A stretch of DNA of 64,000 bases, from positions 248,001 to 312,000 of the forward strand of contig NZ_MWQK01000002.1 in assembly GCF_002210425.1 (NCBI RefSeq), given 5' to 3'. How positions within the stretch are numbered: position 1 is the first letter of the stretch; the number at the start of each line of letters is the position of its first letter. The DNA comes from Fibrobacter sp. UWB2 (GTDB taxonomy: Bacteria; Fibrobacterota; Fibrobacteria; Fibrobacterales; Fibrobacteraceae). The notes under the pieces were generated by a model. The model was not told where the DNA came from. It did no database searches and saw nothing but the letters and a program-made list of their open reading frames with translations. This document shows, piece by piece, positions 1-64,000 of this stretch. The translations under genes were made by a program, and so were the position numbers.

Positions 1-2
1 TT

Positions 3-3000
3 GTGCTGACATCTTCAGGAGATGTCAAGGTCAAGGGCTCTAAAACATTTGATTATTATACAAAGTCTTCCTACACTCTTACGGCGAAGGTGACGGATGA
101 TGCCAAGACCGAAAAGAATTATGGCTTGACTGGAAATCCTGAAACGTCTAAGAACTTTACCATTGTCATCAATGTCAAGAACCAGAACCACGCTCCGACC
201 ATTAGTAATCAGTCTTTCACGCTCCCAGAAAAGAATAAAACTGCTACGGGTATTGTAGATTGGACCAGTGCTAAGGTTGTTGGTACGGTTGTCGCTAAGG
301 ATGTTGATGGTGATAATCTGACCTTTAAGGTTGAAACTTCTGGTATTCCGTTTGCTTTTAAGAATGGAACGAGTTCGCTCATCGTTTCTGATGGAAGCAA
401 GCTGGATTACGAAACAAAGTCTGTATGGACGTTCAAGGTCTCAGTGACGGATCCGTCTGGTGCATCCGCTACGGCTACTATTACGGTAAACCTCGAAGAT
501 GTTAACGAAGGTCCGCATGCAGATGATGTAAAGTCCGAATATACGGTTAAGGAAAATACAGCAACAGGAAAAGATTTTGGTTCGTTCACCGTTACTGATA
601 ATGATGCCGGTGATAAGCTGACTTATAAGTTGGCCGGTGCGTTGACGGGTGCCGCTGGTATTTCTGGTACTTTGAAGAATAAGACTTTGGCTGACATTTT
701 CTATGTCGATGAACCGGCTAATTCTACCGGCAAGAGAACCGCTTCGATTAGGGTGAAGAGCAGTGCTTTGCTTGATTACGAAGAACTTTATAAGGCTAGT
801 TCTAAAAATGCGTCTTATCCGGTGACTATTACGATTACGGATAAGGTCTCGAATTCTGTTGATGTTACGACCAAGATTACCGTGCAGGATGTTAATGAAG
901 ATCTCACCGCTACGGGTGGTACATTCTATATCCAGGAACATTCTCCGGGATTAACGCACGTATGCACTAAGGAGTACGGCGAAGATTGCAGCGAGAGCGA
1001 CTACGGCTATGTTACCGGCACGGACACGGATAAGTACAATAAATCCTTTAGCACATTGACATTCTCGAAGTCTACTGCTAATACGGGTGTAAAGGCTACT
1101 GATGCCAAGAACTTTGTTGTGGATCCGGATGATGGTAGTATTTCTACTGCAGCAAACGCTGAATTCGAATATGATGGTGACGGAGCAAAGATTTCTTACA
1201 CGTTCTTGGTGACGGTTTCTGATGGAACATTCTCTAAAGATGTTTCTGTGACTGTGAAGGTTTTGAACATTGATGAACCTCCTATAAAATTGGTGACGGA
1301 GGGTTCAGGCAAAATTAGAGAAGATGCTATTAAAGGTACTAATGCTGCTTCCTTCAGTAAAGATTTCATCACGGATCCGGATGAATTGGCCAAATTTAAT
1401 GCTTTGGGCGATGATGTTTATTACACTATAAACGAAACTGCCAGTGGCTATGGCGTCTTTAAGGCGAATGTTGAAAATGGTGAAATCAATTTGCTTGACC
1501 CGACCAAAATTGATTTTGAAACACTATGTGCTAAGGATGTGACGTGTAAGAGTAATGCGACTTTGGGAACTTCTCCAATGTATGAAGTTGCCCTGACAGC
1601 CTCGAATTTGAGTGGTTCTGTTTCGCTCGAGATTACTAGATATATTGAAATTATTGATGTAAATGAACCTCCGACAGCAAAAAACCTTACGAAATCTGTT
1701 GATGAAAATATTGCAGGTGGTACTGTTATAGGTACTATTGAAGCTTCTGATCCTGACAAGTACGCCTCATGCAGAGCAGGCTCTCATTCGTGCGGTTTCA
1801 ACACGCTTCACTATTCTATTGTTGATGCTTCGGGATTGCCGTTTGAAATTGACCAGAATACTGGTGTTATCAAGCTCAAAAAGAACGAAAGACTCCGCTA
1901 TATTGACAAACAACAATATAAATTTGATGTGAAGGTCAGCGACCGTGCTACAACGGAACCGGCGCTTTCTACAATTGCTCATGTGACCATCAATGTCACC
2001 GACGTTAACGAACCTTCCGAGTTTAAGGTATTGGCTGATCTTTACGAAGTAAAGGAAAATACTGATGTTGATACAAAGTTCGGCGACAAGATTGTTGTCT
2101 ATGACGAAGATGCCGCCGATGTTAGCACGACTGCCAAACCTGCATTGAAGATTTCTATCAAGGATAATGGAACATGTACAGCAGGTAAGAACTGCGCTGA
2201 AGACTTGTTCAATGTTGTTATCGTGAAAAATACTGATGCAAACCATGAAACTCAGTTCCAGTTTGTTGTCAAGTCGGACTTGAATTACGAACAACTCTAC
2301 AAGGCAACAGCGAAAGATGCCATTTTTGACGTGACTTTGACTGTCACGGATAAGGGCGGTAATGAGGTTTCTCAGGATACAAAGATTCGCGTCATCGATG
2401 AAAACGAAGAACCCGAATTTGCTGCTGAATCTTATAAGTTTACCGTCAGCGAAAATGTTAAGACGGAAACCTTGTTGGGTACAGTCGAAGCTTCCGATCC
2501 GGATATCTACAATACAAATTACGGTACGCTTTACTTCTCGCTTGATGCAACCTATGATGATGCAGCTTTGTTCGATATCGACCGTAAGACGGGTGAACTC
2601 TATGTCGTGAACAATGCTAACCTCAATTACGAAGAAAAGAGTGAGTATAAGTTCAAGGTTATCGCAACCGACAAGGAATTTACGATCTCGACTCTCGTAA
2701 CGGTTACCGTCAAGAACGAAGATGAAGGCCCTGTGTTCCCGACGGTCCCGGAATTGTATGTTGATGAAAATACGCCGAAGGGTACGATTGCTACGCTTAA
2801 GAATGGTACAAAGCAGGCCATTGCGGCTAGCGATGATGACTGCAGCAACAGACATACTTGCAAGGCTCCGACGTATACGCTTGTAGCTGCCGATGGCGCA
2901 CCTGATGATTTCAAGGCATTTAGCATTGATGCTGATGGCTTTATCTCGGTGGCTAAGGATAACGTCTTGAACTATGAAAAGCAGAACAAGTACGTGGTTC

Positions 3001-6000
3001 GCGTTGTCGCAACGGATGGCTCGGATCCTACGCTTACAGACGAAGTTGATGTGACTATCCATGTTAGAGACGTGAACGACGCCCCGGTATTCGAATTGGT
3101 TGAATATCCGTTCGAAGTTGACGAAAACAAGCCTGCTGGTGAAGTCGTTGGCGCAGTCGTTGCTACCGATGAAGATACTTGGAGCAAGTTGACCTTTGAA
3201 ATTGCCGATTACAAGGCAAATTCTGGTGATAGCAAGAAGTTTACGATTGACGCTTCGGGCAAGATCACTACCACAGAAAAATTGAATTACGAAGACCAGG
3301 CAACTTATGAACTCTTGGTTACTGTAACGGATAACGGTTCGTCCAAGGGCTTTGAAGATCTTAGTGCTACAACCAAGGTTGTTATTACAGTTAATGATAA
3401 ACCGGATGATCCGATTATTATCGATGACAAGAAGAACTATGAGGTTGCTGAAAATACCGCAGAACACCCGATCAAGGATGCAACGATTGTATGCTACGAT
3501 GTTTCGGATGAAGATCAGGACCAGGAAAAGTCTCTTGCTGGTTATGTCGTCGATGTCGGTGGTACGGATGCCGATCGCCTGTTTGATGCCAAGGTTAAGA
3601 AGGATGGCTCGAAGTATAAGCTTTGCCTCTCTGTCAAGACTCCTTCGAAGTTTAATTACGAAGCTCTTCCTCATGAACACTCCATTAAGGTGGGCGTGAT
3701 TGACAGCGATGAACGTACTCACGAAATTGCTAAGACCATTAAGATTGTTGACGTGAACGAAATGCCGATTATTTCGGGTAGCCTTGCATATTCCTTCTAT
3801 GAAAATAAGGGTGAAGGCTATGTTATTGGCAAGTTCAATTCTGCAGATGTCGATACCGCTAAGGGCTTTACCGAAAACGTGTTCAGTGCTATTGGCGGTG
3901 ATACTGATTTGTTCACGATTACCGAAGATGGTAAGATTAAGGCTCTGCGTGACTTTGACTACGAAAAGGAAAAGGTCCGTACATTTGAATTGGAAATCGC
4001 TTTGTCTGATAGAAATAAGACGAAGTATCCGGAGCTCACCACCAAGACGACGATTACAATCACGTTGAAGGATGTTCCGGAAGTTCCGCAGATTACGAGT
4101 ACTGAATTTAGCGTCAGGGAAAATCCGCCGGCAGATACTCTTATCGGTATCATCGAAGCGACTGACCCGGATGGCGAAGGCGAACTCCTCTTCTCGCTTG
4201 CCGTAGAAAGCCCGTATGTGACCGTCAAGCCGAATGGCGAAATCCATGTCAAGGAAGGCGCTGTCATCGACTACGAAAAGATGCAGAAGTTCACGATTAC
4301 GGTAACGGTCAAGGATGCTGACGGTCTTGAATTTGATGGTGATATCGTCATCAACGTCATTGACGTGAACGAACCGCCGAAGATTGAACCGCAGGAATTC
4401 ACGTTCCCGGAAGATTCCAAGCCGGGTACCAAGAAGGGACCTGTCGAAGCTAAGGATCCGGATACAAAGAACAAGAAGTTCAACGACTTGAAGTACTATC
4501 CGGTCACGGAAAATGATAAGTTCGAAATCAAGACGAATGGCGACATTGTCTTGAAGGGCGAACTCGACTACGAAAAGGAAAAGTCCTACGTCATCAAGGT
4601 CTATGTGACGGATGGCGAATTTACCGATACGACGGATATCACTGTCAAGGTGGGTAACGTCATCGAAAAGTCCCAGGTCGAGATTACTCGTGTCGAAGCT
4701 GGCGATTCTGTGTACATCAAGCCGAACAAGGAAATCTACACGAACCAGGAAGTCATCGAGGTGGAATGGACTCAGGATGGCAAGACCATGACGAGTCTCG
4801 ATACCTTGAAAGAAGGCTGCCAGAAGATTATCAAGTCTTACAAGGATCCGAGCAAGGATGTTGCCGGTGCCGATACTATCGATGTGTGCTACAGCACTGC
4901 CGCTCCGAAGGTCGATGTCGATGCCACAAAGACGAAGGTTACTGCAGACAACATCTATACGATTGTTGAAGGCGTAGATAAGAAGGACTCTTCCATTTAC
5001 GTGAACGACAAGACTAAGGATGTGAAGGTTACGGTGGAAGATACTGTTTCTCACTACAAGGAATCTTTCAACGTGACGGTTGTCCTGGATACAATCTCCG
5101 TGGCTGACAAGACCGTGAAGGAAATGGTTGAAATCTCCAAGTCCGAAATCACTCTTGAAAAGAATCCGAAGTCCGATGTCAAGACCAGTCCGATTGGCAA
5201 CAAGACGAAGGTCTCTTATGACAAGGTCGTAAACGGTGATTCTGTTGTCGTGTCTTACTATGTCGATGACAAGGGTGAAATCATCAAGTCCGCTGTTGTT
5301 GACGAAAATGGTGAAAAGAGCAATATCGCCGTGATCGAAGTCTCCAAGACTGTCGATGTCAAGGGCAAGAAGGTGGTTGTATCTTACAAGGCTGATGCCG
5401 AAACGGGCAAAATCCTTTACGGTGACTCCGAAGGCAACTTGATGTACGATACTCCGAAGTCTTCTAGCAGCAAGGAATCTAAGGACGAAAAGGAAAAGTC
5501 CAGTGTTGTTGACTTGAAGACGGGCGTGGGCGCCTTCACGGTGACCTACGATGCCAAGGGTGTCGAAGGCAACAAGTCTACGGTCTCCTACGTCATTGAC
5601 GAAAAGGGCAAGATTGTTGCTAACGAAGAAGGCGACAGGGGTTACCTCGTAACGTACACCTACACCAACAAATATGGCAACTCTGCCGACAAGTCGGTGT
5701 TCATGGTGCTCGACAGGATCAAGCCGATTGTCAAGATTCTGACTCCGGCTGATGGCGATGTGGTCTTTGCAAACTATGTCGATGTGGACTGGTGCGTCGC
5801 TATCGACGGTGATGAAAAGAACTGCGTCAAGCAGGATTCCTTGAACTTCCAGAGCCTCAATAAGGGCCCGAACACGATCAAGCGTATCTATCGTGACAAG
5901 GCTGGTAACGAAACCATTGCTGAAATCAACGTGATGATGAAGAAGGCGAAGGATGTCAATATCAATCTTGAAGAACCGATGATTATCGTTTCGATTGACT

Positions 6001-6809
6001 CTGTGAACAAGTACTATGCAGAAAATCCGCCTGAAAAGGATCAGAGATACGCTGTAAGTATCTTGAACACTAAGACGCAGAAGGAATCTGAAGTCATCAA
6101 GGGCACTGCCGATGAATCTAAGAAGGGCTCTGGCGATGAACCGTACCCGGGTTACGAAGGCCATATTGGTCCGACGATTTCGATTGACATGAAGTTGCCA
6201 CTCGTGAGCGCCGTCGGTGGCCTTGCTACTTTGGATGATATCATCATCAATGGTAACATGGTTCCGCTTGAAGATGTGGACGCTGACAATAGCGAAAAGG
6301 TCACTGTCGATGAATACGTTGAAAAGTACTGCTCTACGGAATTCCGTGAAGAACTTGGCAAGGATTATAGCAAGGCAAGGCTTTACTCCACAAACGCCCG
6401 TGTGACCCTCTGGTTCTACACGACGGGTGGCCAGTTTGTCGATAAATACCAGTACAATTACGATATCGATGATCCGGATTATGTGGACAAGGCTGGTCTT
6501 GTGAAGATGTTCTTCGAAATGAAGCCGGATGTTAACGGCGAATTGAGAGACAAGTCTGGCCGTCTCTACGGTACGGGTCCGTACATTGTGAAGACGAAGG
6601 TTGATATCCGCTCCAAGCTGCGTTGCGCTGTTCCGCCGGTAGCCAAGTCCAAGGTTGGCGATGTGCTGAAGACCAGCGACGAAATGCTGAAGCGCTTCGG
6701 TTACCGCCGCCCGGTATTGCGCGGAAACGAAAAGCATTCTTCTTCTGCAAAGAAGGAAGATAAGAAGGACTCTAAGAGTGATTCCAAGAAGGAATCTTCA
6801 AAGAAGTAA
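3..6809 (+). CDS. Giant cadherin-repeat surface protein, 5' end outside the window
   Basis: The frame is open from the first bases, so at least 2268 residues of a longer protein are present. Residues 1 to about 1553 are tandem cadherin-like domains of roughly 100-130 residues. Each ends in a Ca-binding-type linker (DVNE, DVND, DENE or variants) followed by an ENxxxG-type strand start; I count about 13 linkers. From about 1554 the repeats give way to irregular beta-rich segments, including an Ig-like stretch near 1905-1975 (starting PIVKILTPADGD). The protein ends in a Lys/Ser-rich tail after about 2240. Cadherin repeats in bacteria usually mediate Ca-dependent adhesion to cells or polysaccharide, so a cell-surface adhesin is inferred. 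The signal peptide would lie upstream. A strong terminator follows directly, so this is the last gene of its unit. Confidence 0.85.
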   Translation: MLTSSGDVKVKGSKTFDYYTKSSYTLTAKVTDDAKTEKNYGLTGNPETSKNFTIVINVKNQNHAPTISNQSFTLPEKNKTATGIVDWTSAKVVGTVVAKDVDGDNLTFKVETSGIPFAFKNGTSSLIVSDGSKLDYETKSVWTFKVSVTDPSGASATATITVNLEDVNEGPHADDVKSEYTVKENTATGKDFGSFTVTDNDAGDKLTYKLAGALTGAAGISGTLKNKTLADIFYVDEPANSTGKRTASIRVKSSALLDYEELYKASSKNASYPVTITITDKVSNSVDVTTKITVQDVNEDLTATGGTFYIQEHSPGLTHVCTKEYGEDCSESDYGYVTGTDTDKYNKSFSTLTFSKSTANTGVKATDAKNFVVDPDDGSISTAANAEFEYDGDGAKISYTFLVTVSDGTFSKDVSVTVKVLNIDEPPIKLVTEGSGKIREDAIKGTNAASFSKDFITDPDELAKFNALGDDVYYTINETASGYGVFKANVENGEINLLDPTKIDFETLCAKDVTCKSNATLGTSPMYEVALTASNLSGSVSLEITRYIEIIDVNEPPTAKNLTKSVDENIAGGTVIGTIEASDPDKYASCRAGSHSCGFNTLHYSIVDASGLPFEIDQNTGVIKLKKNERLRYIDKQQYKFDVKVSDRATTEPALSTIAHVTINVTDVNEPSEFKVLADLYEVKENTDVDTKFGDKIVVYDEDAADVSTTAKPALKISIKDNGTCTAGKNCAEDLFNVVIVKNTDANHETQFQFVVKSDLNYEQLYKATAKDAIFDVTLTVTDKGGNEVSQDTKIRVIDENEEPEFAAESYKFTVSENVKTETLLGTVEASDPDIYNTNYGTLYFSLDATYDDAALFDIDRKTGELYVVNNANLNYEEKSEYKFKVIATDKEFTISTLVTVTVKNEDEGPVFPTVPELYVDENTPKGTIATLKNGTKQAIAASDDDCSNRHTCKAPTYTLVAADGAPDDFKAFSIDADGFISVAKDNVLNYEKQNKYVVRVVATDGSDPTLTDEVDVTIHVRDVNDAPVFELVEYPFEVDENKPAGEVVGAVVATDEDTWSKLTFEIADYKANSGDSKKFTIDASGKITTTEKLNYEDQATYELLVTVTDNGSSKGFEDLSATTKVVITVNDKPDDPIIIDDKKNYEVAENTAEHPIKDATIVCYDVSDEDQDQEKSLAGYVVDVGGTDADRLFDAKVKKDGSKYKLCLSVKTPSKFNYEALPHEHSIKVGVIDSDERTHEIAKTIKIVDVNEMPIISGSLAYSFYENKGEGYVIGKFNSADVDTAKGFTENVFSAIGGDTDLFTITEDGKIKALRDFDYEKEKVRTFELEIALSDRNKTKYPELTTKTTITITLKDVPEVPQITSTEFSVRENPPADTLIGIIEATDPDGEGELLFSLAVESPYVTVKPNGEIHVKEGAVIDYEKMQKFTITVTVKDADGLEFDGDIVINVIDVNEPPKIEPQEFTFPEDSKPGTKKGPVEAKDPDTKNKKFNDLKYYPVTENDKFEIKTNGDIVLKGELDYEKEKSYVIKVYVTDGEFTDTTDITVKVGNVIEKSQVEITRVEAGDSVYIKPNKEIYTNQEVIEVEWTQDGKTMTSLDTLKEGCQKIIKSYKDPSKDVAGADTIDVCYSTAAPKVDVDATKTKVTADNIYTIVEGVDKKDSSIYVNDKTKDVKVTVEDTVSHYKESFNVTVVLDTISVADKTVKEMVEISKSEITLEKNPKSDVKTSPIGNKTKVSYDKVVNGDSVVVSYYVDDKGEIIKSAVVDENGEKSNIAVIEVSKTVDVKGKKVVVSYKADAETGKILYGDSEGNLMYDTPKSSSSKESKDEKEKSSVVDLKTGVGAFTVTYDAKGVEGNKSTVSYVIDEKGKIVANEEGDRGYLVTYTYTNKYGNSADKSVFMVLDRIKPIVKILTPADGDVVFANYVDVDWCVAIDGDEKNCVKQDSLNFQSLNKGPNTIKRIYRDKAGNETIAEINVMMKKAKDVNINLEEPMIIVSIDSVNKYYAENPPEKDQRYAVSILNTKTQKESEVIKGTADESKKGSGDEPYPGYEGHIGPTISIDMKLPLVSAVGGLATLDDIIINGNMVPLEDVDADNSEKVTVDEYVEKYCSTEFREELGKDYSKARLYSTNARVTLWFYTTGGQFVDKYQYNYDIDDPDYVDKAGLVKMFFEMKPDVNGELRDKSGRLYGTGPYIVKTKVDIRSKLRCAVPPVAKSKVGDVLKTSDEMLKRFGYRRPVLRGNEKHSSSAKKEDKKDSKSDSKKESSKK

Positions 6810-6831
6810 CAATGCTTAAAGTTTAAAAATG

Positions 6832-6864
6832 AATCCCGGTCCTAGACCGGGATTTCTATTTTTA
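6832..6864 (+). terminator. Intrinsic terminator after the cadherin gene
   Basis: A 9-bp perfect GC-rich stem (ATCCCGGTC/GACCGGGAT) with a 3-nt loop is followed by a T-rich run, 23 bases after the stop codon. Confidence 0.85.
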
Positions 6865-6882
6865 TAAAAAAAGAGGTCATTT

Positions 6883-7209
6883 ATGGGTATCGAAGAACGT
6901 TCTATGTTAGTGTTTGCAAGCGGTGTTGGCCGCATTAAAGAAGAAAAGCCTAAGGCTAGCCGCCCGCAGGGCGATGGCGTTGTCCGCATCATGCTAAAGC
7001 GCCTTGGAGGCGGAAAAATGGCGAGCGTTGTTTCGGGTGTGCCGATGGACGAAGATGAACTCAAGGACTTGGCTCGAGTATTGAAGCAGAAGTGCGGTGT
7101 TGGCGGCTCGGTCAAGGACTTCAACATCGAAATTCAGGGCGACAAGCGCAATGTGCTCAAGGCCGAACTAGAGAAAAAAGGCTTTACTGTCAAGCTTGCA
7201 GGCGGGTAA
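6883..7209 (+). CDS. SUI1/YciH-family translation factor (eIF1-like)
   Basis: This 108-residue protein matches the bacterial SUI1/YciH family in length and layout. A short basic N-terminus leads into VRIMLKRLGGGKMASVVSG (residues about 33-51), then an acidic helix, a GVGGSVKD turn and the closing KGFTVKLAGG. In eIF1 and YciH this alpha-beta fold binds near the ribosomal P site and influences start-codon fidelity. The bacterial role is less well defined. The start is supported by AGAGG seven bases upstream. It sits alone between the cadherin gene terminator and the FecR-domain gene. Confidence 0.85.
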   Translation: MGIEERSMLVFASGVGRIKEEKPKASRPQGDGVVRIMLKRLGGGKMASVVSGVPMDEDELKDLARVLKQKCGVGGSVKDFNIEIQGDKRNVLKAELEKKGFTVKLAGG

Positions 7210-7300
7210 TGTGTGTTTTAGCTTAAATTCTCTAAAAAAGAGCCCCAAAATTCTGCAAGAAAAAGTAAATTTATTGTAAGAAAATAAGTGGAGAGGTTGT

Positions 7301-8650
7301 ATGTTTAAGCATCTGTCTTTATCGTGTTTATTGCTTGCGATGATGGTGCCTACGAGCGCTTTGGCTGCCCCCAAGGGGCCGAAGGTCGGTAAGGTCGTTA
7401 GTGTTGTGGATCTTGCCGTTAAAAGTACGGGTAGCTGTGCAGAAAATGCGACTTGGGATGCTGTTAAAGTCAATAGTGCTGTCCGACAGCTGGATTGCTA
7501 TAAGACCGGTGATGGCGGTTCTGTAGGTTTGCAGTTGAATGGTAAGGCTGAAAACTTGCTTACGATTGGGGAAAACTCTGTTGTAAATATCAGCGAGTAT
7601 GTTGAAAAGAACGAAGACGGTTTTGCTATAAAAACGTCTATCCAGAAAGGCTACATGGGCTTTAAGATCGAAAAGAATAAAGGCCATGAAGTTTATTTCG
7701 GTACTGGAACGGCTGCGGCTTCGATTCGCGGAACGGAAGGTGCAATTGGCGGCAATAATACGACAGTTTTTGCAGGCTTAAAGAATGGTGCCCTGTGGGT
7801 GAGCGATTCGCAGTCTGGCGATTCACTTGTGATTGGCGAAGGTGAAACTGTTATTGGCAAGGGTTCGTTTGCCGTCTTGAAACTCAAGTCCTCTGGCGAC
7901 GTGAACTTTGCCAAAATTCTCAATACCCTCATTGCTGATTCTACTTTGTCTCTAGACGATTTGAAGGCCGCTGCAGTATCTGCGGATTCCGCATATCAGG
8001 AATCCCTTGCGGCTAATGCTTCCGCACAGTCCCAGGCGGTTGCCGAAAAGGTTGAAGAAGCTCCTAGCCTGAAGGTCCCGCAAATCAAGTATTCCTCTTA
8101 CGATTCCTTGCGCTGTGTAGCGAACGTTTCTGTGTCTGACATACAAAAGGGGACTGAAGCACGCTTGTCTGCCGTGATGGACGGAACTCCGATTTCGGAA
8201 GTTGGCGTGAAGCGTAATATGTCCAATCGTGTGAAATTGCGCAGCGGCGTCCATGAATATGAATTTGTTGTCGAAAACGAAGCGGGCCGCAATAGCGTCA
8301 AGAAGACTTTGGGCTGCTATCCCATGAAGCCGTTCTCTGTCAAGGTCTTTGGCCCAAACCCTGAGCTAGTCCAGATTCCGCCTGCGCCTCCGGAAGCTGA
8401 AGATGTTATTATGAAGACGTTGCAGTTCCAGATTCGCTTGCCCGAATATGACCCGAGCTTCTTGAATAAAGTTACTGTTCGCCAGAACGGCAAGGTGATT
8501 TTGCAGGAACGCTTGTCTCAAATTCAAAACTTGGATTACCAGATTCCTGTTGAACTTTCGCGTGGCCACAAGAACCGCTTTGATATTGAAGTTATCCACA
8601 AGAGTGGCTATGCTGTAAAGATGCCCAAGGTTTATGAGGTGAACAAATGA
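7301..8650 (+). CDS. FecR-domain exported protein
   Basis: 449 residues with an N-terminal signal peptide (hydrophobic core about residues 7-22, ALAAP cleavage-like end). A FecR domain spans about residues 75-205, including the segment around GTAAASIRGTEGAIGG. The remainder is beta-rich with a Pro/Glu-rich linker near 365. FecR domains classically relay signals at the envelope, but exported FecR-only proteins without an adjacent sigma or anti-sigma factor are common and of unknown role. GGAGAGG upstream supports the start. The stop overlaps the start of the outer-membrane barrel gene (ATGA), so the two are translationally coupled and probably work together in the envelope. Confidence 0.8.
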   Translation: MFKHLSLSCLLLAMMVPTSALAAPKGPKVGKVVSVVDLAVKSTGSCAENATWDAVKVNSAVRQLDCYKTGDGGSVGLQLNGKAENLLTIGENSVVNISEYVEKNEDGFAIKTSIQKGYMGFKIEKNKGHEVYFGTGTAAASIRGTEGAIGGNNTTVFAGLKNGALWVSDSQSGDSLVIGEGETVIGKGSFAVLKLKSSGDVNFAKILNTLIADSTLSLDDLKAAAVSADSAYQESLAANASAQSQAVAEKVEEAPSLKVPQIKYSSYDSLRCVANVSVSDIQKGTEARLSAVMDGTPISEVGVKRNMSNRVKLRSGVHEYEFVVENEAGRNSVKKTLGCYPMKPFSVKVFGPNPELVQIPPAPPEAEDVIMKTLQFQIRLPEYDPSFLNKVTVRQNGKVILQERLSQIQNLDYQIPVELSRGHKNRFDIEVIHKSGYAVKMPKVYEVNK

Positions 8651-10962
8651 TTTTTCGAGGACTCGCTCTAGCGTCTATCGCAGCTATCCCTGCTTTAGCT
8701 CAGTCTGCTCCGGATACTGCTAGCGCTATCCCGTCAGAATCGTCCTGGACTGTTAACGGTTCCGTGGGTGCTGAATTTGGCTTCCACTCCGTGGTGACCG
8801 AAAAAAATGAATCGGGTAAGACGTTTGTGAACGGTGCAGACTCGATTCGCCCTGGCAAAAAGTACAGAAACTATTTCCAGGTTCCGGGAATCTTTGGCGC
8901 ATTGAATGCGTTTGTTCAGATGGAATCGCCGACGGGTCAAAAAATTGAATTTACTTTGGACGCTTCGAGTGATAGATGGAATTACTTTGATCCGAAGTAT
9001 GTCCAGGCTTCGTATGAAGACCGCATGCAAAAGTTGATTTTGGGTGATTTCTATGCATCCAATGGCGACTTGTATTTGGCCGGTGTCGATGTGTTTGGTG
9101 CTAGTTATGATTTCTATTTGAACTTGAATCGGTCTGAAAATCCGCTGCTCGTGTTTAGCGTGTTTGGCGGTGAAAATCAGGCACCGAAGCTTCCTGGTGA
9201 AAGGGATCCGGACCAGTACAACAAATATATCGGTCTTGACGAAGTCGAAGCTCAGAAGATGTTGATTGGCGGCAAGCTCCTTTGGAATGCCCATAAGAAT
9301 GTTGACGTAACTGTTGGCTTTATCGGGAGCAAGGATTATTTGGAAGATCCGTTCTTGCGTGATGGGACTTCGGACGATGTGAATCTCTCGAACCCGATGT
9401 TCTCTTCGAAAACGTTCTTTGGTGAAGTTAATGGCAAGGTTCTTGGCGGTCGAGGAACGTATAATGTGCAGCTAGGCTTTGGCGGTGCCGATACGGTGAA
9501 TGTCGTTGCGCACCGAGCCGTAAATGCCGTGTTTGAGGAATATGGGCTCGATGTTTCTCGCTTTGCGCAGTTGCGTCGCTTGATGAACAATACTTCGCAG
9601 GTGAATCGAATGAGCCGCGAAGAACTGGAGCTGATTTTTGGCGACAATATGGAAATGAGCGTGGATGATATGCGAAGCGAATTGACTCGCATCCTGAAGC
9701 TTGCTCAAGAAGCCTTGAAAAAGCATCGCGATGAGAAGAATGACGATCCGACGGATTGGACTGCTCAAAATCTTGCTTTGTCGGGATCTTACAACTGGAA
9801 GAATAGCTCGACGATGATTGATGCGTACTTCCGCTTTGTGGGTCGTAACTATTATAGCGCGGGTTCCTCGGACTTGTTGCAGAATTCTCGCCAGTTGGGC
9901 GCCAAGTTGGATCAGCAAATTAAAGATTTTTGGAAGCTGAATTTTGGCTATGAGTTGAATATCGAAAATGCGTCTGGTCATGGTGATGCGTATAACGTAT
10001 TTGGATTTGCCGAAGGCTCCAAGCTTGGACTCTTGCCGGGCGCCGATGACGATTGGCTTGAAAAGCACGAACAGGATGCTTCTCGAACGCTCTATATCCA
10101 TGATTTCGAATTGAAGAATACGTTTAAGGTCCGTGACTCCATTGAAGTTGTGGCTCGTTATGCCGTCAATTACCGCACGCGTAGCACTCCGCAGAGACTC
10201 CATGGCAATTACTTTGCATCGTCGGGAATTTATTCGGATTCTTGGTTTAACGCCCAGAAGGGAAAGCCTACCGTTGATGTGGATACTGATGATGGCTCGA
10301 TCCAGATTGATTCCGCCCGTTTGGCAAAATACGCCGCCTTGCAGGGCGAAGACTACTTGGCAACGCAGTTTGAAGAACGCTTGGCCAAGCATGTGTTTGA
10401 ACTTTCTGCAACCATCAAGTTCCCGAAGAATGTGTTGAAGGTGGGTGGTATTTGGACTTATCGTACGGACATGTCTAAGTTTAATCAGGATGACTTGCTG
10501 AATGGTTTTGATTTTTCTGACGAGACTTATGGCATCCTGGGTTACTATTTCCATGGCGGTGATTACCTGGATGCCCGTTACCCGATTTCTTTGACGACGA
10601 CGCTTGACCGTGTGCGCAATACGGTTTCCGTGACGCCGAGGTTTAGGATTTACAATCGCGATGAAATGGGCGAGTTTGAATGGAACCTTTTGGACAATGC
10701 TATGATTCAGCTGAATCCTGGTTTCCTTGACTTGATGTTGCATGGTAACATCCGCCAGAACTTCATGAGCCGCAAAGAAGATGGCAAGGACGTTCACGAA
10801 ATGGAAATGGATGTGGACCTCTCTGCTGGTCTCAAGTTCCAATTCACGGAAAGGCTTGGCACTGAATTCACTTTTGGTACGTTCCTCAATTACCGTCCGG
10901 ACAATGAATCTGAAGATTACAGAGACATTTACGGCAGTGTTTCTGTCAATTACGACTTCTAG
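8647..10962 (+). CDS. Large outer-membrane beta-barrel protein
   Basis: 771 residues. A signal peptide (about 1-18, ending ALAQS) is followed by alternating amphipathic strands rich in aromatic residues, and the C-terminus SVSVNYDF ends in Phe as expected of a barrel assembly signal. Residues about 300-360 form a charged helical insertion (repeated Glu, Arg and Leu with little aromatic content) interrupting the barrel pattern, perhaps a plug or periplasmic domain. No TonB box or SusC/SusD signature is visible. The gene overlaps the FecR-domain gene by 4 bases and lies 2 bases before nfo, so all three may be cotranscribed. I cannot name a substrate. Confidence 0.7.
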
Positions 10963-10964
10963 CT

Positions 10965-11792
10965 ATGCATATAGGTTGTCATCTCCCGTCTTCGGGCGGC
11001 TTTTTGGCGATGGGCGAGACTGCCCTCTCCATCGGAGCCGATACGTTCCAGTTCTTTACGCGTAACCCGCGTGGTGGCGCTGCAAAGCCGTTTGACAAGG
11101 CTGATGCCGAGGCGCTGAATGCGTTTATGGATGCTCACAACTTCGCTCCGATTTTAGCGCATGCTCCATACACGCTGAATGCTTGTGCCGCAGATCCTTC
11201 GTTAAGACAGTACGCGCAGGATGTGATGAAGGATGACCTATTCCGCATGGACCACTTCCCGCATGCGATGTACAATTTCCATCCTGGTAGCCATGTAAAG
11301 CAAGGTGCCGAGGTCGGGATAGAACTTATTTCGCAGCACTTGAATAATATCCTGCATAAAGGCTTGAAGACTAAGGTGCTCTTGGAAACGATGGCGGGGA
11401 AGGGCTCCGAAGTGGGGCGTACTTTTGAAGAGCTGCGGGCGATTGTCGATCGTGTGGAGCTTGACGAAAAGGTCGGTGTTTGCCTCGACACGTGCCATGT
11501 CTTTGATGGCGGTTACGATATCGTGAATCATTTGGACGATGTCCTCGAGTCGTTTGACAAAATTATTGGACTCAATCGTTTGTGCGCGATTCACTTGAAT
11601 GATAGCAAGAATCCGATGGGTAGCCACAAGGACCGTCATGAGGTTGTCGGTGGCGGATTCATAGGCTTGGAAGCTCTTGTGAAAGTCGTAAATCACCCGG
11701 CGCTCAAGGGCTTGCCGTTCTATTTGGAAACGCCGAACGAGTTGCCTGGATATGCTCAGGAAATCGCATTAATGCGGAGTCGGGAACGCTAA
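10965..11792 (+). CDS. nfo: Endonuclease IV (AP endonuclease)
   Basis: 275 residues, normal for Nfo. This Zn-dependent TIM-barrel enzyme incises DNA at abasic sites during base excision repair. The N-terminus [12 protein letters not shown] and later metal-site segments are visible: NFHPGSH (about 103-109), [11 protein letters not shown] (about 140), [11 protein letters not shown] (about 174-184), [17 protein letters not shown] (about 210-226) and the terminal YLETPNE. These match the trinuclear zinc ligands of the family in order. The start lies 2 bases after the barrel gene stop, suggesting transcriptional read-through from it, although the functions look unrelated. Confidence 0.95.
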
Positions 11793-11813
11793 AAAAAGTT
11801 GAACTTTTTTCAG
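11792..11813 (+). terminator. Possible weak A/T-stem terminator after nfo
   Basis: An A6-7 G / C T6 inverted repeat overlaps the nfo stop region. The stem is almost all A-T, so it is a weak candidate only. Confidence 0.3.
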
Positions 11814-11821
11814 CTTGTGCC

Positions 11822-11850
11822 TTGACAACAGAATAGAAATCATCTATATT
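11822..11850 (+). promoter_or_regulatory. Sigma-70 type promoter of tRNA-Asn copy 1
   Basis: TTGACA (-35) and TATATT (-10) are separated by exactly 17 bases. The -10 box ends 12 bases before the mature tRNA start, so the primary transcript would have only a few leader bases. Confidence 0.85.
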
Positions 11851-11862
11851 TGGACCCGTCGA

Positions 11863-11935
11863 TGCTTCATAGCTCAGTTGGTAGAGCCCGCGACTGTTAA
11901 TCGCGTTGTCCTTGGTTCGAGTCCAAGTGAAGCAG
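11863..11935 (+). tRNA. tRNA-Asn (anticodon GTT), copy 1
   Basis: A 73-nt cloverleaf folds without mismatch: acceptor TGCTTCA/TGAAGCA, D stem GCTC/GAGC, anticodon stem CGCGA/TCGCG with loop CTGTTAA (anticodon GTT), and T stem CTTGG/CCAAG with loop TTCGAGT. The discriminator is G. CCA is not encoded. Confidence 0.97.
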
Positions 11936-11938
11936 CTC

Positions 11939-11968
11939 AAAACCCTCGATCGAAAGATCGGGGGTTTT
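11939..11968 (+). terminator. Terminator of tRNA-Asn copy 1
   Basis: A 13-bp stem including AAAACCCTCGATC with a GAAA tetraloop and a T run, starting 4 bases after the tRNA. Confidence 0.9.
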
Positions 11969-12024
11969 GTGTCTTGGACGGTTTGACGCTTAATTTACGG
12001 GTGAGAAAAATGCGCAAACACCCC

Positions 12025-12053
12025 TTGACAACAGAATAGAAATCATCTATATT
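12025..12053 (+). promoter_or_regulatory. Sigma-70 type promoter of tRNA-Asn copy 2
   Basis: TTGACA and TATATT with a 17-base spacer, identical to the copy 1 promoter. Confidence 0.85.
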
Positions 12054-12065
12054 TGAGCCCGTCGA

Positions 12066-12138
12066 TGCTTCATAGCTCAGTTGGTAGAGCCCGCGACTGT
12101 TAATCGCGTTGTCCTTGGTTCGAGTCCAAGTGAAGCAG
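12066..12138 (+). tRNA. tRNA-Asn (anticodon GTT), copy 2
   Basis: Identical in sequence to the first tRNA-Asn across all 73 bases, with the same anticodon GTT and discriminator G. It has its own promoter and terminator and is therefore an independent unit. Confidence 0.97.
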
Positions 12139-12141
12139 CTC

Positions 12142-12171
12142 AAAACCCTCGATCGAAAGATCGGGGGTTTT
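12142..12171 (+). terminator. Terminator of tRNA-Asn copy 2
   Basis: Same 13-bp stem with GAAA loop and T run as after copy 1. Confidence 0.9.
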
Positions 12172-12212
12172 GTGTTTTGGGCTTATATCATGCCTGTCGC
12201 TGGCATCGGTTA

Positions 12213-12245
12213 TAAAAAATCCCGGGCGGTGGAACCGTCCGGGAT
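12213..12245 (-). terminator. Terminator of the nfeD-floA operon
   Basis: A 12-bp stem (one G-T pair) with a 3-base loop. Read on the minus strand it is followed by six T residues, 31 bases after the stop of the last gene. Confidence 0.85.
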
Positions 12246-12275
12246 GAATTGTTTGAATTTGGCGAGTTGCGCGAT

Positions 12276-13106
12276 TTACCTGCTGTATGCAGTCCAGCGC
12301 TTTTTGAATCTGGGCTCGTCGATGACTTTACCCCAGATGAATCCGCGTCGGACGCTTTCTCTGCTTATCGAGCGCACAGCGGTGCGCTTGGTGAGCGATT
12401 CTGCAATCTCGGCCGGGTCGCCGGTGTAGCCGTTTTCGAGGTCGCTCCTGCGGGCGGCTTCGTCTGCTTCTTCGCGAGCCTTGCGGGCGCGTTCTTCAAG
12501 GATTTTCAGCTGGCTCTGCTTGTCGCTTGCGGCGGGCGAGGTGAACTGTTCGGACTTGGCTGCTGATGTTTGGGCAACAGCTTCCGCCTTCTGTTCGTGT
12601 GACAGCAAGTTGTTGAGTTCATCGATGTCTTGCACAAGAACGTCGTAAGCGCCATCTCCCATATCGCGGCCGATAATGCGGTGTTGCTGTAGCTCGTTGA
12701 TGAGCTCGATAGCACGGGCTTCGGACACTTCGAATTCGATCTTGAGGTAGTCGATATCGACAAAGCCTTGCTGAACGATGTCCTCTGCGACTTCACGCAT
12801 TGTCACCTGGTCGCCCAGGCGATGGTAATTCTCGGGAATGGGCGGCGGCATAGGCGATTCCATCGTTCCTTGGGCCGCTTCCCGCTGCGCTTCTTCAAAC
12901 TGCTTGATGTATTCCTGCAGCTTGCGGTTGGCAGACGGTGACGGCTCGAGAGACGGCTGCTCGTTTTCGTCGAATTCCTCGTTTGCAGTGCTGTCGTAAT
13001 CCTCTTCATTGCGCTGCTTGTCCTGGAGAGCTTTCTTTTTGGCACTAGCTCTCTTGATTAGCGCGTCAATGACGAAAATTGCGATGAATATGAGTAATGA
13101 TTCCAT
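12276..13106 (-). CDS. Membrane-anchored protein with FtsK-gamma-like winged helix
   Basis: 276 residues, not a family I can name. Residues 1-17 form one hydrophobic helix, followed by a basic stretch, an acidic low-complexity linker (about 33-60) and a probable coiled helix (about 60-80). Residues about 102-158 resemble the winged-helix gamma domain of FtsK/SpoIIIE: VAEDIVQQG, then EVSEARAIELINELQQHRIIG, which parallels the AVDLV...YNRAARLIEEMEEEGIVG pattern. In FtsK that domain recognises KOPS DNA; there is no FtsK motor here. The C-terminus (after about 190) is charged and helical. The gene is last in an operon with nfeD and floA, 22 bases behind floA, so a role at the membrane with the flotillin scaffold is inferred. 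DNA or protein binding is untested. Confidence 0.65.
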   Translation of the reverse strand: MESLLIFIAIFVIDALIKRASAKKKALQDKQRNEEDYDSTANEEFDENEQPSLEPSPSANRKLQEYIKQFEEAQREAAQGTMESPMPPPIPENYHRLGDQVTMREVAEDIVQQGFVDIDYLKIEFEVSEARAIELINELQQHRIIGRDMGDGAYDVLVQDIDELNNLLSHEQKAEAVAQTSAAKSEQFTSPAASDKQSQLKILEERARKAREEADEAARRSDLENGYTGDPAEIAESLTKRTAVRSISRESVRRGFIWGKVIDEPRFKKRWTAYSR

Positions 13107-13128
13107 GGGCTAAACCCCTTGGGATGGA

Positions 13129-14103
13129 TTACTTGGTGGCTTCCGGAGCGGTTCCGATTTCTTTACGCATCTGCGTGTCGGCTTCGATGTTCTTGAGGTT
13201 GTAGTAGTCCATCACGCCGAGCTTTCCGTCGCGGAGAGCGGTTGCCATAGCCATCGGAATCTGGGCTTCGGCTTCGACGAGCTTAGCCTTCATTTCCATC
13301 ACCTTAGCCTTCATTTCCTGTTCGGCGGCGAATGCCATGGCGCGGCGTTCTTCTGCCTTGGCCTGAGCAATCTTCTTGTCGGCTTCGGCACGGTCGGTTT
13401 CGAGGATAGCACCGATGTTCTGGCCCACGTCCACGTCTGCAATATCGATGGAGAGGATTTCGAATGCCGTACCTGCGTCAAGGCCGGAGGCGAGCACCTT
13501 CTTGGAAATCATGTTCGGGTTTTCGAGCACTTCCTTGTGGCTCTGTGCAGAACCGATGGAAGACACGATGCCTTCGCCAACGCGGGCGACAACCGTTTCT
13601 TCGCCGGCACCACCGACGAGCTTTTGGATGCTGGCGCGCACGGTGATACGGGTAATGGCGTGGAGCTGAATACCGTCGAGAGCCACGGCGGAGACTTTCG
13701 GAGTTTCGATGACCTTCGGGTTCACGGACATCTGCACGGCTTCGAGCACGTTACGGCCTGCAAGGTCGATGGCTGCGGCTTCCTTGAAGTCGAGCTTGAT
13801 GTTTGCCTTGTTAGCGGCGATGAGAGCTTGGATCACGCGGAGCACGTTACCGCGGGAAAGGTAGTGGGCTTCGAGCAAGTTTGTGTCAACCGGGAGGCCT
13901 GCCTTGCAGCTGAGGATTCGGGCTTCCACGATGACCTGCGGCGGAACCTTACGGAGACGCATACCGATGAGCTGGAAAATGCTCACGTTTGCCTTGGAGA
14001 ACAAGGCCTGGAGCCAGAGGCTAAAGAATCTGCCGATAAAGGCGAGAATGATGATGACGACGATGGCGGCAATGATAATGCCAACAGTGAGAAGAGTATC
14101 CAT
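13129..14103 (-). CDS. floA: Flotillin-like protein FloA
   Basis: 324 residues, typical for FloA (UPF0365/YqfA). An N-terminal membrane hairpin segment (about 6-28) is followed by a SPFH-type core. Recognisable family stretches include [12 protein letters not shown] (about 51-62), [14 protein letters not shown] and [21 protein letters not shown]. The Ala/Glu/Lys-rich coiled coil (about 235-285) mediates oligomerisation in flotillins, and the protein ends with [11 protein letters not shown]. FloA organises functional membrane microdomains at the inner membrane. It lies directly downstream of an NfeD protease gene (42-base gap), the conserved flotillin/NfeD pairing. Confidence 0.95.
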
Positions 14104-14145
14104 TTGTTTTTCTCCAAGTTATATGTTTTTGTTTTAAAATCTATG

Positions 14146-15687
14146 CTAGGCGCGGGTGACCCAGATGTGACCTTCCTGCACGGCTTCGACTTTGACGTTC
14201 TGCCCGGCTTCGATAATTTCGCCGTGAGTTTGTACGTCAAAGAGCTTGGTGGAGCCATCTGGCATGGTAAAGTTTGCCTGGCCTACCGGGCGGAGGAAAG
14301 TCTTTGCTGTTCCGACAGTGCCGATAGCGACTTCCTGAACGGCTTCGGTCGGGGAGACTGCGGTTTCCATGTCGGTCTTGAGCATGGGCGTCCAGCCTTC
14401 GGGTAAAAGCGGAATCAGGTACTTGCTTGCAGCAATCGGAATGATAAGGGCTACTGCGGCGCTCCCGAGAACAAAGAACAGCCCGAATAGCCATGGGGTC
14501 GCGTCAAATGTCGTTTCGACTGCATCGGGGACGTATTCGGGGATGTTTGCCGAGTCAAAGCTCATGATGAGTGCGATGATCATGCAAGCGATACCGCCAA
14601 CGCCAAAGAGGTATGTGCCCGGCATGACGAATATCTCGACTAGGAACAAAATCACACCTGCGATTAGCAAGATTGCCGGAATGTAGCCGTCAAGCTGCGG
14701 TGCGAACTGCCCGAAGAAGACGATGCCGATAAGGATGATGCCGATAATGCCGAACATCCCGAATCCAGGCGTCTTGAATTCAATGTAGAGTGCCCCGAAT
14801 CCGAGAATCAGGAGAATGCCCGAGATGGCGGCAATGGCGCTTGCAAGCTTTTCTCCGGTATTCGTTTCCACTTCGCTTTTCTTTTCGAAGGCGAGCTTTG
14901 TCTCAAAGTCATCGCGGTTCTTGAACGTGCCCCTTGAAAATCCGAGTTCTTCGGCTTCCTTGTCGGTCATGGTCAAAAGTTCGCCTTCTTTTACGAGAAT
15001 CTTGGGGGCTCCCCAGAATTTCTTTTCGGCGCTATCGAGAACTGCAAATTTCTTGCCTTCGATGATGAGCGTCGTGTCGCGTTCCGTGGCCTTTCCCTTG
15101 TCGAGCTTGGCGGTGAGTTCGAGCACTTCGAGTTCCGGAGTCACGAACGAAGAGGCTAAGAGTTCCGGGTAGCCGTTGCGCTGGGCGAGGTTTCTGAACT
15201 TGGCGCGGAGCGGGGACTGGATTTTTTCACCGACGATTTGCGGAGTGCCGTCGCCACCCTGCACAATCGGGGCGCAGTCGCCGATGGTTGTCGCTTCGAG
15301 CATGTAGAGCTTTTTGCAGGCGAGGGCGATGAGGCTACCTGCACTGATGGCCTTTTTCTTTACGAGGGCGATTGTTTCGACGTCCTTGACGGCCATGATG
15401 GTATCGACGAGGTCGAAGGCGGCATCGAGTCGTCCGCCGAACGTATTGATTTCAAAGACGATGGCGTCAGGCTTTTTTTCGAGGGCTTCACCGATGGCGC
15501 GTGCGCAGAATTCATACATGGTGGGGTCGACGTCGCCTTCCAGTTTAATCCAGACCGCCTGCTTTTTGGGGGCTGAAATCTCGGTTTTTGCGGAATCGAC
15601 CACTGGTGTTGTGACGGTTGTCGTGTCTGCGAACGAAAATGTGGCTAAAAATGCCAAAAAGAGAAAAATTTTGGTCAATAATTTCAT
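14146..15687 (-). CDS. NfeD-family membrane serine protease (ClpP-class)
   Basis: 513 residues in the long NfeD arrangement. A signal peptide (about 1-20) is followed by a ClpP-class protease domain (about 45-240) containing EINTFGGRLDAAFDLVDTI and the catalytic-serine segment KAISAGSLIALACKK. Four to five transmembrane helices (about 285-425) come next, then a C-terminal NfeD OB-fold domain (about 445-513, ending GQNVKVEAVQEGHIWV). Long NfeD proteins cleave membrane substrates such as stomatin-type proteins, and the adjacent floA gene fits that partnership. It is the first gene of the minus-strand operon nfeD-floA-winged-helix protein. Confidence 0.9.
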   Translation of the reverse strand: MKLLTKIFLFLAFLATFSFADTTTVTTPVVDSAKTEISAPKKQAVWIKLEGDVDPTMYEFCARAIGEALEKKPDAIVFEINTFGGRLDAAFDLVDTIMAVKDVETIALVKKKAISAGSLIALACKKLYMLEATTIGDCAPIVQGGDGTPQIVGEKIQSPLRAKFRNLAQRNGYPELLASSFVTPELEVLELTAKLDKGKATERDTTLIIEGKKFAVLDSAEKKFWGAPKILVKEGELLTMTDKEAEELGFSRGTFKNRDDFETKLAFEKKSEVETNTGEKLASAIAAISGILLILGFGALYIEFKTPGFGMFGIIGIILIGIVFFGQFAPQLDGYIPAILLIAGVILFLVEIFVMPGTYLFGVGGIACMIIALIMSFDSANIPEYVPDAVETTFDATPWLFGLFFVLGSAAVALIIPIAASKYLIPLLPEGWTPMLKTDMETAVSPTEAVQEVAIGTVGTAKTFLRPVGQANFTMPDGSTKLFDVQTHGEIIEAGQNVKVEAVQEGHIWVTRA

Positions 15688-15814
15688 ATCGTCAATGTAT
15701 AAAGATTTGTTTTCTTATGGACATCTTTTTGTGAAAAAAAACACTTTTTTGTAGAAATACGGATTAAAAGCGTTATTTTTTTTGATTTTCCCGTCAAATT
15801 GCGTTTTCAAAATG

Positions 15815-15820
15815 TATAAT
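15815..15820 (+). promoter_or_regulatory. -10 box (TATAAT) upstream of the hybrid kinase gene
   Basis: A perfect TATAAT lies 27 bases before the kinase start codon. No convincing -35 box is present at 16-18 bases. Confidence 0.5.
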
Positions 15821-15846
15821 ATAATTGGAAATCTTACAAAAAACTT

Positions 15847-18800
15847 ATGAACAATAAATTTTTCAAACGTAATCTAATTGTATCGCTGCTTCTTGTTGCG
15901 TTTTTGTTTATTGTAACAAACGTTTCTTTTTTGTATATCAACAGGCAGGCGATTGACGATAGCTGGGACTCCCTTGATGAAGTCGCCTATGCTTCCGAAG
16001 CGAAGATGGGCTTTTTAGGCCGTTCGCTTTTGAGCGCTCTTTCCAATATTTCGACCGTGGTGGGGATGGAAGAAAACCTCCTCTCCGAAAATATGGTGCG
16101 TATGATTCGCGGCACCCGCATCGGTCCCTTGGTGTCGGTGGTTCGCCTTTATTTGCCCGATGGTCACATTATTGCAGACCATGCCGTTGTTTTTGACTCT
16201 TCGTATATTCAGCATTATCAGAAAATCGTTTCTCCCAAGCCGTATATTTCGAAAGTCGGTCGCGATTTGGTCCACTCCGAAAATATTGTGTTCGAACAGC
16301 TAGTCCCTGTCCGCCGTAGGGGGCAGGTGGTGGCCATGCTTTCGGCTGTTTCTGAGATTAAGCCTTTGTATGGCTATGTGGCGACGAACGCCTTCAAGGG
16401 CAAGGCATCTTTGATTGTGGTGGACCGTAGAGACGGTTCCTTTGTTGTCGAAAAAACTGGAAAATGGAAAAACTTTAACGAGTTTGTAAGGAATATTCAG
16501 ACAAAGAAAGGGTATTCTGTAGACGAGTGGGCGGCAACCGTGATGAAGGGAGAATCCGCCCATATAGCCTATGAGGAGGCTTCTTCGGACGAAGCTAAGC
16601 TTTTGGTGGCTTTGCCATTGTTTGGTGGTTGCTGGACCCAGCTTTTGTATGTGAACGAGAATATCGCCTTTGCGCGTGTGGATAAAATCCGCAAGTTCTA
16701 TATCGGGATTTCGGCAATTGAACTTCTCGTGATTCTCTTGTATTTGCTCCGCATGGTGTGGAATGCCCGCCGCATGGCCGAAGCTGAAAGTAATGAGTAT
16801 TCCGAAATTGCCGATGCCTTGAGCGGTACTTATGAATGCATTTTCTATGTGAACGTTTTGGATGACACTTTTGACACGTTCCATTCCGACAGGCTTATGA
16901 ACAAGCTTCACGAAGAGGTGCATGGGAAGGACTTCTTCTTTGAATCTATATCGAGTTTGCGCCATAACCTGTATGAAGACGACCTTGAAATTGTGATGCA
17001 CTTTATGGAAAAGGGGTCCTTCTTAAAGCGTCTAGAAGAGAATCCGAGTGCGTCTGTGGAATACAGGCTTGTCATTGATGGAACTCCGCAGTTCTATCGA
17101 ATGAAGGCAATCAAGTCTAGCAAAGATGAAAACCATGTCATTGTTGCTGTGGAAAATATTGATTCCGAAGTCAACAAAGCTATTGCCCAGCGCCAAGAAA
17201 TGGACCGCAACAACAGGGTTATTGAATCCCTGGCTTCAGACTTTGACTTTGTGAACTACGTAACGCTTGGCGAAGATGCTTCTTCGGACTTTGTTGTGAC
17301 GTACCGCGCCAGTTCTGTGCTTTTGAAGGCAATCCCTGGATGGTCTTCTGAAAAGAGTTTCTCTAAGAGAATGGATCTGTTGCTCAAGTATCTTGTCTGT
17401 GATTCTGACAAAAATCAGTTCCAGGTGCAGACGAGCCGCGATCGCCTTGTCTCGACGTTGAAGAACGAATCGGTGATTCATGTCAACTTCAAGATCAAGC
17501 TTGAAGGCAAGGAAGTTTGTTACCAGATGAAGATTATTGCCGACAAGGATGAAATTGGCAATCTCAAGGGTATCGTTTTTGGTCTGCACAGTGTCGATGA
17601 AGAAATCAAGAAGCAGATGGAAATCCAGTCGAACCTGAAGCAGAACCTTGAAATTATCGACATTCTTTCGGAAGACTATTCGTCACTCTTCTACTTCAAT
17701 CTTGTCGATGACACAAGCGGAGTCCTTGCTGTTCGTGAAGATATTAGGGCTGCTTTTAAGGATCCTTTTGCCAACTGCGAAAGGCTGGAAGATGTCTTTA
17801 AGACGTTTGTCCTGAATATGGCGCACCCGGATGACCGTGAAAAGCTTATCGGGCTTGCTTCTAGAGAGTATGTGGCCGGACAGCTTATGCACCAGAAGCG
17901 CTTGACCATTGTATTTAGACACCTCTACGGTACTGAATACAAGTACACGCGTCTCGTGTTTGCCAAGGCTGAACCTGTCGATGTCCCGCCGAAGCTTATC
18001 GCTGTTGGCTTTGTCGAAGTGGATGCCCAGTACCGTGCAGAAACGGAACACCAGGAAAATATTGAACGCATTATGAGCCTTTCGGACCAGTACGAAGTCG
18101 TGTTCGATGTCAATATCGATACGGGCTTGTTTAGCGTTTCGTTGACAGGCGGAAAGTTCAAAGATGTCGTTAATGAAGAGACTGGAGAAGGCGTTGACTT
18201 CTTTAAGGACAGGGAAAAGGATGTCCGCAAGATTGTCTATAAGGACGATGTTGATTCCGTGCTCTCTTCGCTTAATCGCGATACCGTAATTGCTCGCTTG
18301 CAACACGATAACTCCTTCTTCCAGGATTATCGACGTGTGACTAGCGAAGGGCTCAAGTGGTACCGCATGAAGGTGACCAAGATGGGCGACTGGTCCAAGT
18401 CTCGTCGAGTGCTTGTCGGCCTGTTCAATAACGATGTCGTTTACCGCAAGGAAATGGCGCAACAGGCGGCCCTTGAACAGGCGCTTGAAATGGCGAAGTC
18501 GGCGTCACGTGCAAAGACGATGTTCCTCAACAACATGAGCCATGATATCCGTACTCCGATGAATGCGATTATCGGCTATACGGAACTTGCGACAATCCAT
18601 ATTGGCAACAAGGAACAGGTGCGGAACTTCCTTGGAAAGATTGAGCTTTCTTCGAACCACCTGCTTTCGCTTATCAATGACGTGCTTGACATGAGCCGTA
18701 TTGAATCGGGCAAGCTGAACTTGAATGAAAAGCTGGAACATCTTCCGGAAATAATCCATACGCTCAAGGATATTGTCCAGGCGGATATCAATGCGAAGAA

Positions 18801-20043
18801 CTTGCAGTTCTTTGCCAATAGCGTCGGTATTCGTAACGAAGATGTTGTCTGTGATAGGCTCCGTTTGAACCAGGTGCTTTTGAACGTGATTTCAAACGCT
18901 ATCAAGTACACGCCGGCGGGTGGCTCCATCTGGTTCTCTGTGGAACAGAAGGAATCGGACGAAGATGGCTATGGCGTTTACGAGTTCCGCATCAAGGACT
19001 CGGGCATTGGCATGAGCGAAGATTTCTTGCCGAAGATTTATGATGCGTTTACCCGTGTGAATTCCTCGACGGTCTCTGGCATCCAGGGAACGGGTCTTGG
19101 CATGGCGATTACAAAGAACATTGTCGACATGATGGATGGCACGATCGACATCAAGAGCAAGGTGGACGAAGGAACTGATGTTGTTCTGAATTTCAAGTTT
19201 GCTCTTGCCGGCGCTGAACATGAACTTGAACGCGTCAAGGAACTGGAAGGCAAAAGGATTCTCGTTGTCGATGACGATGTGGATTGTGCTAAGAGCATTC
19301 CGCAGATCTTTAAGGAACTCGGTGTTGAAGCTGAATGTTGCTATTCTGGCGCAGACGCCTTGGAACGTGTGAAGGCGGCGAAGGCCGAAGGTCACTTGTA
19401 CGACGCCTTCCTTGTGGACTGGCGCATGCCGAACATGGATGGCATGAAAACGACGTCGATGCTTCGCGAGTTGCTCGGGAACGATATCCTTGTGATTGTG
19501 ATGTCTGCCTATGAATGGTCGGATATCGAGGACAAGGCGACCGAAGTCGGAATCCATAACTTTGTAAGTAAACCTGTGTTCCCGTCGGATGCCCGTGATA
19601 CGCTGATGCGCAGCTTTGGGCTTTTACAGGCGGAAACTCCGGTATCGGATAAGAAGATCAGCTTTAATGGCAAAAAGGTTTTGCTTGTCGATGATAACGA
19701 ACTGAACCGCGAAATCGCCCAGGAAATTCTGGAGGACTGCGGAATACTCGTGACGACGGCTTGCGATGGCGAAAAGGCTGTGGAATACATGAAGAATGTA
19801 CAGCCGGGCGCCTGCGACTTGATTTTGATGGACGTCCAGATGCCTATCATGGATGGTTACGAGGCGACGAGGCTTATTCGTAAGCTCGACAACAAGGTGG
19901 CTGCCGAAATCCCGATTATCGCGATGACGGCAAATGCCTTTGCTGATGACCAGCAGGCGGCACTTGATGCCGGCATGAACGAGCATGTGGCAAAACCAGT
20001 GAACGTCAACAAGCTGAAAGAAGTGCTTTCGAGGTTCCTTTGA
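15847..20043 (+). CDS. Hybrid sensor histidine kinase with tandem PAS-like modules and two receiver domains
   Basis: 1398 residues. Transmembrane helices at about 10-32 and 284-305 bracket an extracytoplasmic sensor. Four PAS-like modules of about 130 residues follow (about 320-870), each opening with a segment like ECIFYVNVLDDTFD and closing with a strand such as NHVIVAVENID. The kinase core has HisKA with NMSHDIRTPMNAIIGY (His899 by position), then HATPase N, G1 and G2 boxes (NQVLLNVISNAIKYTP, IKDSGIGMS, GTGLGMAITKN). Two receiver domains follow, with probable phospho-acceptors Asp1191 (VDWRMP) and Asp1329 (LMDVQMP). There is no output domain, so signal passes to an unlinked partner. Its modules resemble those of the diguanylate cyclase at 48.3 kb. 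The gene precedes the RiPP-type operon, but nothing shows that it controls it. Confidence 0.9.
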   Translation: MNNKFFKRNLIVSLLLVAFLFIVTNVSFLYINRQAIDDSWDSLDEVAYASEAKMGFLGRSLLSALSNISTVVGMEENLLSENMVRMIRGTRIGPLVSVVRLYLPDGHIIADHAVVFDSSYIQHYQKIVSPKPYISKVGRDLVHSENIVFEQLVPVRRRGQVVAMLSAVSEIKPLYGYVATNAFKGKASLIVVDRRDGSFVVEKTGKWKNFNEFVRNIQTKKGYSVDEWAATVMKGESAHIAYEEASSDEAKLLVALPLFGGCWTQLLYVNENIAFARVDKIRKFYIGISAIELLVILLYLLRMVWNARRMAEAESNEYSEIADALSGTYECIFYVNVLDDTFDTFHSDRLMNKLHEEVHGKDFFFESISSLRHNLYEDDLEIVMHFMEKGSFLKRLEENPSASVEYRLVIDGTPQFYRMKAIKSSKDENHVIVAVENIDSEVNKAIAQRQEMDRNNRVIESLASDFDFVNYVTLGEDASSDFVVTYRASSVLLKAIPGWSSEKSFSKRMDLLLKYLVCDSDKNQFQVQTSRDRLVSTLKNESVIHVNFKIKLEGKEVCYQMKIIADKDEIGNLKGIVFGLHSVDEEIKKQMEIQSNLKQNLEIIDILSEDYSSLFYFNLVDDTSGVLAVREDIRAAFKDPFANCERLEDVFKTFVLNMAHPDDREKLIGLASREYVAGQLMHQKRLTIVFRHLYGTEYKYTRLVFAKAEPVDVPPKLIAVGFVEVDAQYRAETEHQENIERIMSLSDQYEVVFDVNIDTGLFSVSLTGGKFKDVVNEETGEGVDFFKDREKDVRKIVYKDDVDSVLSSLNRDTVIARLQHDNSFFQDYRRVTSEGLKWYRMKVTKMGDWSKSRRVLVGLFNNDVVYRKEMAQQAALEQALEMAKSASRAKTMFLNNMSHDIRTPMNAIIGYTELATIHIGNKEQVRNFLGKIELSSNHLLSLINDVLDMSRIESGKLNLNEKLEHLPEIIHTLKDIVQADINAKNLQFFANSVGIRNEDVVCDRLRLNQVLLNVISNAIKYTPAGGSIWFSVEQKESDEDGYGVYEFRIKDSGIGMSEDFLPKIYDAFTRVNSSTVSGIQGTGLGMAITKNIVDMMDGTIDIKSKVDEGTDVVLNFKFALAGAEHELERVKELEGKRILVVDDDVDCAKSIPQIFKELGVEAECCYSGADALERVKAAKAEGHLYDAFLVDWRMPNMDGMKTTSMLRELLGNDILVIVMSAYEWSDIEDKATEVGIHNFVSKPVFPSDARDTLMRSFGLLQAETPVSDKKISFNGKKVLLVDDNELNREIAQEILEDCGILVTTACDGEKAVEYMKNVQPGACDLILMDVQMPIMDGYEATRLIRKLDNKVAAEIPIIAMTANAFADDQQAALDAGMNEHVAKPVNVNKLKEVLSRFL

Positions 20044-20323
20044 TAGACGAAAGAACGCGTCTCCGGCGCTACAGACGAAAGACTAGAGGGTAATAAAGTG
20101 GATGATGTTTTTTTTTACAATTTTATAAAACATTAATTATCTGGTGGCTATCTGCTCCCTTCAAAAAAAAATAAAAACATTAGATTTTTTTTATTTTTTT
20201 TATTATTTTTTATTATTTTGCTTAAGGAAATGGAAAATGCAGAGTCGCCATAAAGGATGAATGCAAAGAGAAAGTCGATTCGCTTGATAGGATGTAGGCG
20301 CTAACTAAAAAAAGGATGCTGTT
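20044..20323 (+). other. AT-rich intergenic region between the kinase gene and the peptide gene
   Basis: 280 bases. The first 50 carry purine-rich GACGAAAGA-type repeats. Bases about 20105-20220 are extremely A/T-rich with long T and A runs and could hold an UP-element-like promoter or act as a nucleoid-protein site. I see no consensus promoter and no convincing gene. A 15-codon frame at 20257-20304 has no properly spaced ribosome binding site. Confidence 0.6.
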
Positions 20324-20410
20324 ATGAAGATGATAAGTCTAAAGAAGCTTCAGAAAGGTACAAAGGCCGCTGCAATGAGCGTTCGTTATACTAGTGTGTG
20401 CACCAAGTAA
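20324..20410 (+). CDS. Putative RiPP precursor peptide (28 residues)
   Basis: A 28-codon gene in good context: AAGGA eight bases before ATG. The peptide begins MKMISLKKLQKGTK, a basic leader-like start of the kind seen in radical-SAM peptide precursors. It continues AAAM and ends SVRYTSVCTK, with one Tyr, one Cys and several Ser/Thr in the last ten residues as plausible modification sites. No GG or other double-glycine cleavage motif is present. It is separated by 69 bases and a hairpin from a radical SAM/SPASM maturase gene and is the only plausible substrate gene in the operon. Assignment as precursor rests on position, size and composition, not on recognised homology. It is too short for default gene callers. 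Confidence 0.65.
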   Translation: MKMISLKKLQKGTKAAAMSVRYTSVCTK

Positions 20411-20426
20411 ACGTGCAAATTTTCAT

Positions 20427-20465
20427 ATAGTGGTTAAAGTCTATACTTTGGGCCTTAACCACTAT
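20427..20465 (+). terminator. Hairpin between peptide gene and maturase gene (attenuator or processing site)
   Basis: An 11-bp perfect inverted repeat (ATAGTGGTTAA/TTAACCACTAT) with a 17-base loop. No T run follows, so it is more likely a partial terminator, mRNA-stabilising or processing stem. Any of these would raise peptide mRNA over enzyme mRNA. Confidence 0.55.
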
Positions 20466-20479
20466 CATTATGGTTAGTT

Positions 20480-21778
20480 ATGAAATTTTCAAGGTACAAT
20501 ATAGAGATTGATATTGATGGAAATCGCATGCTGATGAATACGGTTTCCTTGGATTTGTTACCAATAGATTCAGATTTTCCGCTATGTCAGAATGGAATTG
20601 ATAGTGCAAAATTATCTTCAGAACAAATTTCTATGCTTCAAGAGGGCGGTTTTATTGTCGATGATGCTCTTGATGAACTGCAGGTTATAGAGGATAAATT
20701 TGACGCGGAAAAAACAGAATCGTTGATGTCCGTAAAACTGCTCTTATCAACGGAATGTAATTCAAATTGCCAATATTGTTATCAGCATTTTGCCAATTAT
20801 GAAAACTCAACAATAAGTGATGCGCAAATTCGCACATTTGTTTTGTGGGTAAATAATTACGTTGTGGAAAATAATATTCAAAAATTTTCTCTGGAACTTT
20901 TTGGTGGGGAGCCTTTACTTGCATCAAAACACTTACCCTTGTTATTTGATTTGTTGAATGAATTGAAAAGCAATAGGCGTTTCAGTGAATTCTCCGTTTC
21001 TATAATAACCAATACTTCTTTGTTTACGGATCAAATCCTTTCGTTGTTGGTAAAAAATGATGTTGAGTTTAAGTTTTCCATTGACGGCCCTAAGATTGTG
21101 CATGATAGCAGAAGACCTTTAAAGAATGGTACTAGTTCTTATGATAAAACTATAGAAGCAATTAAAAAAATTAAAGAGATGGGACGGATTGATCTTGTCA
21201 CGGCAAGATTTAATCTGGATAAAAGAAATATAGAATATTTGGAAAATGTTGCCCAAACTTTGCATGAATTGGGCGTAGAGCGCCTTTATTGCGGTAGAGT
21301 GTTTTTTCGAGGAAAAAAAACTCCTTACTCAGCGAATATTATAAATGAAAAAAGTTATTATCAAAATGGCACGTGTTTAAAATTATTCCATGTTCTTTCA
21401 AAATATGGGTATTCTGATACGCCTTGCGTTATAGAACCCTCTAGAGTTTGCCAGTTTTATCGTCTGCATAGTTACGTTGTGTCTCCAAAACTGGAGGTTG
21501 CTAAATGTGACGAACTTCTTGATATAAAGGAGCTGCAAGTGGGATATATAGATTCTAGTGGTTTTTTGAAAAAAGTTGGGAAAAACTATCAGCTTCAGAC
21601 CGGAAGGACTCCGTCAAAAGATATTGAATGTAAAAATTGTGCATACCTTCCAATATGTGGAATGGGCTGTCCAATAGAGGCTATGAATTTGACGGGAAAC
21701 CCTTTGAATCATGTTTGTATGAATAAAGAATTACTTCAGGAAAAAATAAAAGTTCTATTGATGGCTAATAATGAATAA
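20480..21778 (+). CDS. Radical SAM/SPASM peptide maturase (first of two)
   Basis: 432 residues. Residues 1-80 are a small alpha-beta N-terminal region of the sort that binds leader peptides in RiPP enzymes (assumed, not recognised). The radical SAM core starts at about 84 with CNSNCQYC (Cys93, Cys97, Cys100) and has GGEP at 141-144. The C-terminal SPASM region shows the usual spaced cysteines (CQFYRLHSYV, VAKC, CKNC, ICGMGCP, HVC), enough for two auxiliary 4Fe-4S clusters. Such enzymes make C-C, C-O or thioether crosslinks in precursor peptides. The ribosome binding site is weak. The gene follows the 28-residue peptide gene and overlaps the next gene by 8 bases. The Fibrobacter/Ruminococcus 'FibroRumin' maturase family is known to me by name and may be related; I cannot verify this here. 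Confidence 0.9.
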   Translation: MKFSRYNIEIDIDGNRMLMNTVSLDLLPIDSDFPLCQNGIDSAKLSSEQISMLQEGGFIVDDALDELQVIEDKFDAEKTESLMSVKLLLSTECNSNCQYCYQHFANYENSTISDAQIRTFVLWVNNYVVENNIQKFSLELFGGEPLLASKHLPLLFDLLNELKSNRRFSEFSVSIITNTSLFTDQILSLLVKNDVEFKFSIDGPKIVHDSRRPLKNGTSSYDKTIEAIKKIKEMGRIDLVTARFNLDKRNIEYLENVAQTLHELGVERLYCGRVFFRGKKTPYSANIINEKSYYQNGTCLKLFHVLSKYGYSDTPCVIEPSRVCQFYRLHSYVVSPKLEVAKCDELLDIKELQVGYIDSSGFLKKVGKNYQLQTGRTPSKDIECKNCAYLPICGMGCPIEAMNLTGNPLNHVCMNKELLQEKIKVLLMANNE

Positions 21779-22643
21779 AAAAAAATTTGAAGTCCCATAT
21801 AATTTTGACGAAGAGCTTATTCCGTTCTATAAGGAATATTCTAATTATGTAAATTTTCTGTTTCTTCCGCCCTACAAAGATGATCTTATCAATACTCGAA
21901 CGATTATCCAGTCGGCTGACAAGGGGGACTGCTATATGCCGCAATGTCGTTACGAGTATGAATCTCATTTAAAAGAAATCAAAGATGCTGGTTTGCGATT
22001 TGTTGTTCTTTGGCAAGTGAAAGACAACGTTATCTCGAAATCTATGCTTGATTATTATGTTAATCTTGGTGCGGCTGGCTTTATTGTTGCCAATGATGAC
22101 AATGCGAAAATAATAAAAAAATATGATGATGGTTTACTCGTTATATGTAGTATAGTGCAAAGATTATGTGCTGGAATGCTGGCAAAAGATTTTTCCAACT
22201 ATGACTACGTGGTTATGTATTATCCCTTTAATCGCTCATTAAATGCGATTAAACTTCTGAAAGAAATTAAAGAAAAAATTGTGATTATGCCTAATACGGT
22301 ATGCCACACGGATTGCCCAGCAATTCATCATTGGTTTCCATCAAAAGATCGTCCATTTAATCAAGATAGAGATTGTATGGCAATCAAGAATATTGATCGG
22401 TGTTGTTTTATTTATCCTGAGCACTTATCTCTTTTCGATGATTTTGTTGGTGGGTATAAATTGCAGGGTAGAGAATATCCTACTAGCATAATTAAAGATG
22501 TTTGTAGGGCTTTCTTTACTCGGAAGACTCCTCCGTCCCTTTTAGAAGCGAACATAGAAGAAAAACTCCAGGAGAATTTGTGTAAAATGACTCTTGAAGA
22601 ATATTACAATGTTAAAACATCTGATGTTGTTGCCTGCTTATGA
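21771..22643 (+). CDS. Peptidase-U32-like Fe-S TIM-barrel protein
   Basis: 290 residues. The alternating strand-helix pattern (FVVLWQVKD, AAGFIVANDD, YDYVVMYYP, KIVIMPNTVC) suggests a TIM barrel. PNTVCHTDCP (Cys178, Cys182) followed by His, Cys202, Cys211/212 and then GYKLQGRE (228-235) parallels the U32 family, where four cysteines bind a 4Fe-4S cluster and a K-x-x-GR motif follows. Known U32 members include collagenase-like proteins and the oxygen-independent hydroxylation factors UbiU/UbiV, RlhA and TrhP. An extra Cys54/Cys59 pair near the N-terminus is unusual. The gene overlaps both neighbours (8 and 4 bases), so it is part of the peptide-modification operon. Hydroxylation of the peptide is a hypothesis; proteolysis or a scaffold role are alternatives. 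Confidence 0.65.
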   Translation: MNKKKFEVPYNFDEELIPFYKEYSNYVNFLFLPPYKDDLINTRTIIQSADKGDCYMPQCRYEYESHLKEIKDAGLRFVVLWQVKDNVISKSMLDYYVNLGAAGFIVANDDNAKIIKKYDDGLLVICSIVQRLCAGMLAKDFSNYDYVVMYYPFNRSLNAIKLLKEIKEKIVIMPNTVCHTDCPAIHHWFPSKDRPFNQDRDCMAIKNIDRCCFIYPEHLSLFDDFVGGYKLQGREYPTSIIKDVCRAFFTRKTPPSLLEANIEEKLQENLCKMTLEEYYNVKTSDVVACL

Positions 22644-23458
22644 TTAATATACTTGTTGTTGGTGAAGAATCCTGGAAAATCCCTGAGCGTGCTGATGTCG
22701 CAATTTATTGCAGGAAGAATCCGGCAGATGTCGATTTGTACAGCGATTCGTCGCGAACGTTGTACATGTTGAATGAAAGTGATAAATGGATTGTTGTAGA
22801 TTATGTAATATGGCGCTGCCAGTTTTGTGAAAATTATTCCATAGAACATAAAATTTTAGATCTTATTAATTTTACAAAAACAAAGTGCATAAATAGTGCT
22901 AGAACAAACATTATGTTTGGACATAATATTTCGATGTTTAATGCAATGAACGAGTGTAATATGCCTGTCATTCCACGTAGGTTTATGATTGGAAGACGAA
23001 GTACTGTATTTGTTCATCCAGAGAATGATGTGGAGGTGTTTAAGATTGGAGATTATCATAGTGGATATGCAAAATCCATAATTCGAAATAAAGAAACGTA
23101 TCAAGATACCATAGATATGGCGTGTTTGTTTGATGATATACAATCTTTAGAGCCGTTTGTGAATTATGTGCAGGATGTTAGGATTTTGAAAATAGGGGCT
23201 TCATTTGGCGCTTACGAAAGAATTCCCTCAATGTGGAAAGCAAATGTGTGTCCGCATTTTTTGAAGGAACTTTTAATTAATGATATTCCGGCAGAAATCA
23301 TTGAGCATACAAATGCTTTGTCTGAATATATTAAAGCGGATGTTGTTGGCGTGGACTGGATAAAAGATGAGGATGGCCATTGGTATGCGCTTGAAGCGAA
23401 TCTTGCACCAGGCATGGAAAAAGAAGATAATTATAAAAAAATCGTGTCGTTACTATGA
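22640..23458 (+). CDS. ATP-grasp ligase of the RiPP-type operon
   Basis: 272 residues with the shape of RimK/MvdD-like ATP-grasp enzymes. An N-terminal alpha-beta domain is followed by the ATP-grasp fold with a probable ATP-binding Lys135 (VFKIGDYHSG), Arg181 (DVRILKIG) and a metal-binding end VVGVDW...ALEANLAPG (Asp239, Glu252, Asn254). ATP-grasp enzymes in RiPP pathways activate side-chain or C-terminal carboxylates to form ester, amide or added-amino-acid bonds. In this 28-residue peptide the C-terminal carboxylate is the obvious acceptor, because the last half has no Asp or Glu. It overlaps both neighbouring genes by 4 bases. Several cysteines (Cys60, Cys63, Cys83) lie in the N-terminal part without a known role. 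Confidence 0.85.
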   Translation: MINILVVGEESWKIPERADVAIYCRKNPADVDLYSDSSRTLYMLNESDKWIVVDYVIWRCQFCENYSIEHKILDLINFTKTKCINSARTNIMFGHNISMFNAMNECNMPVIPRRFMIGRRSTVFVHPENDVEVFKIGDYHSGYAKSIIRNKETYQDTIDMACLFDDIQSLEPFVNYVQDVRILKIGASFGAYERIPSMWKANVCPHFLKELLINDIPAEIIEHTNALSEYIKADVVGVDWIKDEDGHWYALEANLAPGMEKEDNYKKIVSLL

Positions 23459-24324
23459 ATTTGTATACGAAATCAATTAAAGAATTAAAAAAGACGAATA
23501 AAGTGCGTTTTTTTTTGCGGTTTGATCCTCTTGTTATTCCAAATGAATATGATGATAATTATATAGCTAATCAAATAGATGCCTGTAACTATTTTTTTTG
23601 TTGGTTTAGCAATCCGAATTGCTCTTTTATGGATATGCTGAGACAACAACATCGGCTTGCTGCTTTGGGAAAAACAGGGAATAACACGTATCTTATAAAA
23701 GGTTATTTTCGTACGCGAGAGGGGGGCTGCGATAACTGGGACTTGCGAGACAATCTAGCAGGCATGACCCGTTATGAACTTAGGAAAAAAGGTATTGACC
23801 ATGCTCATTTAGATTTGCTTCGTATTCGGCCTAATGAATATGATATTTATCGGGACGAAGATTATTTTAAAAAGATATACCAACCAACAACAGGGAAGAT
23901 TGGGGTGGATAGAGCAACAGTGTGTACGGCTAGCATTGCTGTTGACGATCGAAGGGTCTATAGTCATTCATTTATGTTTCGAAAAAATCGTTATTTCTAT
24001 ATAAAACATCCAGAAGGATCCGATTTTGAGTATTTGCAAGCTGAATTGGAGAAAAAAATGTCTATGTTATTAAGCCTAAAAAATGCTGGTAAAATAGATT
24101 TAGACAAGTTATTGTTCCATCTATCCTCCTATTATCAGTTGTTTTTAGTATGGATGCCTTTTGCCCATATCAATAATTCTATTGTGTGGGGCCAAATGAA
24201 TGCTATATTGCAGTATTTTGGATATGGGGCCTGTTCTCATGGTCGTTTAGATACCTATGCAATGTTGCTGTCTTCAAAGAATTTTCGGCACTTGTTTGAA
24301 CTCCATGTTAAGGATAATAATTAA
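23455..24324 (+). CDS. Unknown protein with degenerate Fic-like signature
   Basis: 289 residues, no recognised family. Residues 1-200 are mixed and rich in aromatic and basic residues, with Cys44, Cys49, Cys56, Cys92 and Cys157. Residues about 218-258 look like the core of a Fic (Fido) domain: a helix ending SSYYQLFLV, then MPFAHINNS (234-242), then a helix with Asn249 ending FGYG. This parallels HPFxDGNGR...N..L..GY of Fic AMP-transferases, but the catalytic His is Met234, Asp/Glu is His238 and the first Arg is Ser242. Any Fic-type chemistry must therefore be altered or lost. SHGRLDTYAM (261-270) follows. It is embedded in the operon (4-base overlap upstream, 2-base gap downstream), so it probably recognises or modifies the peptide. 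The Fic link is inferred by eye. Confidence 0.5.
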   Translation: MNLYTKSIKELKKTNKVRFFLRFDPLVIPNEYDDNYIANQIDACNYFFCWFSNPNCSFMDMLRQQHRLAALGKTGNNTYLIKGYFRTREGGCDNWDLRDNLAGMTRYELRKKGIDHAHLDLLRIRPNEYDIYRDEDYFKKIYQPTTGKIGVDRATVCTASIAVDDRRVYSHSFMFRKNRYFYIKHPEGSDFEYLQAELEKKMSMLLSLKNAGKIDLDKLLFHLSSYYQLFLVWMPFAHINNSIVWGQMNAILQYFGYGACSHGRLDTYAMLLSSKNFRHLFELHVKDNN

Positions 24325-24326
24325 AT

Positions 24327-25550
24327 ATGAATCTTATTATAATAGATTCCTGTACAAATTCATGTCCATATTGTTTTGCGGAAAAAGAAATGTCAAAACA
24401 TAGGGCAAATACAATGTCTATAGAAACTTTTGAGAAGGTTTTGCGCAAAATTCGAGCAACACCATATCCTGTTTCTGTAAATGTTCTTGGAGGAGAACCC
24501 TTGCTTCATCCTCAATTAGGGAAGATGATTGAACAATTAGAAGTGGAAAATAATGTTTCCGATTACACGATACTTTCTGGTGGAGTTGTGAAACAAAATT
24601 CATTTGATTTTTTTTCGCCAAATTCAAGGAAAATAAGTTTTCTTTTCAATGTCAATCAGAAAAAAGATTACAGGACGGAGCAATCGTATAATCTTGTGCA
24701 TGATAATATTGGTCGATTGATTGATAGGGGGTTCAAAGTCTCTTTGGGATTTAATATTTATCAGATGGATTTTAATGCGCAGGAAATTATTGAGTATTGT
24801 ACAACTTATGGAGTGTCTGCTCTTAGGCTTGCAGTTGCGAAACCGACGTATGGCATGGAAAATCCGAATCTTTTAATGCCGAAACAATATAGAGAACTTT
24901 CGCCAAAGGTGGCGGATCTGATAGAAATGGCATCTGCGTGTAATGTGAAGGTGAATGTAGATTGCATGCTGCCAAAGTGTTTTTTCAATGATGCCGATTT
25001 GTCAAGAGTAATCAAAGCACAACCTGGGGTGCTAGACGGAGTGTTCGGCAAATGTGGAATTGCCTTAGATGTTACACCTCAAGAAGATGTATTTCGTTGT
25101 TTTGCGACCGAGGAAATGCAAAAAAAGAAACTTGATGATTTTGAAAACTTCGAAGAAATGACGGATTTTTTTACGGATTTGTTTGATAATAGTTCAAAAC
25201 GCCCTGATATTTTCTCGAAATGCAAAGACTGTAAATATGCGGAAAATCAAACATGTAAAGGAGATTGCTATGCGAATTGGAAGGATCTTGATGTTAAAGA
25301 ATCTTTTTCGTCAATGATTGAAAATATCTATAACTGGATTGAAAAAAAAGATTTTGAAAAGGCGTATTCCCATTTAAAAGAAATAAAGCAAAATGTTCCT
25401 GCTGTGTCTCTTTTGTGGGCGTATTATTGGCTATCTTGTGGTGATAAAGTAAGGGCTCGTAGCTACGCAAGAAATGTAATAATCTTAACAAATGATAATG
25501 AGTTGATTGATAATGCAAAGAGCATCCTTGATTTCGTTTCTTCTAACTAA
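24327..25550 (+). CDS. Second radical SAM enzyme of the RiPP-type operon, with C-terminal helical repeats
   Basis: 407 residues. The radical SAM motif lies almost at the N-terminus, CTNSCPYC (Cys9, Cys13, Cys16), without the leader-binding extension of the first maturase. GGEP is at 55-58. Auxiliary cluster cysteines occur at KCGIALDV, FRCFAT, CKDCKY and CKGDC, consistent with a SPASM or shortened twitch domain. The last about 100 residues are helical, with a TPR-like pattern (KKDFEKAYSHLKEIKQ, GDKVRARSYARNVI), useful for protein docking. It starts 2 bases after the previous gene and ends the operon. Two radical SAM enzymes imply at least two radical steps on the substrate, or one acting on a different target. 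Confidence 0.88.
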   Translation: MNLIIIDSCTNSCPYCFAEKEMSKHRANTMSIETFEKVLRKIRATPYPVSVNVLGGEPLLHPQLGKMIEQLEVENNVSDYTILSGGVVKQNSFDFFSPNSRKISFLFNVNQKKDYRTEQSYNLVHDNIGRLIDRGFKVSLGFNIYQMDFNAQEIIEYCTTYGVSALRLAVAKPTYGMENPNLLMPKQYRELSPKVADLIEMASACNVKVNVDCMLPKCFFNDADLSRVIKAQPGVLDGVFGKCGIALDVTPQEDVFRCFATEEMQKKKLDDFENFEEMTDFFTDLFDNSSKRPDIFSKCKDCKYAENQTCKGDCYANWKDLDVKESFSSMIENIYNWIEKKDFEKAYSHLKEIKQNVPAVSLLWAYYWLSCGDKVRARSYARNVIILTNDNELIDNAKSILDFVSSN

Positions 25551-25890
25551 AAATGAAGACAAAGAGAGACTGTTAACTATAATGCAGGAGAAGTTTTGTG
25601 ACGCAGTTTATTTTACAATCTCGAAAATAATGGCTCTTTGTGCTTGTTTTAGCCCAAAATTCTTTCGTTTAATATTATATTAGCTCATTATAGGCGTGTG
25701 TAACATGGCTCGGTCTTGTCAATTCACGCAAGCGTGGTTGCCGCGACTCTCGCCTTTAGTTATATTTACCCGCAAATTGCATTTTTGCCTGGGTCCTGTG
25801 ACCAGATTCGCCAATTCCACTGGTGCTAGAGCAGTAAACTCGGACAAAAACATGTAATGAAACAAACAATCAAAAAAAGGAATGGCTACA
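25551..25890 (+). promoter_or_regulatory. Intergenic region with structured leader of rpsO
   Basis: 340 bases without a supported gene. From about 25700 the GC content rises abruptly relative to the operon upstream. Short hairpins are visible (CACGC/GCGTG near 25728; GGTC/GACC near 25793), consistent with a structured 5' leader. S15 is known to repress its own mRNA through structured leaders in several phyla. A/T-rich TAATATTATATTAG just before 25685 could hold a -10 box; no clear -35 is seen. No terminator for the upstream operon is evident. Confidence 0.4.
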
Positions 25891-26163
25891 ATGGCTACTA
25901 TCACTAAAGAAAAGGCTGCAGAACTCACCGCTAAGTTTGGTGCTAACGAAAAGGACACCGGTAACGTCCGCGTTCAGATCGCTATCCTCACGGAAAAGAT
26001 CAAGAACCTCACCGAACACATCAAGACCAACAAGAAGGACTTCCACTCTCTCCGCGGTCTGTCCATGATGGTTGCAAAGCGCAAGAACCTTCTCAAGTAC
26101 TACGGCGAAAAGGACATTATCGCTCAGCGTGCATTGATCAAGGATCTCGGTCTCCGCGGCTAA
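25891..26163 (+). CDS. rpsO: 30S ribosomal protein S15
   Basis: 90 residues, the normal size for S15, with typical core segments TGNVRVQIAILTEKI, HSLRGLSMMVAKRKNLLKYY and the ending LIKDLGLRG. S15 binds the central domain of 16S rRNA early in 30S assembly. I chose the second of two in-frame ATGs because the only Shine-Dalgarno sequence (AAGGA) sits about nine bases before it but abuts the first; the first would add MAT. pnp follows after 20 bases, the common rpsO-pnp arrangement. Confidence 0.97.
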   Translation: MATITKEKAAELTAKFGANEKDTGNVRVQIAILTEKIKNLTEHIKTNKKDFHSLRGLSMMVAKRKNLLKYYGEKDIIAQRALIKDLGLRG

Positions 26164-26183
26164 TTCTCTGACTGGAGATTTTT

Positions 26184-28424
26184 ATGTCAACAGAAGCTTA
26201 TCAAGCTAAATACGGCAAGATGCTCGACCCGAAGGAAGTGTCTGTAAACCTTCCGGATGGCCGTGTCATTACGTTTGAAACTGGCCGTATCGCAAAGCAG
26301 GCACGTGGTTCTGCTGTCGCCAAGATGGGGGACGCGTTTGTCCTTTCTACCGTTTGCTACGGTGAAGAAAAGGATGGTGACTTCTTCCCTCTGACAGTTG
26401 AATACCGCGAAAAGTCTTACGCTGCCGGACGCCTGCCTGGTGGCTATAGCAAGCGCGAACCGGGTCGTCCGAGCGATGAAGAAATTCTTTCTGCTCGTAT
26501 CATCGACCGTCCGATTCGTCCGATGTTCCCGGAAAACTTCACTCGTGAAGTCCAGGTCATCGTTCAGGTTCTTTCTTCCGACAAGAAGTTTGCTCCGGAC
26601 GTTCTTGGCGTAAGTGCCGCATCTCTTTCCATTGGTCTTTCTGAACTCCCGTTCGAACAGCAGGTCGCTGCCGTTCGCGTGGCTGTGGTCGATGGCCAGA
26701 ACATCGTGATGCCGACTTATGACCAGGTTGCCGTGGCCGATCTAGACCTCGTGGTCGCCGGTACGGAAGACTCTGTGTGCATGGTCGAAGGTGGTGCTTA
26801 CGAAGTGTCCGAAGACACGATGATTGGCGCTATCCTCGCAGGTCACGAAGTCATCAAGGAAATGTGCAAGGCCCAACAGCAACTGGTGGACCGCTGCTCC
26901 AAGCCGAAGATGGAACTCAAGCCGAAGTTTGTTGGTGAAGAACACGACAAGCTCGTTGCTACGGTTAAGGAAGTTGTCTGGGACGAACTGAACAAGGACG
27001 TCCACTCCAACATGGTGAAGACGGACTTCTATCCGGCTATGGCAGACCTCTGTGCCAAGATGCTCGAAGACCCGCGCATCCTCGCTATCATTGGCGAAGG
27101 TGATGCTCAGGATCCGAAGCTCGCTGCTGATGCAAAGGGCATCTTTAGCGAACTCGAACGCACGGCTATGCGCGAAATGATTTTGAACGAAGGCGTTCGT
27201 CTTGACGGCCGTACCACGACCGAAGTCCGCCCGATCGAAATCGAAATGGGCGTGCTCCCGCGTGCTCACGGTTCTGCAATCTTCCAGCGTGGCGAAACCC
27301 AGGGTCTCGTCATTTGTACGCTTGGAACAAAGGCTGACGAACAACGTTACGAAAGCTTGCAGGGCGAAGGTTCTAAAAGCTACATGCTTCATTACAACTT
27401 CCCACCGTTCTCCGTCGGTGAATGCAAGAAGCTCGGTCTTTCTCGCCGTGAAATTGGTCACGGTCACTTGGCCGAACGCTCCCTCGCTGCAGTCCTTCCG
27501 CTTCCGGAAGACTTCCCGTACACAATCCGCGTGGTTTCCGAAATCATGGAATCCAACGGTTCTTCTTCCATGGCCTCTGTTTGCGGTGGCTGCCTCAGCT
27601 TGATGGACGCTGGCGTTCCTATCAAGGCTCCGGTTGCAGGTATCGCCATGGGCCTCATCTCCGAAAAGGGCTCCGTCAAGGAAGGCGGCAAGATCAAGAT
27701 CTTGACCGACATTACCGGTACGGAAGACCACCTCGGCGATATGGACTTCAAGGTGACGGGTACTGCTGAAGGTATCACGGCATTCCAGATGGACATCAAG
27801 ATCCGCGGTATCACCCCGGAACTTATGCGTGAAGCTTTGGAACAGGCTCGTCAGGGCCGTATCCACATTCTCGGTCGCATGGCTGAACTTGGCCTCCCGG
27901 CACCGCGTCCGCACGTTTCTGAAAAGGCTCCGACGATGCTCAAAATGCGCATCCCGACCACGAAGATTCGTGACGTTATCGGTTCTGGTGGCTCTGTCAT
28001 CAAGGGTATGCAGGCTCAGACGGGCTGCACCATCAACATTGACGACAACGGCAATATCGACATCGCCGCCCCGACGGGTAAGGCTGGTGAAGTTTGCCGC
28101 CGCATGATCGAAGAACTCACTGCAGAACCGGAACCGGGCCGCAAGTACAAGGGCAAGGTGAAGACGATCCAGCCGTTTGGTGCATTCGTCGAAATCCTCC
28201 CGGGTCGCGATGGTCTCGTTCACATCTCCGAACTTGCCGACCACCGTGTCGATAAGGTCGAAGACGTTGTTCACGTCGGTGACGAAGTCGAAGTGCTCTG
28301 CCTCGGTGTTGACCCGAAGGGCAAGGTGAAGCTCTCTATGAAGGCTTTGCTCCCTCCGAAGGCCGCTCCGGCTGCTGAAGCTGCTCCGGAAGCACCTGCT
28401 GCCGAAGCTCCGACTGAAGCATAG
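26184..28424 (+). CDS. pnp: Polyribonucleotide nucleotidyltransferase
   Basis: 746 residues. Two RNase PH domains flank an alpha-helical linker, followed by KH (about 590-650, containing IRDVIGSGGSVIKGMQ) and S1 (about 655-725, KVKTIQPFGAFVEILPGRDG) RNA-binding domains and an Ala/Pro/Glu tail. The enzyme degrades mRNA 3' to 5' by phosphorolysis as a trimer. Conserved segments such as DGRTTTEVRPIEIE, ETQGLVICTLGT and SNGSSSMASVCGG are present. GGAG seven bases upstream supports the start. It is cotranscribed with rpsO. Confidence 0.98.
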   Translation: MSTEAYQAKYGKMLDPKEVSVNLPDGRVITFETGRIAKQARGSAVAKMGDAFVLSTVCYGEEKDGDFFPLTVEYREKSYAAGRLPGGYSKREPGRPSDEEILSARIIDRPIRPMFPENFTREVQVIVQVLSSDKKFAPDVLGVSAASLSIGLSELPFEQQVAAVRVAVVDGQNIVMPTYDQVAVADLDLVVAGTEDSVCMVEGGAYEVSEDTMIGAILAGHEVIKEMCKAQQQLVDRCSKPKMELKPKFVGEEHDKLVATVKEVVWDELNKDVHSNMVKTDFYPAMADLCAKMLEDPRILAIIGEGDAQDPKLAADAKGIFSELERTAMREMILNEGVRLDGRTTTEVRPIEIEMGVLPRAHGSAIFQRGETQGLVICTLGTKADEQRYESLQGEGSKSYMLHYNFPPFSVGECKKLGLSRREIGHGHLAERSLAAVLPLPEDFPYTIRVVSEIMESNGSSSMASVCGGCLSLMDAGVPIKAPVAGIAMGLISEKGSVKEGGKIKILTDITGTEDHLGDMDFKVTGTAEGITAFQMDIKIRGITPELMREALEQARQGRIHILGRMAELGLPAPRPHVSEKAPTMLKMRIPTTKIRDVIGSGGSVIKGMQAQTGCTINIDDNGNIDIAAPTGKAGEVCRRMIEELTAEPEPGRKYKGKVKTIQPFGAFVEILPGRDGLVHISELADHRVDKVEDVVHVGDEVEVLCLGVDPKGKVKLSMKALLPPKAAPAAEAAPEAPAAEAPTEA

Positions 28425-28454
28425 TCCTGGACTTGTCCAAATAGACTCTTTAAA

Positions 28455-28491
28455 GAAAGCGCATGACTTAGGTTGTGCGTTTTCTTTTTTT
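28455..28491 (+). terminator. Terminator after pnp
   Basis: A 9-bp stem (GAAAGCGCA with TGCGTTTTC, one G-T pair) and a 12-base loop, followed by at least six T residues. Confidence 0.8.
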
Positions 28492-28597
28492 ATATTTAAA
28501 ATTGACACTTTTGCAAAGTGAACTTTTTAGGAGGCGGATTGTTCATTTTTTGCAAAAATAGATTACCTTTATTAATGGATATATTCCGGTTGCGGAT

Positions 28598-30304
28598 ATG
28601 GGTTACATCTATTTGACATTGATGTTTGTTTTGTCTGCTGTCAATTTGGCGGTGCTTTCTTTGCGTTTCCAAAATCAGCGGAACAATTACGTTTACTATG
28701 CCTTCTACGCGATTCTCGTCGCGAATTTTGGCCATTGGCTCCTGGGCTTCTCGGAGTCGGTTGAGGGGGCTATTATCGCGAACAAGGTGAACTACCTTGG
28801 CGGGTCGTTCCTCCCGATGTTCATGTTCTTTGCACTTTTGAAAGTTTGCAAGATGAGCATTCCGAAGTGGATGCACTTGATGCTCATTGCCATGAGCTTT
28901 ACTATTTGCGCACTGGCAATGACGGTTGGGTATTTCCCGGCTTACTACAAGACGGTGGAATATGTTGTTCAGGCGGGTGTCGGTAATTACGTGGCGACGT
29001 ATGGATGGGCTCACGGCTTGTTCAATGCTTTCCTGGTGAGCTATGTCATTTTGGACATTTGGATTATTATCCGAGCCATTTTGCACCAGAAGATGGTTTC
29101 GCTCAAGAATATCATTGCGATGATTATTGGCGAAATTGCGACAATCATGTCGTTCTTCCTGGCCCGATTCCTGGGAAGCGACATGCTTATCATGCCGTTT
29201 ATCTATGTCCTTGACCAGATCCTCCTGTTGTACATTTGTAACAACGTCAAGTGGTACGATATTACGGAATGCGTGATTGAATCCATTGAAACGGAAAGCT
29301 CTTGCGCTTACTTGTCGTTCTCGATCGATGGCGCCTACTTGGGCGCAAACCGTATTGCGATGAACTTCTTCCCGGAACTTGTCAAGATGAGAGTAGATGC
29401 TCACTTGAAGGGTGAAACGGAACTGCAACAGCACATTATGTCCTGGATCGAGAAGTACAGGAAGTCCAAGATTTTGACGGATTACTGCCAAATGACCGAA
29501 TTCAATTATTCGGGGCGCCACTACAAGTGCGAAGTGAAAGTCTTGAGACAGGTCCATGGCAAAAACGTGTTCTTGTTCAGGATTGAAGACAATACGCAGG
29601 AACAGCAGTATATCGATGCCCTTGGCCGTAGCAATTCCATGTTGCAGAAGAACATGGTGAAGACCGAAAATGAAAAGCTCTCGGTGCAGGAAAAGTGGAT
29701 TGTGGGCATGGCGCAGATGGCGGAAAGCCGTGCAGGTAACATGGACGGTCACATCAAGCGTACAAGCGAAGTTGTGAAAATCCTGGTGTCGATGATGCGC
29801 AAAAAAGGTATCGACAATTTGTCGGACAAGTTCCTGGATGTGCTGATTGCTGCAGCTCCGATGTATGATTTGGGCAAGGTCGCGATTGACGATGCTGTGT
29901 TGCGTAAGCCGGGCCGCTTTAACTTTGATGACTACGAAATCATGAAAACCCATGCGGCGAAGGGTGCTAACATTATCGAAAAGCTCCTCTCCGAAGTGAA
30001 GGACAATTACTTTGTGAGTGTCGCCAAGAATATGGCTTTGTATCACCATGAACGTTGGGATGGCACGGGATACCCCGAACAGCGTTCTGGTGAGAACATC
30101 CCGATGGAAGCTCGTATTATGGCTCTTGCGGACGTTTATGACGCCTTGGTGAGCAAGCGCTGCTATAAGGAACGCATGTCGTTCAGGGAAGCGCGTGATG
30201 TGATTTTGGCCTCGATGGGCAAGCAGTTTGACCCGCATTTGAAGGACTGCTTCCTGGAATGCCAGGACCAGTTGATGGATTATTACTGTTCTGTGGATCA
30301 TTGA
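28598..30304 (+). CDS. 7TM-sensor HD-GYP protein with altered HD motif
   Basis: 568 residues. Residues 1 to about 215 contain seven hydrophobic helices of the histidine-kinase N-terminal 7TM type. A PAS-like segment (about 220-350) and an HD-GYP domain (about 370-560) follow. HD-GYP domains hydrolyse cyclic di-GMP using a His/Asp metal site. The second motif is intact (YHHERWDGTGYP), as is GHIKRTSE, but the defining HD pair reads MYDLGK, with Tyr423 where His is expected. Metal binding and catalysis may be lost, leaving a sensory or partner-binding role. The next gene is a paralogue with an intact motif, 23 bases downstream. Confidence 0.85.
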   Translation: MGYIYLTLMFVLSAVNLAVLSLRFQNQRNNYVYYAFYAILVANFGHWLLGFSESVEGAIIANKVNYLGGSFLPMFMFFALLKVCKMSIPKWMHLMLIAMSFTICALAMTVGYFPAYYKTVEYVVQAGVGNYVATYGWAHGLFNAFLVSYVILDIWIIIRAILHQKMVSLKNIIAMIIGEIATIMSFFLARFLGSDMLIMPFIYVLDQILLLYICNNVKWYDITECVIESIETESSCAYLSFSIDGAYLGANRIAMNFFPELVKMRVDAHLKGETELQQHIMSWIEKYRKSKILTDYCQMTEFNYSGRHYKCEVKVLRQVHGKNVFLFRIEDNTQEQQYIDALGRSNSMLQKNMVKTENEKLSVQEKWIVGMAQMAESRAGNMDGHIKRTSEVVKILVSMMRKKGIDNLSDKFLDVLIAAAPMYDLGKVAIDDAVLRKPGRFNFDDYEIMKTHAAKGANIIEKLLSEVKDNYFVSVAKNMALYHHERWDGTGYPEQRSGENIPMEARIMALADVYDALVSKRCYKERMSFREARDVILASMGKQFDPHLKDCFLECQDQLMDYYCSVDH

Positions 30305-30327
30305 TTGAACTTGTTTGAGAGAGTGGT

Positions 30328-32073
30328 ATGTTTGTCATCTATTACTTGATTGCCATGTGCGTCTTTTCGGGGATCAACGCCTGCCTGCTTTCGTATTTTT
30401 ATCGCAGGCCGTTGAATACCTATTTTACGGCGTTCTTCTTCTCGATTGTCCTTGCCGACTTTGGCTACTTGTTCCTCGCTCTTTCGACGACGATTGAGGG
30501 GGCGATTGTTGCAAACAAAGTGTGCTATTTGGGCGCATGCTTCTTGCCGCTTTTCTTGTTCCTTTTGATTTGTCGCTTGTGTTCGTTTGATTTGTCCAGG
30601 TGGATTAAGCTTGCCCTTTTCATGTATAGCACCTTGGTGTTTGCGCTTTCGTGTACGGTAGGCTTTAGCGATGTGTTCTATGAATCGGTACGATATGTTG
30701 TCTTGAATGGCTTTGGCAGTTATTTGCCGACATACGGCCCTGGGCATGTCCTGTGGAATATCCTCCTGTACTTTTATATGGTGGCCAATGTCGTTGTCAT
30801 TATTGTTGCCGCCAAAAAGAAACGCAATGTCAGCTACAAGACGTTGATTGCTATTGCTGGACTTGCTTTTGTTTCTATCGGTGCGTTTATCTTGGCACGC
30901 AATCTGGAAAACGATACCTTGCTCATGCCGTTTGTGTATTTGATCGATGAACTGGTATTGCTCTATATTTGCGCTTTGGTGAAAATGCACGATGTGATGA
31001 ACAGCGTGCTTGAATCTCTTGAGGCCGAAAATACGGCTGCATATTTGGCTTTCTCGCCAAAGGGGCTTTACCTTGGATGTAATGATATCGCTAGCCGTTA
31101 CTTCCCGGAACTTTTGGAATGCCGTGTGGACCATGTTTTACCGACTGATGTTGAAATTGAAAGTGTCTTCAAAGAAGGCATGGAGCAGCTGAAGGGCGCT
31201 AGCGGGGACAAGGTCTATCGCTTTACGTACAAGGATCGCTATTTCAAGGCGGTTATGCGTAATGTGCACCAGAACAAGAAATTGCAGATATTCCTGTTCC
31301 GCATTGAAGACGAAACGAATATCCAGCGCTACATTGAACGATTGGATGCCAATAACACGGAACTTGCGGCCCTTATCAAGAACAATAAGAATCAGATTCG
31401 CTTGTTCCAGAACCAGATGCTTGTCGGCATGGCCGAAATGGTCAATAACAAGGATGGCTTTACGGGGGCGCACCTCAAGCGTACCAAGGAAGTGGTGAGC
31501 ATTCTTGTTGCAAAAATGCAGAAGGACCCGGATCTCAACTACTCGAAGGAATTTTATGATGACATGATTGCCGCGGCTCCTATGCACGACATCGGTAAAA
31601 TTGCCATTGATGACAAGGTCCTTTGCAAGCCGGGCAAGTTTACGCCTGAAGAATTTGACGAGATGAAGACTCATGCCGAAAAGGGCGCTATCATTATCAA
31701 GAACCTGCTTTCGAATTTCCAGAGCGAACTGTTTGTGGAAATCGCAAAGAATATGGCTGGTGGCCATCACGAACGCTGGGATGGCAGTGGATACCCGTAT
31801 GGGCTGAAGGGTGAGGCAATCCCCTTGGAAGCCCGTGTGATGGCTGTGGCGGACGTGTATGACGCTCTCGTGAGTAAGAGGTGCTACAAGGAAGCTTTCT
31901 CCTTTGACGATGCTTACGATATCATCGACAAGTCGATGGGCAAGCACTTTGATCCGAGCCTCAAGAAGTACTTTGACCAGAGCCGTGCGGAATTGGAAGA
32001 GTACTACCGCAAGGAATGCGAAGCTGAAAGAGCTGAAGCCGAGAAATCTTCAGTGGAAAGCCCCGCGAATTAG
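30328..32073 (+). CDS. 7TM-sensor HD-GYP cyclic di-GMP phosphodiesterase
   Basis: 581 residues, same architecture as the preceding gene: seven N-terminal transmembrane helices, a PAS-like segment and a C-terminal HD-GYP domain. Here the catalytic motifs are complete: HLKRTKE, MHDIGK (His420), MKTHAEKGA and GHHERWDGSGYP. It should hydrolyse cyclic di-GMP in response to a membrane or extracellular signal. An acidic Glu/Ala/Ser tail ends the protein. The tandem paralogues probably arose by duplication and may form heteromers. Confidence 0.9.
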   Translation: MFVIYYLIAMCVFSGINACLLSYFYRRPLNTYFTAFFFSIVLADFGYLFLALSTTIEGAIVANKVCYLGACFLPLFLFLLICRLCSFDLSRWIKLALFMYSTLVFALSCTVGFSDVFYESVRYVVLNGFGSYLPTYGPGHVLWNILLYFYMVANVVVIIVAAKKKRNVSYKTLIAIAGLAFVSIGAFILARNLENDTLLMPFVYLIDELVLLYICALVKMHDVMNSVLESLEAENTAAYLAFSPKGLYLGCNDIASRYFPELLECRVDHVLPTDVEIESVFKEGMEQLKGASGDKVYRFTYKDRYFKAVMRNVHQNKKLQIFLFRIEDETNIQRYIERLDANNTELAALIKNNKNQIRLFQNQMLVGMAEMVNNKDGFTGAHLKRTKEVVSILVAKMQKDPDLNYSKEFYDDMIAAAPMHDIGKIAIDDKVLCKPGKFTPEEFDEMKTHAEKGAIIIKNLLSNFQSELFVEIAKNMAGGHHERWDGSGYPYGLKGEAIPLEARVMAVADVYDALVSKRCYKEAFSFDDAYDIIDKSMGKHFDPSLKKYFDQSRAELEEYYRKECEAERAEAEKSSVESPAN

Positions 32074-32131
32074 GTCTGTACGCTTTATGTAATTGTTGCT
32101 AAATGGCTCCCTATTTTACTAAATTTGAGCC

Positions 32132-33871
32132 ATGCTAGATTTTACTACACTTCCGTATGTTGATGACCGTTTTAAGGCGGTTCGCAGGGAAACTGTTCAG
32201 GTCCGCGTAGGCGAGGCCTTGATAGGGGGCAACGCCCCCATTTTAGTTCAATCCATGACGACCACCAAGCCGAAGGATGTCGAAAAGACTGTAGCGGAAA
32301 CGCTCGCTCTCGCTAAGGTCGGTTGCGGTTTGGTACGTATTACGGCTCCGACGTTTGCCGATGCCGCTGGACTTGAAGAAGTCATGAAGCGCGTACGCGC
32401 TGCCGGTTGCACGGTTCCTGTTTCTGCCGATATCCACTTCCAGCCGAAGGCTGCTTTCGAAGCGCTCAAGTGGGTGGAAAAGGTCCGCATCAACCCGGGT
32501 AACTTTGTAGATACTGGTATTTTGACGCTTGACCAGCAGACGGACAGGTCTTTTGAAGAAGGCAAGGAAAAGGTTGCCGAAGCTTTTACTCCGTTTGTGC
32601 AAGAAGCGAAGCGCCTTGGCCGTGCTATCCGCATTGGCGTGAACCACGGTTCCTTGAGCGCCCGTATGATTTATCGATATGGCGACACCGTTGAAGGCAT
32701 GGTGGAAAGCGCTATTGAATATTTGGCGGTTTGCGAAGCCGAACATTTTGATCAGGTGGTCTTGAGCCTCAAGTCGAGCAATCCGCGTGTGGCCATTTCG
32801 GCTTATCGCTTGCTTGCCGCTCGCTTGAAGCAGGAACACTTTAAGCCGTATCCGTTCCATGTTGGTGTGACGGAAGCGGGTGCAGGCTCTGATGGACGTT
32901 TGAAGTCGGCTGCGGGCATTGGTGCGCTTTTGCTCGATGGCCTTGCCGATACGATTCGCGTGTCGCTTACCGAAGATCCGGTGGCTGAAGTCCCGGTCGC
33001 CCAGGAACTCATCAAGGCTTGCGAACTCAAGGCTGATGCTCCGAAGTTTGAAGTGCCGGTTTTGAAAAAGGATCCGTACCACTACGAACGCAGGGAAACA
33101 GTCCCGGTGACGCTTGCAGGCGTAAAGATTGGTGGTTCTGAACCGGTGCGCGTCGGCATGAAGGCCGATGCCGTGAGCCTTACGGGCGAACGCCGCAATG
33201 CAGAATTTGCGTTGGCTGGTCTTGATGCAAAGCCGGTTGTAGAATTCAAGGATACGATGGATATTGCTGGCTTTGCTGCAAATCCGAACTCCGTGCCGGA
33301 AGGTTCGCTCTTCTGCTATACGGGCCCTGAAATGGTGATGGGCGTGCGCGCTCTTGCTTCGGCTTTGTATGCCGCAAACCGCAAAGATCCGATTCTCCTT
33401 TATGCAAAGATTACAGATAGCGAAAAAGATACGCTCCGTGTATCTGCTGACATCGGAAGTCTCGTGACGGATGGCCTTGGCGATGCTGTCGTGATTGACG
33501 GCTACAAGAGCCCGAAGGATTCTGTGATTCTCGCATTCGATATTTTGCAGGCTGCTTATTGCCGCCGTAGCAAGACGAACTTTATCAGCTGCCCGAGTTG
33601 CGGCCGTACGCTTTACGATATCCAGCAGGTGATGGGCAAAATCAAGGCTCGCTTTGGACACCTCTCGGACATTTCGATTGGCATTATGGGATGCATCGTG
33701 AATGGCCCTGGTGAAATGGCTGATGCCGACTTTGGCTATGTGGGCGGTGGCCCTGGCCGTATTACGCTTTTCGAAGGCAAGACTGCCGTGAAGAAGAACA
33801 TCCCTGAAGAGGACGCCATCGAAGAATTGGTGAACCTCATCAAGGAACGTGGTCGCTGGCAGGAACCATAA
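32132..33871 (+). CDS. ispG: 4-hydroxy-3-methylbut-2-enyl diphosphate synthase (IspG/GcpE), long three-domain form
   Basis: 579 residues, longer than the two-domain IspG of E. coli (about 370). It matches the three-domain form of plants, Chlamydia and Bacteroidetes, with an extra TIM-like insert (about 310-470) between the N-terminal barrel and the Fe-S domain. The barrel carries QSMTTT and VRINPGN. The C-terminal domain has the cluster cysteines SCPSCGRTLYD and MGCIVNGPGEMADADFGYVG. The enzyme makes HMBPP in the MEP isoprenoid pathway using a 4Fe-4S cluster. Confidence 0.96.
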   Translation: MLDFTTLPYVDDRFKAVRRETVQVRVGEALIGGNAPILVQSMTTTKPKDVEKTVAETLALAKVGCGLVRITAPTFADAAGLEEVMKRVRAAGCTVPVSADIHFQPKAAFEALKWVEKVRINPGNFVDTGILTLDQQTDRSFEEGKEKVAEAFTPFVQEAKRLGRAIRIGVNHGSLSARMIYRYGDTVEGMVESAIEYLAVCEAEHFDQVVLSLKSSNPRVAISAYRLLAARLKQEHFKPYPFHVGVTEAGAGSDGRLKSAAGIGALLLDGLADTIRVSLTEDPVAEVPVAQELIKACELKADAPKFEVPVLKKDPYHYERRETVPVTLAGVKIGGSEPVRVGMKADAVSLTGERRNAEFALAGLDAKPVVEFKDTMDIAGFAANPNSVPEGSLFCYTGPEMVMGVRALASALYAANRKDPILLYAKITDSEKDTLRVSADIGSLVTDGLGDAVVIDGYKSPKDSVILAFDILQAAYCRRSKTNFISCPSCGRTLYDIQQVMGKIKARFGHLSDISIGIMGCIVNGPGEMADADFGYVGGGPGRITLFEGKTAVKKNIPEEDAIEELVNLIKERGRWQEP

Positions 33872-33903
33872 AAGTTTTAACAATTAACAAAGGATGAAAT
33901 ATC

Positions 33904-35070
33904 ATGGCAACTATTAAGACAATGAACAACATTTCCAAGAAAGGCTTGGGCTTGTTTGGCCCGTTCTACCAGATTTCCGATTCTATCGAAAATCCGGATG
34001 CTATCTTGGTGCGTTCTGCTCAGGTTGATACGGATAACTACGATGGCCTTTTGGCTGTCGCTCGCGCCGGTGCAGGCGTGAACAACATCACGATTGACAA
34101 GGCTTCTGCAAAGGGCATTTGCGTGTTCAACACTCCGGGTGCAAACGCAAACGCTGTTGCCGAACTCGTGATGACCGTGCTCGGCATGGCTGTCCGTAAC
34201 GCTGACAAGGCTGCTGCTTGGGTCAAGAATCTCGACGTGAACGATCCGGATCTCGCCAAGACGGTCGAAAGCGGCAAGAAGAAGTTTGCTGGTATGGAAC
34301 TTGCAGGCAAGACTCTCGGTGTTGTTGGCCTTGGCAAGATCGGTGTGCTCGTTGCTAACTATGCTCGTTGGAAGAACATGCGCGTGGTCGCTTACGAACC
34401 GTATCCGAACGCAAACAACATGCATGAACTTTCTAACAAGGTCGAAATTGCTGACCTCGACACCGTGATTGCAAGCTCTGACTTCCTCACGGTTCACGTT
34501 CCGTTCATCAAGGGCGTTACCGAAAACCTTCTCAACCGCAAGAACCTCGCTCAGTTCAAGGGTTCCTACATCATGAACTTTGCTCGTGGCGGCATTGTTG
34601 AAATGGATCCGGTGAACGAAATGCTCGCTTCTGGTTCCCTCCAGGGTTACCTCTGCGACTTCCCGACTGCAGAACTCATCAAGAACGACAAGGTCACTTG
34701 CTTCCCGCACCTCGGCGCTTCTACCGAAGAAGCTGAAGAAAACTGCGCAGTCATGGCTGTTGAAGAATTGAAGGACTACATCGAATACGGTTGCGTTCGC
34801 AATTCTGTGAACTTCCCGGCTCTCGTCGATCATCCGCATGCTGGCATCAAGAGCCGCGTGGTCGTGATCAACCAGGACGTTCCGAACATGATTTCTGAAA
34901 TCACGAAGGTGTTCGGTGCTGAAGGCATCAACATTGCTTCTTTCAGCAACAAGAGCAATGGCAAGATCGGGTACAACCTCGTTGACGTCGAAAGCAAGGT
35001 CGATGATTCTATCGTCGAAAAGCTCTCCAAGCTTGAAAAGGTCATCAAGGTCCGCGTGATCCACTTCTAA
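33904..35070 (+). CDS. serA: D-3-phosphoglycerate dehydrogenase with ACT domain
   Basis: 388 residues. A D-2-hydroxyacid dehydrogenase fold carries the Rossmann motif VVGLGKIGVLVAN (about 139-151) and catalytic-type residues in NFARGGIVEM (Arg), the following Glu segment and CFPHLGASTEEAEENC (His). A C-terminal ACT domain (about 318-388, DVPNMISEITKVFGAEGINI) would give serine feedback. The enzyme begins serine synthesis from 3-phosphoglycerate. AAGGATG upstream supports the start. It is convergent with the acyl-CoA ligase gene, 5 bases away. Confidence 0.93.
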   Translation: MATIKTMNNISKKGLGLFGPFYQISDSIENPDAILVRSAQVDTDNYDGLLAVARAGAGVNNITIDKASAKGICVFNTPGANANAVAELVMTVLGMAVRNADKAAAWVKNLDVNDPDLAKTVESGKKKFAGMELAGKTLGVVGLGKIGVLVANYARWKNMRVVAYEPYPNANNMHELSNKVEIADLDTVIASSDFLTVHVPFIKGVTENLLNRKNLAQFKGSYIMNFARGGIVEMDPVNEMLASGSLQGYLCDFPTAELIKNDKVTCFPHLGASTEEAEENCAVMAVEELKDYIEYGCVRNSVNFPALVDHPHAGIKSRVVVINQDVPNMISEITKVFGAEGINIASFSNKSNGKIGYNLVDVESKVDDSIVEKLSKLEKVIKVRVIHF

Positions 35071-35075
35071 TTAGA

Positions 35076-36881
35076 TCACTCGTACATTTTCTCGATTTGT
35101 TCGGCGTATCGTTGTTCTGCAACGGTGCGCCGAATTTTTAATGTGGGCGTGAGTAGCCCGGATTCAATTGTGAGTTCATCACCGACCAAAGTCCATTTGC
35201 GAATTTGTTCCCAATGGTTCAGCTTTTTGTTGATATGCTCGATATGGCGATTGATGGAGTTCAAAATAAGCGGAGACTTTAGCGCGTTTTCGACATCGTA
35301 ATCTTCGTTTTGCGGCTTGAGCATACGGCGGGCGCCTACAGGGTTTAGCCAGATTATGGCCGATGCGAACTTGCGGTCGTTGGCGATGACGAGCGCCTGT
35401 TCAACAAGCGGATGACGCGTGATTTCAAGCTCAATCGGGTTCGGGCTGACGTATTTACCAGTGCTTGTCTTTAACAGTTCCTTGATACGCCCTGTGAAAT
35501 ACAGGAATCCGTCTTTATCAAAATAGCCCTGGTCGCCGGAATGATAAAAACCGTCTGGAGTGAAATTTTTAGCATTTAAGTCGGGGCGGTTATGGTAACC
35601 CTTAAATACGCTCTCGCCACGAATCTGGATTTCATTGCATTCGCCGATGCGTACATCGAGATGGGCGAGAGGTTTGCCAATGGAACCCGGTCTAATAGCT
35701 TGTTTGCAATTTGCAGAAACGACCGGTGAACATTCTGTCATGCCGTAGCCTTCGAAAACGGGGAGGCCGATGTTCAGAAGGAATCGCAAAATGGATTTGT
35801 TCAAGGCGCTACTGCCTGAGATAATCATGCGAAAGTTGCCACCGACGGCTTCGCGCATTTGTTTGTAGACTAGACGGTTGAACACCCAATGGAGAGGCTC
35901 AAAGCGTCTGTTCGGGTCTTTAATCTTTGCAATTTTTATCGCCTGCTTGATCAGGAATCGCTTGAGGCCCTTGGCGCGATCCGAGGCGGTCGTCATGCTT
36001 TCATAAAGGCGTTCTAGAATGCGCGGGACGACAATCATGATGGTGGGGCGGACTTCGCGCAGAATATGCGAGAGATTCTTTGGATTGTCACCAAAGTAAA
36101 CGGTAACGCCGCTGAGCGTGTAAAAATAGACCGCCATACGTTCGAGTACGTGCGCTACCGGCAAAATCGTGAGACATGTGTCCTTTTTGTTGTCGAATCG
36201 GAACATCGGCTTGATGTTCTGAATTTGTACCAACATATTGCGGTGCGTGAGCTCAACGCCCTTGGGACAACCCGTAGAACCGCTCGTGTAAATGATGCTG
36301 AAAATATCATCGGGGTTTATTGTCGAAAGCTGGTTGTCTATCCATTTTGCGCGAACTTGGTCAGCAAGGGCGTCGTAGCCTCTTCGGAGAAGATCATCCC
36401 AGTAAATTCCATTGTCGGGGAGGAACGAATCGTTATCGATGCAGATGATTTTGGTGAAATTCTCTAAGATGCCGTAAAGCGGTTCTTCAAGTTCTTCGAA
36501 AGAATTGATGATGAGAATTTTGATGTTGCTATCGATGCTTTGGTAGGCAAAGTTTTCGGATGAAATGTTTGGGAAAAGCGGGACAACGCGTGCATGGTTC
36601 AGTTGAACGGCGATGTCTATGATAATCCAGTTTGGAGAACTTGGCGCAATGATGCCAACGCTTTCTTTTTCTTTGAGTCCGAGCGAATTCAATGCGAGCG
36701 CAAGGGCCATGGTGTTGCGCTTGAGCGTTTCTCTGGAATAGTGGATCCACTCGCCGTCTTTACGGTGATACCATCCTTTAAAATCGGCTCTGTCGCAGTT
36801 CGCAAAGAACATGGACGGCAGAGATGTGAATTCCAACGACTCCATGCTTTTAAAATAACATTCTATTTTGCAATAGCTCAT
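35076..36881 (-). CDS. AMP-dependent long-chain acyl-CoA synthetase
   Basis: 601 residues of the ANL superfamily. The AMP-binding P-loop FSIIYTSGSTGCPKGVEL (about 192-209), GYGMTECSPVVSANC (about 376) and YHSGDQGYFDKDGFLYFTGR (about 449-468, with the hinge region) are clear. The protein matches FadD15-like long-chain fatty acid:CoA ligases, which activate fatty acids at the inner membrane. Neither the first ATG nor the in-frame ATG at 36845 (MESLEF) has a good ribosome binding site. The shorter start would remove 12 Cys-rich residues untypical of the family. Confidence 0.88.
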   Translation of the reverse strand: MSYCKIECYFKSMESLEFTSLPSMFFANCDRADFKGWYHRKDGEWIHYSRETLKRNTMALALALNSLGLKEKESVGIIAPSSPNWIIIDIAVQLNHARVVPLFPNISSENFAYQSIDSNIKILIINSFEELEEPLYGILENFTKIICIDNDSFLPDNGIYWDDLLRRGYDALADQVRAKWIDNQLSTINPDDIFSIIYTSGSTGCPKGVELTHRNMLVQIQNIKPMFRFDNKKDTCLTILPVAHVLERMAVYFYTLSGVTVYFGDNPKNLSHILREVRPTIMIVVPRILERLYESMTTASDRAKGLKRFLIKQAIKIAKIKDPNRRFEPLHWVFNRLVYKQMREAVGGNFRMIISGSSALNKSILRFLLNIGLPVFEGYGMTECSPVVSANCKQAIRPGSIGKPLAHLDVRIGECNEIQIRGESVFKGYHNRPDLNAKNFTPDGFYHSGDQGYFDKDGFLYFTGRIKELLKTSTGKYVSPNPIELEITRHPLVEQALVIANDRKFASAIIWLNPVGARRMLKPQNEDYDVENALKSPLILNSINRHIEHINKKLNHWEQIRKWTLVGDELTIESGLLTPTLKIRRTVAEQRYAEQIEKMYE

Positions 36882-36906
36882 TTTTTTTGAAAAATTTCAG
36901 TATATT

Positions 36907-37239
36907 ATGGATATGCTGAAAAAGTTGAGCGATTACGAAAATGAACTTTTGAAAATGGTTGAAGCAGGGGCGCCTTTGACGGCGGAACAGCTTTTGTCGG
37001 TGCGGACGCACATCGGCTTTTTTCAGCATGAGCGCCTGGTGCACGAACTCGTGATGATCTTGTTTGCGCTTTTGACCGTTGGCGGAATTTTGTTTTTGGT
37101 GGTTGTGCCGGAAATCCCGGTGGTTGCTTTGGACGTGCTTTTCTTTGCACTCTTGGTTCCGTATGTGAAGCATTACTACGGGCTTGAAAATGGGGTGCAA
37201 CGGCTGTACGACGTGTATGAAAAGCTGGAAAAGTTGTAA
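36907..37239 (+). CDS. Small two-helix membrane protein
   Basis: 110 residues, function unknown. A cytosolic amphipathic helix (about 1-45) precedes two transmembrane helices (about 48-66 and 70-86), followed by a charged C-terminal helix. No ribosome binding site is visible. TATATT directly abuts the first ATG; if it is the -10 box, transcription would begin about at the second in-frame ATG (36913), suggesting a leaderless mRNA and a 108-residue product. It is divergent from the acyl-CoA ligase gene and shares about 25 bases of promoter space with it. Confidence 0.6.
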   Translation: MDMLKKLSDYENELLKMVEAGAPLTAEQLLSVRTHIGFFQHERLVHELVMILFALLTVGGILFLVVVPEIPVVALDVLFFALLVPYVKHYYGLENGVQRLYDVYEKLEKL

Positions 37240-37245
37240 ATGAAA

Positions 37246-37273
37246 AAAAGCAAGTCCGTGGGGACTTGCTTTT
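37246..37273. terminator. Bidirectional terminator between convergent genes
   Basis: A 12-bp stem AAAAGCAAGTCC/GGACTTGCTTTT with a GTGG loop, flanked by A and T runs, located after the small membrane protein gene and also downstream of serS on the other strand. Confidence 0.85.
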
Positions 37274-37313
37274 AAAATTCGATGGATCCTGTCTTGCCAT
37301 AACAAGAGGGAGG

Positions 37314-37332
37314 TGCCCGGTCAAGCCGGGCA
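37314..37332. repeat. REP-like short palindrome
   Basis: TGCCCGG-TCAAG-CCGGGCA, a 7-bp GC-rich palindrome 11 bases after the serS stop. Similar intergenic palindromes are scattered in many bacterial genomes. It occurs only once in this window as far as I can see. Confidence 0.45.
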
Positions 37333-37342
37333 TGACAATTCA

Positions 37343-38629
37343 TTACTTCTTCGGGGTGATAAACTCAAGCCCACCCATGTACGGACGGAGGACTTCAGGA
37401 ATCTTGAGCGAGCCGTCTTTCTGCTGGTAGTTGTCGCAGATGCCGACCATCACGCGCGGAGTGGCAAGGCCAGAACCGTTAAGCGTGTGGAGGTAGACGT
37501 TCTTGCCGCCTACCTTCGTCTTGATGTTGGCGCGACGTGCCTGGTAGTCTTCGAAGTTCGAGCAGGAGCTGACTTCGAGCCACTTCTTTTCGACCGGAGC
37601 GTAGACTTCGAGGTCGTAGCACTTGGCTGCACCGAAACCGAGGTCGCCCTTGCAGAGGGCAAGGCGGTGGTACGGGAGGCCGAGCTTTTCGAGGAGCTTT
37701 TCACCGAAGCGGGTGAGTTCTTCGTGGTCTTCGTAGCTGTGTTCCGGATGAGCGAAGTAGACCATTTCAACCTTGTTGAACTGGTGCAAGCGGAGGAGAC
37801 CGCGGGTGTCCTTGCCATAGCTACCAGCTTCGCGGCGGAAGCATGCAGAGTAGGCGCAGATGCGCTTCGGAAGTTCAGATTCCGGAATCACTTCGCCAGA
37901 GTAGAGGTTCGTGAGCGGAACTTCTGCAGTCGGGATGAGGAACAGGTCATCATCCTTGTCGCAGCGGTACATGTCTTCTTCGAACTTCGGGAGCTGACCC
38001 GTGCCGCGCATGGTGTTGCGGGTAACGAGGTACGGCGGAGTGAATTCTTCGAAGCCTGCCTTTTGGTGTTCGTCGAGGAAGAACTGGATGAGGGCGCGTT
38101 CGAGGCGAGAGCCGAGACCGCGGTAGACCGGGAAACCGGAACCGGAAATCTTGGCGCCACGTTCAAAGTCAAAAATGCCAAGGCGTTCGCCGAGAGTCTT
38201 GTGGTCGACGCGGGCGAAGTCATCGTTCTTGGTGTAGTAGTCAAACGGGATCGGGCCGTCTTTTTCGACAACGTTATCGCTGGAGTCCTTGCCTTCCGGA
38301 GAACGCGGAGCGATGTTCGGAACGTGCATGAGCATTTCGGTCTGCTTGTAGTCAAGTTCCTTGAGCTTCTTGTCGAGTTCATCAATCTTGTTGCCAAGTT
38401 CGCGTGTGGCGGCCTGGGCTTCGTCAGCGTTTTCGCCCTTCTTCTTGAGTTCGCCAATGCGCTTGGACTGGGCGTTACGTTCGCTCTTGAGGCGTTCGAC
38501 TTCGGTGAGCAGCGGGCGGCGTTCGTTATCAACGGCGAGCACGTCACGAAGGCTTACGGTCGTATATTTCTTTTCGGTTTCAGCAATATAATATTCCGGA
38601 TTTTCGCGGATCTTTTTAATATCAAGCAT
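37343..38629 (-). CDS. serS: Seryl-tRNA synthetase
   Basis: 428 residues, normal for class II SerRS. An N-terminal antiparallel coiled-coil arm (about 28-100) binds the long variable arm of tRNA-Ser. The catalytic core has motif 2 FRREAGSYGKDTRGLLRLHQF (about 262-282) and motif 3 NGSGLATPRVMVGI (about 388-401). Other family stretches include TAEVPLTN and EVSSCSNFEDYQARR. A small serine-tRNA charging gene is unsurprising near serA, but they are not an operon. Confidence 0.97.
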   Translation of the reverse strand: MLDIKKIRENPEYYIAETEKKYTTVSLRDVLAVDNERRPLLTEVERLKSERNAQSKRIGELKKKGENADEAQAATRELGNKIDELDKKLKELDYKQTEMLMHVPNIAPRSPEGKDSSDNVVEKDGPIPFDYYTKNDDFARVDHKTLGERLGIFDFERGAKISGSGFPVYRGLGSRLERALIQFFLDEHQKAGFEEFTPPYLVTRNTMRGTGQLPKFEEDMYRCDKDDDLFLIPTAEVPLTNLYSGEVIPESELPKRICAYSACFRREAGSYGKDTRGLLRLHQFNKVEMVYFAHPEHSYEDHEELTRFGEKLLEKLGLPYHRLALCKGDLGFGAAKCYDLEVYAPVEKKWLEVSSCSNFEDYQARRANIKTKVGGKNVYLHTLNGSGLATPRVMVGICDNYQQKDGSLKIPEVLRPYMGGLEFITPKK

Positions 38630-38829
38630 TTTATGCCTCTGTTGAAAATTTTACGGAGGAAAATATAGCATTTTAAAATTTAGTTACTTCTATTAACTCT
38701 TCTGTTGTTTGCGTTTACATCGGTAATTGAGTGGGACGTGTTGTCCCGAAATTTTTTGAATATACATTATAACTTGGGAAAGGAAGAGAACAATGGGTGA
38801 ACAAGGAAGGAATCTAGAGGAGTACAAAC

Positions 38830-40296
38830 ATGAAATTTCCTTTACTGCTTTTAGTAGCCGCATCGTTCTCTTTTGCCCAGTGGGGCGGCGGTGGCGGAAA
38901 ATCGCTAAACGACTATAAAAAAGAATCGGTGTCGGGTAGAGATATCCACGTGTATGCGCCGAGCAATCTAGCGCCCAAGAGCCCTTTGCTCATTTCGTGC
39001 CATGGCATGGACCAAGACCCCAATTACCAGCAGTCCAATACGCATTGGGAAGCGGTTGCCGATACGGCGGGATTTGTCGTTGTGTATCCTAGAGGTGGGA
39101 CAGGGATGAGTACCTGGGATATCAGCGGTGACAAGGATACAAAATGGGTGGTGCAAATTATTGAACAGATGGTCAAGGAATATGATATTGACCAAAAGCG
39201 TGTTTACCTTTCGGGATTCTCGATGGGAGGCATGTTCACTTACCATGCTATGAGCAAGATTGCAGATAAAATAGCGGCGTTTGCGCCAACATCTGGTACA
39301 AATGTGATGGGTGCGTCAAAGGCGATGCGTCCTGTGCCTATCATTCACCCGCATGGAACAAGTGACGATGTCTTGAATTACAGCCAGGTTGAAGGCTTTA
39401 TCAAGAATTACCGTGATCAGTTCCATTGCCCGTCTCAGGCCGAAGTTCAAAATAATTATCCCAATAGTGAAAACAGGGCGACGATGTATACTTGGGGCCC
39501 TTGCGATGAAGGTGTTTATATTAAACACCTTAAGCTTGAAGGCCGTGGCCATAGCCCTTCCAAGGCCGATGTTTCTGACATCTGGAATTTCGTGAAACAG
39601 TATTCTTTGGATGGTGCCTCGATTACGCCGTCGATTGAAGTTCCGACGAACAGGGATTCCGTGTTTAACGGTTCTTTCTCGGATTCGCTTAAGCTTGCAG
39701 GCTGGACTTTGCAGCAACATAGCGGCGAAGGATCCTTGAAGTTGACGGAAGGCAAGGCCGAAATCAACGTGACCAAGACGGGTACGAATGCTTATGATGT
39801 ACAAATGATTCAGAATGGCGTCCACTACGAAAAAGGTCAAAGCTACAAGGTGACTTTTGATGCCTATGCATCTGTGGCGAGAACGCTTGAAGTGAATATC
39901 GAAAAGGATACGGACCCATGGACGAGTTACCTGGGCGAGGCGAAAACTTTTGACTTAGGGACCGAGAAAAAGAACTTTGAAATTCTGTTCACCATGAATG
40001 AAGCTACAGATGAAAATGGTCGTGTTTCTTTCAATGCGGGCCTTGCTACGGGTAGCGTGTTCATTGACAATGTGGTGTTGAGCAAAGTTGAAGGTACGCT
40101 TGGTCTTGCGAAGAACGTGCGCGTGCTTGCTGGCGAAAGAACGCTTAGCGTGTACGATATGAATGGCGCTTTTATATGTAATCTTAAGGGCGTGCGCGTG
40201 AATGACGTCCAGTCGAAATTGAATTCAATGAAGCTGGAAAAAGGCTTGTATGTTGTGAAAAACGGCTCCTTCAGCAGAATTTATTCTGTGAAGTAG
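38830..40296 (+). CDS. Secreted esterase (PHB-depolymerase/feruloyl-esterase type) with carbohydrate-binding-like module and sorting tail
   Basis: 488 residues. A signal peptide (1 to about 17) is followed by a mature start QWGGGGGK. The alpha/beta-hydrolase domain (about 30-260) resembles LpqC/CE1-type esterases: ISCHGMDQDP (oxyanion region), GFSMGGM with the nucleophile Ser, HPHGTSDDVLNY and GRGHSPS (His). A beta-sandwich (about 275-420), opening NGSFSDSLKLAGW, resembles CBM4/9-type modules. The last about 65 residues resemble a type IX-like sorting domain (TLSVYDMNGAF...LEKGLYVVKNG...YSVK). It probably removes acetyl or feruloyl groups from plant polysaccharide outside the cell. GAGGAG seven bases upstream supports the start. 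Confidence 0.82.
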   Translation: MKFPLLLLVAASFSFAQWGGGGGKSLNDYKKESVSGRDIHVYAPSNLAPKSPLLISCHGMDQDPNYQQSNTHWEAVADTAGFVVVYPRGGTGMSTWDISGDKDTKWVVQIIEQMVKEYDIDQKRVYLSGFSMGGMFTYHAMSKIADKIAAFAPTSGTNVMGASKAMRPVPIIHPHGTSDDVLNYSQVEGFIKNYRDQFHCPSQAEVQNNYPNSENRATMYTWGPCDEGVYIKHLKLEGRGHSPSKADVSDIWNFVKQYSLDGASITPSIEVPTNRDSVFNGSFSDSLKLAGWTLQQHSGEGSLKLTEGKAEINVTKTGTNAYDVQMIQNGVHYEKGQSYKVTFDAYASVARTLEVNIEKDTDPWTSYLGEAKTFDLGTEKKNFEILFTMNEATDENGRVSFNAGLATGSVFIDNVVLSKVEGTLGLAKNVRVLAGERTLSVYDMNGAFICNLKGVRVNDVQSKLNSMKLEKGLYVVKNGSFSRIYSVK

Positions 40297-40327
40297 TTAC
40301 GCTCTGCAATAAGAACGCTTTTTTTGC

Positions 40328-40362
40328 AAAGTCCATGGCAATTTGTTTGTCGTGGACTTTTT
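40328..40362 (+). terminator. Terminator after the esterase gene
   Basis: A 10-bp stem AAAGTCCATG/CGTGGACTTT (one T-G pair) followed by T residues, in the gap before the convergent mtaB-like gene. Confidence 0.7.
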
Positions 40363-40427
40363 GCTATTGTGTATGTTTTGGGAGTGCGTTAAAAATGCGC
40401 GCTGTCCGTTTATACCTGTTCTGCTTT

Positions 40428-41777
40428 TTAGGCGAGAGGTTCTGCGAGCAGAGCGAAGGGCTCGGCACCGGTGATGCGGACGCGGAGCGTTTGCCCGGCA
40501 GGGAAAGTGCCTTGTAATGCGACGGGGCGGTAGGCCTCGTTGCGGGCGATTGTGGTTCCGGCGCGGTAGCCGGGCTTTTCGGTGACGACGATGCATTCGT
40601 CGCCAATCCATTCGCGGTTGTTCTCGAGAGCGATTTGCTGGAACGCTTCGGCGAGAATAGCTGAACGCTCGTGCTTGATATCGTCGGGGACCGCTTGGTT
40701 GGATGCTGTTTCGAGACGCGCGGCGACGGTGCCTGGGCGCGCGACAAAACGCGTGATGTTGCAGACGGTCGGGCGAGTTTCTTTCAAAAGCTTTAACGTA
40801 TCGTTGAAATCTGCGGCAGTTTCGCCGGGATAGCCGACGATAAGATCGGTGCTGAGCGTGAACTTGCGGAATCGCTCGGTAAAGGCGTGGGCGAGGGTTG
40901 CGTAGTCGCGTGCTGTGTGGCGACGGTTCATCGCCTTGAGCACGTTTTCGCTGCCGCTCTGGACGGGAATGTGGATGAACTTGTAAATGCGATTATCCGT
41001 GAAGCAATCCAAAAGCGCTTCTTGATAGCCGAGGACATGGCGCGGATTGCCCATGCCGAGGCGGATGCGGTAATTGCCGTTCACGTGCGTGAGGATTCTT
41101 TGCGTGAGTTCAGCGAGATTCGTGCCGATGTCAAAACCGTAGCAGGCGCAGTCTTGGCCGGTGAGCTGGATCTCGAGGCAACCGTCATCGACGAGCGCTT
41201 GGACTTGATCTACGATAGTTTGGGGCGCAAAGCTGTGGAGGCGGCCTTTGACGAGATGCGTGCTGCAGAAGGCGCAAGCGTCGAGACAGCCTTCTTCGAT
41301 GTTCACGATGCCGACGAACGGGGATTCGCGAAGGACATTGCGAGAATTTGCGGAATGCGCCGAATCTTCAAGTTCTTTTAGGCTTGTAAATTGAACGCTT
41401 GGGACGGCGCGGAGAGCTTCTTCGCGGAAGTCCTTGGGGGCGCAACCCGTGATGTATATAGGAACGCCTGGAAATGTGCTCGCTGCTTTGCGCAGAAGCT
41501 TCATGGCGCCCGCGTTGCCTTTGACCGTGCAAACGTTCAAGTAAAAAGCTTCGGGCTTTTCAGTGCGAAAGTCCACGGGATTCGCGGCGCTTGTGGAATT
41601 CTCGGCATTTTCAAGATTCGCGGGCGTCTTGGAAGAAAAACTCGCTGCTCTTGTGGAATGCGCCGGCTTCGCTTCCGGAAACTCGAACGTGACTTCGGAT
41701 TTTTGCGAGAGAATGCGCGCAATCTTTTCACCGTCACCGAAATTTGCGGCACAGCCCTGGCTTAAAACGACTATCAT
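40428..41777 (-). CDS. mtaB: MiaB-like tRNA methylthiotransferase (MtaB type)
   Basis: About 449 residues from the chosen start. An N-terminal UPF0004 domain (opening MIVVLSQGCAANFGDGEKIA) is followed by a radical SAM core with the motif NIEEGCLDACAFCSTHLVKG, then HIPVQSGSENVLKAMNR and TDLIVGYPGET, and a C-terminal TRAM domain. MtaB adds a methylthio group to t6A37 of tRNAs reading ANN codons; MiaB and RimO are alternatives, and the UPF0004 Cys pattern (Asn after CAA) favours MtaB. I start at 41777 because this ATG overlaps the upstream gene's stop as ATGA and begins the domain. A longer in-frame extension has no family character. Confidence 0.85.
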   Translation of the reverse strand: MIVVLSQGCAANFGDGEKIARILSQKSEVTFEFPEAKPAHSTRAASFSSKTPANLENAENSTSAANPVDFRTEKPEAFYLNVCTVKGNAGAMKLLRKAASTFPGVPIYITGCAPKDFREEALRAVPSVQFTSLKELEDSAHSANSRNVLRESPFVGIVNIEEGCLDACAFCSTHLVKGRLHSFAPQTIVDQVQALVDDGCLEIQLTGQDCACYGFDIGTNLAELTQRILTHVNGNYRIRLGMGNPRHVLGYQEALLDCFTDNRIYKFIHIPVQSGSENVLKAMNRRHTARDYATLAHAFTERFRKFTLSTDLIVGYPGETAADFNDTLKLLKETRPTVCNITRFVARPGTVAARLETASNQAVPDDIKHERSAILAEAFQQIALENNREWIGDECIVVTEKPGYRAGTTIARNEAYRPVALQGTFPAGQTLRVRITGAEPFALLAEPLA

Positions 41778-43021
41778 CTCTTGAATTTTTCCAGCGTGAT
41801 GCCGGGGTAATAGTGCGTTAAAATCTGGATGTAGCTTTGACCGGCCTGTGCGCGAGCGCGAGCGCCCATTTGGCAAAGCCCAACGCCATGCCCGAATCCC
41901 TTGCCCTTGAGAATCCATTCATTCCCGTTCTTGTGGATGCGGAAAAAGCTGGAGGGGAGGATGGTGCCACCGCGCTTGAAAAGCCAGCGGATTTTGTCTG
42001 CTTTGGCAGTGAAAGAACCGTTGTTCGTTTCGATGACGAGCGTGTGGATGCGACCGCTCTTGAGCGTGTCTTGAATGTGCATCGACTTGATGCTCGAAAA
42101 ACTCGGGACGTTTGCTTTCGCTTCTTTTGCGTTTATCTGGAATAAATCGCGAAGTTCATCTTCGGTGAATTCACGAGTCCATTCGGTGTAGTTGGATTCG
42201 CGGCACCACGGCGTTCCGTCGGGGCGGAGGTCGGGCTTGTTTTTGAGGTAGGGGTGGTCTGGGCGACCCCAGGTGGCAACGCCTTCGGTTTCGCCACCGC
42301 AAGTGGAATGGTAATAGGCGGTGATGAATTCTCCGTTGTACGTCATCACGACGCCTTCGGTTTCACGGACGGCTTTGTCTGTAAGTGCCGTGGCGCTGTG
42401 GAGACCTTTGTAGACTTGGTCGCGCGTGTCGGCGTAAACGTCAAAGCCTTGTGCGACTCGGCTGCCGAAGTGCTTGTACGCGTAGGTACGTGCGGCAACA
42501 GCTTGTGCCTTGAGCGCTTCGAACTTGGATTCGTCGAGTTTGCCGATTTCGTAAGGAACGACGCCACGCAAGTAATCTTCTATGTCGATGACGTTGATGG
42601 CGTTTAGCTTGTTGCCATTAGCGGTGACGATAAATTCGCCGTTGTAGCAGGCTTTATTGAGCCCAGCCTTGTCTGTTGCGATGGCGATGCAATCGCTAGC
42701 AGAAGTGCCCGTGGCTTTGAAAACGCGTCGGTCAGCGGTTTGCTGGCGCTTTGATTTTGTCTTGATTTTAAGTTTGCCTTTAGAGGCGGTGATGTGCAGT
42801 TCTTCGTTCTTTTGACGGACGAAAATGTTTGGCACACCGACAAAGACGCCCACCTGGATAGGGCGGTTGAGATCTTTGGCGATTTTTTGAGGAACGATGG
42901 TCTGCTCGGATACGCTGTTTGCTTCGATCGGGCTATACTCAGAATTGCCGGCCGCAAGAGATGAGGTCGCCAAAGAGAGTGTCGTCAAAGCAACTGCTGA
43001 AAATATCTGGAGCAGGCCCAT
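41774..43021 (-). CDS. SpoIID/LytB-domain exported protein
   Basis: 415 residues. A signal peptide (about 1-23) is followed by a SpoIID domain with hallmark segments NVIDIEDYLRGVVPYEIGK, EALKAQAVAARTYAYKH, YHSTCGGETEG and GKGFGHGVGLCQMGA. SpoIID in Firmicutes is a lytic transglycosylase acting on denuded glycan. Homologues in Gram-negative bacteria are envelope proteins of less certain role, probably peptidoglycan remodelling. It overlaps the mtaB-like gene by 4 bases and follows def by 5 bases. Confidence 0.85.
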   Translation of the reverse strand: MGLLQIFSAVALTTLSLATSSLAAGNSEYSPIEANSVSEQTIVPQKIAKDLNRPIQVGVFVGVPNIFVRQKNEELHITASKGKLKIKTKSKRQQTADRRVFKATGTSASDCIAIATDKAGLNKACYNGEFIVTANGNKLNAINVIDIEDYLRGVVPYEIGKLDESKFEALKAQAVAARTYAYKHFGSRVAQGFDVYADTRDQVYKGLHSATALTDKAVRETEGVVMTYNGEFITAYYHSTCGGETEGVATWGRPDHPYLKNKPDLRPDGTPWCRESNYTEWTREFTEDELRDLFQINAKEAKANVPSFSSIKSMHIQDTLKSGRIHTLVIETNNGSFTAKADKIRWLFKRGGTILPSSFFRIHKNGNEWILKGKGFGHGVGLCQMGARARAQAGQSYIQILTHYYPGITLEKFKR

Positions 43022-43026
43022 GGACC

Positions 43027-43566
43027 TTATTTCTTTTTGAGCTTCGCCTGGGTTTCTTTTGCCATTTTGCGGAGCTTGGACTGATTCATCGTGCGGTCCG
43101 ACGTCGAGATCTTATCGACAAAGAGGTCGCCGTTGAGGTGGTCGCATTCGTGCTGGATACAGCGGGCGAACAGACCTTCGCAGTTATGAATTTCCTGGGC
43201 TTCACCATTGATGTCAAAGAAACGAACTGTCACGCGGTCCGGACGGACAACGTTGCAGAAAATTTCCGGGAGGGAGAGGCAACCTTCATCGTAATCGACG
43301 TTCTTGGCATCCGGTTCAGCTTCCCATTCGGGGTTGAACATGATGTAGGGGCGAGGATCTTCTTCGCCTGGGATGGCGGTGTCGATGACCACGAGACGGA
43401 TGTTCTTGCCAATCTGCGGGGCGGCAAGGCCGCAGCCCGGAGCATCGTACATGGTTTCGAGCATGTCTTTGGCGAGCTGGCGGAGTTCCGGCGTGATTTC
43501 GGTGATGGGTTCGCACTTTTTGCGAAGCACCGGGTCACCGTAAATTCTGATGGGGAGAATGGCCAT
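43027..43566 (-). CDS. def: Peptide deformylase
   Basis: 179 residues, normal length. All three metal-site motifs are visible: GCGLAAPQIG (about 45), EGCLSLP (about 95) and QHECDHLNG (about 138). The first matches GxGLAAPQ. Def removes the formyl group from nascent N-terminal methionine using Fe2+. It lies 2 bases after yajC and shortly before the SpoIID gene in the same orientation. Confidence 0.96.
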   Translation of the reverse strand: MAILPIRIYGDPVLRKKCEPITEITPELRQLAKDMLETMYDAPGCGLAAPQIGKNIRLVVIDTAIPGEEDPRPYIMFNPEWEAEPDAKNVDYDEGCLSLPEIFCNVVRPDRVTVRFFDINGEAQEIHNCEGLFARCIQHECDHLNGDLFVDKISTSDRTMNQSKLRKMAKETQAKLKKK

Positions 43567-43568
43567 GA

Positions 43569-43931
43569 TTACTTCTTTTCTTCGGCTTTAGCGGAAGTGT
43601 CGTTGTTGATGACGCGGAGAATGGCAGCCTTTTCGAATTCGATGGTGGAGGTGCCAGTGCGGAGCGTGATGATGTTTTCTTCCATGCTAGCGATGGTGCC
43701 GATGATGCCAGCGGCTGTCATGACCTTGTCGCCCTTCTTGAGCTGCTTGCGCATTTCGTCCATCTGCTTCATTTCCTTCTGCTTCGGGCGGATGAAGAAG
43801 AGCCACATCACCACAAAGAGGAGGATGAGCGGGAGGAAGCTAGCGAGAGCGCCCGGCTGTTCCGGCTGTGCTGCGTCTTGAGCAAATGCGGCGATGGAGG
43901 AAAGTGTCACGAGAAGTGCAGAGAGTTTCAT
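43569..43931 (-). CDS. yajC: Preprotein translocase subunit YajC
   Basis: 120 residues. An N-terminal signal-like segment ending AQDAAQP is followed by the YajC transmembrane helix (about 28-47, LASFLPLILLFVVMWLFF) and the conserved IRPKQKEMKQMDEMRKQLKKGDKV, then GIIGTIASMEEN. YajC associates with SecDF at the inner membrane. A secDF gene is not in this window. The N-terminal extra hydrophobic helix is longer than in E. coli YajC. Confidence 0.95.
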   Translation of the reverse strand: MKLSALLVTLSSIAAFAQDAAQPEQPGALASFLPLILLFVVMWLFFIRPKQKEMKQMDEMRKQLKKGDKVMTAAGIIGTIASMEENIITLRTGTSTIEFEKAAILRVINNDTSAKAEEKK

Positions 43932-43986
43932 ATTGAACCTTGTTCTATTGAGGTTTATTGTTTGATACGGAATAAAAATAGAAAAT

Positions 43987-44877
43987 TTAGAGTAGCTTCT
44001 TGTCTAGCAACGGGTAGATTCGATTGAGTTCGAGCAGGTTTAGGAGCTTGTCGAAGTTGGCGCAATATTTTTCTTTGGGGAGCTCTTTGAGGAGCTGTTT
44101 TTGCAAAAGCGTTTCGAGATTGCGCGGGGTGAGGCTCATCCCGTGCATGGTACGCTTGGTCTGCTCAATCAAATCGTTCAAGTTTACTGCAACGAGACCG
44201 TCGGACTGGAGCTCGCCTTTGTCGCAGGCGGCTTTCACGAATGCGGTGAGGATAGCCTGGTCGGTAAGCGAAAGAATGTTCGGCGATGTGCTCTTGTAAA
44301 TGGCGCGATGGCGGAGCGTCTCGTAGAGAATCTTGATCAGTGGCTTGTTCTCTACAGATACGGATTCCGATTGCAAACGGACGAGCTTGAAGTCCTGTAA
44401 AATAATTAATAGTTTGTATGTTCCAAGTGCGGAGAGCTTTGAAAATTGAGCGATTTCGTCTTGTAGTGCGACTAAACTAATATCTTTTGCCGGCACTCTC
44501 GAAAGCACGAACAACAGCGACGGGAAAGTTGTTATCAAGTCGCTTTTGCGCTTGTTCTCTTGCGCGATGTGGTTGCGTTGTGTGAGGAACGCGAGAATGG
44601 ACTTGAGCCAGATGGGCTGCTCTTTCATTGTGTCGTGCAAGGTGCTTTGCGGAACGACTTCGATTTCGCAGTCTTCTTCGGCGTGGACCGTGTATTCCAT
44701 GGGCTCGCCTGCGATGAGGCTGAGTTCGCCAAATGTGGAACCTGGGCCGAAATTCAGGACTTGCGTACCGTTTTGCTCGTCCTTGGAAGTTGCTGTAAGC
44801 GCACCGCTTTTGACGATGTAAAATGAATGGGTGAGGTCACCTTGCAGGCAGAGATTTTCGCCTTCTCTCAAAATCAT
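43987..44877 (-). CDS. Cyclic-nucleotide-binding-domain protein, second of a pair
   Basis: 296 residues. Residues 1-110 are a CNB/Crp-like beta-roll: ENLCLQGDLTHSFYIVKSGAL, then GPGSTFGELSLIAGEP in the position of the phosphate-binding cassette. The canonical Arg of the cAMP pocket is not evident, so nucleotide binding is doubtful. The remaining helical part (about 110-296) shows no recognised DNA-binding helix-turn-helix. It overlaps its partner gene by 4 bases. The two share layout and probably act together. Function unknown. Confidence 0.7.
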   Translation of the reverse strand: MILREGENLCLQGDLTHSFYIVKSGALTATSKDEQNGTQVLNFGPGSTFGELSLIAGEPMEYTVHAEEDCEIEVVPQSTLHDTMKEQPIWLKSILAFLTQRNHIAQENKRKSDLITTFPSLLFVLSRVPAKDISLVALQDEIAQFSKLSALGTYKLLIILQDFKLVRLQSESVSVENKPLIKILYETLRHRAIYKSTSPNILSLTDQAILTAFVKAACDKGELQSDGLVAVNLNDLIEQTKRTMHGMSLTPRNLETLLQKQLLKELPKEKYCANFDKLLNLLELNRIYPLLDKKLL

Positions 44878-45782
44878 TTGACCGTCCCCTTGAGATTTGG
44901 CTCGTACTGCAAAGCCAATAAATAGTAATTTACTTTGTCAAAATTAAGGGAGAAAAGATGGTTCTCTTTTTCGATGAACCATTCAAATTGCTGCATCTGG
45001 AGCCAGTCTGTAACGCCAACTTCAAGGTTGTGTTCCTTGAATAAATTCATCCATGCGGAACCGTCTATGGTCGTGTCAGGCTCAAGTGTCGATAGCCAGA
45101 CGAGACATCTCTTTTGCTGGAGCGTGAGCTTGAATGGTAGCCACGGAAGTTCAAGTTCTTGCGTCTTGAGGTAATCCGCAAAAATTTCGAGAAGGCGCGG
45201 GTCCGGGACGGTTAGCGTCGAGCCGTTGGCTTGCGGGATGAGCATCTTGCGGCGGATAAGCGTCTTTAGAGCTTCGTTTGCGACTAGGAACGGCGTCTTG
45301 GTGAGCCACGAGAATTCTTGCAACAGCAACTGCTTTTGCAAAATTTCGTCTTTGCTGTAGAATTTGCAGAAAGAGGCGAGGCTTTCGAGCGGATTTTCCG
45401 TCTTTGCGGCGCGGATGGACTCGTTGATACGGCGCGTTTTGGCCGAAATTGCCTTGATGGCTGCCAAAAGCCAGACGGGGAGCGCCTTTAGCTCGGATTC
45501 CATGCACTCGTCATTGATGATGGTGATGGTTGAATCGGTGGTCGCCTGGAAAATATAGCGTACGGGTTCGCGTTCAAGCAGGGCGCCTACGCCCACGAGA
45601 TTTCCGGGATGGATCTTGAAAACGACCTTGTTGTTCGCTTTTGGATCGAGTGCGACAAGCTCACCTTCGTTCAAAAGGATGATTTTCTTGTCTTCGTCCT
45701 CTGGTGAGGATACAACAAAACCCGCCTTCACGCGGAGTCGCGTGGGCGGGATAAGTCTTGGTTGCGAATTCCCCGTAATCAT
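44874..45782 (-). CDS. Cyclic-nucleotide-binding-like protein, first of a pair
   Basis: 302 residues. The N-terminal about 115 residues have a CNB-like pattern (IILLNEGELVALDP, then IHPGNLVGVGALLEREP), but more divergent than in the next gene. The C-terminal region is helical and recalls that of the partner. No enzymatic or DNA-binding motif is recognised. It begins 31 bases after rplS without an intervening terminator, so it is probably transcribed with the rimM-trmD-rplS genes. Confidence 0.6.
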   Translation of the reverse strand: MITGNSQPRLIPPTRLRVKAGFVVSSPEDEDKKIILLNEGELVALDPKANNKVVFKIHPGNLVGVGALLEREPVRYIFQATTDSTITIINDECMESELKALPVWLLAAIKAISAKTRRINESIRAAKTENPLESLASFCKFYSKDEILQKQLLLQEFSWLTKTPFLVANEALKTLIRRKMLIPQANGSTLTVPDPRLLEIFADYLKTQELELPWLPFKLTLQQKRCLVWLSTLEPDTTIDGSAWMNLFKEHNLEVGVTDWLQMQQFEWFIEKENHLFSLNFDKVNYYLLALQYEPNLKGTVK

Positions 45783-45813
45783 CGGGAAATAACCGCCTTC
45801 GAAGTCCGGCTAA

Positions 45814-46161
45814 TTAAGCCTGGCGTTCTTCGATACGTGCAGCCTTACCGCGGAGGTCGCGCATGTAGTAAATGCGAGCCTGGTGAACCTTACCGGAGCG
45901 TTCGACAACGATGGAGTCGATGCGCGGGGAGTTGACCGGGAAGATACGTTCGACAGCGACTGCACCGGACATCTTGCGGACCGTGATGGATTTGCCGATG
46001 CCAGAGTTCTTCTGCTGAATAACGACGCCCTTGAACGGCTGGATACGTTCCTTGGTACCTTCGATAACCTTGACGTTAACGGTAACGGTATCGCCAGCAC
46101 GGAATTCCGGAAGGTCGGTCTTCAAATTTTCGTTTTGGATTGCTTCAATGTTCAGGGACAT
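45814..46161 (-). CDS. rplS: 50S ribosomal protein L19
   Basis: 115 residues from the chosen start, the usual L19 length, with typical segments [34 protein letters not shown] and [16 protein letters not shown]19 sits at the 30S-50S interface. The ATG at 46161 has GAGG eight bases upstream. A frame extension to 46191 would overlap trmD and has no family support. It is in the conserved order rimM-trmD-rplS. Confidence 0.97.
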
Positions 46162-46177
46162 AATGTGTACCTCGTTA

Positions 46178-46882
46178 TTATTTGTCGCCAAATGTAGTAT
46201 TTATTTCAAGATTTTTAAAGATGTCGGGGCGTCTTTCTTGCGTTCTTTTTAACGATTCTTGACGTCTCCACTCTGAAATGTTCTTGTGATGACCGGAAAG
46301 TAGCACCTCAGGCACCTTTTTTCCTTCGAATTCTTCGGGGCGGGTGTAGACAGGCCAGCCCAAAACGCCTTGCGCGAAGGAGTCCGTTTCACCGGATTCC
46401 TTGTGGCCCAGAGCGCCGTCCAGCAGTCGCACTACGGCGTCCGTGACGAGCATTGCCGGAAGTTCGCCTCCGCTCACGACAAAATCGCCGATGGAAATTT
46501 CCATGTCGACCTCGGTCTGGCGGATGCGGTCATCGATTCCCTTGTAGTGTCCGCAGACAAGTACAAGGTGGTTTTCTTGAGAGAGTTCTTTGGCAATCTT
46601 GTGTGTGAAGGGGACGCCATCTGCCGTGAGGTAGATGACTTTTCCGCCATCTTCCTTGACTCCCGTGCTGCGAATGGCCTTCGCAAGCGGTTCGGGACGG
46701 AGTACCATGCCCGGTTCGCCACCGTACGGAACATCGTCCACCTGCCCATAGGCGTTGATGGCGAAGTCTCGCAGATAGACTGTATTGAACTCAAACAAGC
46801 CTTTTGCCTGTGCGCGGCCCATGATTGAACTTTTCATCGGCGCGAACATTTCGGGGAAGATGGTGATGCAGTCGATCTTCAT
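46178..46882 (-). CDS. trmD: tRNA (guanine-N1)-methyltransferase
   Basis: 234 residues. TrmD is a SPOUT-fold enzyme that forms m1G37 and prevents frameshifting. Conserved stretches include ITIFPEMF at the N-terminus, [17 protein letters not shown], the trefoil-knot loop [14 protein letters not shown] and [17 protein letters not shown] start at 46882 because GGAGG precedes it at 4-5 bases and the ATG overlaps the rimM stop as ATGA. Confidence 0.97.
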
Positions 46883-47436
46883 CGTTCCTCCGGGCAAACG
46901 GATTTTAAATAGTCGCTATCACAAACAATGAACTTTTCTTCGTCGTTGATTTCCTTGATGCAATCGTCAATCCAAGGGGCGAGGATGGACTTGCTGCTGA
47001 ATTCGGATTGCACGGCAAGGTCGAACTTGATGAGGAACGCATCGACCGTCATCAGTTCTTGCACTTCGATGACTTCACCGACGTCGCGACCGTCTTCGGT
47101 GTGGACGCGGAAACCTTCCAGGTCGTCAAGATAGTATTCGCCTTCGGGGAGCGGGAGACGTTCGGATTCGGGAATCATGACGTCGCCATTGACGAGCGGG
47201 GAGAGTGCTTCTGGAGTGTCGAAACCCTTGAATTTCAAAAGCCAGAGGTTGTTTGCCTGCTTGGCATCTTCGAGGGTGAGTTCCAAAACTTCGCCATTCC
47301 TCTTTTGAACGCGCACGTCTTTAAGGCTCTTGCAGCGAGTCAGGTCGTGGGTCAGGGGCATCGCTTTGATGTAGCCTTTGACGCCATGCGCACGCATGAG
47401 CTGGCAGACGGTGATGAATTCTTCGGAATCGGGCAT
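46879..47436 (-). CDS. rimM: Ribosome maturation factor RimM
   Basis: 185 residues. An N-terminal beta-barrel (RAHGVKGYIKAMPLTHD) and a C-terminal PRC-barrel domain (YYLDDLEGFRVHTEDGRDVGEV) are in the usual order. RimM assists 16S rRNA processing and 30S head assembly by binding S19. It lies between rpsP and trmD, with a terminator-like hairpin separating it from rpsP and a 4-base overlap to trmD. Confidence 0.95.
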   Translation of the reverse strand: MPDSEEFITVCQLMRAHGVKGYIKAMPLTHDLTRCKSLKDVRVQKRNGEVLELTLEDAKQANNLWLLKFKGFDTPEALSPLVNGDVMIPESERLPLPEGEYYLDDLEGFRVHTEDGRDVGEVIEVQELMTVDAFLIKFDLAVQSEFSSKSILAPWIDDCIKEINDEEKFIVCDSDYLKSVCPEER

Positions 47437-47495
47437 TTCTTAGAAGAAAGACGAGAGACTAGAGACGAGAGATGGTTGTTTGTGGTTTGCTAAAG

Positions 47496-47525
47496 AAAAA
47501 AGTCCCGTGCATGCGGCACGAGACT
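47496..47525 (-). terminator. Terminator or attenuator between rpsP and rimM
   Basis: A 10-bp stem with one mismatch (AGTCTCGTGC/GCACGGGACT on the minus strand), followed on that strand by six T residues. It would lower rimM-trmD-rplS expression relative to rpsP. Confidence 0.75.
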
Positions 47526-47542
47526 CTTTATTAAAGGCGTAA

Positions 47543-47956
47543 TTAAGCCTGTGCTTCTTCAGCGGCCGGAGCTTCAACAGCTTCCTTGGCAGCCTTTTCG
47601 GCTTCGAGGCGAGCCTGAGCCTTCGGGCTCAACTTGCGCTGCTTGGACTTGATTTCGCGAGCGACCGGAGCCTTGCCTTCGATGGAACGGTTGGCCTTGA
47701 GGTCGTGGAACAAGTCAGAAATGCCAGTCTTCTTGAGGAGAGACTTGACCGTGTCAGACGGCTGTGCACCGACGGAGAGCCACTTGAGGACCTTTTCCTG
47801 TTCGAAGCGGATTTCCGGCTGCTTGAGGTTCGGGTTGAAGAAACCGACCTGTTCGATAAAGCTATCGTCGCGAGCCTTGCGGTTGTCGATGACGACGATG
47901 CGGTAGATCGGGTTGTGACGCTTGCCGAAGCGGGCGAGACGGATAACAGTTGCCAT
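47543..47956 (-). CDS. rpsP: 30S ribosomal protein S16
   Basis: 137 residues. The S16 core opens MATVIRLARFGKRHNPIYRIVV and contains KWLSVGAQPSDTVKSLL. The C-terminus is extended by about 50 residues rich in Ala, Glu and Lys (ending EAPAAEEAQA), a common lineage-specific tail. The start at 47956 has AGAGG seven bases upstream. An upstream in-frame extension lacks S16 character. Confidence 0.97.
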   Translation of the reverse strand: MATVIRLARFGKRHNPIYRIVVIDNRKARDDSFIEQVGFFNPNLKQPEIRFEQEKVLKWLSVGAQPSDTVKSLLKKTGISDLFHDLKANRSIEGKAPVAREIKSKQRKLSPKAQARLEAEKAAKEAVEAPAAEEAQA

Positions 47957-47980
47957 TTTATACCTCTTTATGGGGTTTTT

Positions 47981-47994
47981 CCCGAAATTTCGGG
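47981..47994 (-). promoter_or_regulatory. Perfect palindrome in the rpsP leader
   Basis: CCCGAAATTTCGGG, 14 bases and fully self-complementary, flanked by C4/G4 and A/T runs, 25 bases before the rpsP start and downstream of its promoter. It could form a leader hairpin or be a protein-binding site. Confidence 0.4.
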
Positions 47995-48015
47995 GTTTTA
48001 GTTCTTTTGATGCCA

Positions 48016-48044
48016 AATATAGCAAACTTGCTTTTGTGTGTAAA
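48016..48044 (-). promoter_or_regulatory. Sigma-70 type promoter of rpsP
   Basis: On the minus strand TTTACA and TATATT are separated by exactly 17 bases, with the -10 box 60 bases before the rpsP start. The -10 hexamer is identical to that of the tRNA-Asn promoters in this window. Confidence 0.75.
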
Positions 48045-48074
48045 GGACGGCAATGAAAAAAAAATCCGTCCTTT
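48042..48074. terminator. Hairpin upstream of the rpsP promoter
   Basis: A 9-bp stem AAAGGACGG/CCGTCCTTT with a 15-base A-rich loop, overlapping the -35 box of rpsP. No gene reads into it, so its role is unclear. Confidence 0.4.
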
Positions 48075-48280
48075 TCTTATAAATTAATTTATTGAGCGGT
48101 GCGAAAATCTATAAAATTGCCGAAACTCATTCAAAAACGCCAAATTTGAGTCCTGCGTATGGCAGTGTGTGATATACTTCAAACTTCTTACAATCTGTGG
48201 CTGAATTCTAGTTGTTTTTCGATTTTCTCCCCAAATAAAGAGTTATATTAAGTATGTATAGTGATTTGAGGGGCCATTCT

Positions 48281-49654
48281 ATGGATATGCAATTGACTTT
48301 TGAAGATGTTGCATCAGCACATTCACTTGATTACGAGTGCGTATTCTTTGTCGATAACGAGACTAATCAGTATGCTATGTTTGCATTTCGAGGCAAGCAT
48401 ACCAAGCTAGAACTGACCGATACGCGAGATTTTTGGGCGGATACGAAGGTCAATATGGAAGCCGTCGTCTATCCCGAAGACAAACAGTCGTTCTCGGAGC
48501 ATATCAACCGCGAAACGCTCTTGAAAGCGATTCAAGACGATAACGCTTTTAATTTCAAGTACCGTCTGCTGGTGGAAGGGGAACCCGTCTGGTTCCAGAT
48601 GAAGGCTGTCCTTGGCCGTTCGCAGGGGCGGGAATATTTGATTATCGGTGTGACCAACATTGATAAGCAGGAACGTGAACGATTGGAATTGGAACAGAAG
48701 GCGTCCAAGAGCAAGGTTTACGGACAAATTGTGATGGCGCTTGCTGAGCGCTATGATGCCTTGTACATGGTGGATTTGGTGACAGACCATTTTGCACAGT
48801 ACAAGAGTGAACGCTTATTCTGCGAGTTGAACATTACGGTTGAAGGCGATGACTTCTTCAATCAGCTGAAGAAGGATGCCATGCAGGTCATCTATAGTGA
48901 AGATATTCCTTTGATTACTGCCGCTTTAGAGCGAGAAGCTTTCTTGCGTGAACTCGATGAACATGGTGTGTTCTCGATGACGTACCGACTGAATAGCCCC
49001 AATGGTCCGATGTACGTGAATTTGGTGGCTGTCTATGCCGACAAGAATCATGTCGTTATCAGCGTGACCAACGTGGATGCGCAGGTGCGCCGTGAACAGA
49101 AAATCAGGGAAGAGGCGAGTGCCAATTATGAAAAGGCTCGCCACGATGATTTGACCGGCATCAGGAACAAGAACGCTTACGGCGAATTCGAAAAGAAATT
49201 GGATGAGCAAATCAAGTGCGGTAAGGATATTGAATTTGCGATTGCTCTCTGTGATGTGAACGGCCTCAAGACTGTAAACGATACGCAAGGGCACAAGACG
49301 GGTGATATATATATCAGGGATGCGGCTAAGCTTATTTGCGAAACCTTTAAGCATAGCCCCGTATTCCGCGTGGGCGGTGATGAATTTGTTGTAGTTTTGC
49401 GTGGGTCTGATTTCACTAACCGCGAAGAGCTTTCACAGCAATTTTATGAAACCGTAAAGCGCAATGCCGAAGAAGACAAGGTTATTGTGGCTTGCGGCAT
49501 TTCCGTGTATGACAAAGGTCACGACAAGAATACTGCCGCTGTATTTGAACGCGCCGACGCCATGATGTACAGGAACAAGATGTCCCTCAAGGGCGGGCGC
49601 GACGAAATCATCAATACGATTATCAGAACCATCGGCGCGAGAATGAATATCTAG
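48281..49654 (+). CDS. Diguanylate cyclase with two PAS-like modules
   Basis: 457 residues. Two PAS-like modules of about 130 residues (about 5-140 and 150-275) precede a GGDEF domain (about 290-450) with an intact active-site motif VGGDEF (365-369). The inhibitory RxxD site normally just upstream of GGDEF is absent. It should make cyclic di-GMP from GTP. No transmembrane segment is seen, so it is cytosolic. I start at 48281 because GAGGGG sits seven bases upstream; the earlier in-frame ATG at 48254 lies directly behind a TATATT that looks like the -10 box. The PAS-like modules closely resemble those in the hybrid kinase at 15.8 kb. Confidence 0.9.
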   Translation: MDMQLTFEDVASAHSLDYECVFFVDNETNQYAMFAFRGKHTKLELTDTRDFWADTKVNMEAVVYPEDKQSFSEHINRETLLKAIQDDNAFNFKYRLLVEGEPVWFQMKAVLGRSQGREYLIIGVTNIDKQERERLELEQKASKSKVYGQIVMALAERYDALYMVDLVTDHFAQYKSERLFCELNITVEGDDFFNQLKKDAMQVIYSEDIPLITAALEREAFLRELDEHGVFSMTYRLNSPNGPMYVNLVAVYADKNHVVISVTNVDAQVRREQKIREEASANYEKARHDDLTGIRNKNAYGEFEKKLDEQIKCGKDIEFAIALCDVNGLKTVNDTQGHKTGDIYIRDAAKLICETFKHSPVFRVGGDEFVVVLRGSDFTNREELSQQFYETVKRNAEEDKVIVACGISVYDKGHDKNTAAVFERADAMMYRNKMSLKGGRDEIINTIIRTIGARMNI

Positions 49655-49668
49655 CGCCGAGCGTTCGA

Positions 49669-51033
49669 TTATCTCTTCTTTTTCTTGTTCTTGTCTTTAG
49701 GCGGGGTGTAGTTCGAGCCGATCGTGCCGCCGTTGTTCTGGCGCTTGGCGAAATCGCCGACCTTCTTGAACATTTCCTTCATGCTTTCGTACTGCTTGAG
49801 CACGGCGTTCACGCGGGCGGCATCCGTGCCAGAACCCTTTGCGATACGGGCCTTGCGGCTGCCGTCGATAATCTGCGGCTTCTTGCGTTCCTTCGGCGTC
49901 ATGGAGCTGAGGACAGCTTCCACATAGACCAACTGCTTTTCGTCAATCTGGTCGAGCGGGAGCTTGTTGAGTCCCGGGATGAGGCTCAAAATGTCCTTGA
50001 TGCGGCCGAGCTTCTTGATCGTGCGGAGCTGCTTCAAAAAGTCGTTCAAGTCGAACGTGTTGTTGAGAATCTTTTTCTTGAGGTCCTTGGCGTCCTTTTC
50101 ATCGATGACCTGCTGAGCTTTTTCCACGAGGCTGACCACGTCGCCCATGCCGAGGATTCGGCTAGCCATGCGGTCCGGGTGGAAAAGGTCGATTTCGTTC
50201 AGCTTTTCGCCAACACCGATAAAGCATATAGGCACGCCCGTCATCTTCTTGATGCTAAGCGCTGCACCGCCGCGGGTATCGCCATCCATCTTCGAGAGGC
50301 AGACGCCCGTGAAGTTCAGGCGGTTCCAGAACGTCTCGGCGACATTCACCGCTTCCTGACCGATCATAGCATCGGCAACGAACAAAATTTCGTCCGGATG
50401 AACCGCGTCGCGGGCCTTTTCGAGTTCCTGCATCAACTCTTCGTCAATCTGCAAACGGCCTGCCGTATCGTAAATCACGAGGTCAAAACCGTTGTCCTTA
50501 GCATACTGGTAGCCGTGCTTGATGATTTCGACCGGATTGCCCTGGCCTTCGTCATAAACCGGAACGCCGATGGACTTGCCGAGCACCTGCAACTGCTTGA
50601 TAGCGGCCGGACGGTAAACGTCAGCGGCAACGAGGAGCGGCTTCCTCTTCTTCTTGCTGCGCATCCAGAGTGCGATCTTGCCTGCGAAAGTTGTCTTACC
50701 CGAACCCTGCAGACCAACCATCATGATGCCCACCGGAGAAGGTGCGGAGAGGTTGATTTCCTTAGTTTCGCCACCCATGACGGCCACAAGCTCGTCGTGG
50801 ATAATCTTCACAATCTGCTGACCCGGGGTCACGGAATTGAGCACTTCGGCGCCCATGGACTTTTCCTTGACAGACTTGACAAAGTCGCGGGTCACGTTGA
50901 AGTTCACGTCGGCAGCGAGGAACGCACGACGCACCTCACGCAGCGATTCCGCCACATTTTCTTCGGTAAGTTTGCCCTGCCCACGCAGGTTCTTGAGAGT
51001 ATTTTCTAGAGAATCAGTCAGCTGTGAAAACAT
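49669..51033 (-). CDS. ffh: Signal recognition particle protein Ffh
   Basis: 454 residues with N, G and M domains. The GTPase G1 loop GLQGSGKTTFAGKI (about 108-121), DTAGRLQIDEELM (G3), the TKxD equivalent LSKMDGDTRGGA and the Met-rich M domain (about 325-430) are present. The protein ends in a short basic tail KDKNKKKKR. With 4.5S RNA it delivers nascent membrane proteins to FtsY. It is convergent with the diguanylate cyclase gene. Confidence 0.97.
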   Translation of the reverse strand: MFSQLTDSLENTLKNLRGQGKLTEENVAESLREVRRAFLAADVNFNVTRDFVKSVKEKSMGAEVLNSVTPGQQIVKIIHDELVAVMGGETKEINLSAPSPVGIMMVGLQGSGKTTFAGKIALWMRSKKKRKPLLVAADVYRPAAIKQLQVLGKSIGVPVYDEGQGNPVEIIKHGYQYAKDNGFDLVIYDTAGRLQIDEELMQELEKARDAVHPDEILFVADAMIGQEAVNVAETFWNRLNFTGVCLSKMDGDTRGGAALSIKKMTGVPICFIGVGEKLNEIDLFHPDRMASRILGMGDVVSLVEKAQQVIDEKDAKDLKKKILNNTFDLNDFLKQLRTIKKLGRIKDILSLIPGLNKLPLDQIDEKQLVYVEAVLSSMTPKERKKPQIIDGSRKARIAKGSGTDAARVNAVLKQYESMKEMFKKVGDFAKRQNNGGTIGSNYTPPKDKNKKKKR

Positions 51034-51110
51034 AGTGGGTCAAATATAGTTAATAGTTGGTAGTTACTAGTTACCAGTTTTAACGAAATGCCGTTGGAAT
51101 TGCCATTTTG

Positions 51111-51392
51111 TTACTTTCCGAATAAATCAGAATGCGATCCTGTATCCACAAGGGTGAGCGTCAATATTCCGTTGTTCTTTCTATAGCACAGAAGCCAGTC
51201 GGGACGAATATGGAGTTCTCTCGTTCCTTCGAATATCCCCGAAAGTTCATGGTCATGATACGTTTCTTCAAGAACTTGATCCGTTCGAAGTTTTTCGACA
51301 ACTGACTTGAGCTCTTCTAATGGAAACCCACGTTTTTGACAGCGCTTATAACCCTTCTTAAAACGGCTAGTCCAGATAACTTCGTATATCAT
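51111..51392 (-). CDS. YafQ/RelE-family mRNA interferase toxin
   Basis: 93 residues, the right size for YafQ. Family features include YEVIWTSRFKKGYKRCQKRG at the start, YHDHELSG, and the catalytic end LHIRPDWLLCYR...LVDTGSHSDLF, with His at the position of the active-site residue. YafQ-type toxins cut mRNA on the ribosome. It overlaps the antitoxin gene by 4 bases (ATGA), giving antitoxin-first coupled translation. Confidence 0.92.
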   Translation of the reverse strand: MIYEVIWTSRFKKGYKRCQKRGFPLEELKSVVEKLRTDQVLEETYHDHELSGIFEGTRELHIRPDWLLCYRKNNGILTLTLVDTGSHSDLFGK

Positions 51393-51667
51393 TTGTCAAG
51401 GTCCGCCCACATTTCGTTCATATCCGTATAGCGTTTTGTTTTCGGGTCTGCTTCGAGTTGCTTTGCTTCTTCAATCGCGTCCAAAAGCTCGCCGGAACGT
51501 TTCGGGTACTTCACTTCAAAGGGGAGGCCTTGCTGTAGCACCACTTGCCGCAGGAACATAGAAATCGCCTGAGACATGGAAAGCCCAAGCCCCTCTAGGA
51601 GCTTGCTTGCTTGGTTGCTCAGATCGGCATCGATGCGGAAATTTTTTGCTACGGTACTCATGTACAT
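51389..51667 (-). CDS. DinJ/RelB-type antitoxin
   Basis: 92 residues. An N-terminal ribbon-helix-helix (NFRIDADLSNQASKLLEGLG...SMSQAISMFLRQVV) binds operator DNA, and the acidic C-terminus neutralises the YafQ-like toxin. I place the start at 51667 (MYMSTVAKN) because AATGGAG lies seven bases upstream. The next ATG at 51661 is also possible. An inverted repeat lies just upstream as a likely operator. Confidence 0.9.
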   Translation of the reverse strand: MYMSTVAKNFRIDADLSNQASKLLEGLGLSMSQAISMFLRQVVLQQGLPFEVKYPKRSGELLDAIEEAKQLEADPKTKRYTDMNEMWADLDK

Positions 51668-51692
51668 AAATATACTCCATTTTAATTGTAAA

Positions 51693-51720
51693 TGCAAGTA
51701 TTTGATTGTGTTTACTTGCA
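51693..51720 (-). promoter_or_regulatory. Likely autoregulatory operator of the toxin-antitoxin operon
   Basis: Inverted repeat TGCAAGTA...TACTTGCA with 12 bases between the 8-base arms, 26 bases upstream of the antitoxin start. A TACAAT -10-like box (51685-51690, minus strand) lies beside it. RelB/DinJ proteins repress through such palindromes. Confidence 0.55.
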
Positions 51721-51799
51721 GGTGTATTTCTATTGTACGGCAAATAAGTCTTGAAGGCTGTATTAATCTATGATGATGCCGTTTTTCCCCATTTCAAGA

Positions 51800-52033
51800 T
51801 TATTTCCTTTTGTGGAAAAAATTAGCCCAATAGGGGTTTTCCTTGTCGAATAAGGCTTTTTCTTCTGGTGTAAAATTATGAGGATAATCTTCAAAAAGGA
51901 ATAAAATCTTTTTCTTGTCGAAAGAAACTGCATGAAGGCCTGTTTGGTCAATGTAATCGACCCACCAAATCTTATCGTCTTCGTTTTCCTTATAGAATTC
52001 GATTCTTCCAGTTTCGTCTTTGACCATGATCAT
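51800..52033 (-). CDS. Small hypothetical protein
   Basis: 77 residues of unknown function, soluble and rich in aromatic and charged residues. It opens MIMVKDETGRIEFYKEN and contains KIWWVDYIDQTGLHAVSFDKKK and EKALFDKENPYWANFF. AGG six bases before the ATG supports translation. It sits between the toxin-antitoxin pair and the AGCS symporter, has its own upstream palindrome, and may be a recently acquired gene. No signal peptide or membrane helix is seen. Confidence 0.55.
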   Translation of the reverse strand: MIMVKDETGRIEFYKENEDDKIWWVDYIDQTGLHAVSFDKKKILFLFEDYPHNFTPEEKALFDKENPYWANFFHKRK

Positions 52034-52082
52034 AGCATACCTCGTTGAGCTTTCCCGGTACTCTTAATTTAAATTCTTTATT

Positions 52083-52097
52083 TGTCATAATATGACA
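52083..52097 (-). promoter_or_regulatory. Perfect palindrome upstream of the small hypothetical gene
   Basis: TGTCATAATATGACA, two 7-base arms around a central A, 50 bases before the start. It lies about 23 bases downstream of a TATAAT on the minus strand (52120-52125), a position suited to a repressor site. Confidence 0.45.
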
Positions 52098-52136
52098 TTT
52101 TGTAGCTTTTTTACTTTAGATTATATACTTTCTAAA

Positions 52137-52172
52137 TAAAAAAAAGGGACAGGTTGAAGTAACCTGTCCTTT
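52137..52172 (-). terminator. Terminator after the AGCS symporter gene
   Basis: A 9-bp stem GGACAGGTT/AACCTGTCC with a 5-base loop, followed on the minus strand by a run of T residues. Confidence 0.85.
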
Positions 52173-52194
52173 GTGCGAGTGTATACAGCTATTT

Positions 52195-53628
52195 TTACAG
52201 CTTTTGTCCGGGATTCCAGTAATCGGTGGGTTGCTCGACGCCGCATTCTTTTGCGATGTAGACGGGTTCGAGGCCTTTCTTCTTTTGGTCGGTGTAGTTC
52301 TTGAGAGCTTTAATCGCAATTGGCGAGAGTATCAAGATGACGGGAATGTTCACGAGGACCATGAGGCCTTGGCAAAGGTCTGCGCTGTCCCAGGCGAACG
52401 ATGCGCTGGATGTGGCGCCTAAGAAGACGATGGCGGTCGCGATGGTCTTGAATACATTGCGGATTTTCTTGGTTGGGCGCCTGTTCAAGATGAAGCGGAG
52501 GCAGCCTTCGGTGTAGTAGTAGTTACCGATGAGCGTGGTGTAGCCAAAGAGGCACATGGAGAATGTGATGAAGATGGCGCCGTTGCTGCCGAGAACGGAG
52601 GCGAGAGACTTTTGTACGTAAATGATTCCCGAAATGTCCTTGCTGGGTTCGATGTTGGTCGAGAGGCACATGAGGGCTGTGGCGGAGCAGATGAGGAGCG
52701 TGTCGATGAATACGGAGAGCGATTGCACGAGGCCTTGCTTGACGGGGTGCGAAACGCTTGCACTTGCACTTGCGTTTGGGGCAGAACCCATACCTGCTTC
52801 GTTGGAGTAGAGGCCGCGCTTGATGCCGTACATGATGCAGCTTCCGGCGAAGCCACCAAATCCAGCGTCAAACGAAAATGCGTTTTGGAAAATTGTGCCG
52901 AACATGGCAGGAACATTCGAGATGTTGTAGATGATAATGCCGAAGGCAACGATGACGTAGATAGTTCCCATGAAGGGGACTAGGTAACTTGTGATGGTGG
53001 AAATTTTCTTCGCGCCTTCCCAGATGCAAAGAGCGAAGAGGGCGGCTAAAATGAATCCGACGATGAACGGTGTCGATGCTTTGTCGTAGAATTTAAAGCC
53101 GGTGAGGGAGTCCTGAATGTTGTACGAGGCGAGCAGGTTGTAGCCCACGATGTAGGTGAGGAGCACAAAGCCCGAGAAGAGAACGCCTAGCCAACGTTTG
53201 CCGAGTGCTGTCTGGATGTAATAGGACGGTCCGCCGTAGGAGTGCCCTGATACGTCATCATGGCGTTTGTAAATCTGGGCGAGGGTGGATTCTACGAATG
53301 CGGAGGCGGCGCCGAGGATGGCGATGACCCACATCCAGAAAATGGCGCCCGGGCCGCCGAGGCAAATGGCCGAAGAAACGCCGACGATGTTTCCGGTGCC
53401 GACGCGGGAGGCGGTCGAAACCATCAATGCCGCAAATGACGAAATCCCGTGCTTGTGCAATGGCTTTTCGCGGGTGACGCGGAATGTTTCAATCAGATAG
53501 CGGACTTGTGGAAATCCCAAACGGACAGAAAGGAATACCCCGGCTACAATCAAAAACAGCGGGACAATGTAGAAATCATACAAGGCGGTGTTAAGCACCG
53601 AAACAATGGGATGTAAGGGATTAACCAT
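52195..53628 (-). CDS. AGCS-family sodium:alanine/glycine symporter
   Basis: 477 residues with about 11 transmembrane helices. Family signatures include GTGNIVGVSSAICLGGPGAIFWMW (starting near residue 77), GPSYYIQTALGK and IKRGLYSNEAGMGSAPNASA. AGCS carriers bring small neutral amino acids into the cell with Na+. GGAG upstream supports the start. It is divergent from the aminotransferase gene with only 50 bases between them, which may reflect shared amino-acid use. Confidence 0.93.
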   Translation of the reverse strand: MVNPLHPIVSVLNTALYDFYIVPLFLIVAGVFLSVRLGFPQVRYLIETFRVTREKPLHKHGISSFAALMVSTASRVGTGNIVGVSSAICLGGPGAIFWMWVIAILGAASAFVESTLAQIYKRHDDVSGHSYGGPSYYIQTALGKRWLGVLFSGFVLLTYIVGYNLLASYNIQDSLTGFKFYDKASTPFIVGFILAALFALCIWEGAKKISTITSYLVPFMGTIYVIVAFGIIIYNISNVPAMFGTIFQNAFSFDAGFGGFAGSCIMYGIKRGLYSNEAGMGSAPNASASASVSHPVKQGLVQSLSVFIDTLLICSATALMCLSTNIEPSKDISGIIYVQKSLASVLGSNGAIFITFSMCLFGYTTLIGNYYYTEGCLRFILNRRPTKKIRNVFKTIATAIVFLGATSSASFAWDSADLCQGLMVLVNIPVILILSPIAIKALKNYTDQKKKGLEPVYIAKECGVEQPTDYWNPGQKL

Positions 53629-53678
53629 AGAATTCTCCTATTGGATAAATAGTAGAAAAATTTTTAAATTTCCCCGCC

Positions 53679-54887
53679 ATGCAACCGTTAAGTAAACGCA
53701 CCGAAACTTTTACCGATTCCGTTATCCGCCGAATGACCCGTATTGCCAATGCTTGCGGGGCTATTAACCTGTCGCAGGGATTCCCTGATTTTGACCCGCC
53801 TGAGGCGCTCACGAAGCGTCTTTCGGAAGTGGCTTTGACGGGACCGCACCAGTATGCGATTACGTTTGGCGCGCAGAATTTCCGCGAGGCGCTGAGCGAC
53901 AAGCAGTTCCATTTTAGCGGGCTGCGTTACGATCCGCAAAAAGAGATAGTGATTACTTGCGGCAGTACCGAAGCGATGATGGCTTCGATGATGTCGGTCT
54001 GCAATCCGGGCGATAAGGTGGTGCTGTTCTCGCCGTTCTACGAGAACTATTCCGCCGATACGATTTTGTGCGGGGCGACTCCTGTTTATGTGCCGCTTTC
54101 GCCGGTGGACTTGAGCTTTGATGCGAACGTCTTGGAAAGTGCGATGGCGCAACCTGGCGTGAAGGCGCTGGTGCTTTGCAATCCGGCGAACCCGAGCGGT
54201 AAGGTTTTTACGCACGAAGAACTTTCGATTATTGCATCGCTTGCCGTCAAGTACGATTTATATGTGATTACAGACGAGGTTTACGAGCATATTTTTTTTG
54301 CTCCGCATCGCCACACGTACATAGCGACGCTCCCGGGAATGTTCGAACGCACGATTGAATGTAGCAGCTTGAGCAAGACTTACTCGATTACGGGTTGGCG
54401 CTTGGGTTATGTGCTTGCTGCGGAACCGGTTATGGAACGCATCAAGAAGGTTCATGACTTTTTGACGGTGGGTGCTGCGGCTCCGTTGATGGAGGCTGCG
54501 GTGACGGCGCTCCGTTTTGACGACTCATACTATACGGGTTTGCAGGCGCATTACACGCACATGAAGGATGTATTTACAAACGGACTCCGCAATCTCGGTT
54601 TGCATTTTACCGAACCGCAAGGGGCTTATTTTGTACTGATTGATATTTCGGAATTCGGATACGGTCGCCGCGAATCTTGTAGCGCTTCGAAATGCGCGGC
54701 CGGCACATTGCCCGATGAACAATTCTGCATCGATATGGCGCAGAAGGTGGGCGTTGCAGCTGTCCCGGGTTCGAGCTTCTTCCGCGAACCGGTGGACCAT
54801 CTTGTTCGTTTGCATTTCGCGAAGAAAGATGAAACGCTTTACGAAGCACTCAATCGCTTGGAAAATCTGAAAAAACTGAAACGATAG
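53679..54887 (+). CDS. PLP-dependent class I/II aminotransferase
   Basis: 402 residues, fold type I. NLSQGFPDFDPPEAL at the N-terminus, CNPANPSGKVF, VITDEVYEHIFF and the PLP-lysine segment SSLSKTYSITGWRLGY (about 230-245) are diagnostic. The sequence resembles the methionine/kynurenine aminotransferase group (YbdL, KAT) more than aspartate aminotransferase; the exact substrate cannot be assigned. A Cys-rich insertion near 330 (ESCSASKCAAGTLP) is unusual. It has a divergent promoter region with the AGCS transporter. Confidence 0.85.
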   Translation: MQPLSKRTETFTDSVIRRMTRIANACGAINLSQGFPDFDPPEALTKRLSEVALTGPHQYAITFGAQNFREALSDKQFHFSGLRYDPQKEIVITCGSTEAMMASMMSVCNPGDKVVLFSPFYENYSADTILCGATPVYVPLSPVDLSFDANVLESAMAQPGVKALVLCNPANPSGKVFTHEELSIIASLAVKYDLYVITDEVYEHIFFAPHRHTYIATLPGMFERTIECSSLSKTYSITGWRLGYVLAAEPVMERIKKVHDFLTVGAAAPLMEAAVTALRFDDSYYTGLQAHYTHMKDVFTNGLRNLGLHFTEPQGAYFVLIDISEFGYGRRESCSASKCAAGTLPDEQFCIDMAQKVGVAAVPGSSFFREPVDHLVRLHFAKKDETLYEALNRLENLKKLKR

Positions 54888-54982
54888 CTTGTGTGAATTA
54901 ATTTGTAATTGAAAGGTGTGGCGGAATGCTGCTCCTTTTTTAGTTATAAAAAAATTGTATCATCAGTAATGAAATAATAGTA

Positions 54983-55012
54983 TTGGACAAAAGTCTTTAT
55001 AGAATCTATCAT
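54983..55012 (+). promoter_or_regulatory. Candidate promoter of the His-rich lipoprotein gene
   Basis: TTGGAC and TATCAT with an 18-base spacer, ending 36 bases before the start codon. Confidence 0.4.
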
Positions 55013-55048
55013 TGTGCGTGCTAAAACAACTCAACAATGGAGGATTCA

Positions 55049-56443
55049 ATGAATATCTTTAAAAACCGTACGAAACTTTCGACTATTATTTTAGCTTCTA
55101 TTCTTTCACTTTCTGCATGTTCTGATGACGATTCAAATTCTGTCGCTCCTTCAACCTCTGAAGATCATGAAAACCATTCTACGGAAGAACACTCCGGTTC
55201 TGGCGAAACGCATTCCGGTGCTGCCGATGAACATTCTGGTCATGCTACGGAATCTGGTGACCACAAATCTGCATCAAGCGGCTTGACGCTTGGCGATGAA
55301 AATATTAAAGATGGCATCATCTTCTTGCAAGATACGACGATTGAAGGCGTCTTGACGGTGAATACGTCAACGCCGGGCGCAACGGTGCTTAAAAACGTCA
55401 AGGTCACGGGAAATCTGTTGATTAAGCGCTCTGGCCGCGTCGATTTCTCGGGTAGTGCCGATGTGGTTCATGTGGGTAGCAGCAATACGGATGTCTACGC
55501 TTTTGAAGACAACGCAAAAGTGAATGGCCATCATTTTATGGGCAAGAACAATACCTTTACGACCAAGAGATTTTCGGATTATCAGGAAGTGGATTGGACC
55601 GAAAAGGCTGTGCATTTGTCTACAGGAATCCACTTGGCTTATACGGTCACGGGTGACGAAAAGGGCACTCCTGTCATTTTGATCCACGGCCTTACGGATG
55701 GTCGCGTTTCTTGGTCGCAGGTGGCGCCAGTGCTTGCCAAGAAGGGCTATCGCGTTTATGTTCCGGAACTCCGCGGTAACGGAAAGACGGATAAACCTAT
55801 TGAAGAATCGGCTTATGCGCTCAAGGAATTGACGAATGATATCGCAGCCTTTATTGATAAACTTGAACTGAAGAAACCGCATATTGTTGGTCATTCTCTA
55901 GGCGCGTTTGTGGCGCAGGAACTCTCTATTTTGCATGCCGATAAAATTGCATCCATTACATTGATTGGCTCGGGCGCTGCGGTCGATGAAACGAGTGCCA
56001 CGATAGATTGGCTTGTGAATGGCACAGGTGATAAAAATTTTGATGGAATTTTTGCTTACGATTCCACGCAGAAACTTCCTGAATCCTTCATTGAAAAGTG
56101 GGGCGAAAATACGAATTCCGATGAAGAATTCCAGGCGGCGAACTTGGAACATTTAAAACAAGTTCCTTACTATGCATGGAAATTCCTCGTCAGGAATTTG
56201 TTGAAGATTGATAATTCGAATCGTCTTTCTTCGATTACATCGGATGTCCAAATTATCTGGGGTACAAAGGACGCTATATTCGATAAAAAGTCGCAAGAAG
56301 CGTTGCAGGATGGCCTTTCTAAGGCAAAGAAAGTCGTGTTCCGTGAAGTCAAAGATGCGGACCATAATACACATTGGGGTTCCAAAGCCGCTGTAGAAAC
56401 GGTAACGGACTATATCGACAACTTTATCAAGGGTGACAAGTAA
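55049..56443 (+). CDS. His-rich lipoprotein with alpha/beta-hydrolase domain
   Basis: 464 residues from the chosen start (GGAGG five bases upstream). A lipoprotein signal ends at the lipobox LSAC (Cys about 23). Residues about 37-75 form an acidic Ser/Glu/His linker with roughly nine His in forty residues, a likely metal-binding stretch. Residues about 83-175 are short beta repeats of parallel-helix type (VTGNLLIKRSGRVDFSG). The last about 270 residues are an alpha/beta-hydrolase with LIHGLTDGRVSW (oxyanion hole), VGHSLGAF (nucleophile Ser), IIWGTKDAIF (Asp) and DADHNTHW (His), so the triad is complete. The substrate is unknown. Next to a barrel with a Met/Asp-rich loop, it suggests an envelope module with metal contact. 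Confidence 0.75.
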   Translation: MNIFKNRTKLSTIILASILSLSACSDDDSNSVAPSTSEDHENHSTEEHSGSGETHSGAADEHSGHATESGDHKSASSGLTLGDENIKDGIIFLQDTTIEGVLTVNTSTPGATVLKNVKVTGNLLIKRSGRVDFSGSADVVHVGSSNTDVYAFEDNAKVNGHHFMGKNNTFTTKRFSDYQEVDWTEKAVHLSTGIHLAYTVTGDEKGTPVILIHGLTDGRVSWSQVAPVLAKKGYRVYVPELRGNGKTDKPIEESAYALKELTNDIAAFIDKLELKKPHIVGHSLGAFVAQELSILHADKIASITLIGSGAAVDETSATIDWLVNGTGDKNFDGIFAYDSTQKLPESFIEKWGENTNSDEEFQAANLEHLKQVPYYAWKFLVRNLLKIDNSNRLSSITSDVQIIWGTKDAIFDKKSQEALQDGLSKAKKVVFREVKDADHNTHWGSKAAVETVTDYIDNFIKGDK

Positions 56444-56458
56444 TTATTAATTATGGGG

Positions 56459-56486
56459 AGGAGTATCTGTAAAAAGATACTCCTTT
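56459..56486 (+). terminator. Hairpin between lipoprotein and barrel genes
   Basis: A 9-bp perfect stem AGGAGTATC/GATACTCCT with an 8-base loop and only three T residues after it. It may attenuate or stabilise the mRNA rather than terminate. Confidence 0.45.
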
Positions 56487-56491
56487 GTGTT

Positions 56492-57673
56492 ATGAATAAA
56501 ATAATTTTATCATGCGTTTTATTGTTTGCTGGTGTCGCTTTTTCTGAAATTCGCCCGAAGTTGGACCTTTCTGGGATGGTGATGGTCCACGCTTATGCCG
56601 ATTGGAATACGGATGAGTCTAAGGTTACGCACCGTTTTGAATCTATGCTAGATTTGGACTTTGACCTTCGTTTTAACGATCGCTGGTCTGCATGGCTTGA
56701 ACTCGAAGCGATGGGGATGGCGATGAACGGAATGGAGGATATGGAAGGGATGGACATGGGTGATGAATCGTCTATGGATCCCGTAAATCCTGCTGTTGTC
56801 TTTAATGGTGCGTATATTCAATACACTCGTTCGGAACGCACTTTCTTTCGCGTTGGTGACTTGAAATTTTTTGAAGGTATTTTCAAGAATTATTATGATT
56901 TTGGGGATCCGCGCGATGACGCTGCAGGCATTTCGCAAAAGACGATTCGCGGTTTAGAATTCCAGTGGAACGGATTGCAATTTGATATAGGTTTTGGCAC
57001 TGCGGGCAATGACCAAAGTTGCCATTACCATTTCATGTTTGGCGAGTACATGGGAATGGATTGTCTGGAAGGTTATACGTATGAAGTTCATGCGGCGTAC
57101 AACCTAGAAATTGCAAATCAAGTTTTCCGTCCTTATTTTGATTACAAAAGCTATCAGCGTAAAGACTACAATGAACTTTATGCGGGGTTAGATTTATCGC
57201 TTGCGTTTGGCCCTTTTGCGTTCCATGGACTATACGGGTTCCATTCCGTGTTCCTTGCGAGTGACGATGCTGTCTCGAATCATGTTTTGCTTGCAGAACC
57301 GTCATTTGATATTTCGAGATTTTGCATAGTGGGCTCTTTGTTCTATGCGTTCATCGATGACCCTATTCGTACAAGTCTAGAAATCACGACGCGACCGGAA
57401 TACTTCTTTGTCGCGTTGGAGCCGAGCGTTGCCGTGAATGAATATCTGAGTATCGGCGTTCCTTTGGAATTGCATACGAACAGCTTAGATAAAAAGGATG
57501 ACTTGGGCTCTGCGCGCATCGGCGGAAGATTCTACTTTAATGTTCCTGACTTTAAAATAGATATTATTTCGATGGTGCTTGTCGATATCCCGTATGGCGA
57601 TGATTGGCCGTCCGAAGGGAATAAGAATGATCCTTCCTTTATTTTTGGTGTAGAAGCGATGTTTGACTTCTAG
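56492..57673 (+). CDS. Outer-membrane beta-barrel protein with Met/Asp-rich loop
   Basis: 393 residues from the ATG that begins the signal peptide (MNKIILSCVLLFAGVAFSEI). An in-frame ATG 39 bases earlier lies within a hairpin and is unlikely. The body alternates aromatic and polar residues as in a barrel, and ends GVEAMFDF with a terminal Phe. Residues about 72-95 are extremely rich in Met, Asp and Glu (GMEDMEGMDMGDESSMD), reminiscent of copper- or other metal-binding loops. No family is recognised. It follows the His-rich lipoprotein gene and precedes a small exported protein gene by 8 bases; the three are probably one operon. Confidence 0.65.
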   Translation: MNKIILSCVLLFAGVAFSEIRPKLDLSGMVMVHAYADWNTDESKVTHRFESMLDLDFDLRFNDRWSAWLELEAMGMAMNGMEDMEGMDMGDESSMDPVNPAVVFNGAYIQYTRSERTFFRVGDLKFFEGIFKNYYDFGDPRDDAAGISQKTIRGLEFQWNGLQFDIGFGTAGNDQSCHYHFMFGEYMGMDCLEGYTYEVHAAYNLEIANQVFRPYFDYKSYQRKDYNELYAGLDLSLAFGPFAFHGLYGFHSVFLASDDAVSNHVLLAEPSFDISRFCIVGSLFYAFIDDPIRTSLEITTRPEYFFVALEPSVAVNEYLSIGVPLELHTNSLDKKDDLGSARIGGRFYFNVPDFKIDIISMVLVDIPYGDDWPSEGNKNDPSFIFGVEAMFDF

Positions 57674-57681
57674 GAATTCAT

Positions 57682-58026
57682 ATGAAAAAGATTGTATTAC
57701 TTTGTATTTTGCTGAGTTCCCTTGCGATGGCTCGTTTTGATTGCTGTGCCCGCAAACGCGCAACTGTCAAAAAAGAGGAAACGTCATTGACGTTTTCTGT
57801 GGGTGTAGTTCGCGCAGAAGATGAGTCCCTGCTGAAGAAGGCTTCATCTTCGCTTGCCAAGGAATCTATCACGTTACAGATAAAAAAGTGGGATACTCAG
57901 GAGCATGCCAACGAGGCGCTTGCCAAAGGCTTTGTCGATGGCTTGTATATCGATAGCCTTTGGTTTAACTCGGATTCAGATAAGAAAGAAGTTCTCTTGA
58001 GGCTGAAAAAAGAAATAGGAAAGTAA
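57682..58026 (+). CDS. Small exported protein
   Basis: 114 residues. A signal peptide (about 1-17, ending LAMA) is followed by a Cys pair (RFDCCARKR) and a mixed alpha-beta domain (about 35-110). Function unknown. It may be lipid-free and periplasmic. It lies 8 bases after the Met-rich barrel gene and in the same orientation, so it probably belongs to the same envelope module. Confidence 0.6.
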   Translation: MKKIVLLCILLSSLAMARFDCCARKRATVKKEETSLTFSVGVVRAEDESLLKKASSSLAKESITLQIKKWDTQEHANEALAKGFVDGLYIDSLWFNSDSDKKEVLLRLKKEIGK

Positions 58027-58072
58027 AATCGGCTGTCGCGCGGTCTTTGATTTTTTCTATCTTTGCCAAGCT

Positions 58073-59488
58073 ATGGTTGATGCTATTTTAAATAGGTTCT
58101 ATAAACCTTCGAAATTCAAGAAGAACGGGGACGTGAAGGATGTGCTCGTGGTGGCACTCCCGATGCTTCTGTCGATGTCGTTTGATACGTTCATGACGTT
58201 CATCGACCGTTTGTTCCTCTCGAAGCTTGGCCCTGCCGAAATGAATGCGGCGCTTGGGGCGGGGGCGGTGCAGCTTGCACTCACGATGTTTTTTACGGGA
58301 GCGATTAGCTATACGACGGCGATGGTGGCTCAGCGCTTGGGTGGTAAAAAACGCTGGGATTGTGCCCGCGTGTTCATGCAGTCGGTGTACTTGTCGCTGA
58401 TTTCAGTGCCGCTTTTGTACCTCACGATTCCGCTGGGGCATTTTGCATTTGGACTGGAGCATTTGCCGGCGGATCAGCTCGAATACCAGAAGACGTATTT
58501 CAACATCTTGATGTTCGGTGGCGTAATCAACTTGTTGCGTAACGCGGCTCCGTGTTTCTTTAGCGGTATTGGCGAAACCAAGGTCGTGATGAAGGCGGCT
58601 TTCGCTGGCATGATTGTGAACGTGGCCTGCAACTTTGTATTGATTTATGGCTACGGTCCGATTCCCGCGATGGGCGTTGCGGGCGCTGCTTATGGCACGC
58701 TTATTGGCAATGTGGTTTCTACGGTGATTCTGTTTGCGAAGTTCTTTAGCAATAGTTGCCATCGTCGGTTCCGCACGCGTTTTGCTTTTGCGTTTAGCTG
58801 GCCGTTGACCCGCGAACTTTTGCAAAAGGGAATCCCGTCTGGCGTTGAGATGTTCTTGAATATGGCGGCGTTTCAGTCGTTGATTTTGATGTTTCATGCG
58901 CTTGGGCCTGAGGCGGCGACCGCATCTTCAATCATGTTCAACTGGGACTTGGTGGCGTATGTGCCGCTGATGGGGTTGGAGGTCGCGTCGACGAGCCTGG
59001 TGGGGCGCTATGTGGGCGCTAAGAATGCTGCTGCGGCGACGCGTTCGACTTATTCCGGGCTTAAGCTCGGCTGGGGCTATTCCCTGGTAATGGGGATTTT
59101 CTTCATCTTCTTGCCGGGAGTGCTGACGGATATTTTCAAGCCGGATGTTGCCGAGGCGACGGAAAGCGCGCTTGCGATTTTTAATGCGGCTCGCCCGATG
59201 AGCATGTTCATGCTTCGGATTGCGACGTTCTACATTTTTGTCGAAGTTTTGCTTGTGATTTATGCGGGTGCGCTTCGCGGTGCGGGCGATACGGTCTGGG
59301 TGATGTTCGCTTGCGGTATCATGAACTGGTTCGTGGCGATTGCCTTGTACATCGTGGCTTACGTCTTCCATCTGCCGGCCCATTACGCTTGGATTGTGGT
59401 AGTTGCCGTTTATAGCACGGCTCCGCTGATTTTCTGGCGTCGCTGGAAGAGCGGAAAATGGCGCAGACACGTGATGAACGCTAAGTAA
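58073..59488 (+). CDS. MATE-family multidrug/Na+ antiporter
   Basis: 471 residues with about 12 transmembrane helices in two halves. MATE features include an N-terminal VLVVALPMLLSMSFDTFMTFIDR-like stretch (about 25-47), GIGETKVVMKAAFAGMIVN near 165 and GIPSGVEMFLNMAAFQS near 255 at the start of the second half. Such pumps export cationic drugs or metabolites by Na+ or H+ exchange. There is no adjacent regulator. A T-rich hairpin follows the stop. Confidence 0.92.
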   Translation: MVDAILNRFYKPSKFKKNGDVKDVLVVALPMLLSMSFDTFMTFIDRLFLSKLGPAEMNAALGAGAVQLALTMFFTGAISYTTAMVAQRLGGKKRWDCARVFMQSVYLSLISVPLLYLTIPLGHFAFGLEHLPADQLEYQKTYFNILMFGGVINLLRNAAPCFFSGIGETKVVMKAAFAGMIVNVACNFVLIYGYGPIPAMGVAGAAYGTLIGNVVSTVILFAKFFSNSCHRRFRTRFAFAFSWPLTRELLQKGIPSGVEMFLNMAAFQSLILMFHALGPEAATASSIMFNWDLVAYVPLMGLEVASTSLVGRYVGAKNAAAATRSTYSGLKLGWGYSLVMGIFFIFLPGVLTDIFKPDVAEATESALAIFNAARPMSMFMLRIATFYIFVEVLLVIYAGALRGAGDTVWVMFACGIMNWFVAIALYIVAYVFHLPAHYAWIVVVAVYSTAPLIFWRRWKSGKWRRHVMNAK

Positions 59489-59519
59489 AGCTCAAAAATC
59501 GTAGATTCGGGGCTTTTTT
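59487..59519 (+). terminator. Terminator after the MATE gene
   Basis: A 7-bp stem AAAGCTC/GGGCTTT overlapping the stop codon, a 16-base loop and six T residues at the end. Confidence 0.55.
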
Positions 59520-59635
59520 ACAACTTTTAACTAGGCTTATCGAAGTGCTGTAGGTATATTTATAAGACCTGCGGCATTTTTGTTTTTGGTGGTGGCAATT
59601 TTTGCAAAGGCTGTGGGTGAGGATTGGAATTGGAT

Positions 59636-61057
59636 ATGAAAAAGAATCACGTCATTGCGAGCATCGTGGCGCTCGCGACTATCGCTTTTGCTGCCCCGCC
59701 GTCTAACTTTAGCGGCTGGGATCTCGTTTTTGAAGATAACTTTGACGGCACTTCGCTTGACACGAAAAAGTGGAATTCGACGTACAACTGGGGCCCGACG
59801 CATAACCATCGCGCCTACTGCGCCAAAGAAAACGTGATTGTCTCCGATGGAACCCTCAAGCTTAAGGGCGAAAAGAAAACACACCCGGATGCCAAGGGCA
59901 GAACGGCGAAGTTCAACAACAAGGAAATCCCGGTCGATTACACTTCGGGTGCAATTGACACGAAGGGAAAATTTGAGGTTAAGTACGGCTATATCGAAGG
60001 CCGATTCAAGGCGCCCTCACAAAAGGGAACTTGGCCTGCGTTCTGGACGTTGCAAGACGGCTGGCCTCCAGAAATTGACATCTTGGAAATCCCAGCATCA
60101 CGCAAGCAACACCATTACTATTTACATTACACCGACCCGAGCTGGTACAACAGCCATGGTTCAGCATGGGACCACGAAGCCTCTTTTGGCGGCCATAAGG
60201 ACGACAATGTGGACCGCTCGGCGGATTTCCACACGTATGCGGTGGAATGGGACGAGTCAACGCTTAGCTTTTATTTTGACGACAAAAAGTTTGCAAGTTA
60301 CAACCGCCCGACTGAAATCAAGCAGCTTTCGGCGCAGTACATTATCGTGAATTTGGCGATTGGCGGCTGGGCGGGCGATGATATTGAAATCACGTCGGAC
60401 AAGCCTGCGTATTTCGAAGCAGACTGGGTGCGTGTATGGCAGGCGAAACCAGCAAAGCCCGATACCGTGCGCATTATGTCGATGAATTTTGGTACATGCA
60501 TGACGCGAACTGCCGAGGACAAGCTTGCGCTTGGCGATTGCAGCGGCGATAATGCGATTGCGACGATAACTCCGCTTTCTTCGACGACTTACCGCATCAA
60601 TTTTGGCGATATCTCGCTAGATACGCCGAATGAGTCAACCGATGCGGGTGTGACGATGGGGCTATACAAGTGGAACGGCGGCGGGCATCAAAAGGTGGTT
60701 ATGGAAAAGCAATCCGGCTACGAGGGCTCCGTGGTGCGCATGAAAATGCAACACAGCAATATGTATCTGCGTGCAACGACGGATGGCGAACGCGTGGTGC
60801 AAAGTTGGGCTGATGACTGGGAATGGAACCAGATGTGGCGCTTGCTCAAGTCAGGTGATGAAATCCCGACGAAGGACCCGTCTGTTGGAATCCACGAGAC
60901 TGCGCGGACGATTGCCCCTGCTTATGGCGCTAGAGTTTTCCGTAAGAATGGGATGCTTTACGTGCAGTTCGGCGATCGTAATGGGGGCGTGCCTAACAAT
61001 AATGGCACGAAGCTAGAGCCTCGTGCCTACGATTTCAAGGGCCGGACAATTAAATAA
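59636..61057 (+). CDS. Secreted GH16 beta-glucanase with C-terminal lectin-like domain
   Basis: 473 residues from the ATG of the signal peptide (MKKNHVIASIVALATIAFAAPP). The frame also opens at a TTG 12 bases earlier. The GH16 domain (about 25-280) has the catalytic motif EIDILE, with two Glu and an Asp in ExDxxE spacing, flanked by WPAFWTLQDGW upstream and HYYLHYT downstream, as in laminarinase-type enzymes. Unlike the known circularly permuted lichenase of Fibrobacter succinogenes, the motif order is not permuted. Residues about 285-425 resemble a ricin-type trefoil (GTCMTRTAEDKLALGDC). The end is a short YDFKGRTIK stretch resembling a truncated sorting tail. It cleaves beta-1,3 or mixed-linkage glucans outside the cell. 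Confidence 0.88.
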   Translation: MKKNHVIASIVALATIAFAAPPSNFSGWDLVFEDNFDGTSLDTKKWNSTYNWGPTHNHRAYCAKENVIVSDGTLKLKGEKKTHPDAKGRTAKFNNKEIPVDYTSGAIDTKGKFEVKYGYIEGRFKAPSQKGTWPAFWTLQDGWPPEIDILEIPASRKQHHYYLHYTDPSWYNSHGSAWDHEASFGGHKDDNVDRSADFHTYAVEWDESTLSFYFDDKKFASYNRPTEIKQLSAQYIIVNLAIGGWAGDDIEITSDKPAYFEADWVRVWQAKPAKPDTVRIMSMNFGTCMTRTAEDKLALGDCSGDNAIATITPLSSTTYRINFGDISLDTPNESTDAGVTMGLYKWNGGGHQKVVMEKQSGYEGSVVRMKMQHSNMYLRATTDGERVVQSWADDWEWNQMWRLLKSGDEIPTKDPSVGIHETARTIAPAYGARVFRKNGMLYVQFGDRNGGVPNNNGTKLEPRAYDFKGRTIK

Positions 61058-61058
61058 A

Positions 61059-61829
61059 TTACTCTTTTCTCTTGTATCCGCTGAGCCCGAGTAAAATCAG
61101 GGCCGGCGTGTAGAAATACCATACGAAGTTGTTGGCGACTGTGGCCACGATTTCTTGAACGCTGTGGTCATCGCCGGTTGCAAGCGAAATGCCTACGCAT
61201 GCATCGCAGCAGAAGAATAGAATCATGCCGCGTTTGATGTTGCGTGCGTTTTTAGCGGGGAAATATCCTTTGCTAGGAACCTTGCAGGCGACAACGAGTG
61301 AGCAAATGAGGAATGCTGCATAAGTTGCGATAATCGGGACTGTCGGTCCTTCGAAAATGCGGAACAGATGAAGCGCGTTTGCAATAAACATGACTGTAAA
61401 CGGAATAATCAAAATCCACGGAGAGCTCTTGTCCGTATCGCTTGTGCGTGTGTGACGGTAAATGAAAAGTGCCTGCACAACCATAAAGAAGCAAATGCCA
61501 AGCAACGTGTAATCGCTACGGTGTTCTAGAACGTGTGCGTAATTATGCATGATTTTCAAGCAGAAGTCCGCACACAAAGCCATAGCGAAACCCGCCTGCA
61601 AAAAGTTGCGGTCGCGCTTGCAAAGGCAATTCCCGCCAATGAAAAATACGACAACCGTCATGATGGCGGTAACAGCGAACTTTGCGATATTCTGGTAGTT
61701 GCTGCTTTCAACGAGACACTGCTCGACGGCACCGCAGTTGTAAAATACAAGCCAGTCTCTCACGAAGAATGTAATCATGAGAATCCCGACGATAATAATA
61801 AGCGAAGCTATAAGTGTTTTCTTGTTCAT
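61059..61829 (-). CDS. Multi-helix membrane protein, possibly YhhN/lysoplasmalogenase-like
   Basis: 256 residues from the ATG MNKKTLIASL; a TTG further upstream would add eleven hydrophobic residues. About eight hydrophobic helices. Acidic residues within helices, LCADFCLKIMHNYA (about 85-98) and ILFFCCDACVGIS (about 208-220), resemble the two conserved Asp sites of the YhhN/TMEM86 lysoplasmalogenase family, which hydrolyse the vinyl-ether bond of lysoplasmalogens. The rest of the match is weak, so the family is only suggested. It is convergent with the GH16 gene (1-base gap) and divergent from the second esterase. Confidence 0.5.
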   Translation of the reverse strand: MNKKTLIASLIIIVGILMITFFVRDWLVFYNCGAVEQCLVESSNYQNIAKFAVTAIMTVVVFFIGGNCLCKRDRNFLQAGFAMALCADFCLKIMHNYAHVLEHRSDYTLLGICFFMVVQALFIYRHTRTSDTDKSSPWILIIPFTVMFIANALHLFRIFEGPTVPIIATYAAFLICSLVVACKVPSKGYFPAKNARNIKRGMILFFCCDACVGISLATGDDHSVQEIVATVANNFVWYFYTPALILLGLSGYKRKE

Positions 61830-61982
61830 AACGTATAATATAAGTAATGAAAATACATTCAATCGTTAGTTGTAAAATAAAACAATGGAAATATTTGCCC
61901 TAATTGCTTGTTTGTCTATTTTGTGTATAAATTTTAATTGGATGGGGTCCGTGTGTTAGGACCGATGTTGATTGGAGTGTAT

Positions 61983-63233
61983 ATGAAAAAATGGCCTATA
62001 GCGGTTTACTTTACCACTATTGTTTCTGCGTTCGCTCAGTGGGGCGGCGGTGGATTCGGAGGTGGTGGATTTGGCGGTCCGCAATCTGGTAACAGTAAGA
62101 TGGAGTACTCTGAAAAGTTTGCCGATGTAAATTACGCGGGCGATGGCAAAGTCTACCATACGCTGGATATTTACTTGCCCAAGGAGAGCAAGGATTCTTA
62201 TCCGGTTGTTATCCATACATACGGTAGCGCTTGGAGCCAGAACAATTCCAAGGGTTCTGCAGATTTAAATACAATCTGTGCGGCGCTTCTTAAGGCTGGC
62301 TATGCTGTGGTTACTCCGAATCACCGTTCCGCAAGCGATGCGATTTATCCGGCGCAACTTCATGACCTCAAAGCTGTTGTGCGTTTTATGCGTGGCAACG
62401 CTTCAAAGTATAAAATCGATACGAATTTTATTGCCATGTCAGGGTTCTCGTCGGGTGGTCACCTTTCTAGTTTGGTCGCAACAACCTGTGGCTTGAAAGA
62501 AGGCAAGTCTGGGCCTGTGACTGTAGATTTAGTGGGCTCGCTCGGTGAATTTACTTCGTTCAGTAGCTGTATTGATGCGGCAACGCTGTGGTCTCCGCCG
62601 ACAGATATTTATACAATGAATCCAATCAATAATTTCATGGGTTCGGGAACATACGAGGGCGCTTTTATCGGTGCTGAACGAGAGGGTAATAAAGACAAGT
62701 GGATGGTGGCGAGTTCACCGTATTACGCAAGTGACGATGATACGCCTATAATCCTTTTTCATGGGACGTCCGACCAAATTGTGAACAAGGAACAGAGTCA
62801 GGAACTTTACGATTCCCTCAAGGCGCATAATGTCGTGGCGGAACTTGTTTCTGTGCAGGGCGGTTCCCATGGAGGGAATGAAATGTATGTCGAGGCGAAT
62901 CTCGATAAAATGGTCAAGTTCTTTGATGATGCTCGCGAGGCTAAAGTTGCGAAAACTCTAGATGTACCGGATTCGTTGAATAGAGATTCGGATGTAGTTG
63001 CCTTACCGCATTTTTCAAAATCGTATGGAGTGGAAATTTGCGGAAATCGTTTGCTTGTTCGCGGAAGTATGGACTCGTTCCGCTATACAATTATGTCCGT
63101 GAATGGATCTCACAAAGTTCATGGATATTTCCGCAAGGATCTTGACTTGTCTTCGTTGCCGCCTGGCGTTTACGGAATTGTTGTGAAATCGCCTGCGGGT
63201 TCAATAGATATTGTAAGGTTTGTTAAAAATTAA
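61983..63233 (+). CDS. Secreted carbohydrate esterase (BD-FAE-like alpha/beta hydrolase) with sorting-like tail
   Basis: 416 residues from an ATG with GGAG six bases upstream. The signal peptide ends FAQ; the mature N-terminus QWGGGGFGGGG is Gly-rich, like that of the 38.8 kb esterase. The catalytic domain (about 50-310) has HTYGSAW, GFSSGGHLSSL (nucleophile Ser), FHGTSDQIVN (Asp) and GGSHGGN (His), the complete triad of BD-FAE/Est-type esterases that remove acetyl or feruloyl groups. The last about 70 residues are a beta-rich tail, SLPPGVYGIVVKS...VRFVKN, close in pattern to type IX-like sorting tails. It probably de-esterifies xylan or pectin at the cell surface. Confidence 0.82.
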   Translation: MKKWPIAVYFTTIVSAFAQWGGGGFGGGGFGGPQSGNSKMEYSEKFADVNYAGDGKVYHTLDIYLPKESKDSYPVVIHTYGSAWSQNNSKGSADLNTICAALLKAGYAVVTPNHRSASDAIYPAQLHDLKAVVRFMRGNASKYKIDTNFIAMSGFSSGGHLSSLVATTCGLKEGKSGPVTVDLVGSLGEFTSFSSCIDAATLWSPPTDIYTMNPINNFMGSGTYEGAFIGAEREGNKDKWMVASSPYYASDDDTPIILFHGTSDQIVNKEQSQELYDSLKAHNVVAELVSVQGGSHGGNEMYVEANLDKMVKFFDDAREAKVAKTLDVPDSLNRDSDVVALPHFSKSYGVEICGNRLLVRGSMDSFRYTIMSVNGSHKVHGYFRKDLDLSSLPPGVYGIVVKSPAGSIDIVRFVKN

Positions 63234-63238
63234 ATAAT

Positions 63239-63478
63239 TTATCCTAATTCAACTTCTTCAAAACGGTATTTTTGTTTGACGTCCGGATACTTTTCGTGAT
63301 CGACTTCGCTTAGGAACATGGATTTCTCGCGAAGCCAAACTGCATTATCGCCGTAAAGTGCGCGGTAGATGACGTATTCTTCGTCGGTTTCGGAATGTTT
63401 CGCTACTCCCTCAACAATGTAGTAGCGATTTTTGAAGTGCTTGTAAATGCCGTGAATTTTAAGTTCTCTTTTTTCCAT
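63239..63478 (-). CDS. DUF1653-family protein
   Basis: 79 residues. The sequence [21 protein letters not shown]...[23 protein letters not shown] is typical of DUF1653, a small beta-rich family of unknown function. I start at 63478 (MEKREL) because the frame upstream is not conserved in such proteins and reads through an A/T-rich promoter stretch. It is convergent with the esterase gene, 5 bases apart. Confidence 0.85.
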
Positions 63479-63659
63479 AAAAATTTTTTCTGAAAATTTT
63501 AGGTTAATGTTTTTCAAGTTTTTGTAATTTGTTACAATTTTTGAAACCTCTTTTACATCGTACGTAATGTTTTGAAATGCAAAAAATATTTGTTTTGCAA
63601 TTTACCTTATTTCACTAGAATTCGCAAGAGCTTTTGTTATATTTTGACACGTAAAAACC

Positions 63660-63673
63660 GCAAGAATTCTTGC
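63660..63673 (+). promoter_or_regulatory. Perfect palindrome ahead of the last gene
   Basis: GCAAGAATTCTTGC is fully self-complementary and ends 3 bases before the ribosome binding site GGGAGG of the following gene. An operator or a translation-affecting hairpin are both possible. Confidence 0.4.
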
Positions 63674-63687
63674 TCGGGAGGCGTAAG

Positions 63688-64000
63688 ATGATTTCTTTGA
63701 ACGACTATTTGTTTTCTGGAAATACGGTGCTGAAAATTTTGCATCAATATTCAAATGATCTCAGAAACAGTGCTAAGGAAACGCATAATAGCATCGATCT
63801 TGCTCATTCGAATTTTCTGATACAGATAATAGAGCTTTTGGAGCATAACGACTTCTTGACCTCTCAGTCTCAAAGAATCAAAGAGTTCTACAAGTACATG
63901 ACGAGGGAATATCCCTTCTTGGCGTTTACGTTCAAAGGACGCATCAAGTCCTTGATTCGCGCCGAAGAAAAATTCAATGGCTATATCCTTGAATTTGTTT
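63688..64000 (+). CDS. Start of a probable RelA/SpoT-domain protein, truncated by the window edge
   Basis: An open frame of 104 codons runs to the window end. A strong GGGAGG six bases before ATG marks the start (MISLNDYLFSGNTVL). The visible region is helical, then FTFKGRIKSLIRAEEKFNGYI resembles the start of the RelA/SpoT synthetase fold, where a basic R-x-K segment precedes a helix. (p)ppGpp synthesis would be the role if confirmed. The diagnostic later motifs lie outside the window, so the call is tentative. Confidence 0.5.
   Translation, partial: MISLNDYLFSGNTVLKILHQYSNDLRNSAKETHNSIDLAHSNFLIQIIELLEHNDFLTSQSQRIKEFYKYMTREYPFLAFTFKGRIKSLIRAEEKFNGYILEFV

What the first reader, a model, noticed from the sequence alone, without database searches (positions are those of the whole stretch)
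20324..25550. Undescribed RiPP-type operon: short peptide, two radical SAM enzymes, U32-like Fe-S protein, ATP-grasp ligase and a Fic-like unknown
A 28-residue peptide gene is followed by five genes that overlap or abut by 2-8 bases. Seen directly: two CxxxCxxC radical SAM proteins with auxiliary-cluster cysteines, an ATP-grasp metal motif ending EANLAPG, and a U32-type Cys pattern with KLQGRE. Known: radical SAM/SPASM and ATP-grasp enzymes are typical RiPP tailoring enzymes. The combination with a U32-like protein and a degenerate Fic-like protein is not one I recognise, apart from a possible link to the 'FibroRumin' maturase family known to me only by name. Inferred: a multiply modified peptide made under anaerobic conditions.
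Basis: partly seen in the sequence, partly recalled or inferred. Interest (0 to 1): 0.92.

Follow-up and report, generated by a model that had tools for sequence, protein, structure and literature searches.

The report
Rare peptide-modifying operon with Fic-fold enzyme
A horizontally acquired gene cassette encodes a tiny peptide and five enzymes that probably decorate it, and the same six genes in the same order occur in a gut bacterium of another phylum; the enzyme combination (two radical SAM enzymes, a synapsin-like ATP-grasp ligase, a Fic-fold protein and an unclassified conserved-cysteine protein) matches no pathway I could find.

Summary
A 28-codon gene (20324-20410) is followed by five tightly packed genes up to 25550. 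Key new evidence is a second copy: a horse-faeces Paludibacteraceae MAG (L001) carries all five enzymes in the same order (42-66% identity) and, just upstream, a 29-codon ORF aligning without gaps to 27 residues of the window peptide (KMIxLxKxQ...MSxRYTxxCTK-stop; 0 of 20,000 shuffles score as high). Genes C and E occur in 1 of 168 genomes of the window's phylum. Two siblings show about 200 bp where the window has 5.7 kb, and the insert is 35% GC against 48-50% in its flanks, so it was acquired as a unit. Radical SAM assignments hold. The ATP-grasp protein is synapsin-like. The unknown is probably Fic/Fido-fold (AvrB, AnkX and FICD lead the structural matches) without the Fic motif. The U32 label is not supported: Pfam, profile comparison and cysteine spacing all fail. 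FibroRumin is rejected (67 bits, cut-off 400). The peptide has no Asp/Glu (the relative has none in its core), so the ligase cannot be a standard graspetide cyclase; if it acts on the peptide, it should act on the C-terminal carboxylate. Best reading: a new rSAM RiPP variant, product unknown.

The parts
20324..20410 (+). Gene A: 28-aa putative precursor peptide MKMISLKKLQKGTKAAAMSVRYTSVCTK
   Evidence: Homologous 29-codon ORF at L001 4771-4860, ungapped over 27 residues, synonymous codon differences, 0 of 20,000 shuffles as high; the DNA pattern of its C-terminus occurs once in 168 genomes of the phylum
20427..20465 (+). Stem-loop between the peptide gene and the first enzyme gene, possibly setting the expression ratio
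   Evidence: z-score -3.3, no shuffle folds as well; L001 has stem-loops in the same interval (z -5.0), one terminator-like at 4902-4932
20480..21778 (+). Gene B: radical SAM/SPASM peptide maturase, 432 aa, nearest to CefB/Clo7bot/CteB-type enzymes
   Evidence: NCBIfam NF038107 184 bits (cut-off 600), PF04055 over cut-off, CteB 5wgg E 8.8e-17; 51% identical to L001
21771..22643 (+). Gene C: conserved 290-aa protein with an invariant CX3CX19CX8C set, possible Fe-S or other metal protein on a barrel-like fold; U32 assignment unproven
   Evidence: 66% identical to L001, the best conserved of the five; no Pfam/NCBIfam family; model pLDDT 48 resembles TIM barrels
22640..23458 (+). Gene D: synapsin-like ATP-grasp ligase, 272 aa
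   Evidence: PF02750 Synapsin_C 49.6 bits, cut-off 22.5; L001 homologue 58.1 bits and RimK 22.0 against 21; PDB synapsins E 3e-17
23455..24324 (+). Gene E: Fic/Fido-fold protein without the Fic catalytic motif, 289 aa
   Evidence: Foldseek's first 35 PDB hits are all Fic/AvrB; VIA-align Z 10.2 AvrB, 9.9 AnkX, about 9 FICD; 49% identical to L001
24327..25550 (+). Gene F: second radical SAM protein, 407 aa, with SPASM-like conserved cysteines and a C-terminal extension
   Evidence: PF04055 39.5 bits, cut-off 29.5; TIGR04340 38.7 bits, cut-off 400; 45% identical to L001 with invariant C243, C258, C299, C302, C310, C314
20044..25700 (.). Extent of the acquired cassette (approximate boundaries) between a hybrid histidine kinase gene and rpsO
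   Evidence: Siblings G130 and G063 have about 200 bp here; GC 34.9% against 47.6-50.0% in the flanks, GC3 0.29-0.32 against 0.58-0.65

Best explanation
A complete, horizontally transferred RiPP cassette. Gene A encodes a precursor with an N-terminal recognition segment (KMIxLxKxQ) and a C-terminal core (MSxRYTxxCTK). B, and probably F, install radical SAM crosslinks or other C-H modifications on the core, with the single strictly conserved Cys and the conserved Tyr/Thr as likely sites. E, a Fido-fold protein, would transfer a group from a diphosphate-nucleotide donor (nucleotidyl or sugar) to a core Thr, Tyr or Ser. D, an ATP-grasp ligase, would activate the peptide's C-terminal carboxylate and form an amide or ester there. 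C would be a metal (perhaps Fe-S) tailoring or partner protein. Shown: gene order, co-conservation with the peptide, the radical SAM and ATP-grasp families, the Fic-like fold prediction and horizontal acquisition. Inferred: that the peptide is the substrate, and every individual reaction.
For: All five genes in the same order plus a homologous peptide in another phylum. The peptide gene has the same position and orientation, and its C-terminus through the stop codon is conserved. Stable RNA hairpins lie between peptide and enzyme genes in both loci. B resembles known RiPP radical SAM/SPASM maturases. D is an ATP-grasp protein with the synapsin-type lysine and EAN region conserved. E has a Fido-type fold, and the known Fido activities modify proteins using diphosphate-nucleotide donors (PMC10866546). 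Window peptide: no Asp/Glu at all; L001: one Asp, in the leader. The unit moved as a block: empty sites and GC contrast.
Against: Only two instances are known, so covariation of core and enzymes cannot be tested. No protease, transporter or immunity gene belongs to the conserved unit. No RRE family was matched in the first 85 residues of B (Pfam only). Models of C and E come from two-sequence alignments (pLDDT 48 and 65). E's HMM and motif scores against Fic are no better than background. No expression or product data.
Confidence: 0.78

Rival explanations
1. The five enzymes make a small molecule or modify another cell component (cofactor, RNA, protein), and the 28-aa ORF is a regulatory leader or an accessory small protein, not the substrate.
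For: No exporter, peptidase or immunity gene in the conserved unit. Hairpins downstream of the ORF would also suit attenuation. U32-type and ATP-grasp proteins elsewhere act on RNA and metabolites.
Against: The peptide's amino-acid sequence, not only its position, is conserved across phyla, strongest at N- and C-termini as in leader/core precursors. B's nearest curated families are nearly all peptide maturases.
Confidence: 0.14
2. Gene C is a divergent U32 oxidase that hydroxylates the peptide without oxygen, as UbiU/UbiV, RlhA and TrhP do on other substrates, and E then decorates the new hydroxyl. (A sub-hypothesis of the best explanation, not an alternative to it.)
For: Four conserved Cys followed by K-L-x-G-R, like the K-x-E-G-R that follows the U32 cysteines. 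The best PSSM window in C falls on KLQGRE in most settings. U32 Mk0906 (5d88) is among the barrel matches, Z 9.9, 4.8 A over 191 residues, 14% identity.
Against: No PF01136 hit; hhalign against seven U32 proteins probability 0.3%; HMM score reached by 17 and 57 of 2,000 shuffles, with the best alignments outside the cysteine region; spacing CX3CX19CX8C differs from CX6CX15CX3/4C and from UbiU's CX6CX16CX38C. Many unrelated barrels score as high.
Confidence: 0.15
3. Gene D is a graspetide-type cyclase forming side-chain lactones or lactams.
For: ATP-grasp fold; the L001 homologue just passes the RimK cut-off; graspetide loci often include SPASM radical SAM enzymes (PMC8939145).
Against: The window peptide has no Asp or Glu and L001 has none in its core, so no side-chain carboxylate exists to activate. 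The best family is Synapsin_C, a word that does not occur in that graspetide survey.
Confidence: 0.04

Closest known systems
Radical SAM/SPASM RiPP systems with CefB (NF038107), Clo7bot and CteB (SCIFF) maturases
   Same: B is similar over nearly its full length, with radical SAM and SPASM-type cysteines; a short Cys-containing peptide lies directly upstream
   Different: B is far below every family cut-off (184 against 600 bits for CefB); the core has one conserved Cys, not a repeat; four extra enzymes, and no transporter or protease
FibroRumin system (TIGR04136)
   Same: Radical SAM peptide maturase superfamily
   Different: 67 bits against a cut-off of 400; no relationship beyond the superfamily
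Graspetides (ATP-grasp RiPPs, PMC8939145)
   Same: ATP-grasp ligase next to a short peptide and a SPASM enzyme
   Different: Synapsin-like ligase; peptide lacks Asp/Glu in the core, so side-chain lactones or lactams are impossible without prior modification
Fido superfamily (Fic/Doc/AvrB; AvrB glycosyltransferase, PMC10866546)
   Same: Predicted helical Fido-type fold; like AvrB it lacks the HPFx[D/E]GN[G/K]R motif
   Different: No sequence-level match; encoded in a peptide-maturation operon; donor and acceptor unknown
U32 proteins (UbiU/UbiV, RlhA, TrhP; PMC6747719)
   Same: Barrel-like model, four conserved cysteines, KLxGR string
   Different: Different cysteine spacing, no Pfam or profile match; shorter protein
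Synapsins
   Same: D's only strong family (PF02750) and only strong PDB hits
   Different: A bacterial stand-alone ligase in a peptide operon; synapsins are neuronal proteins

Membership tests
RiPP biosynthetic cluster | Short precursor gene co-conserved with adjacent modifying enzymes | tested here: met
   Two loci in different phyla
RiPP biosynthetic cluster | Precursor modified by the encoded enzymes | not testable with these tools
   Needs coexpression and mass spectrometry
RiPP biosynthetic cluster | Precursor-recognition (RRE/PqqD-like) domain | tested here: inconclusive
   Pfam finds nothing in B residues 1-85; structure of that region not predicted
Radical SAM/SPASM peptide maturase | CxxxCxxC core plus C-terminal auxiliary-cluster cysteines | tested here: met
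   PF04055 over cut-off for B and F; conserved Cys in both homologues
FibroRumin (TIGR04136) | Score over the curated cut-off of 400 bits | tested here: not met
   67.2 bits
CefB family (NF038107) | Score over the curated cut-off of 600 bits | tested here: not met
   183.7 bits
Peptidase U32 (PF01136) | Pfam model match | tested here: not met
   No hit up to E 1 for either homologue
Peptidase U32 (PF01136) | CX6CX15CX3/4C (or UbiU CX6CX16CX38C) cysteine motif | tested here: not met
   Observed CX3CX19CX8C (reference spacing)
Peptidase U32 (PF01136) | TIM-barrel fold | tested here: inconclusive
   Model pLDDT 48; many barrels match equally
Fido/Fic superfamily | Fido fold | tested here: met
   First 35 Foldseek hits all Fic/AvrB, though E-values are 0.02 or worse; VIA-align Z 10.2 to AvrB over 201 residues, 3.9 A; model pLDDT 65
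Fido/Fic superfamily | HPFx[D/E]GN[G/K]R catalytic motif | tested here: not met
   E reads MPFAHINNS at the matching helix-loop-helix; motif score within background. AvrB also lacks it (PMC2686095)
Synapsin-type ATP-grasp (PF02750) | Score over the curated cut-off of 22.5 bits | tested here: met
   49.6 and 58.1 bits
Graspetide | Core Asp/Glu acceptors for side-chain ester or amide rings | tested here: not met
   No Asp/Glu in either core
Known anti-phage defence system | Match to PADLOC models beyond the superfamily level | tested here: not met
   Only generic radical SAM similarity to viperins

The most novel reading that the evidence does not exclude
The founding example of a RiPP class in which a Fido-fold enzyme attaches a sugar or nucleotide to the core peptide, a synapsin-type ATP-grasp ligase caps or cyclises its C-terminus, and two radical SAM enzymes crosslink it, with C a new metalloenzyme family. 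It would give Fido and synapsin-type folds their first role in peptide natural-product biosynthesis, as far as I know.
Probability: 0.35. Interest if true: 0.85.

Novelty: new variant of a known kind. Interest (0 to 1): 0.62.

Why it matters
If the peptide is the substrate, one small cassette offers a compact, self-contained set of anaerobic tailoring enzymes with two folds (Fido, synapsin-type ATP-grasp) that I could not find described in RiPP pathways. The 28-residue substrate with a single strictly conserved Cys and no acidic residue makes each predicted reaction easy to test by mass spectrometry. It would also suggest a chemistry for synapsin-like ligases, whose reaction I recall as unknown (own knowledge).

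Tried and rejected
FibroRumin membership: rejected by score. U32 membership of C: Pfam, hhalign with seven U32 proteins, HMM scores against shuffles and PSSM scans gave no support. Sequence-level Fic membership of E: no support; only the fold comparison supports it. Graspetide chemistry: excluded by the lack of Asp/Glu. Defence system: PADLOC gives only generic viperin-like radical SAM similarity. Further copies: none among 168 genomes of the phylum (genes C and E and the core pattern), 395 Bacteroidia (gene C and the pattern), 200 of the relative's family (gene C) and 393 of its order (gene D). The one genome-contig scan with gene E gave only L001; it finds close relatives only. Plasmid searches with C, D and E and viral-contig scans with C, D, E and F gave none; B and F hit only distant radical SAM proteins, at about 21-27% identity. 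Pattern hits L046 and L047 lie inside other reading frames and L043 has an internal stop, so these are chance; L045 ends in TGG, not a stop. The first shuffle test used a wrong start for the L001 peptide and was redone. Multinuclear iron (DUF692) barrels were considered for C but not tested.
Full report
Observation. The window holds, on the + strand, a 28-codon ORF (A, 20324-20410) and five ORFs B-F (20480-25550) that overlap by 8, 4 and 4 bases or lie 2 bases apart. The upstream neighbour is a hybrid histidine kinase (15847-20043); downstream lies a gene that reads as ribosomal protein S15, rpsO (25882-26163).

A second instance. A scan of one genome for each of 84,980 species with gene E returned one relative, L001, a Paludibacteraceae MAG from horse faeces. 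It carries B-F in the same order and similarly tight packing. Identities are B 51%, C 66%, D 42%, E 49%, F 45%. About 165 bp upstream of its B is a 29-codon ORF, MKKMINLSKIQNVKDTVLMSCRYTRRCTK. It aligns without a gap to 27 residues of the window peptide MKMISLKKLQKGTKAAAMSVRYTSVCTK, score 65; the best of 20,000 shuffles scores 48, and the best unrelated small ORF in the fetched loci scores 40. Conserved residues cluster at both ends (KMI.L.K.Q and MS.RYT..CTK-stop), and several conserved residues use different codons, so the peptide is very probably translated and selected. Nothing further is conserved on either side, so A-F looks like the complete unit.

Rarity and transfer. Gene E and gene C each occur in 1 of 168 genomes of the window's phylum. 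Gene C occurs only in the L001 genome among 395 genomes of its class and 200 of its family, and gene D only there among 393 of its order. In two siblings (G130, G063) the kinase gene and the rpsO leader are about 200 bp apart where the window has 5.7 kb. The cassette has 34.9% GC (GC3 0.29-0.32) against 47.6-50.0% (GC3 0.58-0.65) around it, and the L001 copy has 34.4%. It was acquired horizontally as a unit. A sub-threshold PD-(D/E)XK transposase-family match lies next to the L001 copy.

The parts. B is a radical SAM/SPASM protein whose best curated family is CefB (184 bits, cut-off 600) and best solved relative is CteB. Full-length plasmid relatives in Sarcina and Paraclostridium (24-27% identity) include one annotated as a Clo7bot maturase and two beside transporter genes. 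F is a second radical SAM protein with SPASM-like conserved cysteines; distant relatives sit beside other radical SAM genes or YcaO/TfuA genes. D is an ATP-grasp protein whose clear match is the synapsin ATP-binding domain (49.6 and 58.1 bits, cut-off 22.5; PDB synapsins E 3e-17). E has no sequence family, but its AlphaFold model (pLDDT 65, two-row alignment) retrieves Fic/AvrB structures as the first 35 Foldseek hits, E-values 0.02 or worse; VIA-align gives Z 10.2 (AvrB, 3.9 A over 201 residues), 9.9 (AnkX) and about 9 (FICD). The segment MPFAHINNSIVWGQMNAIL sits at a loop-helix junction as the Fic motif does, but the catalytic residues are replaced and motif scores are not above background. 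AvrB, a Fido protein without the motif, transfers rhamnose to a threonine (PMC2686095, PMC10866546).

Gene C. The U32 label does not survive testing. No PF01136 hit, hhalign probability 0.3%, HMM score reached by 17 and 57 of 2,000 shuffles, and conserved cysteines spaced CX3CX19CX8C instead of CX6CX15CX3/4C. The low-confidence model is barrel-like and matches many barrels about equally, a U32 protein among them. C is the best conserved of the five, with invariant Cys/His/Asp (C178, H179, D181, C182, H186, H187, C202, C211), so it is probably a metal protein (inference); whether it is a remote U32 relative is open.

Mechanism. The simplest account is a RiPP pathway: A is recognised by its N-terminal segment and modified in MSxRYTxxCTK by B and F; E transfers a group from a diphosphate-nucleotide donor to a hydroxyl; D acts as a ligase; C adds or supports a metal-dependent step. 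One deduction is firm from sequence: the window peptide has no Asp or Glu and L001 has none in the core, so a graspetide-type side-chain ring is impossible without prior modification; the only carboxylate is at the C-terminal lysine, whose CTK-stop is strictly conserved. D most likely works there, if it works on the peptide at all. Stable stem-loops between A and B in both loci would suit higher expression of the peptide than of the enzymes. No step has been shown biochemically.

Literature. Searches of the open-access library for RiPP clusters with U32, Fic, synapsin-like ATP-grasp, CefB or FibroRumin components found no described pathway with this set. Subscription papers and most preprints were not searchable.

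Verdict. A real, rare, horizontally acquired cassette that is best read as a new variant of radical SAM RiPP clusters, with an unusual enzyme set.

Noticed in passing
window 25707-25773: A dispersed intergenic repeat (about 60 bp, 77-92% identical) at several places in this and sibling genomes; in L013 it occupies the native rpsO upstream position, so it is not a cassette end.
   Followed up: partly
window 20100-20230: Very A/T-rich, low-complexity stretch between the kinase gene and the peptide gene, near the left end of the insert.
   Followed up: no
L001 3960-4475: ORF with a sub-threshold match to PDDEXK_2 (transposase-type nuclease family) just upstream of the relative's cassette.
   Followed up: no
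L048 4333-11382 (Chlorohelix plasmid): Three radical SAM genes interspersed with hypothetical genes, a possible RiPP-like cluster; one is a distant relative of gene F.
   Followed up: no
L049 4576-10653 (Thiodictyon plasmid): PqqD-type chaperone protein, radical SAM, amidohydrolase, YcaO and TfuA genes in a row; the radical SAM is a distant relative of gene F.
   Followed up: no

Follow-up and report, generated by a model that had tools for sequence, protein, structure and literature searches.

Does a 28-codon frame just ahead of a radical SAM operon in Fibrobacter sp. UWB2 encode the peptide on which that operon acts? The window analysed here is a stretch of 64,000 nucleotides, in which an initial annotation placed a candidate precursor peptide at 20324–20410 on the forward strand. 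The coordinates, length and sequence given there were exact on re-checking: the translation is MKMISLKKLQKGTKAAAMSVRYTSVCTK, with 28 codons and a stop codon. The frame begins 280 bp past a histidine kinase gene (15847–20043) and ends 69 bp ahead of gene A, which has no obvious Shine-Dalgarno motif of its own. A well-spaced motif had been claimed for the frame, and AAAGGA at 20311–20316 (forward strand), with 7 nt between its end and the ATG, bears this out. The C-terminal half of the peptide contains Ser, Tyr and Thr together with a single Cys (Cys26), as annotated, and the chain ends in CTK. Inspection of the peptide sequence also agrees with the reported lack of a Gly-Gly cleavage site and reveals no Glu. 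The peptide has no NCBIfam match, a search of its own genome returned no homologue, and its similarity to other precursors is at the level of shuffled sequences.

Genomic setting

The frame occurs within an island of ~5.7 kb (20040–25772) that is delimited by breaks in flank homology and a drop in GC content. Homology with three close relatives stops at 20036–20037 and resumes at 25773, and GC content is 35% in the island compared with 45–55% in its flanks. The insertion site lies between the histidine kinase gene and rpsO, which is followed by pnp. Empty sites occur at three loci (L121, L122 and L123), which have this kinase gene and this rpsO with only 200–300 bp between them that contain neither operon A–E nor a similar short frame. 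These homology breaks and empty sites therefore place the 20324–20410 frame inside the inserted stretch with genes A–E. Judged from sequence, these genes appear to be a recently acquired, five-gene peptide-modifying operon. The operon is compact, with overlaps of 4–8 bp from A to D and a start for E 2 bp past D, and neither a transporter gene nor a recognisable protease gene is present in the island. Intergenic DNA of relatives at the island site carries tandem CTAACCA heptamer repeats (L122:8110–8150 and L119:8755–8790).

Gene A and its partners

Gene A (20480–21778, forward strand) encodes a radical SAM/SPASM peptide maturase of 432 aa, as indicated by profile matches and Cys motifs: CX3CX2C at residues 93–100 and SPASM-type cysteines at 343, 384, 387, 393 and 397. 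Nearly full-length matches were obtained with models for CefB (NF038107; E 5e-54), TIGR04463 (E 8e-42) and Clo7bot (TIGR04334; E 1e-32), and PapB was matched over the core (E 8e-35). All four scores are far below the curated cut-offs; that for CefB is 184 bits against a cut-off of 600. These profile matches indicate that A belongs to the CefB/Clo7bot/TIGR04463 group of radical SAM/SPASM RiPP maturases and to none of the named families. The mycofactocin maturase model was outside the 25 best models for A. RiPP maturases are expected to have a leader-binding (RRE) domain in their N-terminal region; the N-terminal ~80 residues of the A product can be aligned with the same region of other RiPP maturases, and Pfam detected no PqqD-like domain there. 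No orthologue of A was found in 391 genomes, and the best match outside the window has 28% identity (E 1e-33). Scans of genome contigs with A and B, and of viral contigs with A, B and E, returned no close relatives; an alignment search of the viral contigs with A recovered only distant radical SAM genes. We attribute viperin-type matches of A and E in a defence library to the radical SAM core that these proteins have in common.

The four genes downstream of A, all on the forward strand, are more heterogeneous. Gene B (21771–22643; 290 aa, with a Cys-rich C-terminal half) is an orphan with no convincing family or structure match and is absent from 99 other Fibrobacterota genomes; an impression by eye of U32-likeness gained no tool support. 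Gene C (22640–23458; 272 aa) encodes a synapsin-type ATP-grasp protein that matches PF02750 above cut-off (E 4.5e-13) and the synapsin II structure (E 6.6e-11). This family occurs in one of the 391 genomes searched, that of gene C itself, and in none of the 390 others or of 14 control genomes. Gene D (23455–24324; 289 aa) is a second orphan, without a convincing family match and absent from 166 other Fibrobacterota genomes, and the impression of a decayed Fic-like motif in it likewise lacked tool support. A tblastn search of plasmids with B, C and D gave no matches, and AlphaFold models of B and D predicted with no alignment were too poor to use (mean pLDDT 34–37). The product of gene E (24327–25550; 407 aa) is the second radical SAM enzyme of the operon; it carries a Cys motif of SPASM/twitch type and is extended at its C terminus.

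Short cysteine peptides beside A-like genes

Short frames led by a Shine-Dalgarno motif occur upstream of 5 of 16 A-like genes, compared with 3 of 70 neighbouring genes at the same loci (Fisher p 0.005, a guide only for loci that were picked by similarity to A, are few and are perhaps partly related). All five upstream frames encode Cys, and two of the three control frames (L146 and L147) are Cys peptides situated directly downstream of an A-like gene. A 65-aa Cef-type peptide at the A-like gene of L142 falls outside the strict scan for such frames. Precursor peptides of the maturase group of A are mostly 30–66 aa long at the loci examined, and 28 aa is short by comparison.

Three further arrangements contain Cys peptides that the strict scan missed. 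At L023:207–2541, an ArsM-like methyltransferase gene is followed by an AAGGA-led 30-aa Cys peptide (MKSLIRKKESCAPVAQCCAKVSTLVAGCHD) and then by a radical SAM/SPASM gene. At L140:9636–10084, two tandem Cys peptides with a common leader (MKFITTPERKKADGD) lie on the strand opposite to a Clo7bot-like maturase gene; the radical SAM gene there is flanked by an ATP-grasp gene, which is RiPP-maturase-like, and by an orphan. In a Fibrobacter locus (L035:5602–7702), a 248-aa Cys-repeat peptide adjoins a CefB-like maturase in a system of the Cys-every-fifth type. Precursors of Cef and Clo7bot type both occur alongside A-like genes.

Coding potential of the frame

The 20324–20410 frame stands above the average chance frame, although the margin is not wide. 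When the 436-bp gap before gene A is dinucleotide-shuffled, 41% of the shuffles contain an ATG frame of at least 28 codons, and only 1.3% do so once a 5-base Shine-Dalgarno motif at 4–10 nt is also required. A survey of 46 intergenic gaps (13.9 kb), taken from the 64-kb window and from 12 further Fibrobacter stretches, yielded a single additional Shine-Dalgarno-led frame of 25–60 aa, at 41919–42253 (MVPPRLKSQRILSALAVKEPLFVSMTSVWMRPLLSVS). In the non-coding DNA at both ends of the island and on both strands, 20324–20410 is the sole frame with a well-spaced motif of at least five bases. A 33-aa frame past gene E (25582–25683, MQEKFCDAVYFTISKIMALCACFSPKFFRLILY) has no Shine-Dalgarno motif and is a weak alternative precursor. 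Codon usage gives no support for coding: the log-likelihood of the frame is lower than that of every equal-length segment of genes A–E. As a coding test for short peptides, codon usage is weak, but not empty, because a score lower than that of all the accompanying genes is also seen for two of seven precursor-type short peptides beside other maturases.

A stem-loop of 11 + 5 pairs at 20427–20465 (forward strand) separates the peptide stop codon from gene A. The stretch that contains it has a folding z of −3.2, and none of 200 shuffles folds as well. A terminator search listed no terminator at this position, and the peptide/hairpin region has no Rfam leader match. The hairpin could be an attenuator, a processing site or an mRNA stabiliser; full termination is less likely than attenuation or shielding of the upstream message because a U-tract is absent. 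The hairpin arms also carry a word (TTAACCACTA) that resembles the CTAACCA heptamer of relatives.

Comparison with known systems and alternative explanations

The systems closest to this locus are CefA/CefB and TIGR04463/Clo7bot, with maturases that resemble A over nearly its full length (E 5e-54 to 1e-32) and a short precursor frame that adjoins the maturase gene, as it does here. They differ from operon A–E in their partner genes, and CefA-type precursors have Cys at every fifth residue whereas MKMISLKKLQKGTKAAAMSVRYTSVCTK has a single Cys and no repeat. Graspetide systems and the grasp-with-spasm pair (TIGR04192) also combine an ATP-grasp and a radical SAM/SPASM enzyme in one operon; however, graspetide models do not match C, which is instead of synapsin type, and the peptide belongs to no precursor family. 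C shares its ATP-binding domain with synapsin, an animal synaptic-vesicle protein, but C is bacterial, the ATP-binding domain is all that is recognised in it, and its gene lies in a peptide-modifying operon.

We consider that 20324–20410 probably encodes the precursor of a small radical-SAM RiPP made by operon A–E. The earlier reading of the frame as a precursor gene served by the neighbouring radical SAM enzyme is plausible, because frame and operon share an island, the frame has the only 5-base Shine-Dalgarno motif in the non-coding DNA of that island, a hairpin follows it, and short Cys frames occur beside A-like genes elsewhere. Under this reading, translation would start at the AAAGGA-led ATG, and the basic first half of the peptide (MKMISLKKLQKGTK) would serve as a leader to which the N-terminal domain of A binds. 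A would then cross-link the C-terminal segment (AAAMSVRYTSVCTK) by SAM radical chemistry. The likeliest cross-link would be a thioether that joins Cys26 to a Thr, Ser or Tyr close by, since the nearest families of A act on Cys peptides. The hairpin after the frame could ensure that more peptide than enzyme is made, and ATP-grasp C, radical SAM E and orphans B and D may add steps such as ligation or another radical modification. Because no transporter and no recognisable protease is encoded on the island, the finished compound may remain intracellular or depend on functions of the host.

We consider it unlikely that the 28 codons stay open by chance within an A+T-rich 5′ UTR and that A has its substrate elsewhere or in another island frame, such as 25582–25683. 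Frames of such length are common in shuffled versions of the gap, the codon usage of 20324–20410 is not gene-like, the peptide has no homologue in its own genome and genes A–D have no orthologue in the genomes searched. Against this, few shuffles retain a frame once a Shine-Dalgarno motif is demanded, the frame occupies a position often taken by precursors at other loci with A-like genes, and no rival frame with a 5-base motif occurs in the non-coding DNA of the island. Another possibility, which we regard as improbable, is a regulatory leader peptide that is not a substrate and the translation of which controls the hairpin and, in turn, expression of A–E. A strong hairpin past the stop codon would suit this role; however, it has no U-tract, no terminator was found there, the frame contains no run of any one regulatory codon, and Rfam offers no leader match.

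The initial annotation had likened the peptide to the cofactor precursors of PQQ and mycofactocin, a view that we find very improbable. Mycofactocin (MftA/MftC) resembles the present locus in having a very short precursor beside a radical SAM/SPASM gene. MKMISLKKLQKGTKAAAMSVRYTSVCTK has neither a sequence match to MftA nor its conserved tail, A belongs to a different maturase family, and the mycofactocin partner genes are absent from the island. PqqA is similar in size to MKMISLKKLQKGTKAAAMSVRYTSVCTK, but A is not PqqE-like and the island has no separate PqqD, PqqB or PqqC genes. The Glu-Tyr coupling of PqqA requires a Glu, which the peptide lacks. Its lack of an NCBIfam match and the closeness of A to CefB, TIGR04463, PapB and Clo7bot-type maturases, rather than to PqqE or MftC, also oppose this assignment. 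In its favour are the absence of an exporter from the island and the length of 28 aa, which can be compared with an average of 23 aa for PqqA and with a 23-aa conserved mycofactocin segment (PMC3023750). Gene callers are known to overlook precursors this small, and the same study (PMC3023750) records the mycofactocin gene of M. tuberculosis H37Rv as one that had gone uncalled. The likeness to PQQ and mycofactocin is limited to small size and omission by gene callers.

Implications of the operon

The operon, with its synapsin-type enzyme and two orphans, is more unusual than the peptide. Should the peptide prove to be the substrate, it would be a very small one for two radical SAM enzymes and an ATP-grasp enzyme, and B and D, which belong to no known family, would gain a role. 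A synapsin-type ATP-grasp in a bacterial peptide operon could hint at the ancestral chemistry of the animal synapsin ATP-binding domain. We suggest, tentatively and as the less probable outcome, that the locus represents a new RiPP class defined by a 28-residue peptide, two radical SAM enzymes, a bacterial synapsin-type ATP-grasp, two family-less proteins and no dedicated exporter. The end product of such a class could be a small molecule, intracellular and either cofactor-like or scaffold-built, and the class would include a synapsin-type fold that acts as a ligase.

The nearest relative of gene E (E 1e-44) occurs in a multi-radical-SAM cluster from another phylum (L163:4250–9965). An AAGGAG-led 54-aa frame ending in NYSVYHKYSRGT opens this cluster and is followed by a PapB-like maturase gene, the E-like gene and another radical SAM gene. 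With these three radical SAM genes, the cluster contains an orphan and a protein with a HADSHDD motif.

Follow-up and report, generated by a model that had tools for sequence, protein, structure and literature searches.

Characterised oxidases of the U32 superfamily use an Fe-S cluster to hydroxylate their substrates independently of O2 (PMC6747719, PMC11574389), and prephenate has been reviewed as an oxygen donor in this chemistry (PMC11574389). Their substrates are quinones or the nucleobases of rRNA and tRNA, and in none of them is the substrate a peptide (PMC11574389). UbiU and UbiV, which act in the anaerobic hydroxylation of ubiquinone in E. coli, function as a heterodimer (PMC6747719), while TrhP (YegQ) and RlhA hydroxylate RNA. 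Most U32 members have been argued to hold an Fe-S cluster (PMC6747719), and the cysteine motif of most of these proteins is CX6CX15CX3/4C (PMC6747719, PMC11574389). In the open-access literature we found no report that connects U32 with RiPPs, radical SAM enzymes or precursor peptides, which is weak evidence of absence.

Here we analyse a U32-like gene in a stretch of 64,000 nucleotides from Fibrobacter sp. UWB2 (hereafter the window). Its product shares with UbiU and UbiV the U32 superfamily, a predicted TIM barrel and cysteines expected to bind a [4Fe-4S] cluster, and the KIEGR motif of UbiU resembles its KLQGR. It departs from them in cysteine spacing (CX3CX19CX8C here, against CX6CX16CX38C in UbiU and CXnCX12CX3C in UbiV), in having no direct profile match to either protein, and in its context, which is peptide-like where theirs is quinone metabolism. 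TrhP and RlhA can be joined to the window protein by profiles; unlike them, it has no C-terminal U32 or DUF3656 domain, no canonical cysteine spacing and no RNA context.

The inserted cassette and its genes

DNA homology to two close relatives (blastn) stops at position 20036 of the window and restarts at 25773, and the intervening 5.7-kb cassette, which holds a 28-aa open reading frame (ORF) and all five genes of Table 1, is therefore inserted or exchanged DNA. In both relatives the same kinase gene (92% and 86% identity) directly adjoins rpsO, and the rpsO-pnp region of the window is also carried by relatives of the same genus. GC content drops from about 0.50 to 0.34-0.36 over 20.0-25.5 kb and then rises to 0.55, the range outside the cassette being 0.48-0.55. 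The cassette is a recently and horizontally acquired block of genes in a rumen-type Fibrobacter, and it probably modifies a tiny peptide. Within it, the 28-aa ORF and a stem-loop precede the genes for a first radical SAM/SPASM protein, the U32-like protein, a synapsin-type ATP-grasp protein, a 289-aa protein and a second radical SAM/SPASM protein, in that order.

Table 1. Features of the cassette, in window coordinates.
Feature	Position	Strand	Basis
Inserted cassette, 5.7 kb	20037..25772	.	DNA missing from two close relatives
Candidate precursor peptide, 28 aa, MKMISLKKLQKGTKAAAMSVRYTSVCTK	20324..20410	+	ATG ORF with AAAGGA-type ribosome site
Stem-loop between candidate precursor and maturase	20424..20469	+	-19.5 kcal/mol; z -3.6 against dinucleotide shuffles
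Radical SAM/SPASM 1, peptide-maturase type (CNSNCQYC; CKNCAYLPICGMGC)	20480..21778	+	Pfam Radical_SAM 4e-13
Divergent U32-superfamily protein (very probable), 290 aa	21771..22643	+	ATG ORF; profile homology; predicted TIM barrel
ATP-grasp ligase, synapsin-like, 272 aa	22640..23458	+	Pfam Synapsin_C 4.5e-13; phmmer synapsin II 6.6e-11
Protein without family assignment, 289 aa	23455..24324	+	Pfam, NCBIfam and PADLOC matches no better than noise
Radical SAM/SPASM 2 (CTNSCPYC; CKDCKYAENQTCKGDC), 407 aa	24327..25550	+	Pfam Radical_SAM 8.5e-10

Of 150 Fibrobacterota genomes sampled, the other 149 lack the U32 protein, and of 167, the other 166 lack the ATP-grasp protein, the 289-aa protein and radical SAM 2; radical SAM 1 alone has weak matches in Fibrobacterota genomes, at 29% identity or less. 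Two scans of GTDB contigs, whose reach was close relatives, found no homologous cassette; the one with radical SAM 1 as query returned no relative. Since no homologous cassette was found, the co-occurrence of a U32 protein with peptide enzymes amounts to one locus and one weak parallel, described below.

An order of short ORF, stem-loop and maturase is common in RiPP clusters. The 28-aa ORF, which lies within the inserted DNA, is the only ATG ORF with such a ribosome site upstream of the maturase gene and makes a plausible, good precursor candidate; the stem-loop that follows it is a candidate attenuator or stabiliser. When the intergenic DNA was shuffled, 6% of the shuffles held an ATG ORF as long as this one together with a ribosome site, and 41% did when the ribosome site was not demanded. 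The candidate has no match in NCBIfam, includes the stretch ...SVRYTSVCTK, and contains a single cysteine, in contrast to the cysteine at every fifth position in CefB-type clusters.

Among the enzymes, radical SAM 1 has the clearest ties to peptide maturation. Its best NCBIfam model is the peptide maturase CefB (5e-54, residues 1-406), where it scores 184 bits and the cut-off is 600, and it aligns with many further peptide-maturase models of NCBIfam. None of the models shown is matched above its cut-off, and radical SAM 1 is thus no known equivalog. Radical SAM 2 has weak matches to TIGR04340 and to MoaA-type models. For the 289-aa protein, no relative turned up in any collection searched, and its single-sequence structural model (pLDDT 37) is unusable. 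The label of RiPP enzymes, which the sequence-only reading had given to the partners of the U32-like gene, is fair for radical SAM 1 and less certain for the others, while the peptide-tailoring setting that it had proposed gains support, a candidate precursor ORF having been found. A separate reading of the locus as a defence system was tried and rejected, since all it yielded was a weak resemblance of the radical SAM proteins to viperin. Elsewhere in Fibrobacter, in two further genomes (L020:5045-7145 and L021:4602-6702), a radical SAM/SPASM gene adjoins the gene for a 248-aa cysteine-rich protein, whose regularly spaced cysteines in the C-terminal half make it a likely precursor of ranthipeptide type.

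Taken as a whole, the cassette is in our judgement a peptide-modification cassette with good probability. A contrary account would deny a ribosomal-peptide pathway, attribute the 28-aa ORF to chance and have the enzymes produce a small molecule or serve in defence; we hold this account distinctly unlikely. It can draw on the shuffle frequencies given above, on the missing family match of the precursor ORF and on the weak matches of both radical SAM proteins to viperin models, and is opposed by the near-full-length alignment of the N-terminus and SPASM domain of radical SAM 1 with peptide maturases, by the position of that protein's viperin matches far below its peptide-maturase matches, and by the RiPP-like order of short ORF, stem-loop and maturase.

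The start of the U32-like gene overlaps the stop of the radical SAM 1 gene by 8 nt, and at its other end it shares 4 nt (ATGA, 22640) between its own stop and the start of the ATP-grasp gene. With overlaps on both sides, translational coupling, which had been suggested for this gene and RiPP enzymes, is plausible in both directions.

Kinship of the U32-like protein with the superfamily

Searched alone, the U32-like protein has no Pfam or NCBIfam match and does not reach the gathering score of PF01136. Direct look-ups in Pfam, NCBIfam, the PDB (by sequence), plasmids, viral contigs, GTDB contigs and 150 Fibrobacterota genomes gave nothing usable, and two weak matches to it within the phylum Fibrobacterota were spurious on inspection. 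The starting point was instead a pair of further Fibrobacter genomes with a weak match to PF01136, which led to a stand-alone protein of 300 aa. A profile was built from 22 relatives, with the window protein left out; its members come from Fibrobacter, Lachnospira eligens, Treponema saccharophilum, Candidatus Thiodictyon, gut contigs and contigs of gut and rumen phages.

Against this divergent profile the window protein was recovered with HHalign (94.6%, E 6.8e-8) and was the top ORF of the window. In HMMER it scored 30.7 bits, where the best of 1000 shuffles reached 7.8 bits. Among 225 ORFs of a control set, an E value below 1e-4 was obtained only by the Thiodictyon relative (itself a profile member), the window protein and RlhA, the last a known U32 hydroxylase found at 1.3e-5; among 80 control ORFs run through HHalign, only the Thiodictyon relative, again as a profile member, and RlhA exceeded 5%. 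The U32-like identity first proposed from the letters of this DNA is thus beyond chance.

The divergent family is tied in turn to the characterised enzymes. It matches 410-aa proteins of Fibrobacterota in HHalign (99%, E 7e-18), and these intermediates match both TrhP (95.7%, E 9e-9) and PF01136. Compared directly with the 410-aa proteins alone, the window protein gives a weak HHalign result (1%), and the link passes through the 22-member family. Of the 21 members of the alignment, 8 match PF01136 at E values up to 0.1; such matches run down to 8.5e-13, and the NCBIfam TrhP model is matched at 1.3e-7. When the family profile including the window protein was run against the whole PDB, the top match was a U32 structure, Mk0906 (PDB 5d88; E 1.1e-4). 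We conclude that the window protein is, with high confidence, a divergent member of the U32 superfamily, linked to it through intermediates.

The translated ORF carries C54, C59, C178, C182, C202, C211 and C212, with KLQGRE at 230-235, just as had been read from the sequence. N175, C178, C182, H186, C202, F/Y229, K230, G233 and R234 are family-like in most or all rows of the alignment, whereas C54, C59, C211 and C212 lie outside the family pattern. The common core runs C-x3-C-x3-H, with a third cysteine about 20 residues further on, and the window protein, with a spacing of CX3CX19CX8C(C), does not contain the canonical motif of U32 oxidases, CX6CX15CX3/4C. Because the core spacing departs from this motif, we place the window protein and its relatives in another clade. 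With that clade the window protein shares the N-x2-C-x3-C-x3-H core, the third cysteine and an F/Y-K-I/L-x-G-R segment at the end of the barrel; it differs in a longer C-terminal tail and in the W-N/G-G-G-R stretch of the family's N-terminal half, several residues of which are missing.

Three ligands of a probable Fe-S cluster would be C178, C182 and C202, and the fourth may be C211/C212, C54/C59 or H186. Several phage members have only the three core cysteines, which suggests that the fourth ligand could be a different one or none at all. C211/C212 or C54/C59 could supply it, with conservation favouring neither pair. The proposal that C54 and C59 mark a second site is rejected, since neither cysteine occurs in any of the 20 aligned relatives. 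The uncertainty over the fourth ligand of this three-cysteine core is also relevant to the working of U32 clusters.

An AlphaFold2 model from an alignment of 21 sequences (pLDDT 73.8, pTM 0.75) shows a barrel of alternating strands and helices of the TIM type. A fold unlike U32 had been named as grounds for abandoning the assignment; 5d88 is among the best fold matches (Foldseek E 5e-5, TM 0.50/0.58; VIA Z 13.8 over 196 residues, rmsd 3.5, 13% identity), in a model whose input alignment contained U32 relatives and whose support is therefore not independent of the homology. TrpA-type barrels are level with 5d88 (Z 14.1 against 13.8) and many other TIM barrels score equally, so that the fold alone is no proof of U32 membership. 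The region holding C202 and C211/C212 is a weak part of the model, with pLDDT below 50 in the loop 187-201. The best match among viral models (BFVD) is a 'Peptidase' of Escherichia phage OLB35 (E 5e-10).

Proposed peptide oxidation and its alternatives

The cassette would make and modify a very short ribosomal peptide. By analogy with UbiU/UbiV, the U32-type enzyme would oxidise a side chain of that peptide independently of O2, probably hydroxylating it with oxygen from an organic donor; the tyrosine in ...SVRYTSVCTK is one possible target. This step might fall before or after those of the radical SAM and ATP-grasp enzymes. Given the oxygen-independent hydroxylation by Fe-S enzymes in the superfamily and the setting of the gene, an Fe-S oxidase that tailors the peptide, probably by hydroxylation, is the likeliest role, which we advance tentatively. 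More tentatively still, the protein may represent a new U32 branch that, in concert with both radical SAM enzymes and the ATP-grasp ligase, subjects a ribosomal peptide to oxygen-independent oxidation, probably hydroxylation. Against the peptide-oxidase reading stand the missing direct match to Pfam or NCBIfam, the cysteine spacing, the lost N-terminal residues and the 6% frequency with which chance yields a comparable precursor ORF.

The substrate need not be the peptide itself. A U32 Fe-S oxidase might act on a small molecule, such as an amino acid or shikimate-derived building block, which would afterwards be joined to the peptide by the ATP-grasp enzyme. Quinones and nucleobases, never peptides, being the substrates of characterised U32 oxidases (PMC11574389), this scheme has precedent on its side; it would also account for the synapsin-like ATP-grasp protein, whose gene is coupled directly downstream. 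The cassette, on the other hand, holds no gene for the synthesis of a building block, its other recognisable genes being peptide-modifying or of no known type, and we regard the scheme as unlikely.

We give a similarly low probability to a non-catalytic role, in which the protein would be a cluster-bearing partner or an electron-transfer subunit of a radical SAM enzyme. The UbiU/UbiV heterodimer offers a precedent (PMC6747719), the U32-like gene is translationally coupled to that of radical SAM 1, and the lost parts of the N-terminal family motif suggest a changed function; the retention of K230, G233, R234, H186 and the three cysteines suggests instead that the active centre has been kept.

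U32 proteins have historically been described as collagenase-like peptidases. A leader-removing peptidase would therefore fit the family name, and no protease or exporter is evident in the cassette by Pfam and NCBIfam, nor was a transporter recognised. The conserved cysteines, however, suit an Fe-S oxidase, in line with the argument that most U32 members bear a cluster (PMC6747719), and the protein encoded at 23455 is equally free as a protease candidate; a peptidase is, of the roles considered here, a very improbable one.

The locus thus offers a U32-superfamily gene in a plausible peptide-tailoring cassette, with peptide hydroxylation as a testable hypothesis, and the small gene set suits a single co-expression experiment. 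Were the peptide-oxidase reading true, U32 oxidase chemistry would gain a third substrate class, peptides, beside quinones and RNA, and peptide natural products would gain a route to hydroxylation free of O2.

The divergent clade outside the cassette

The 300-aa stand-alone protein (NECCWFGC...FKIEGR) is present in most Fibrobacter genomes, that of the window included, at loci such as L062 (G000:C4:59349-60317) and L056:6351-7259. Homologues in Treponema saccharophilum and Lachnospira eligens share 59-71% identity with it and are annotated as hypothetical proteins, and a more distant relative is found in Candidatus Thiodictyon. Apart from the window protein, members of the clade are mostly stand-alone or phage genes, and the window protein is the only one inside a peptide-maturase cassette.

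On plasmid pTs417 of Candidatus Thiodictyon (L125:8062-17733), the U32-like gene lies near genes for PqqD, a radical SAM protein, an amidohydrolase, YcaO and TfuA, with an IS66 element in between. These genes look like a thioamide-type peptide cluster, and the plasmid provides one independent, though weak, parallel for a U32 gene beside peptide enzymes.

Many IMG/VR viral contigs also encode divergent U32-like proteins (L094:5983-6879, L095:5815-6774, L102, L105, L107, L109, L110 and L114-L116), and one viral contig carries two copies in tandem (L093:2-874 and 894-1763). In Lachnospira eligens (L090:3980-4897), the U32-like gene directly follows that for cobyric acid synthase and other cobalamin genes, a possible functional link.
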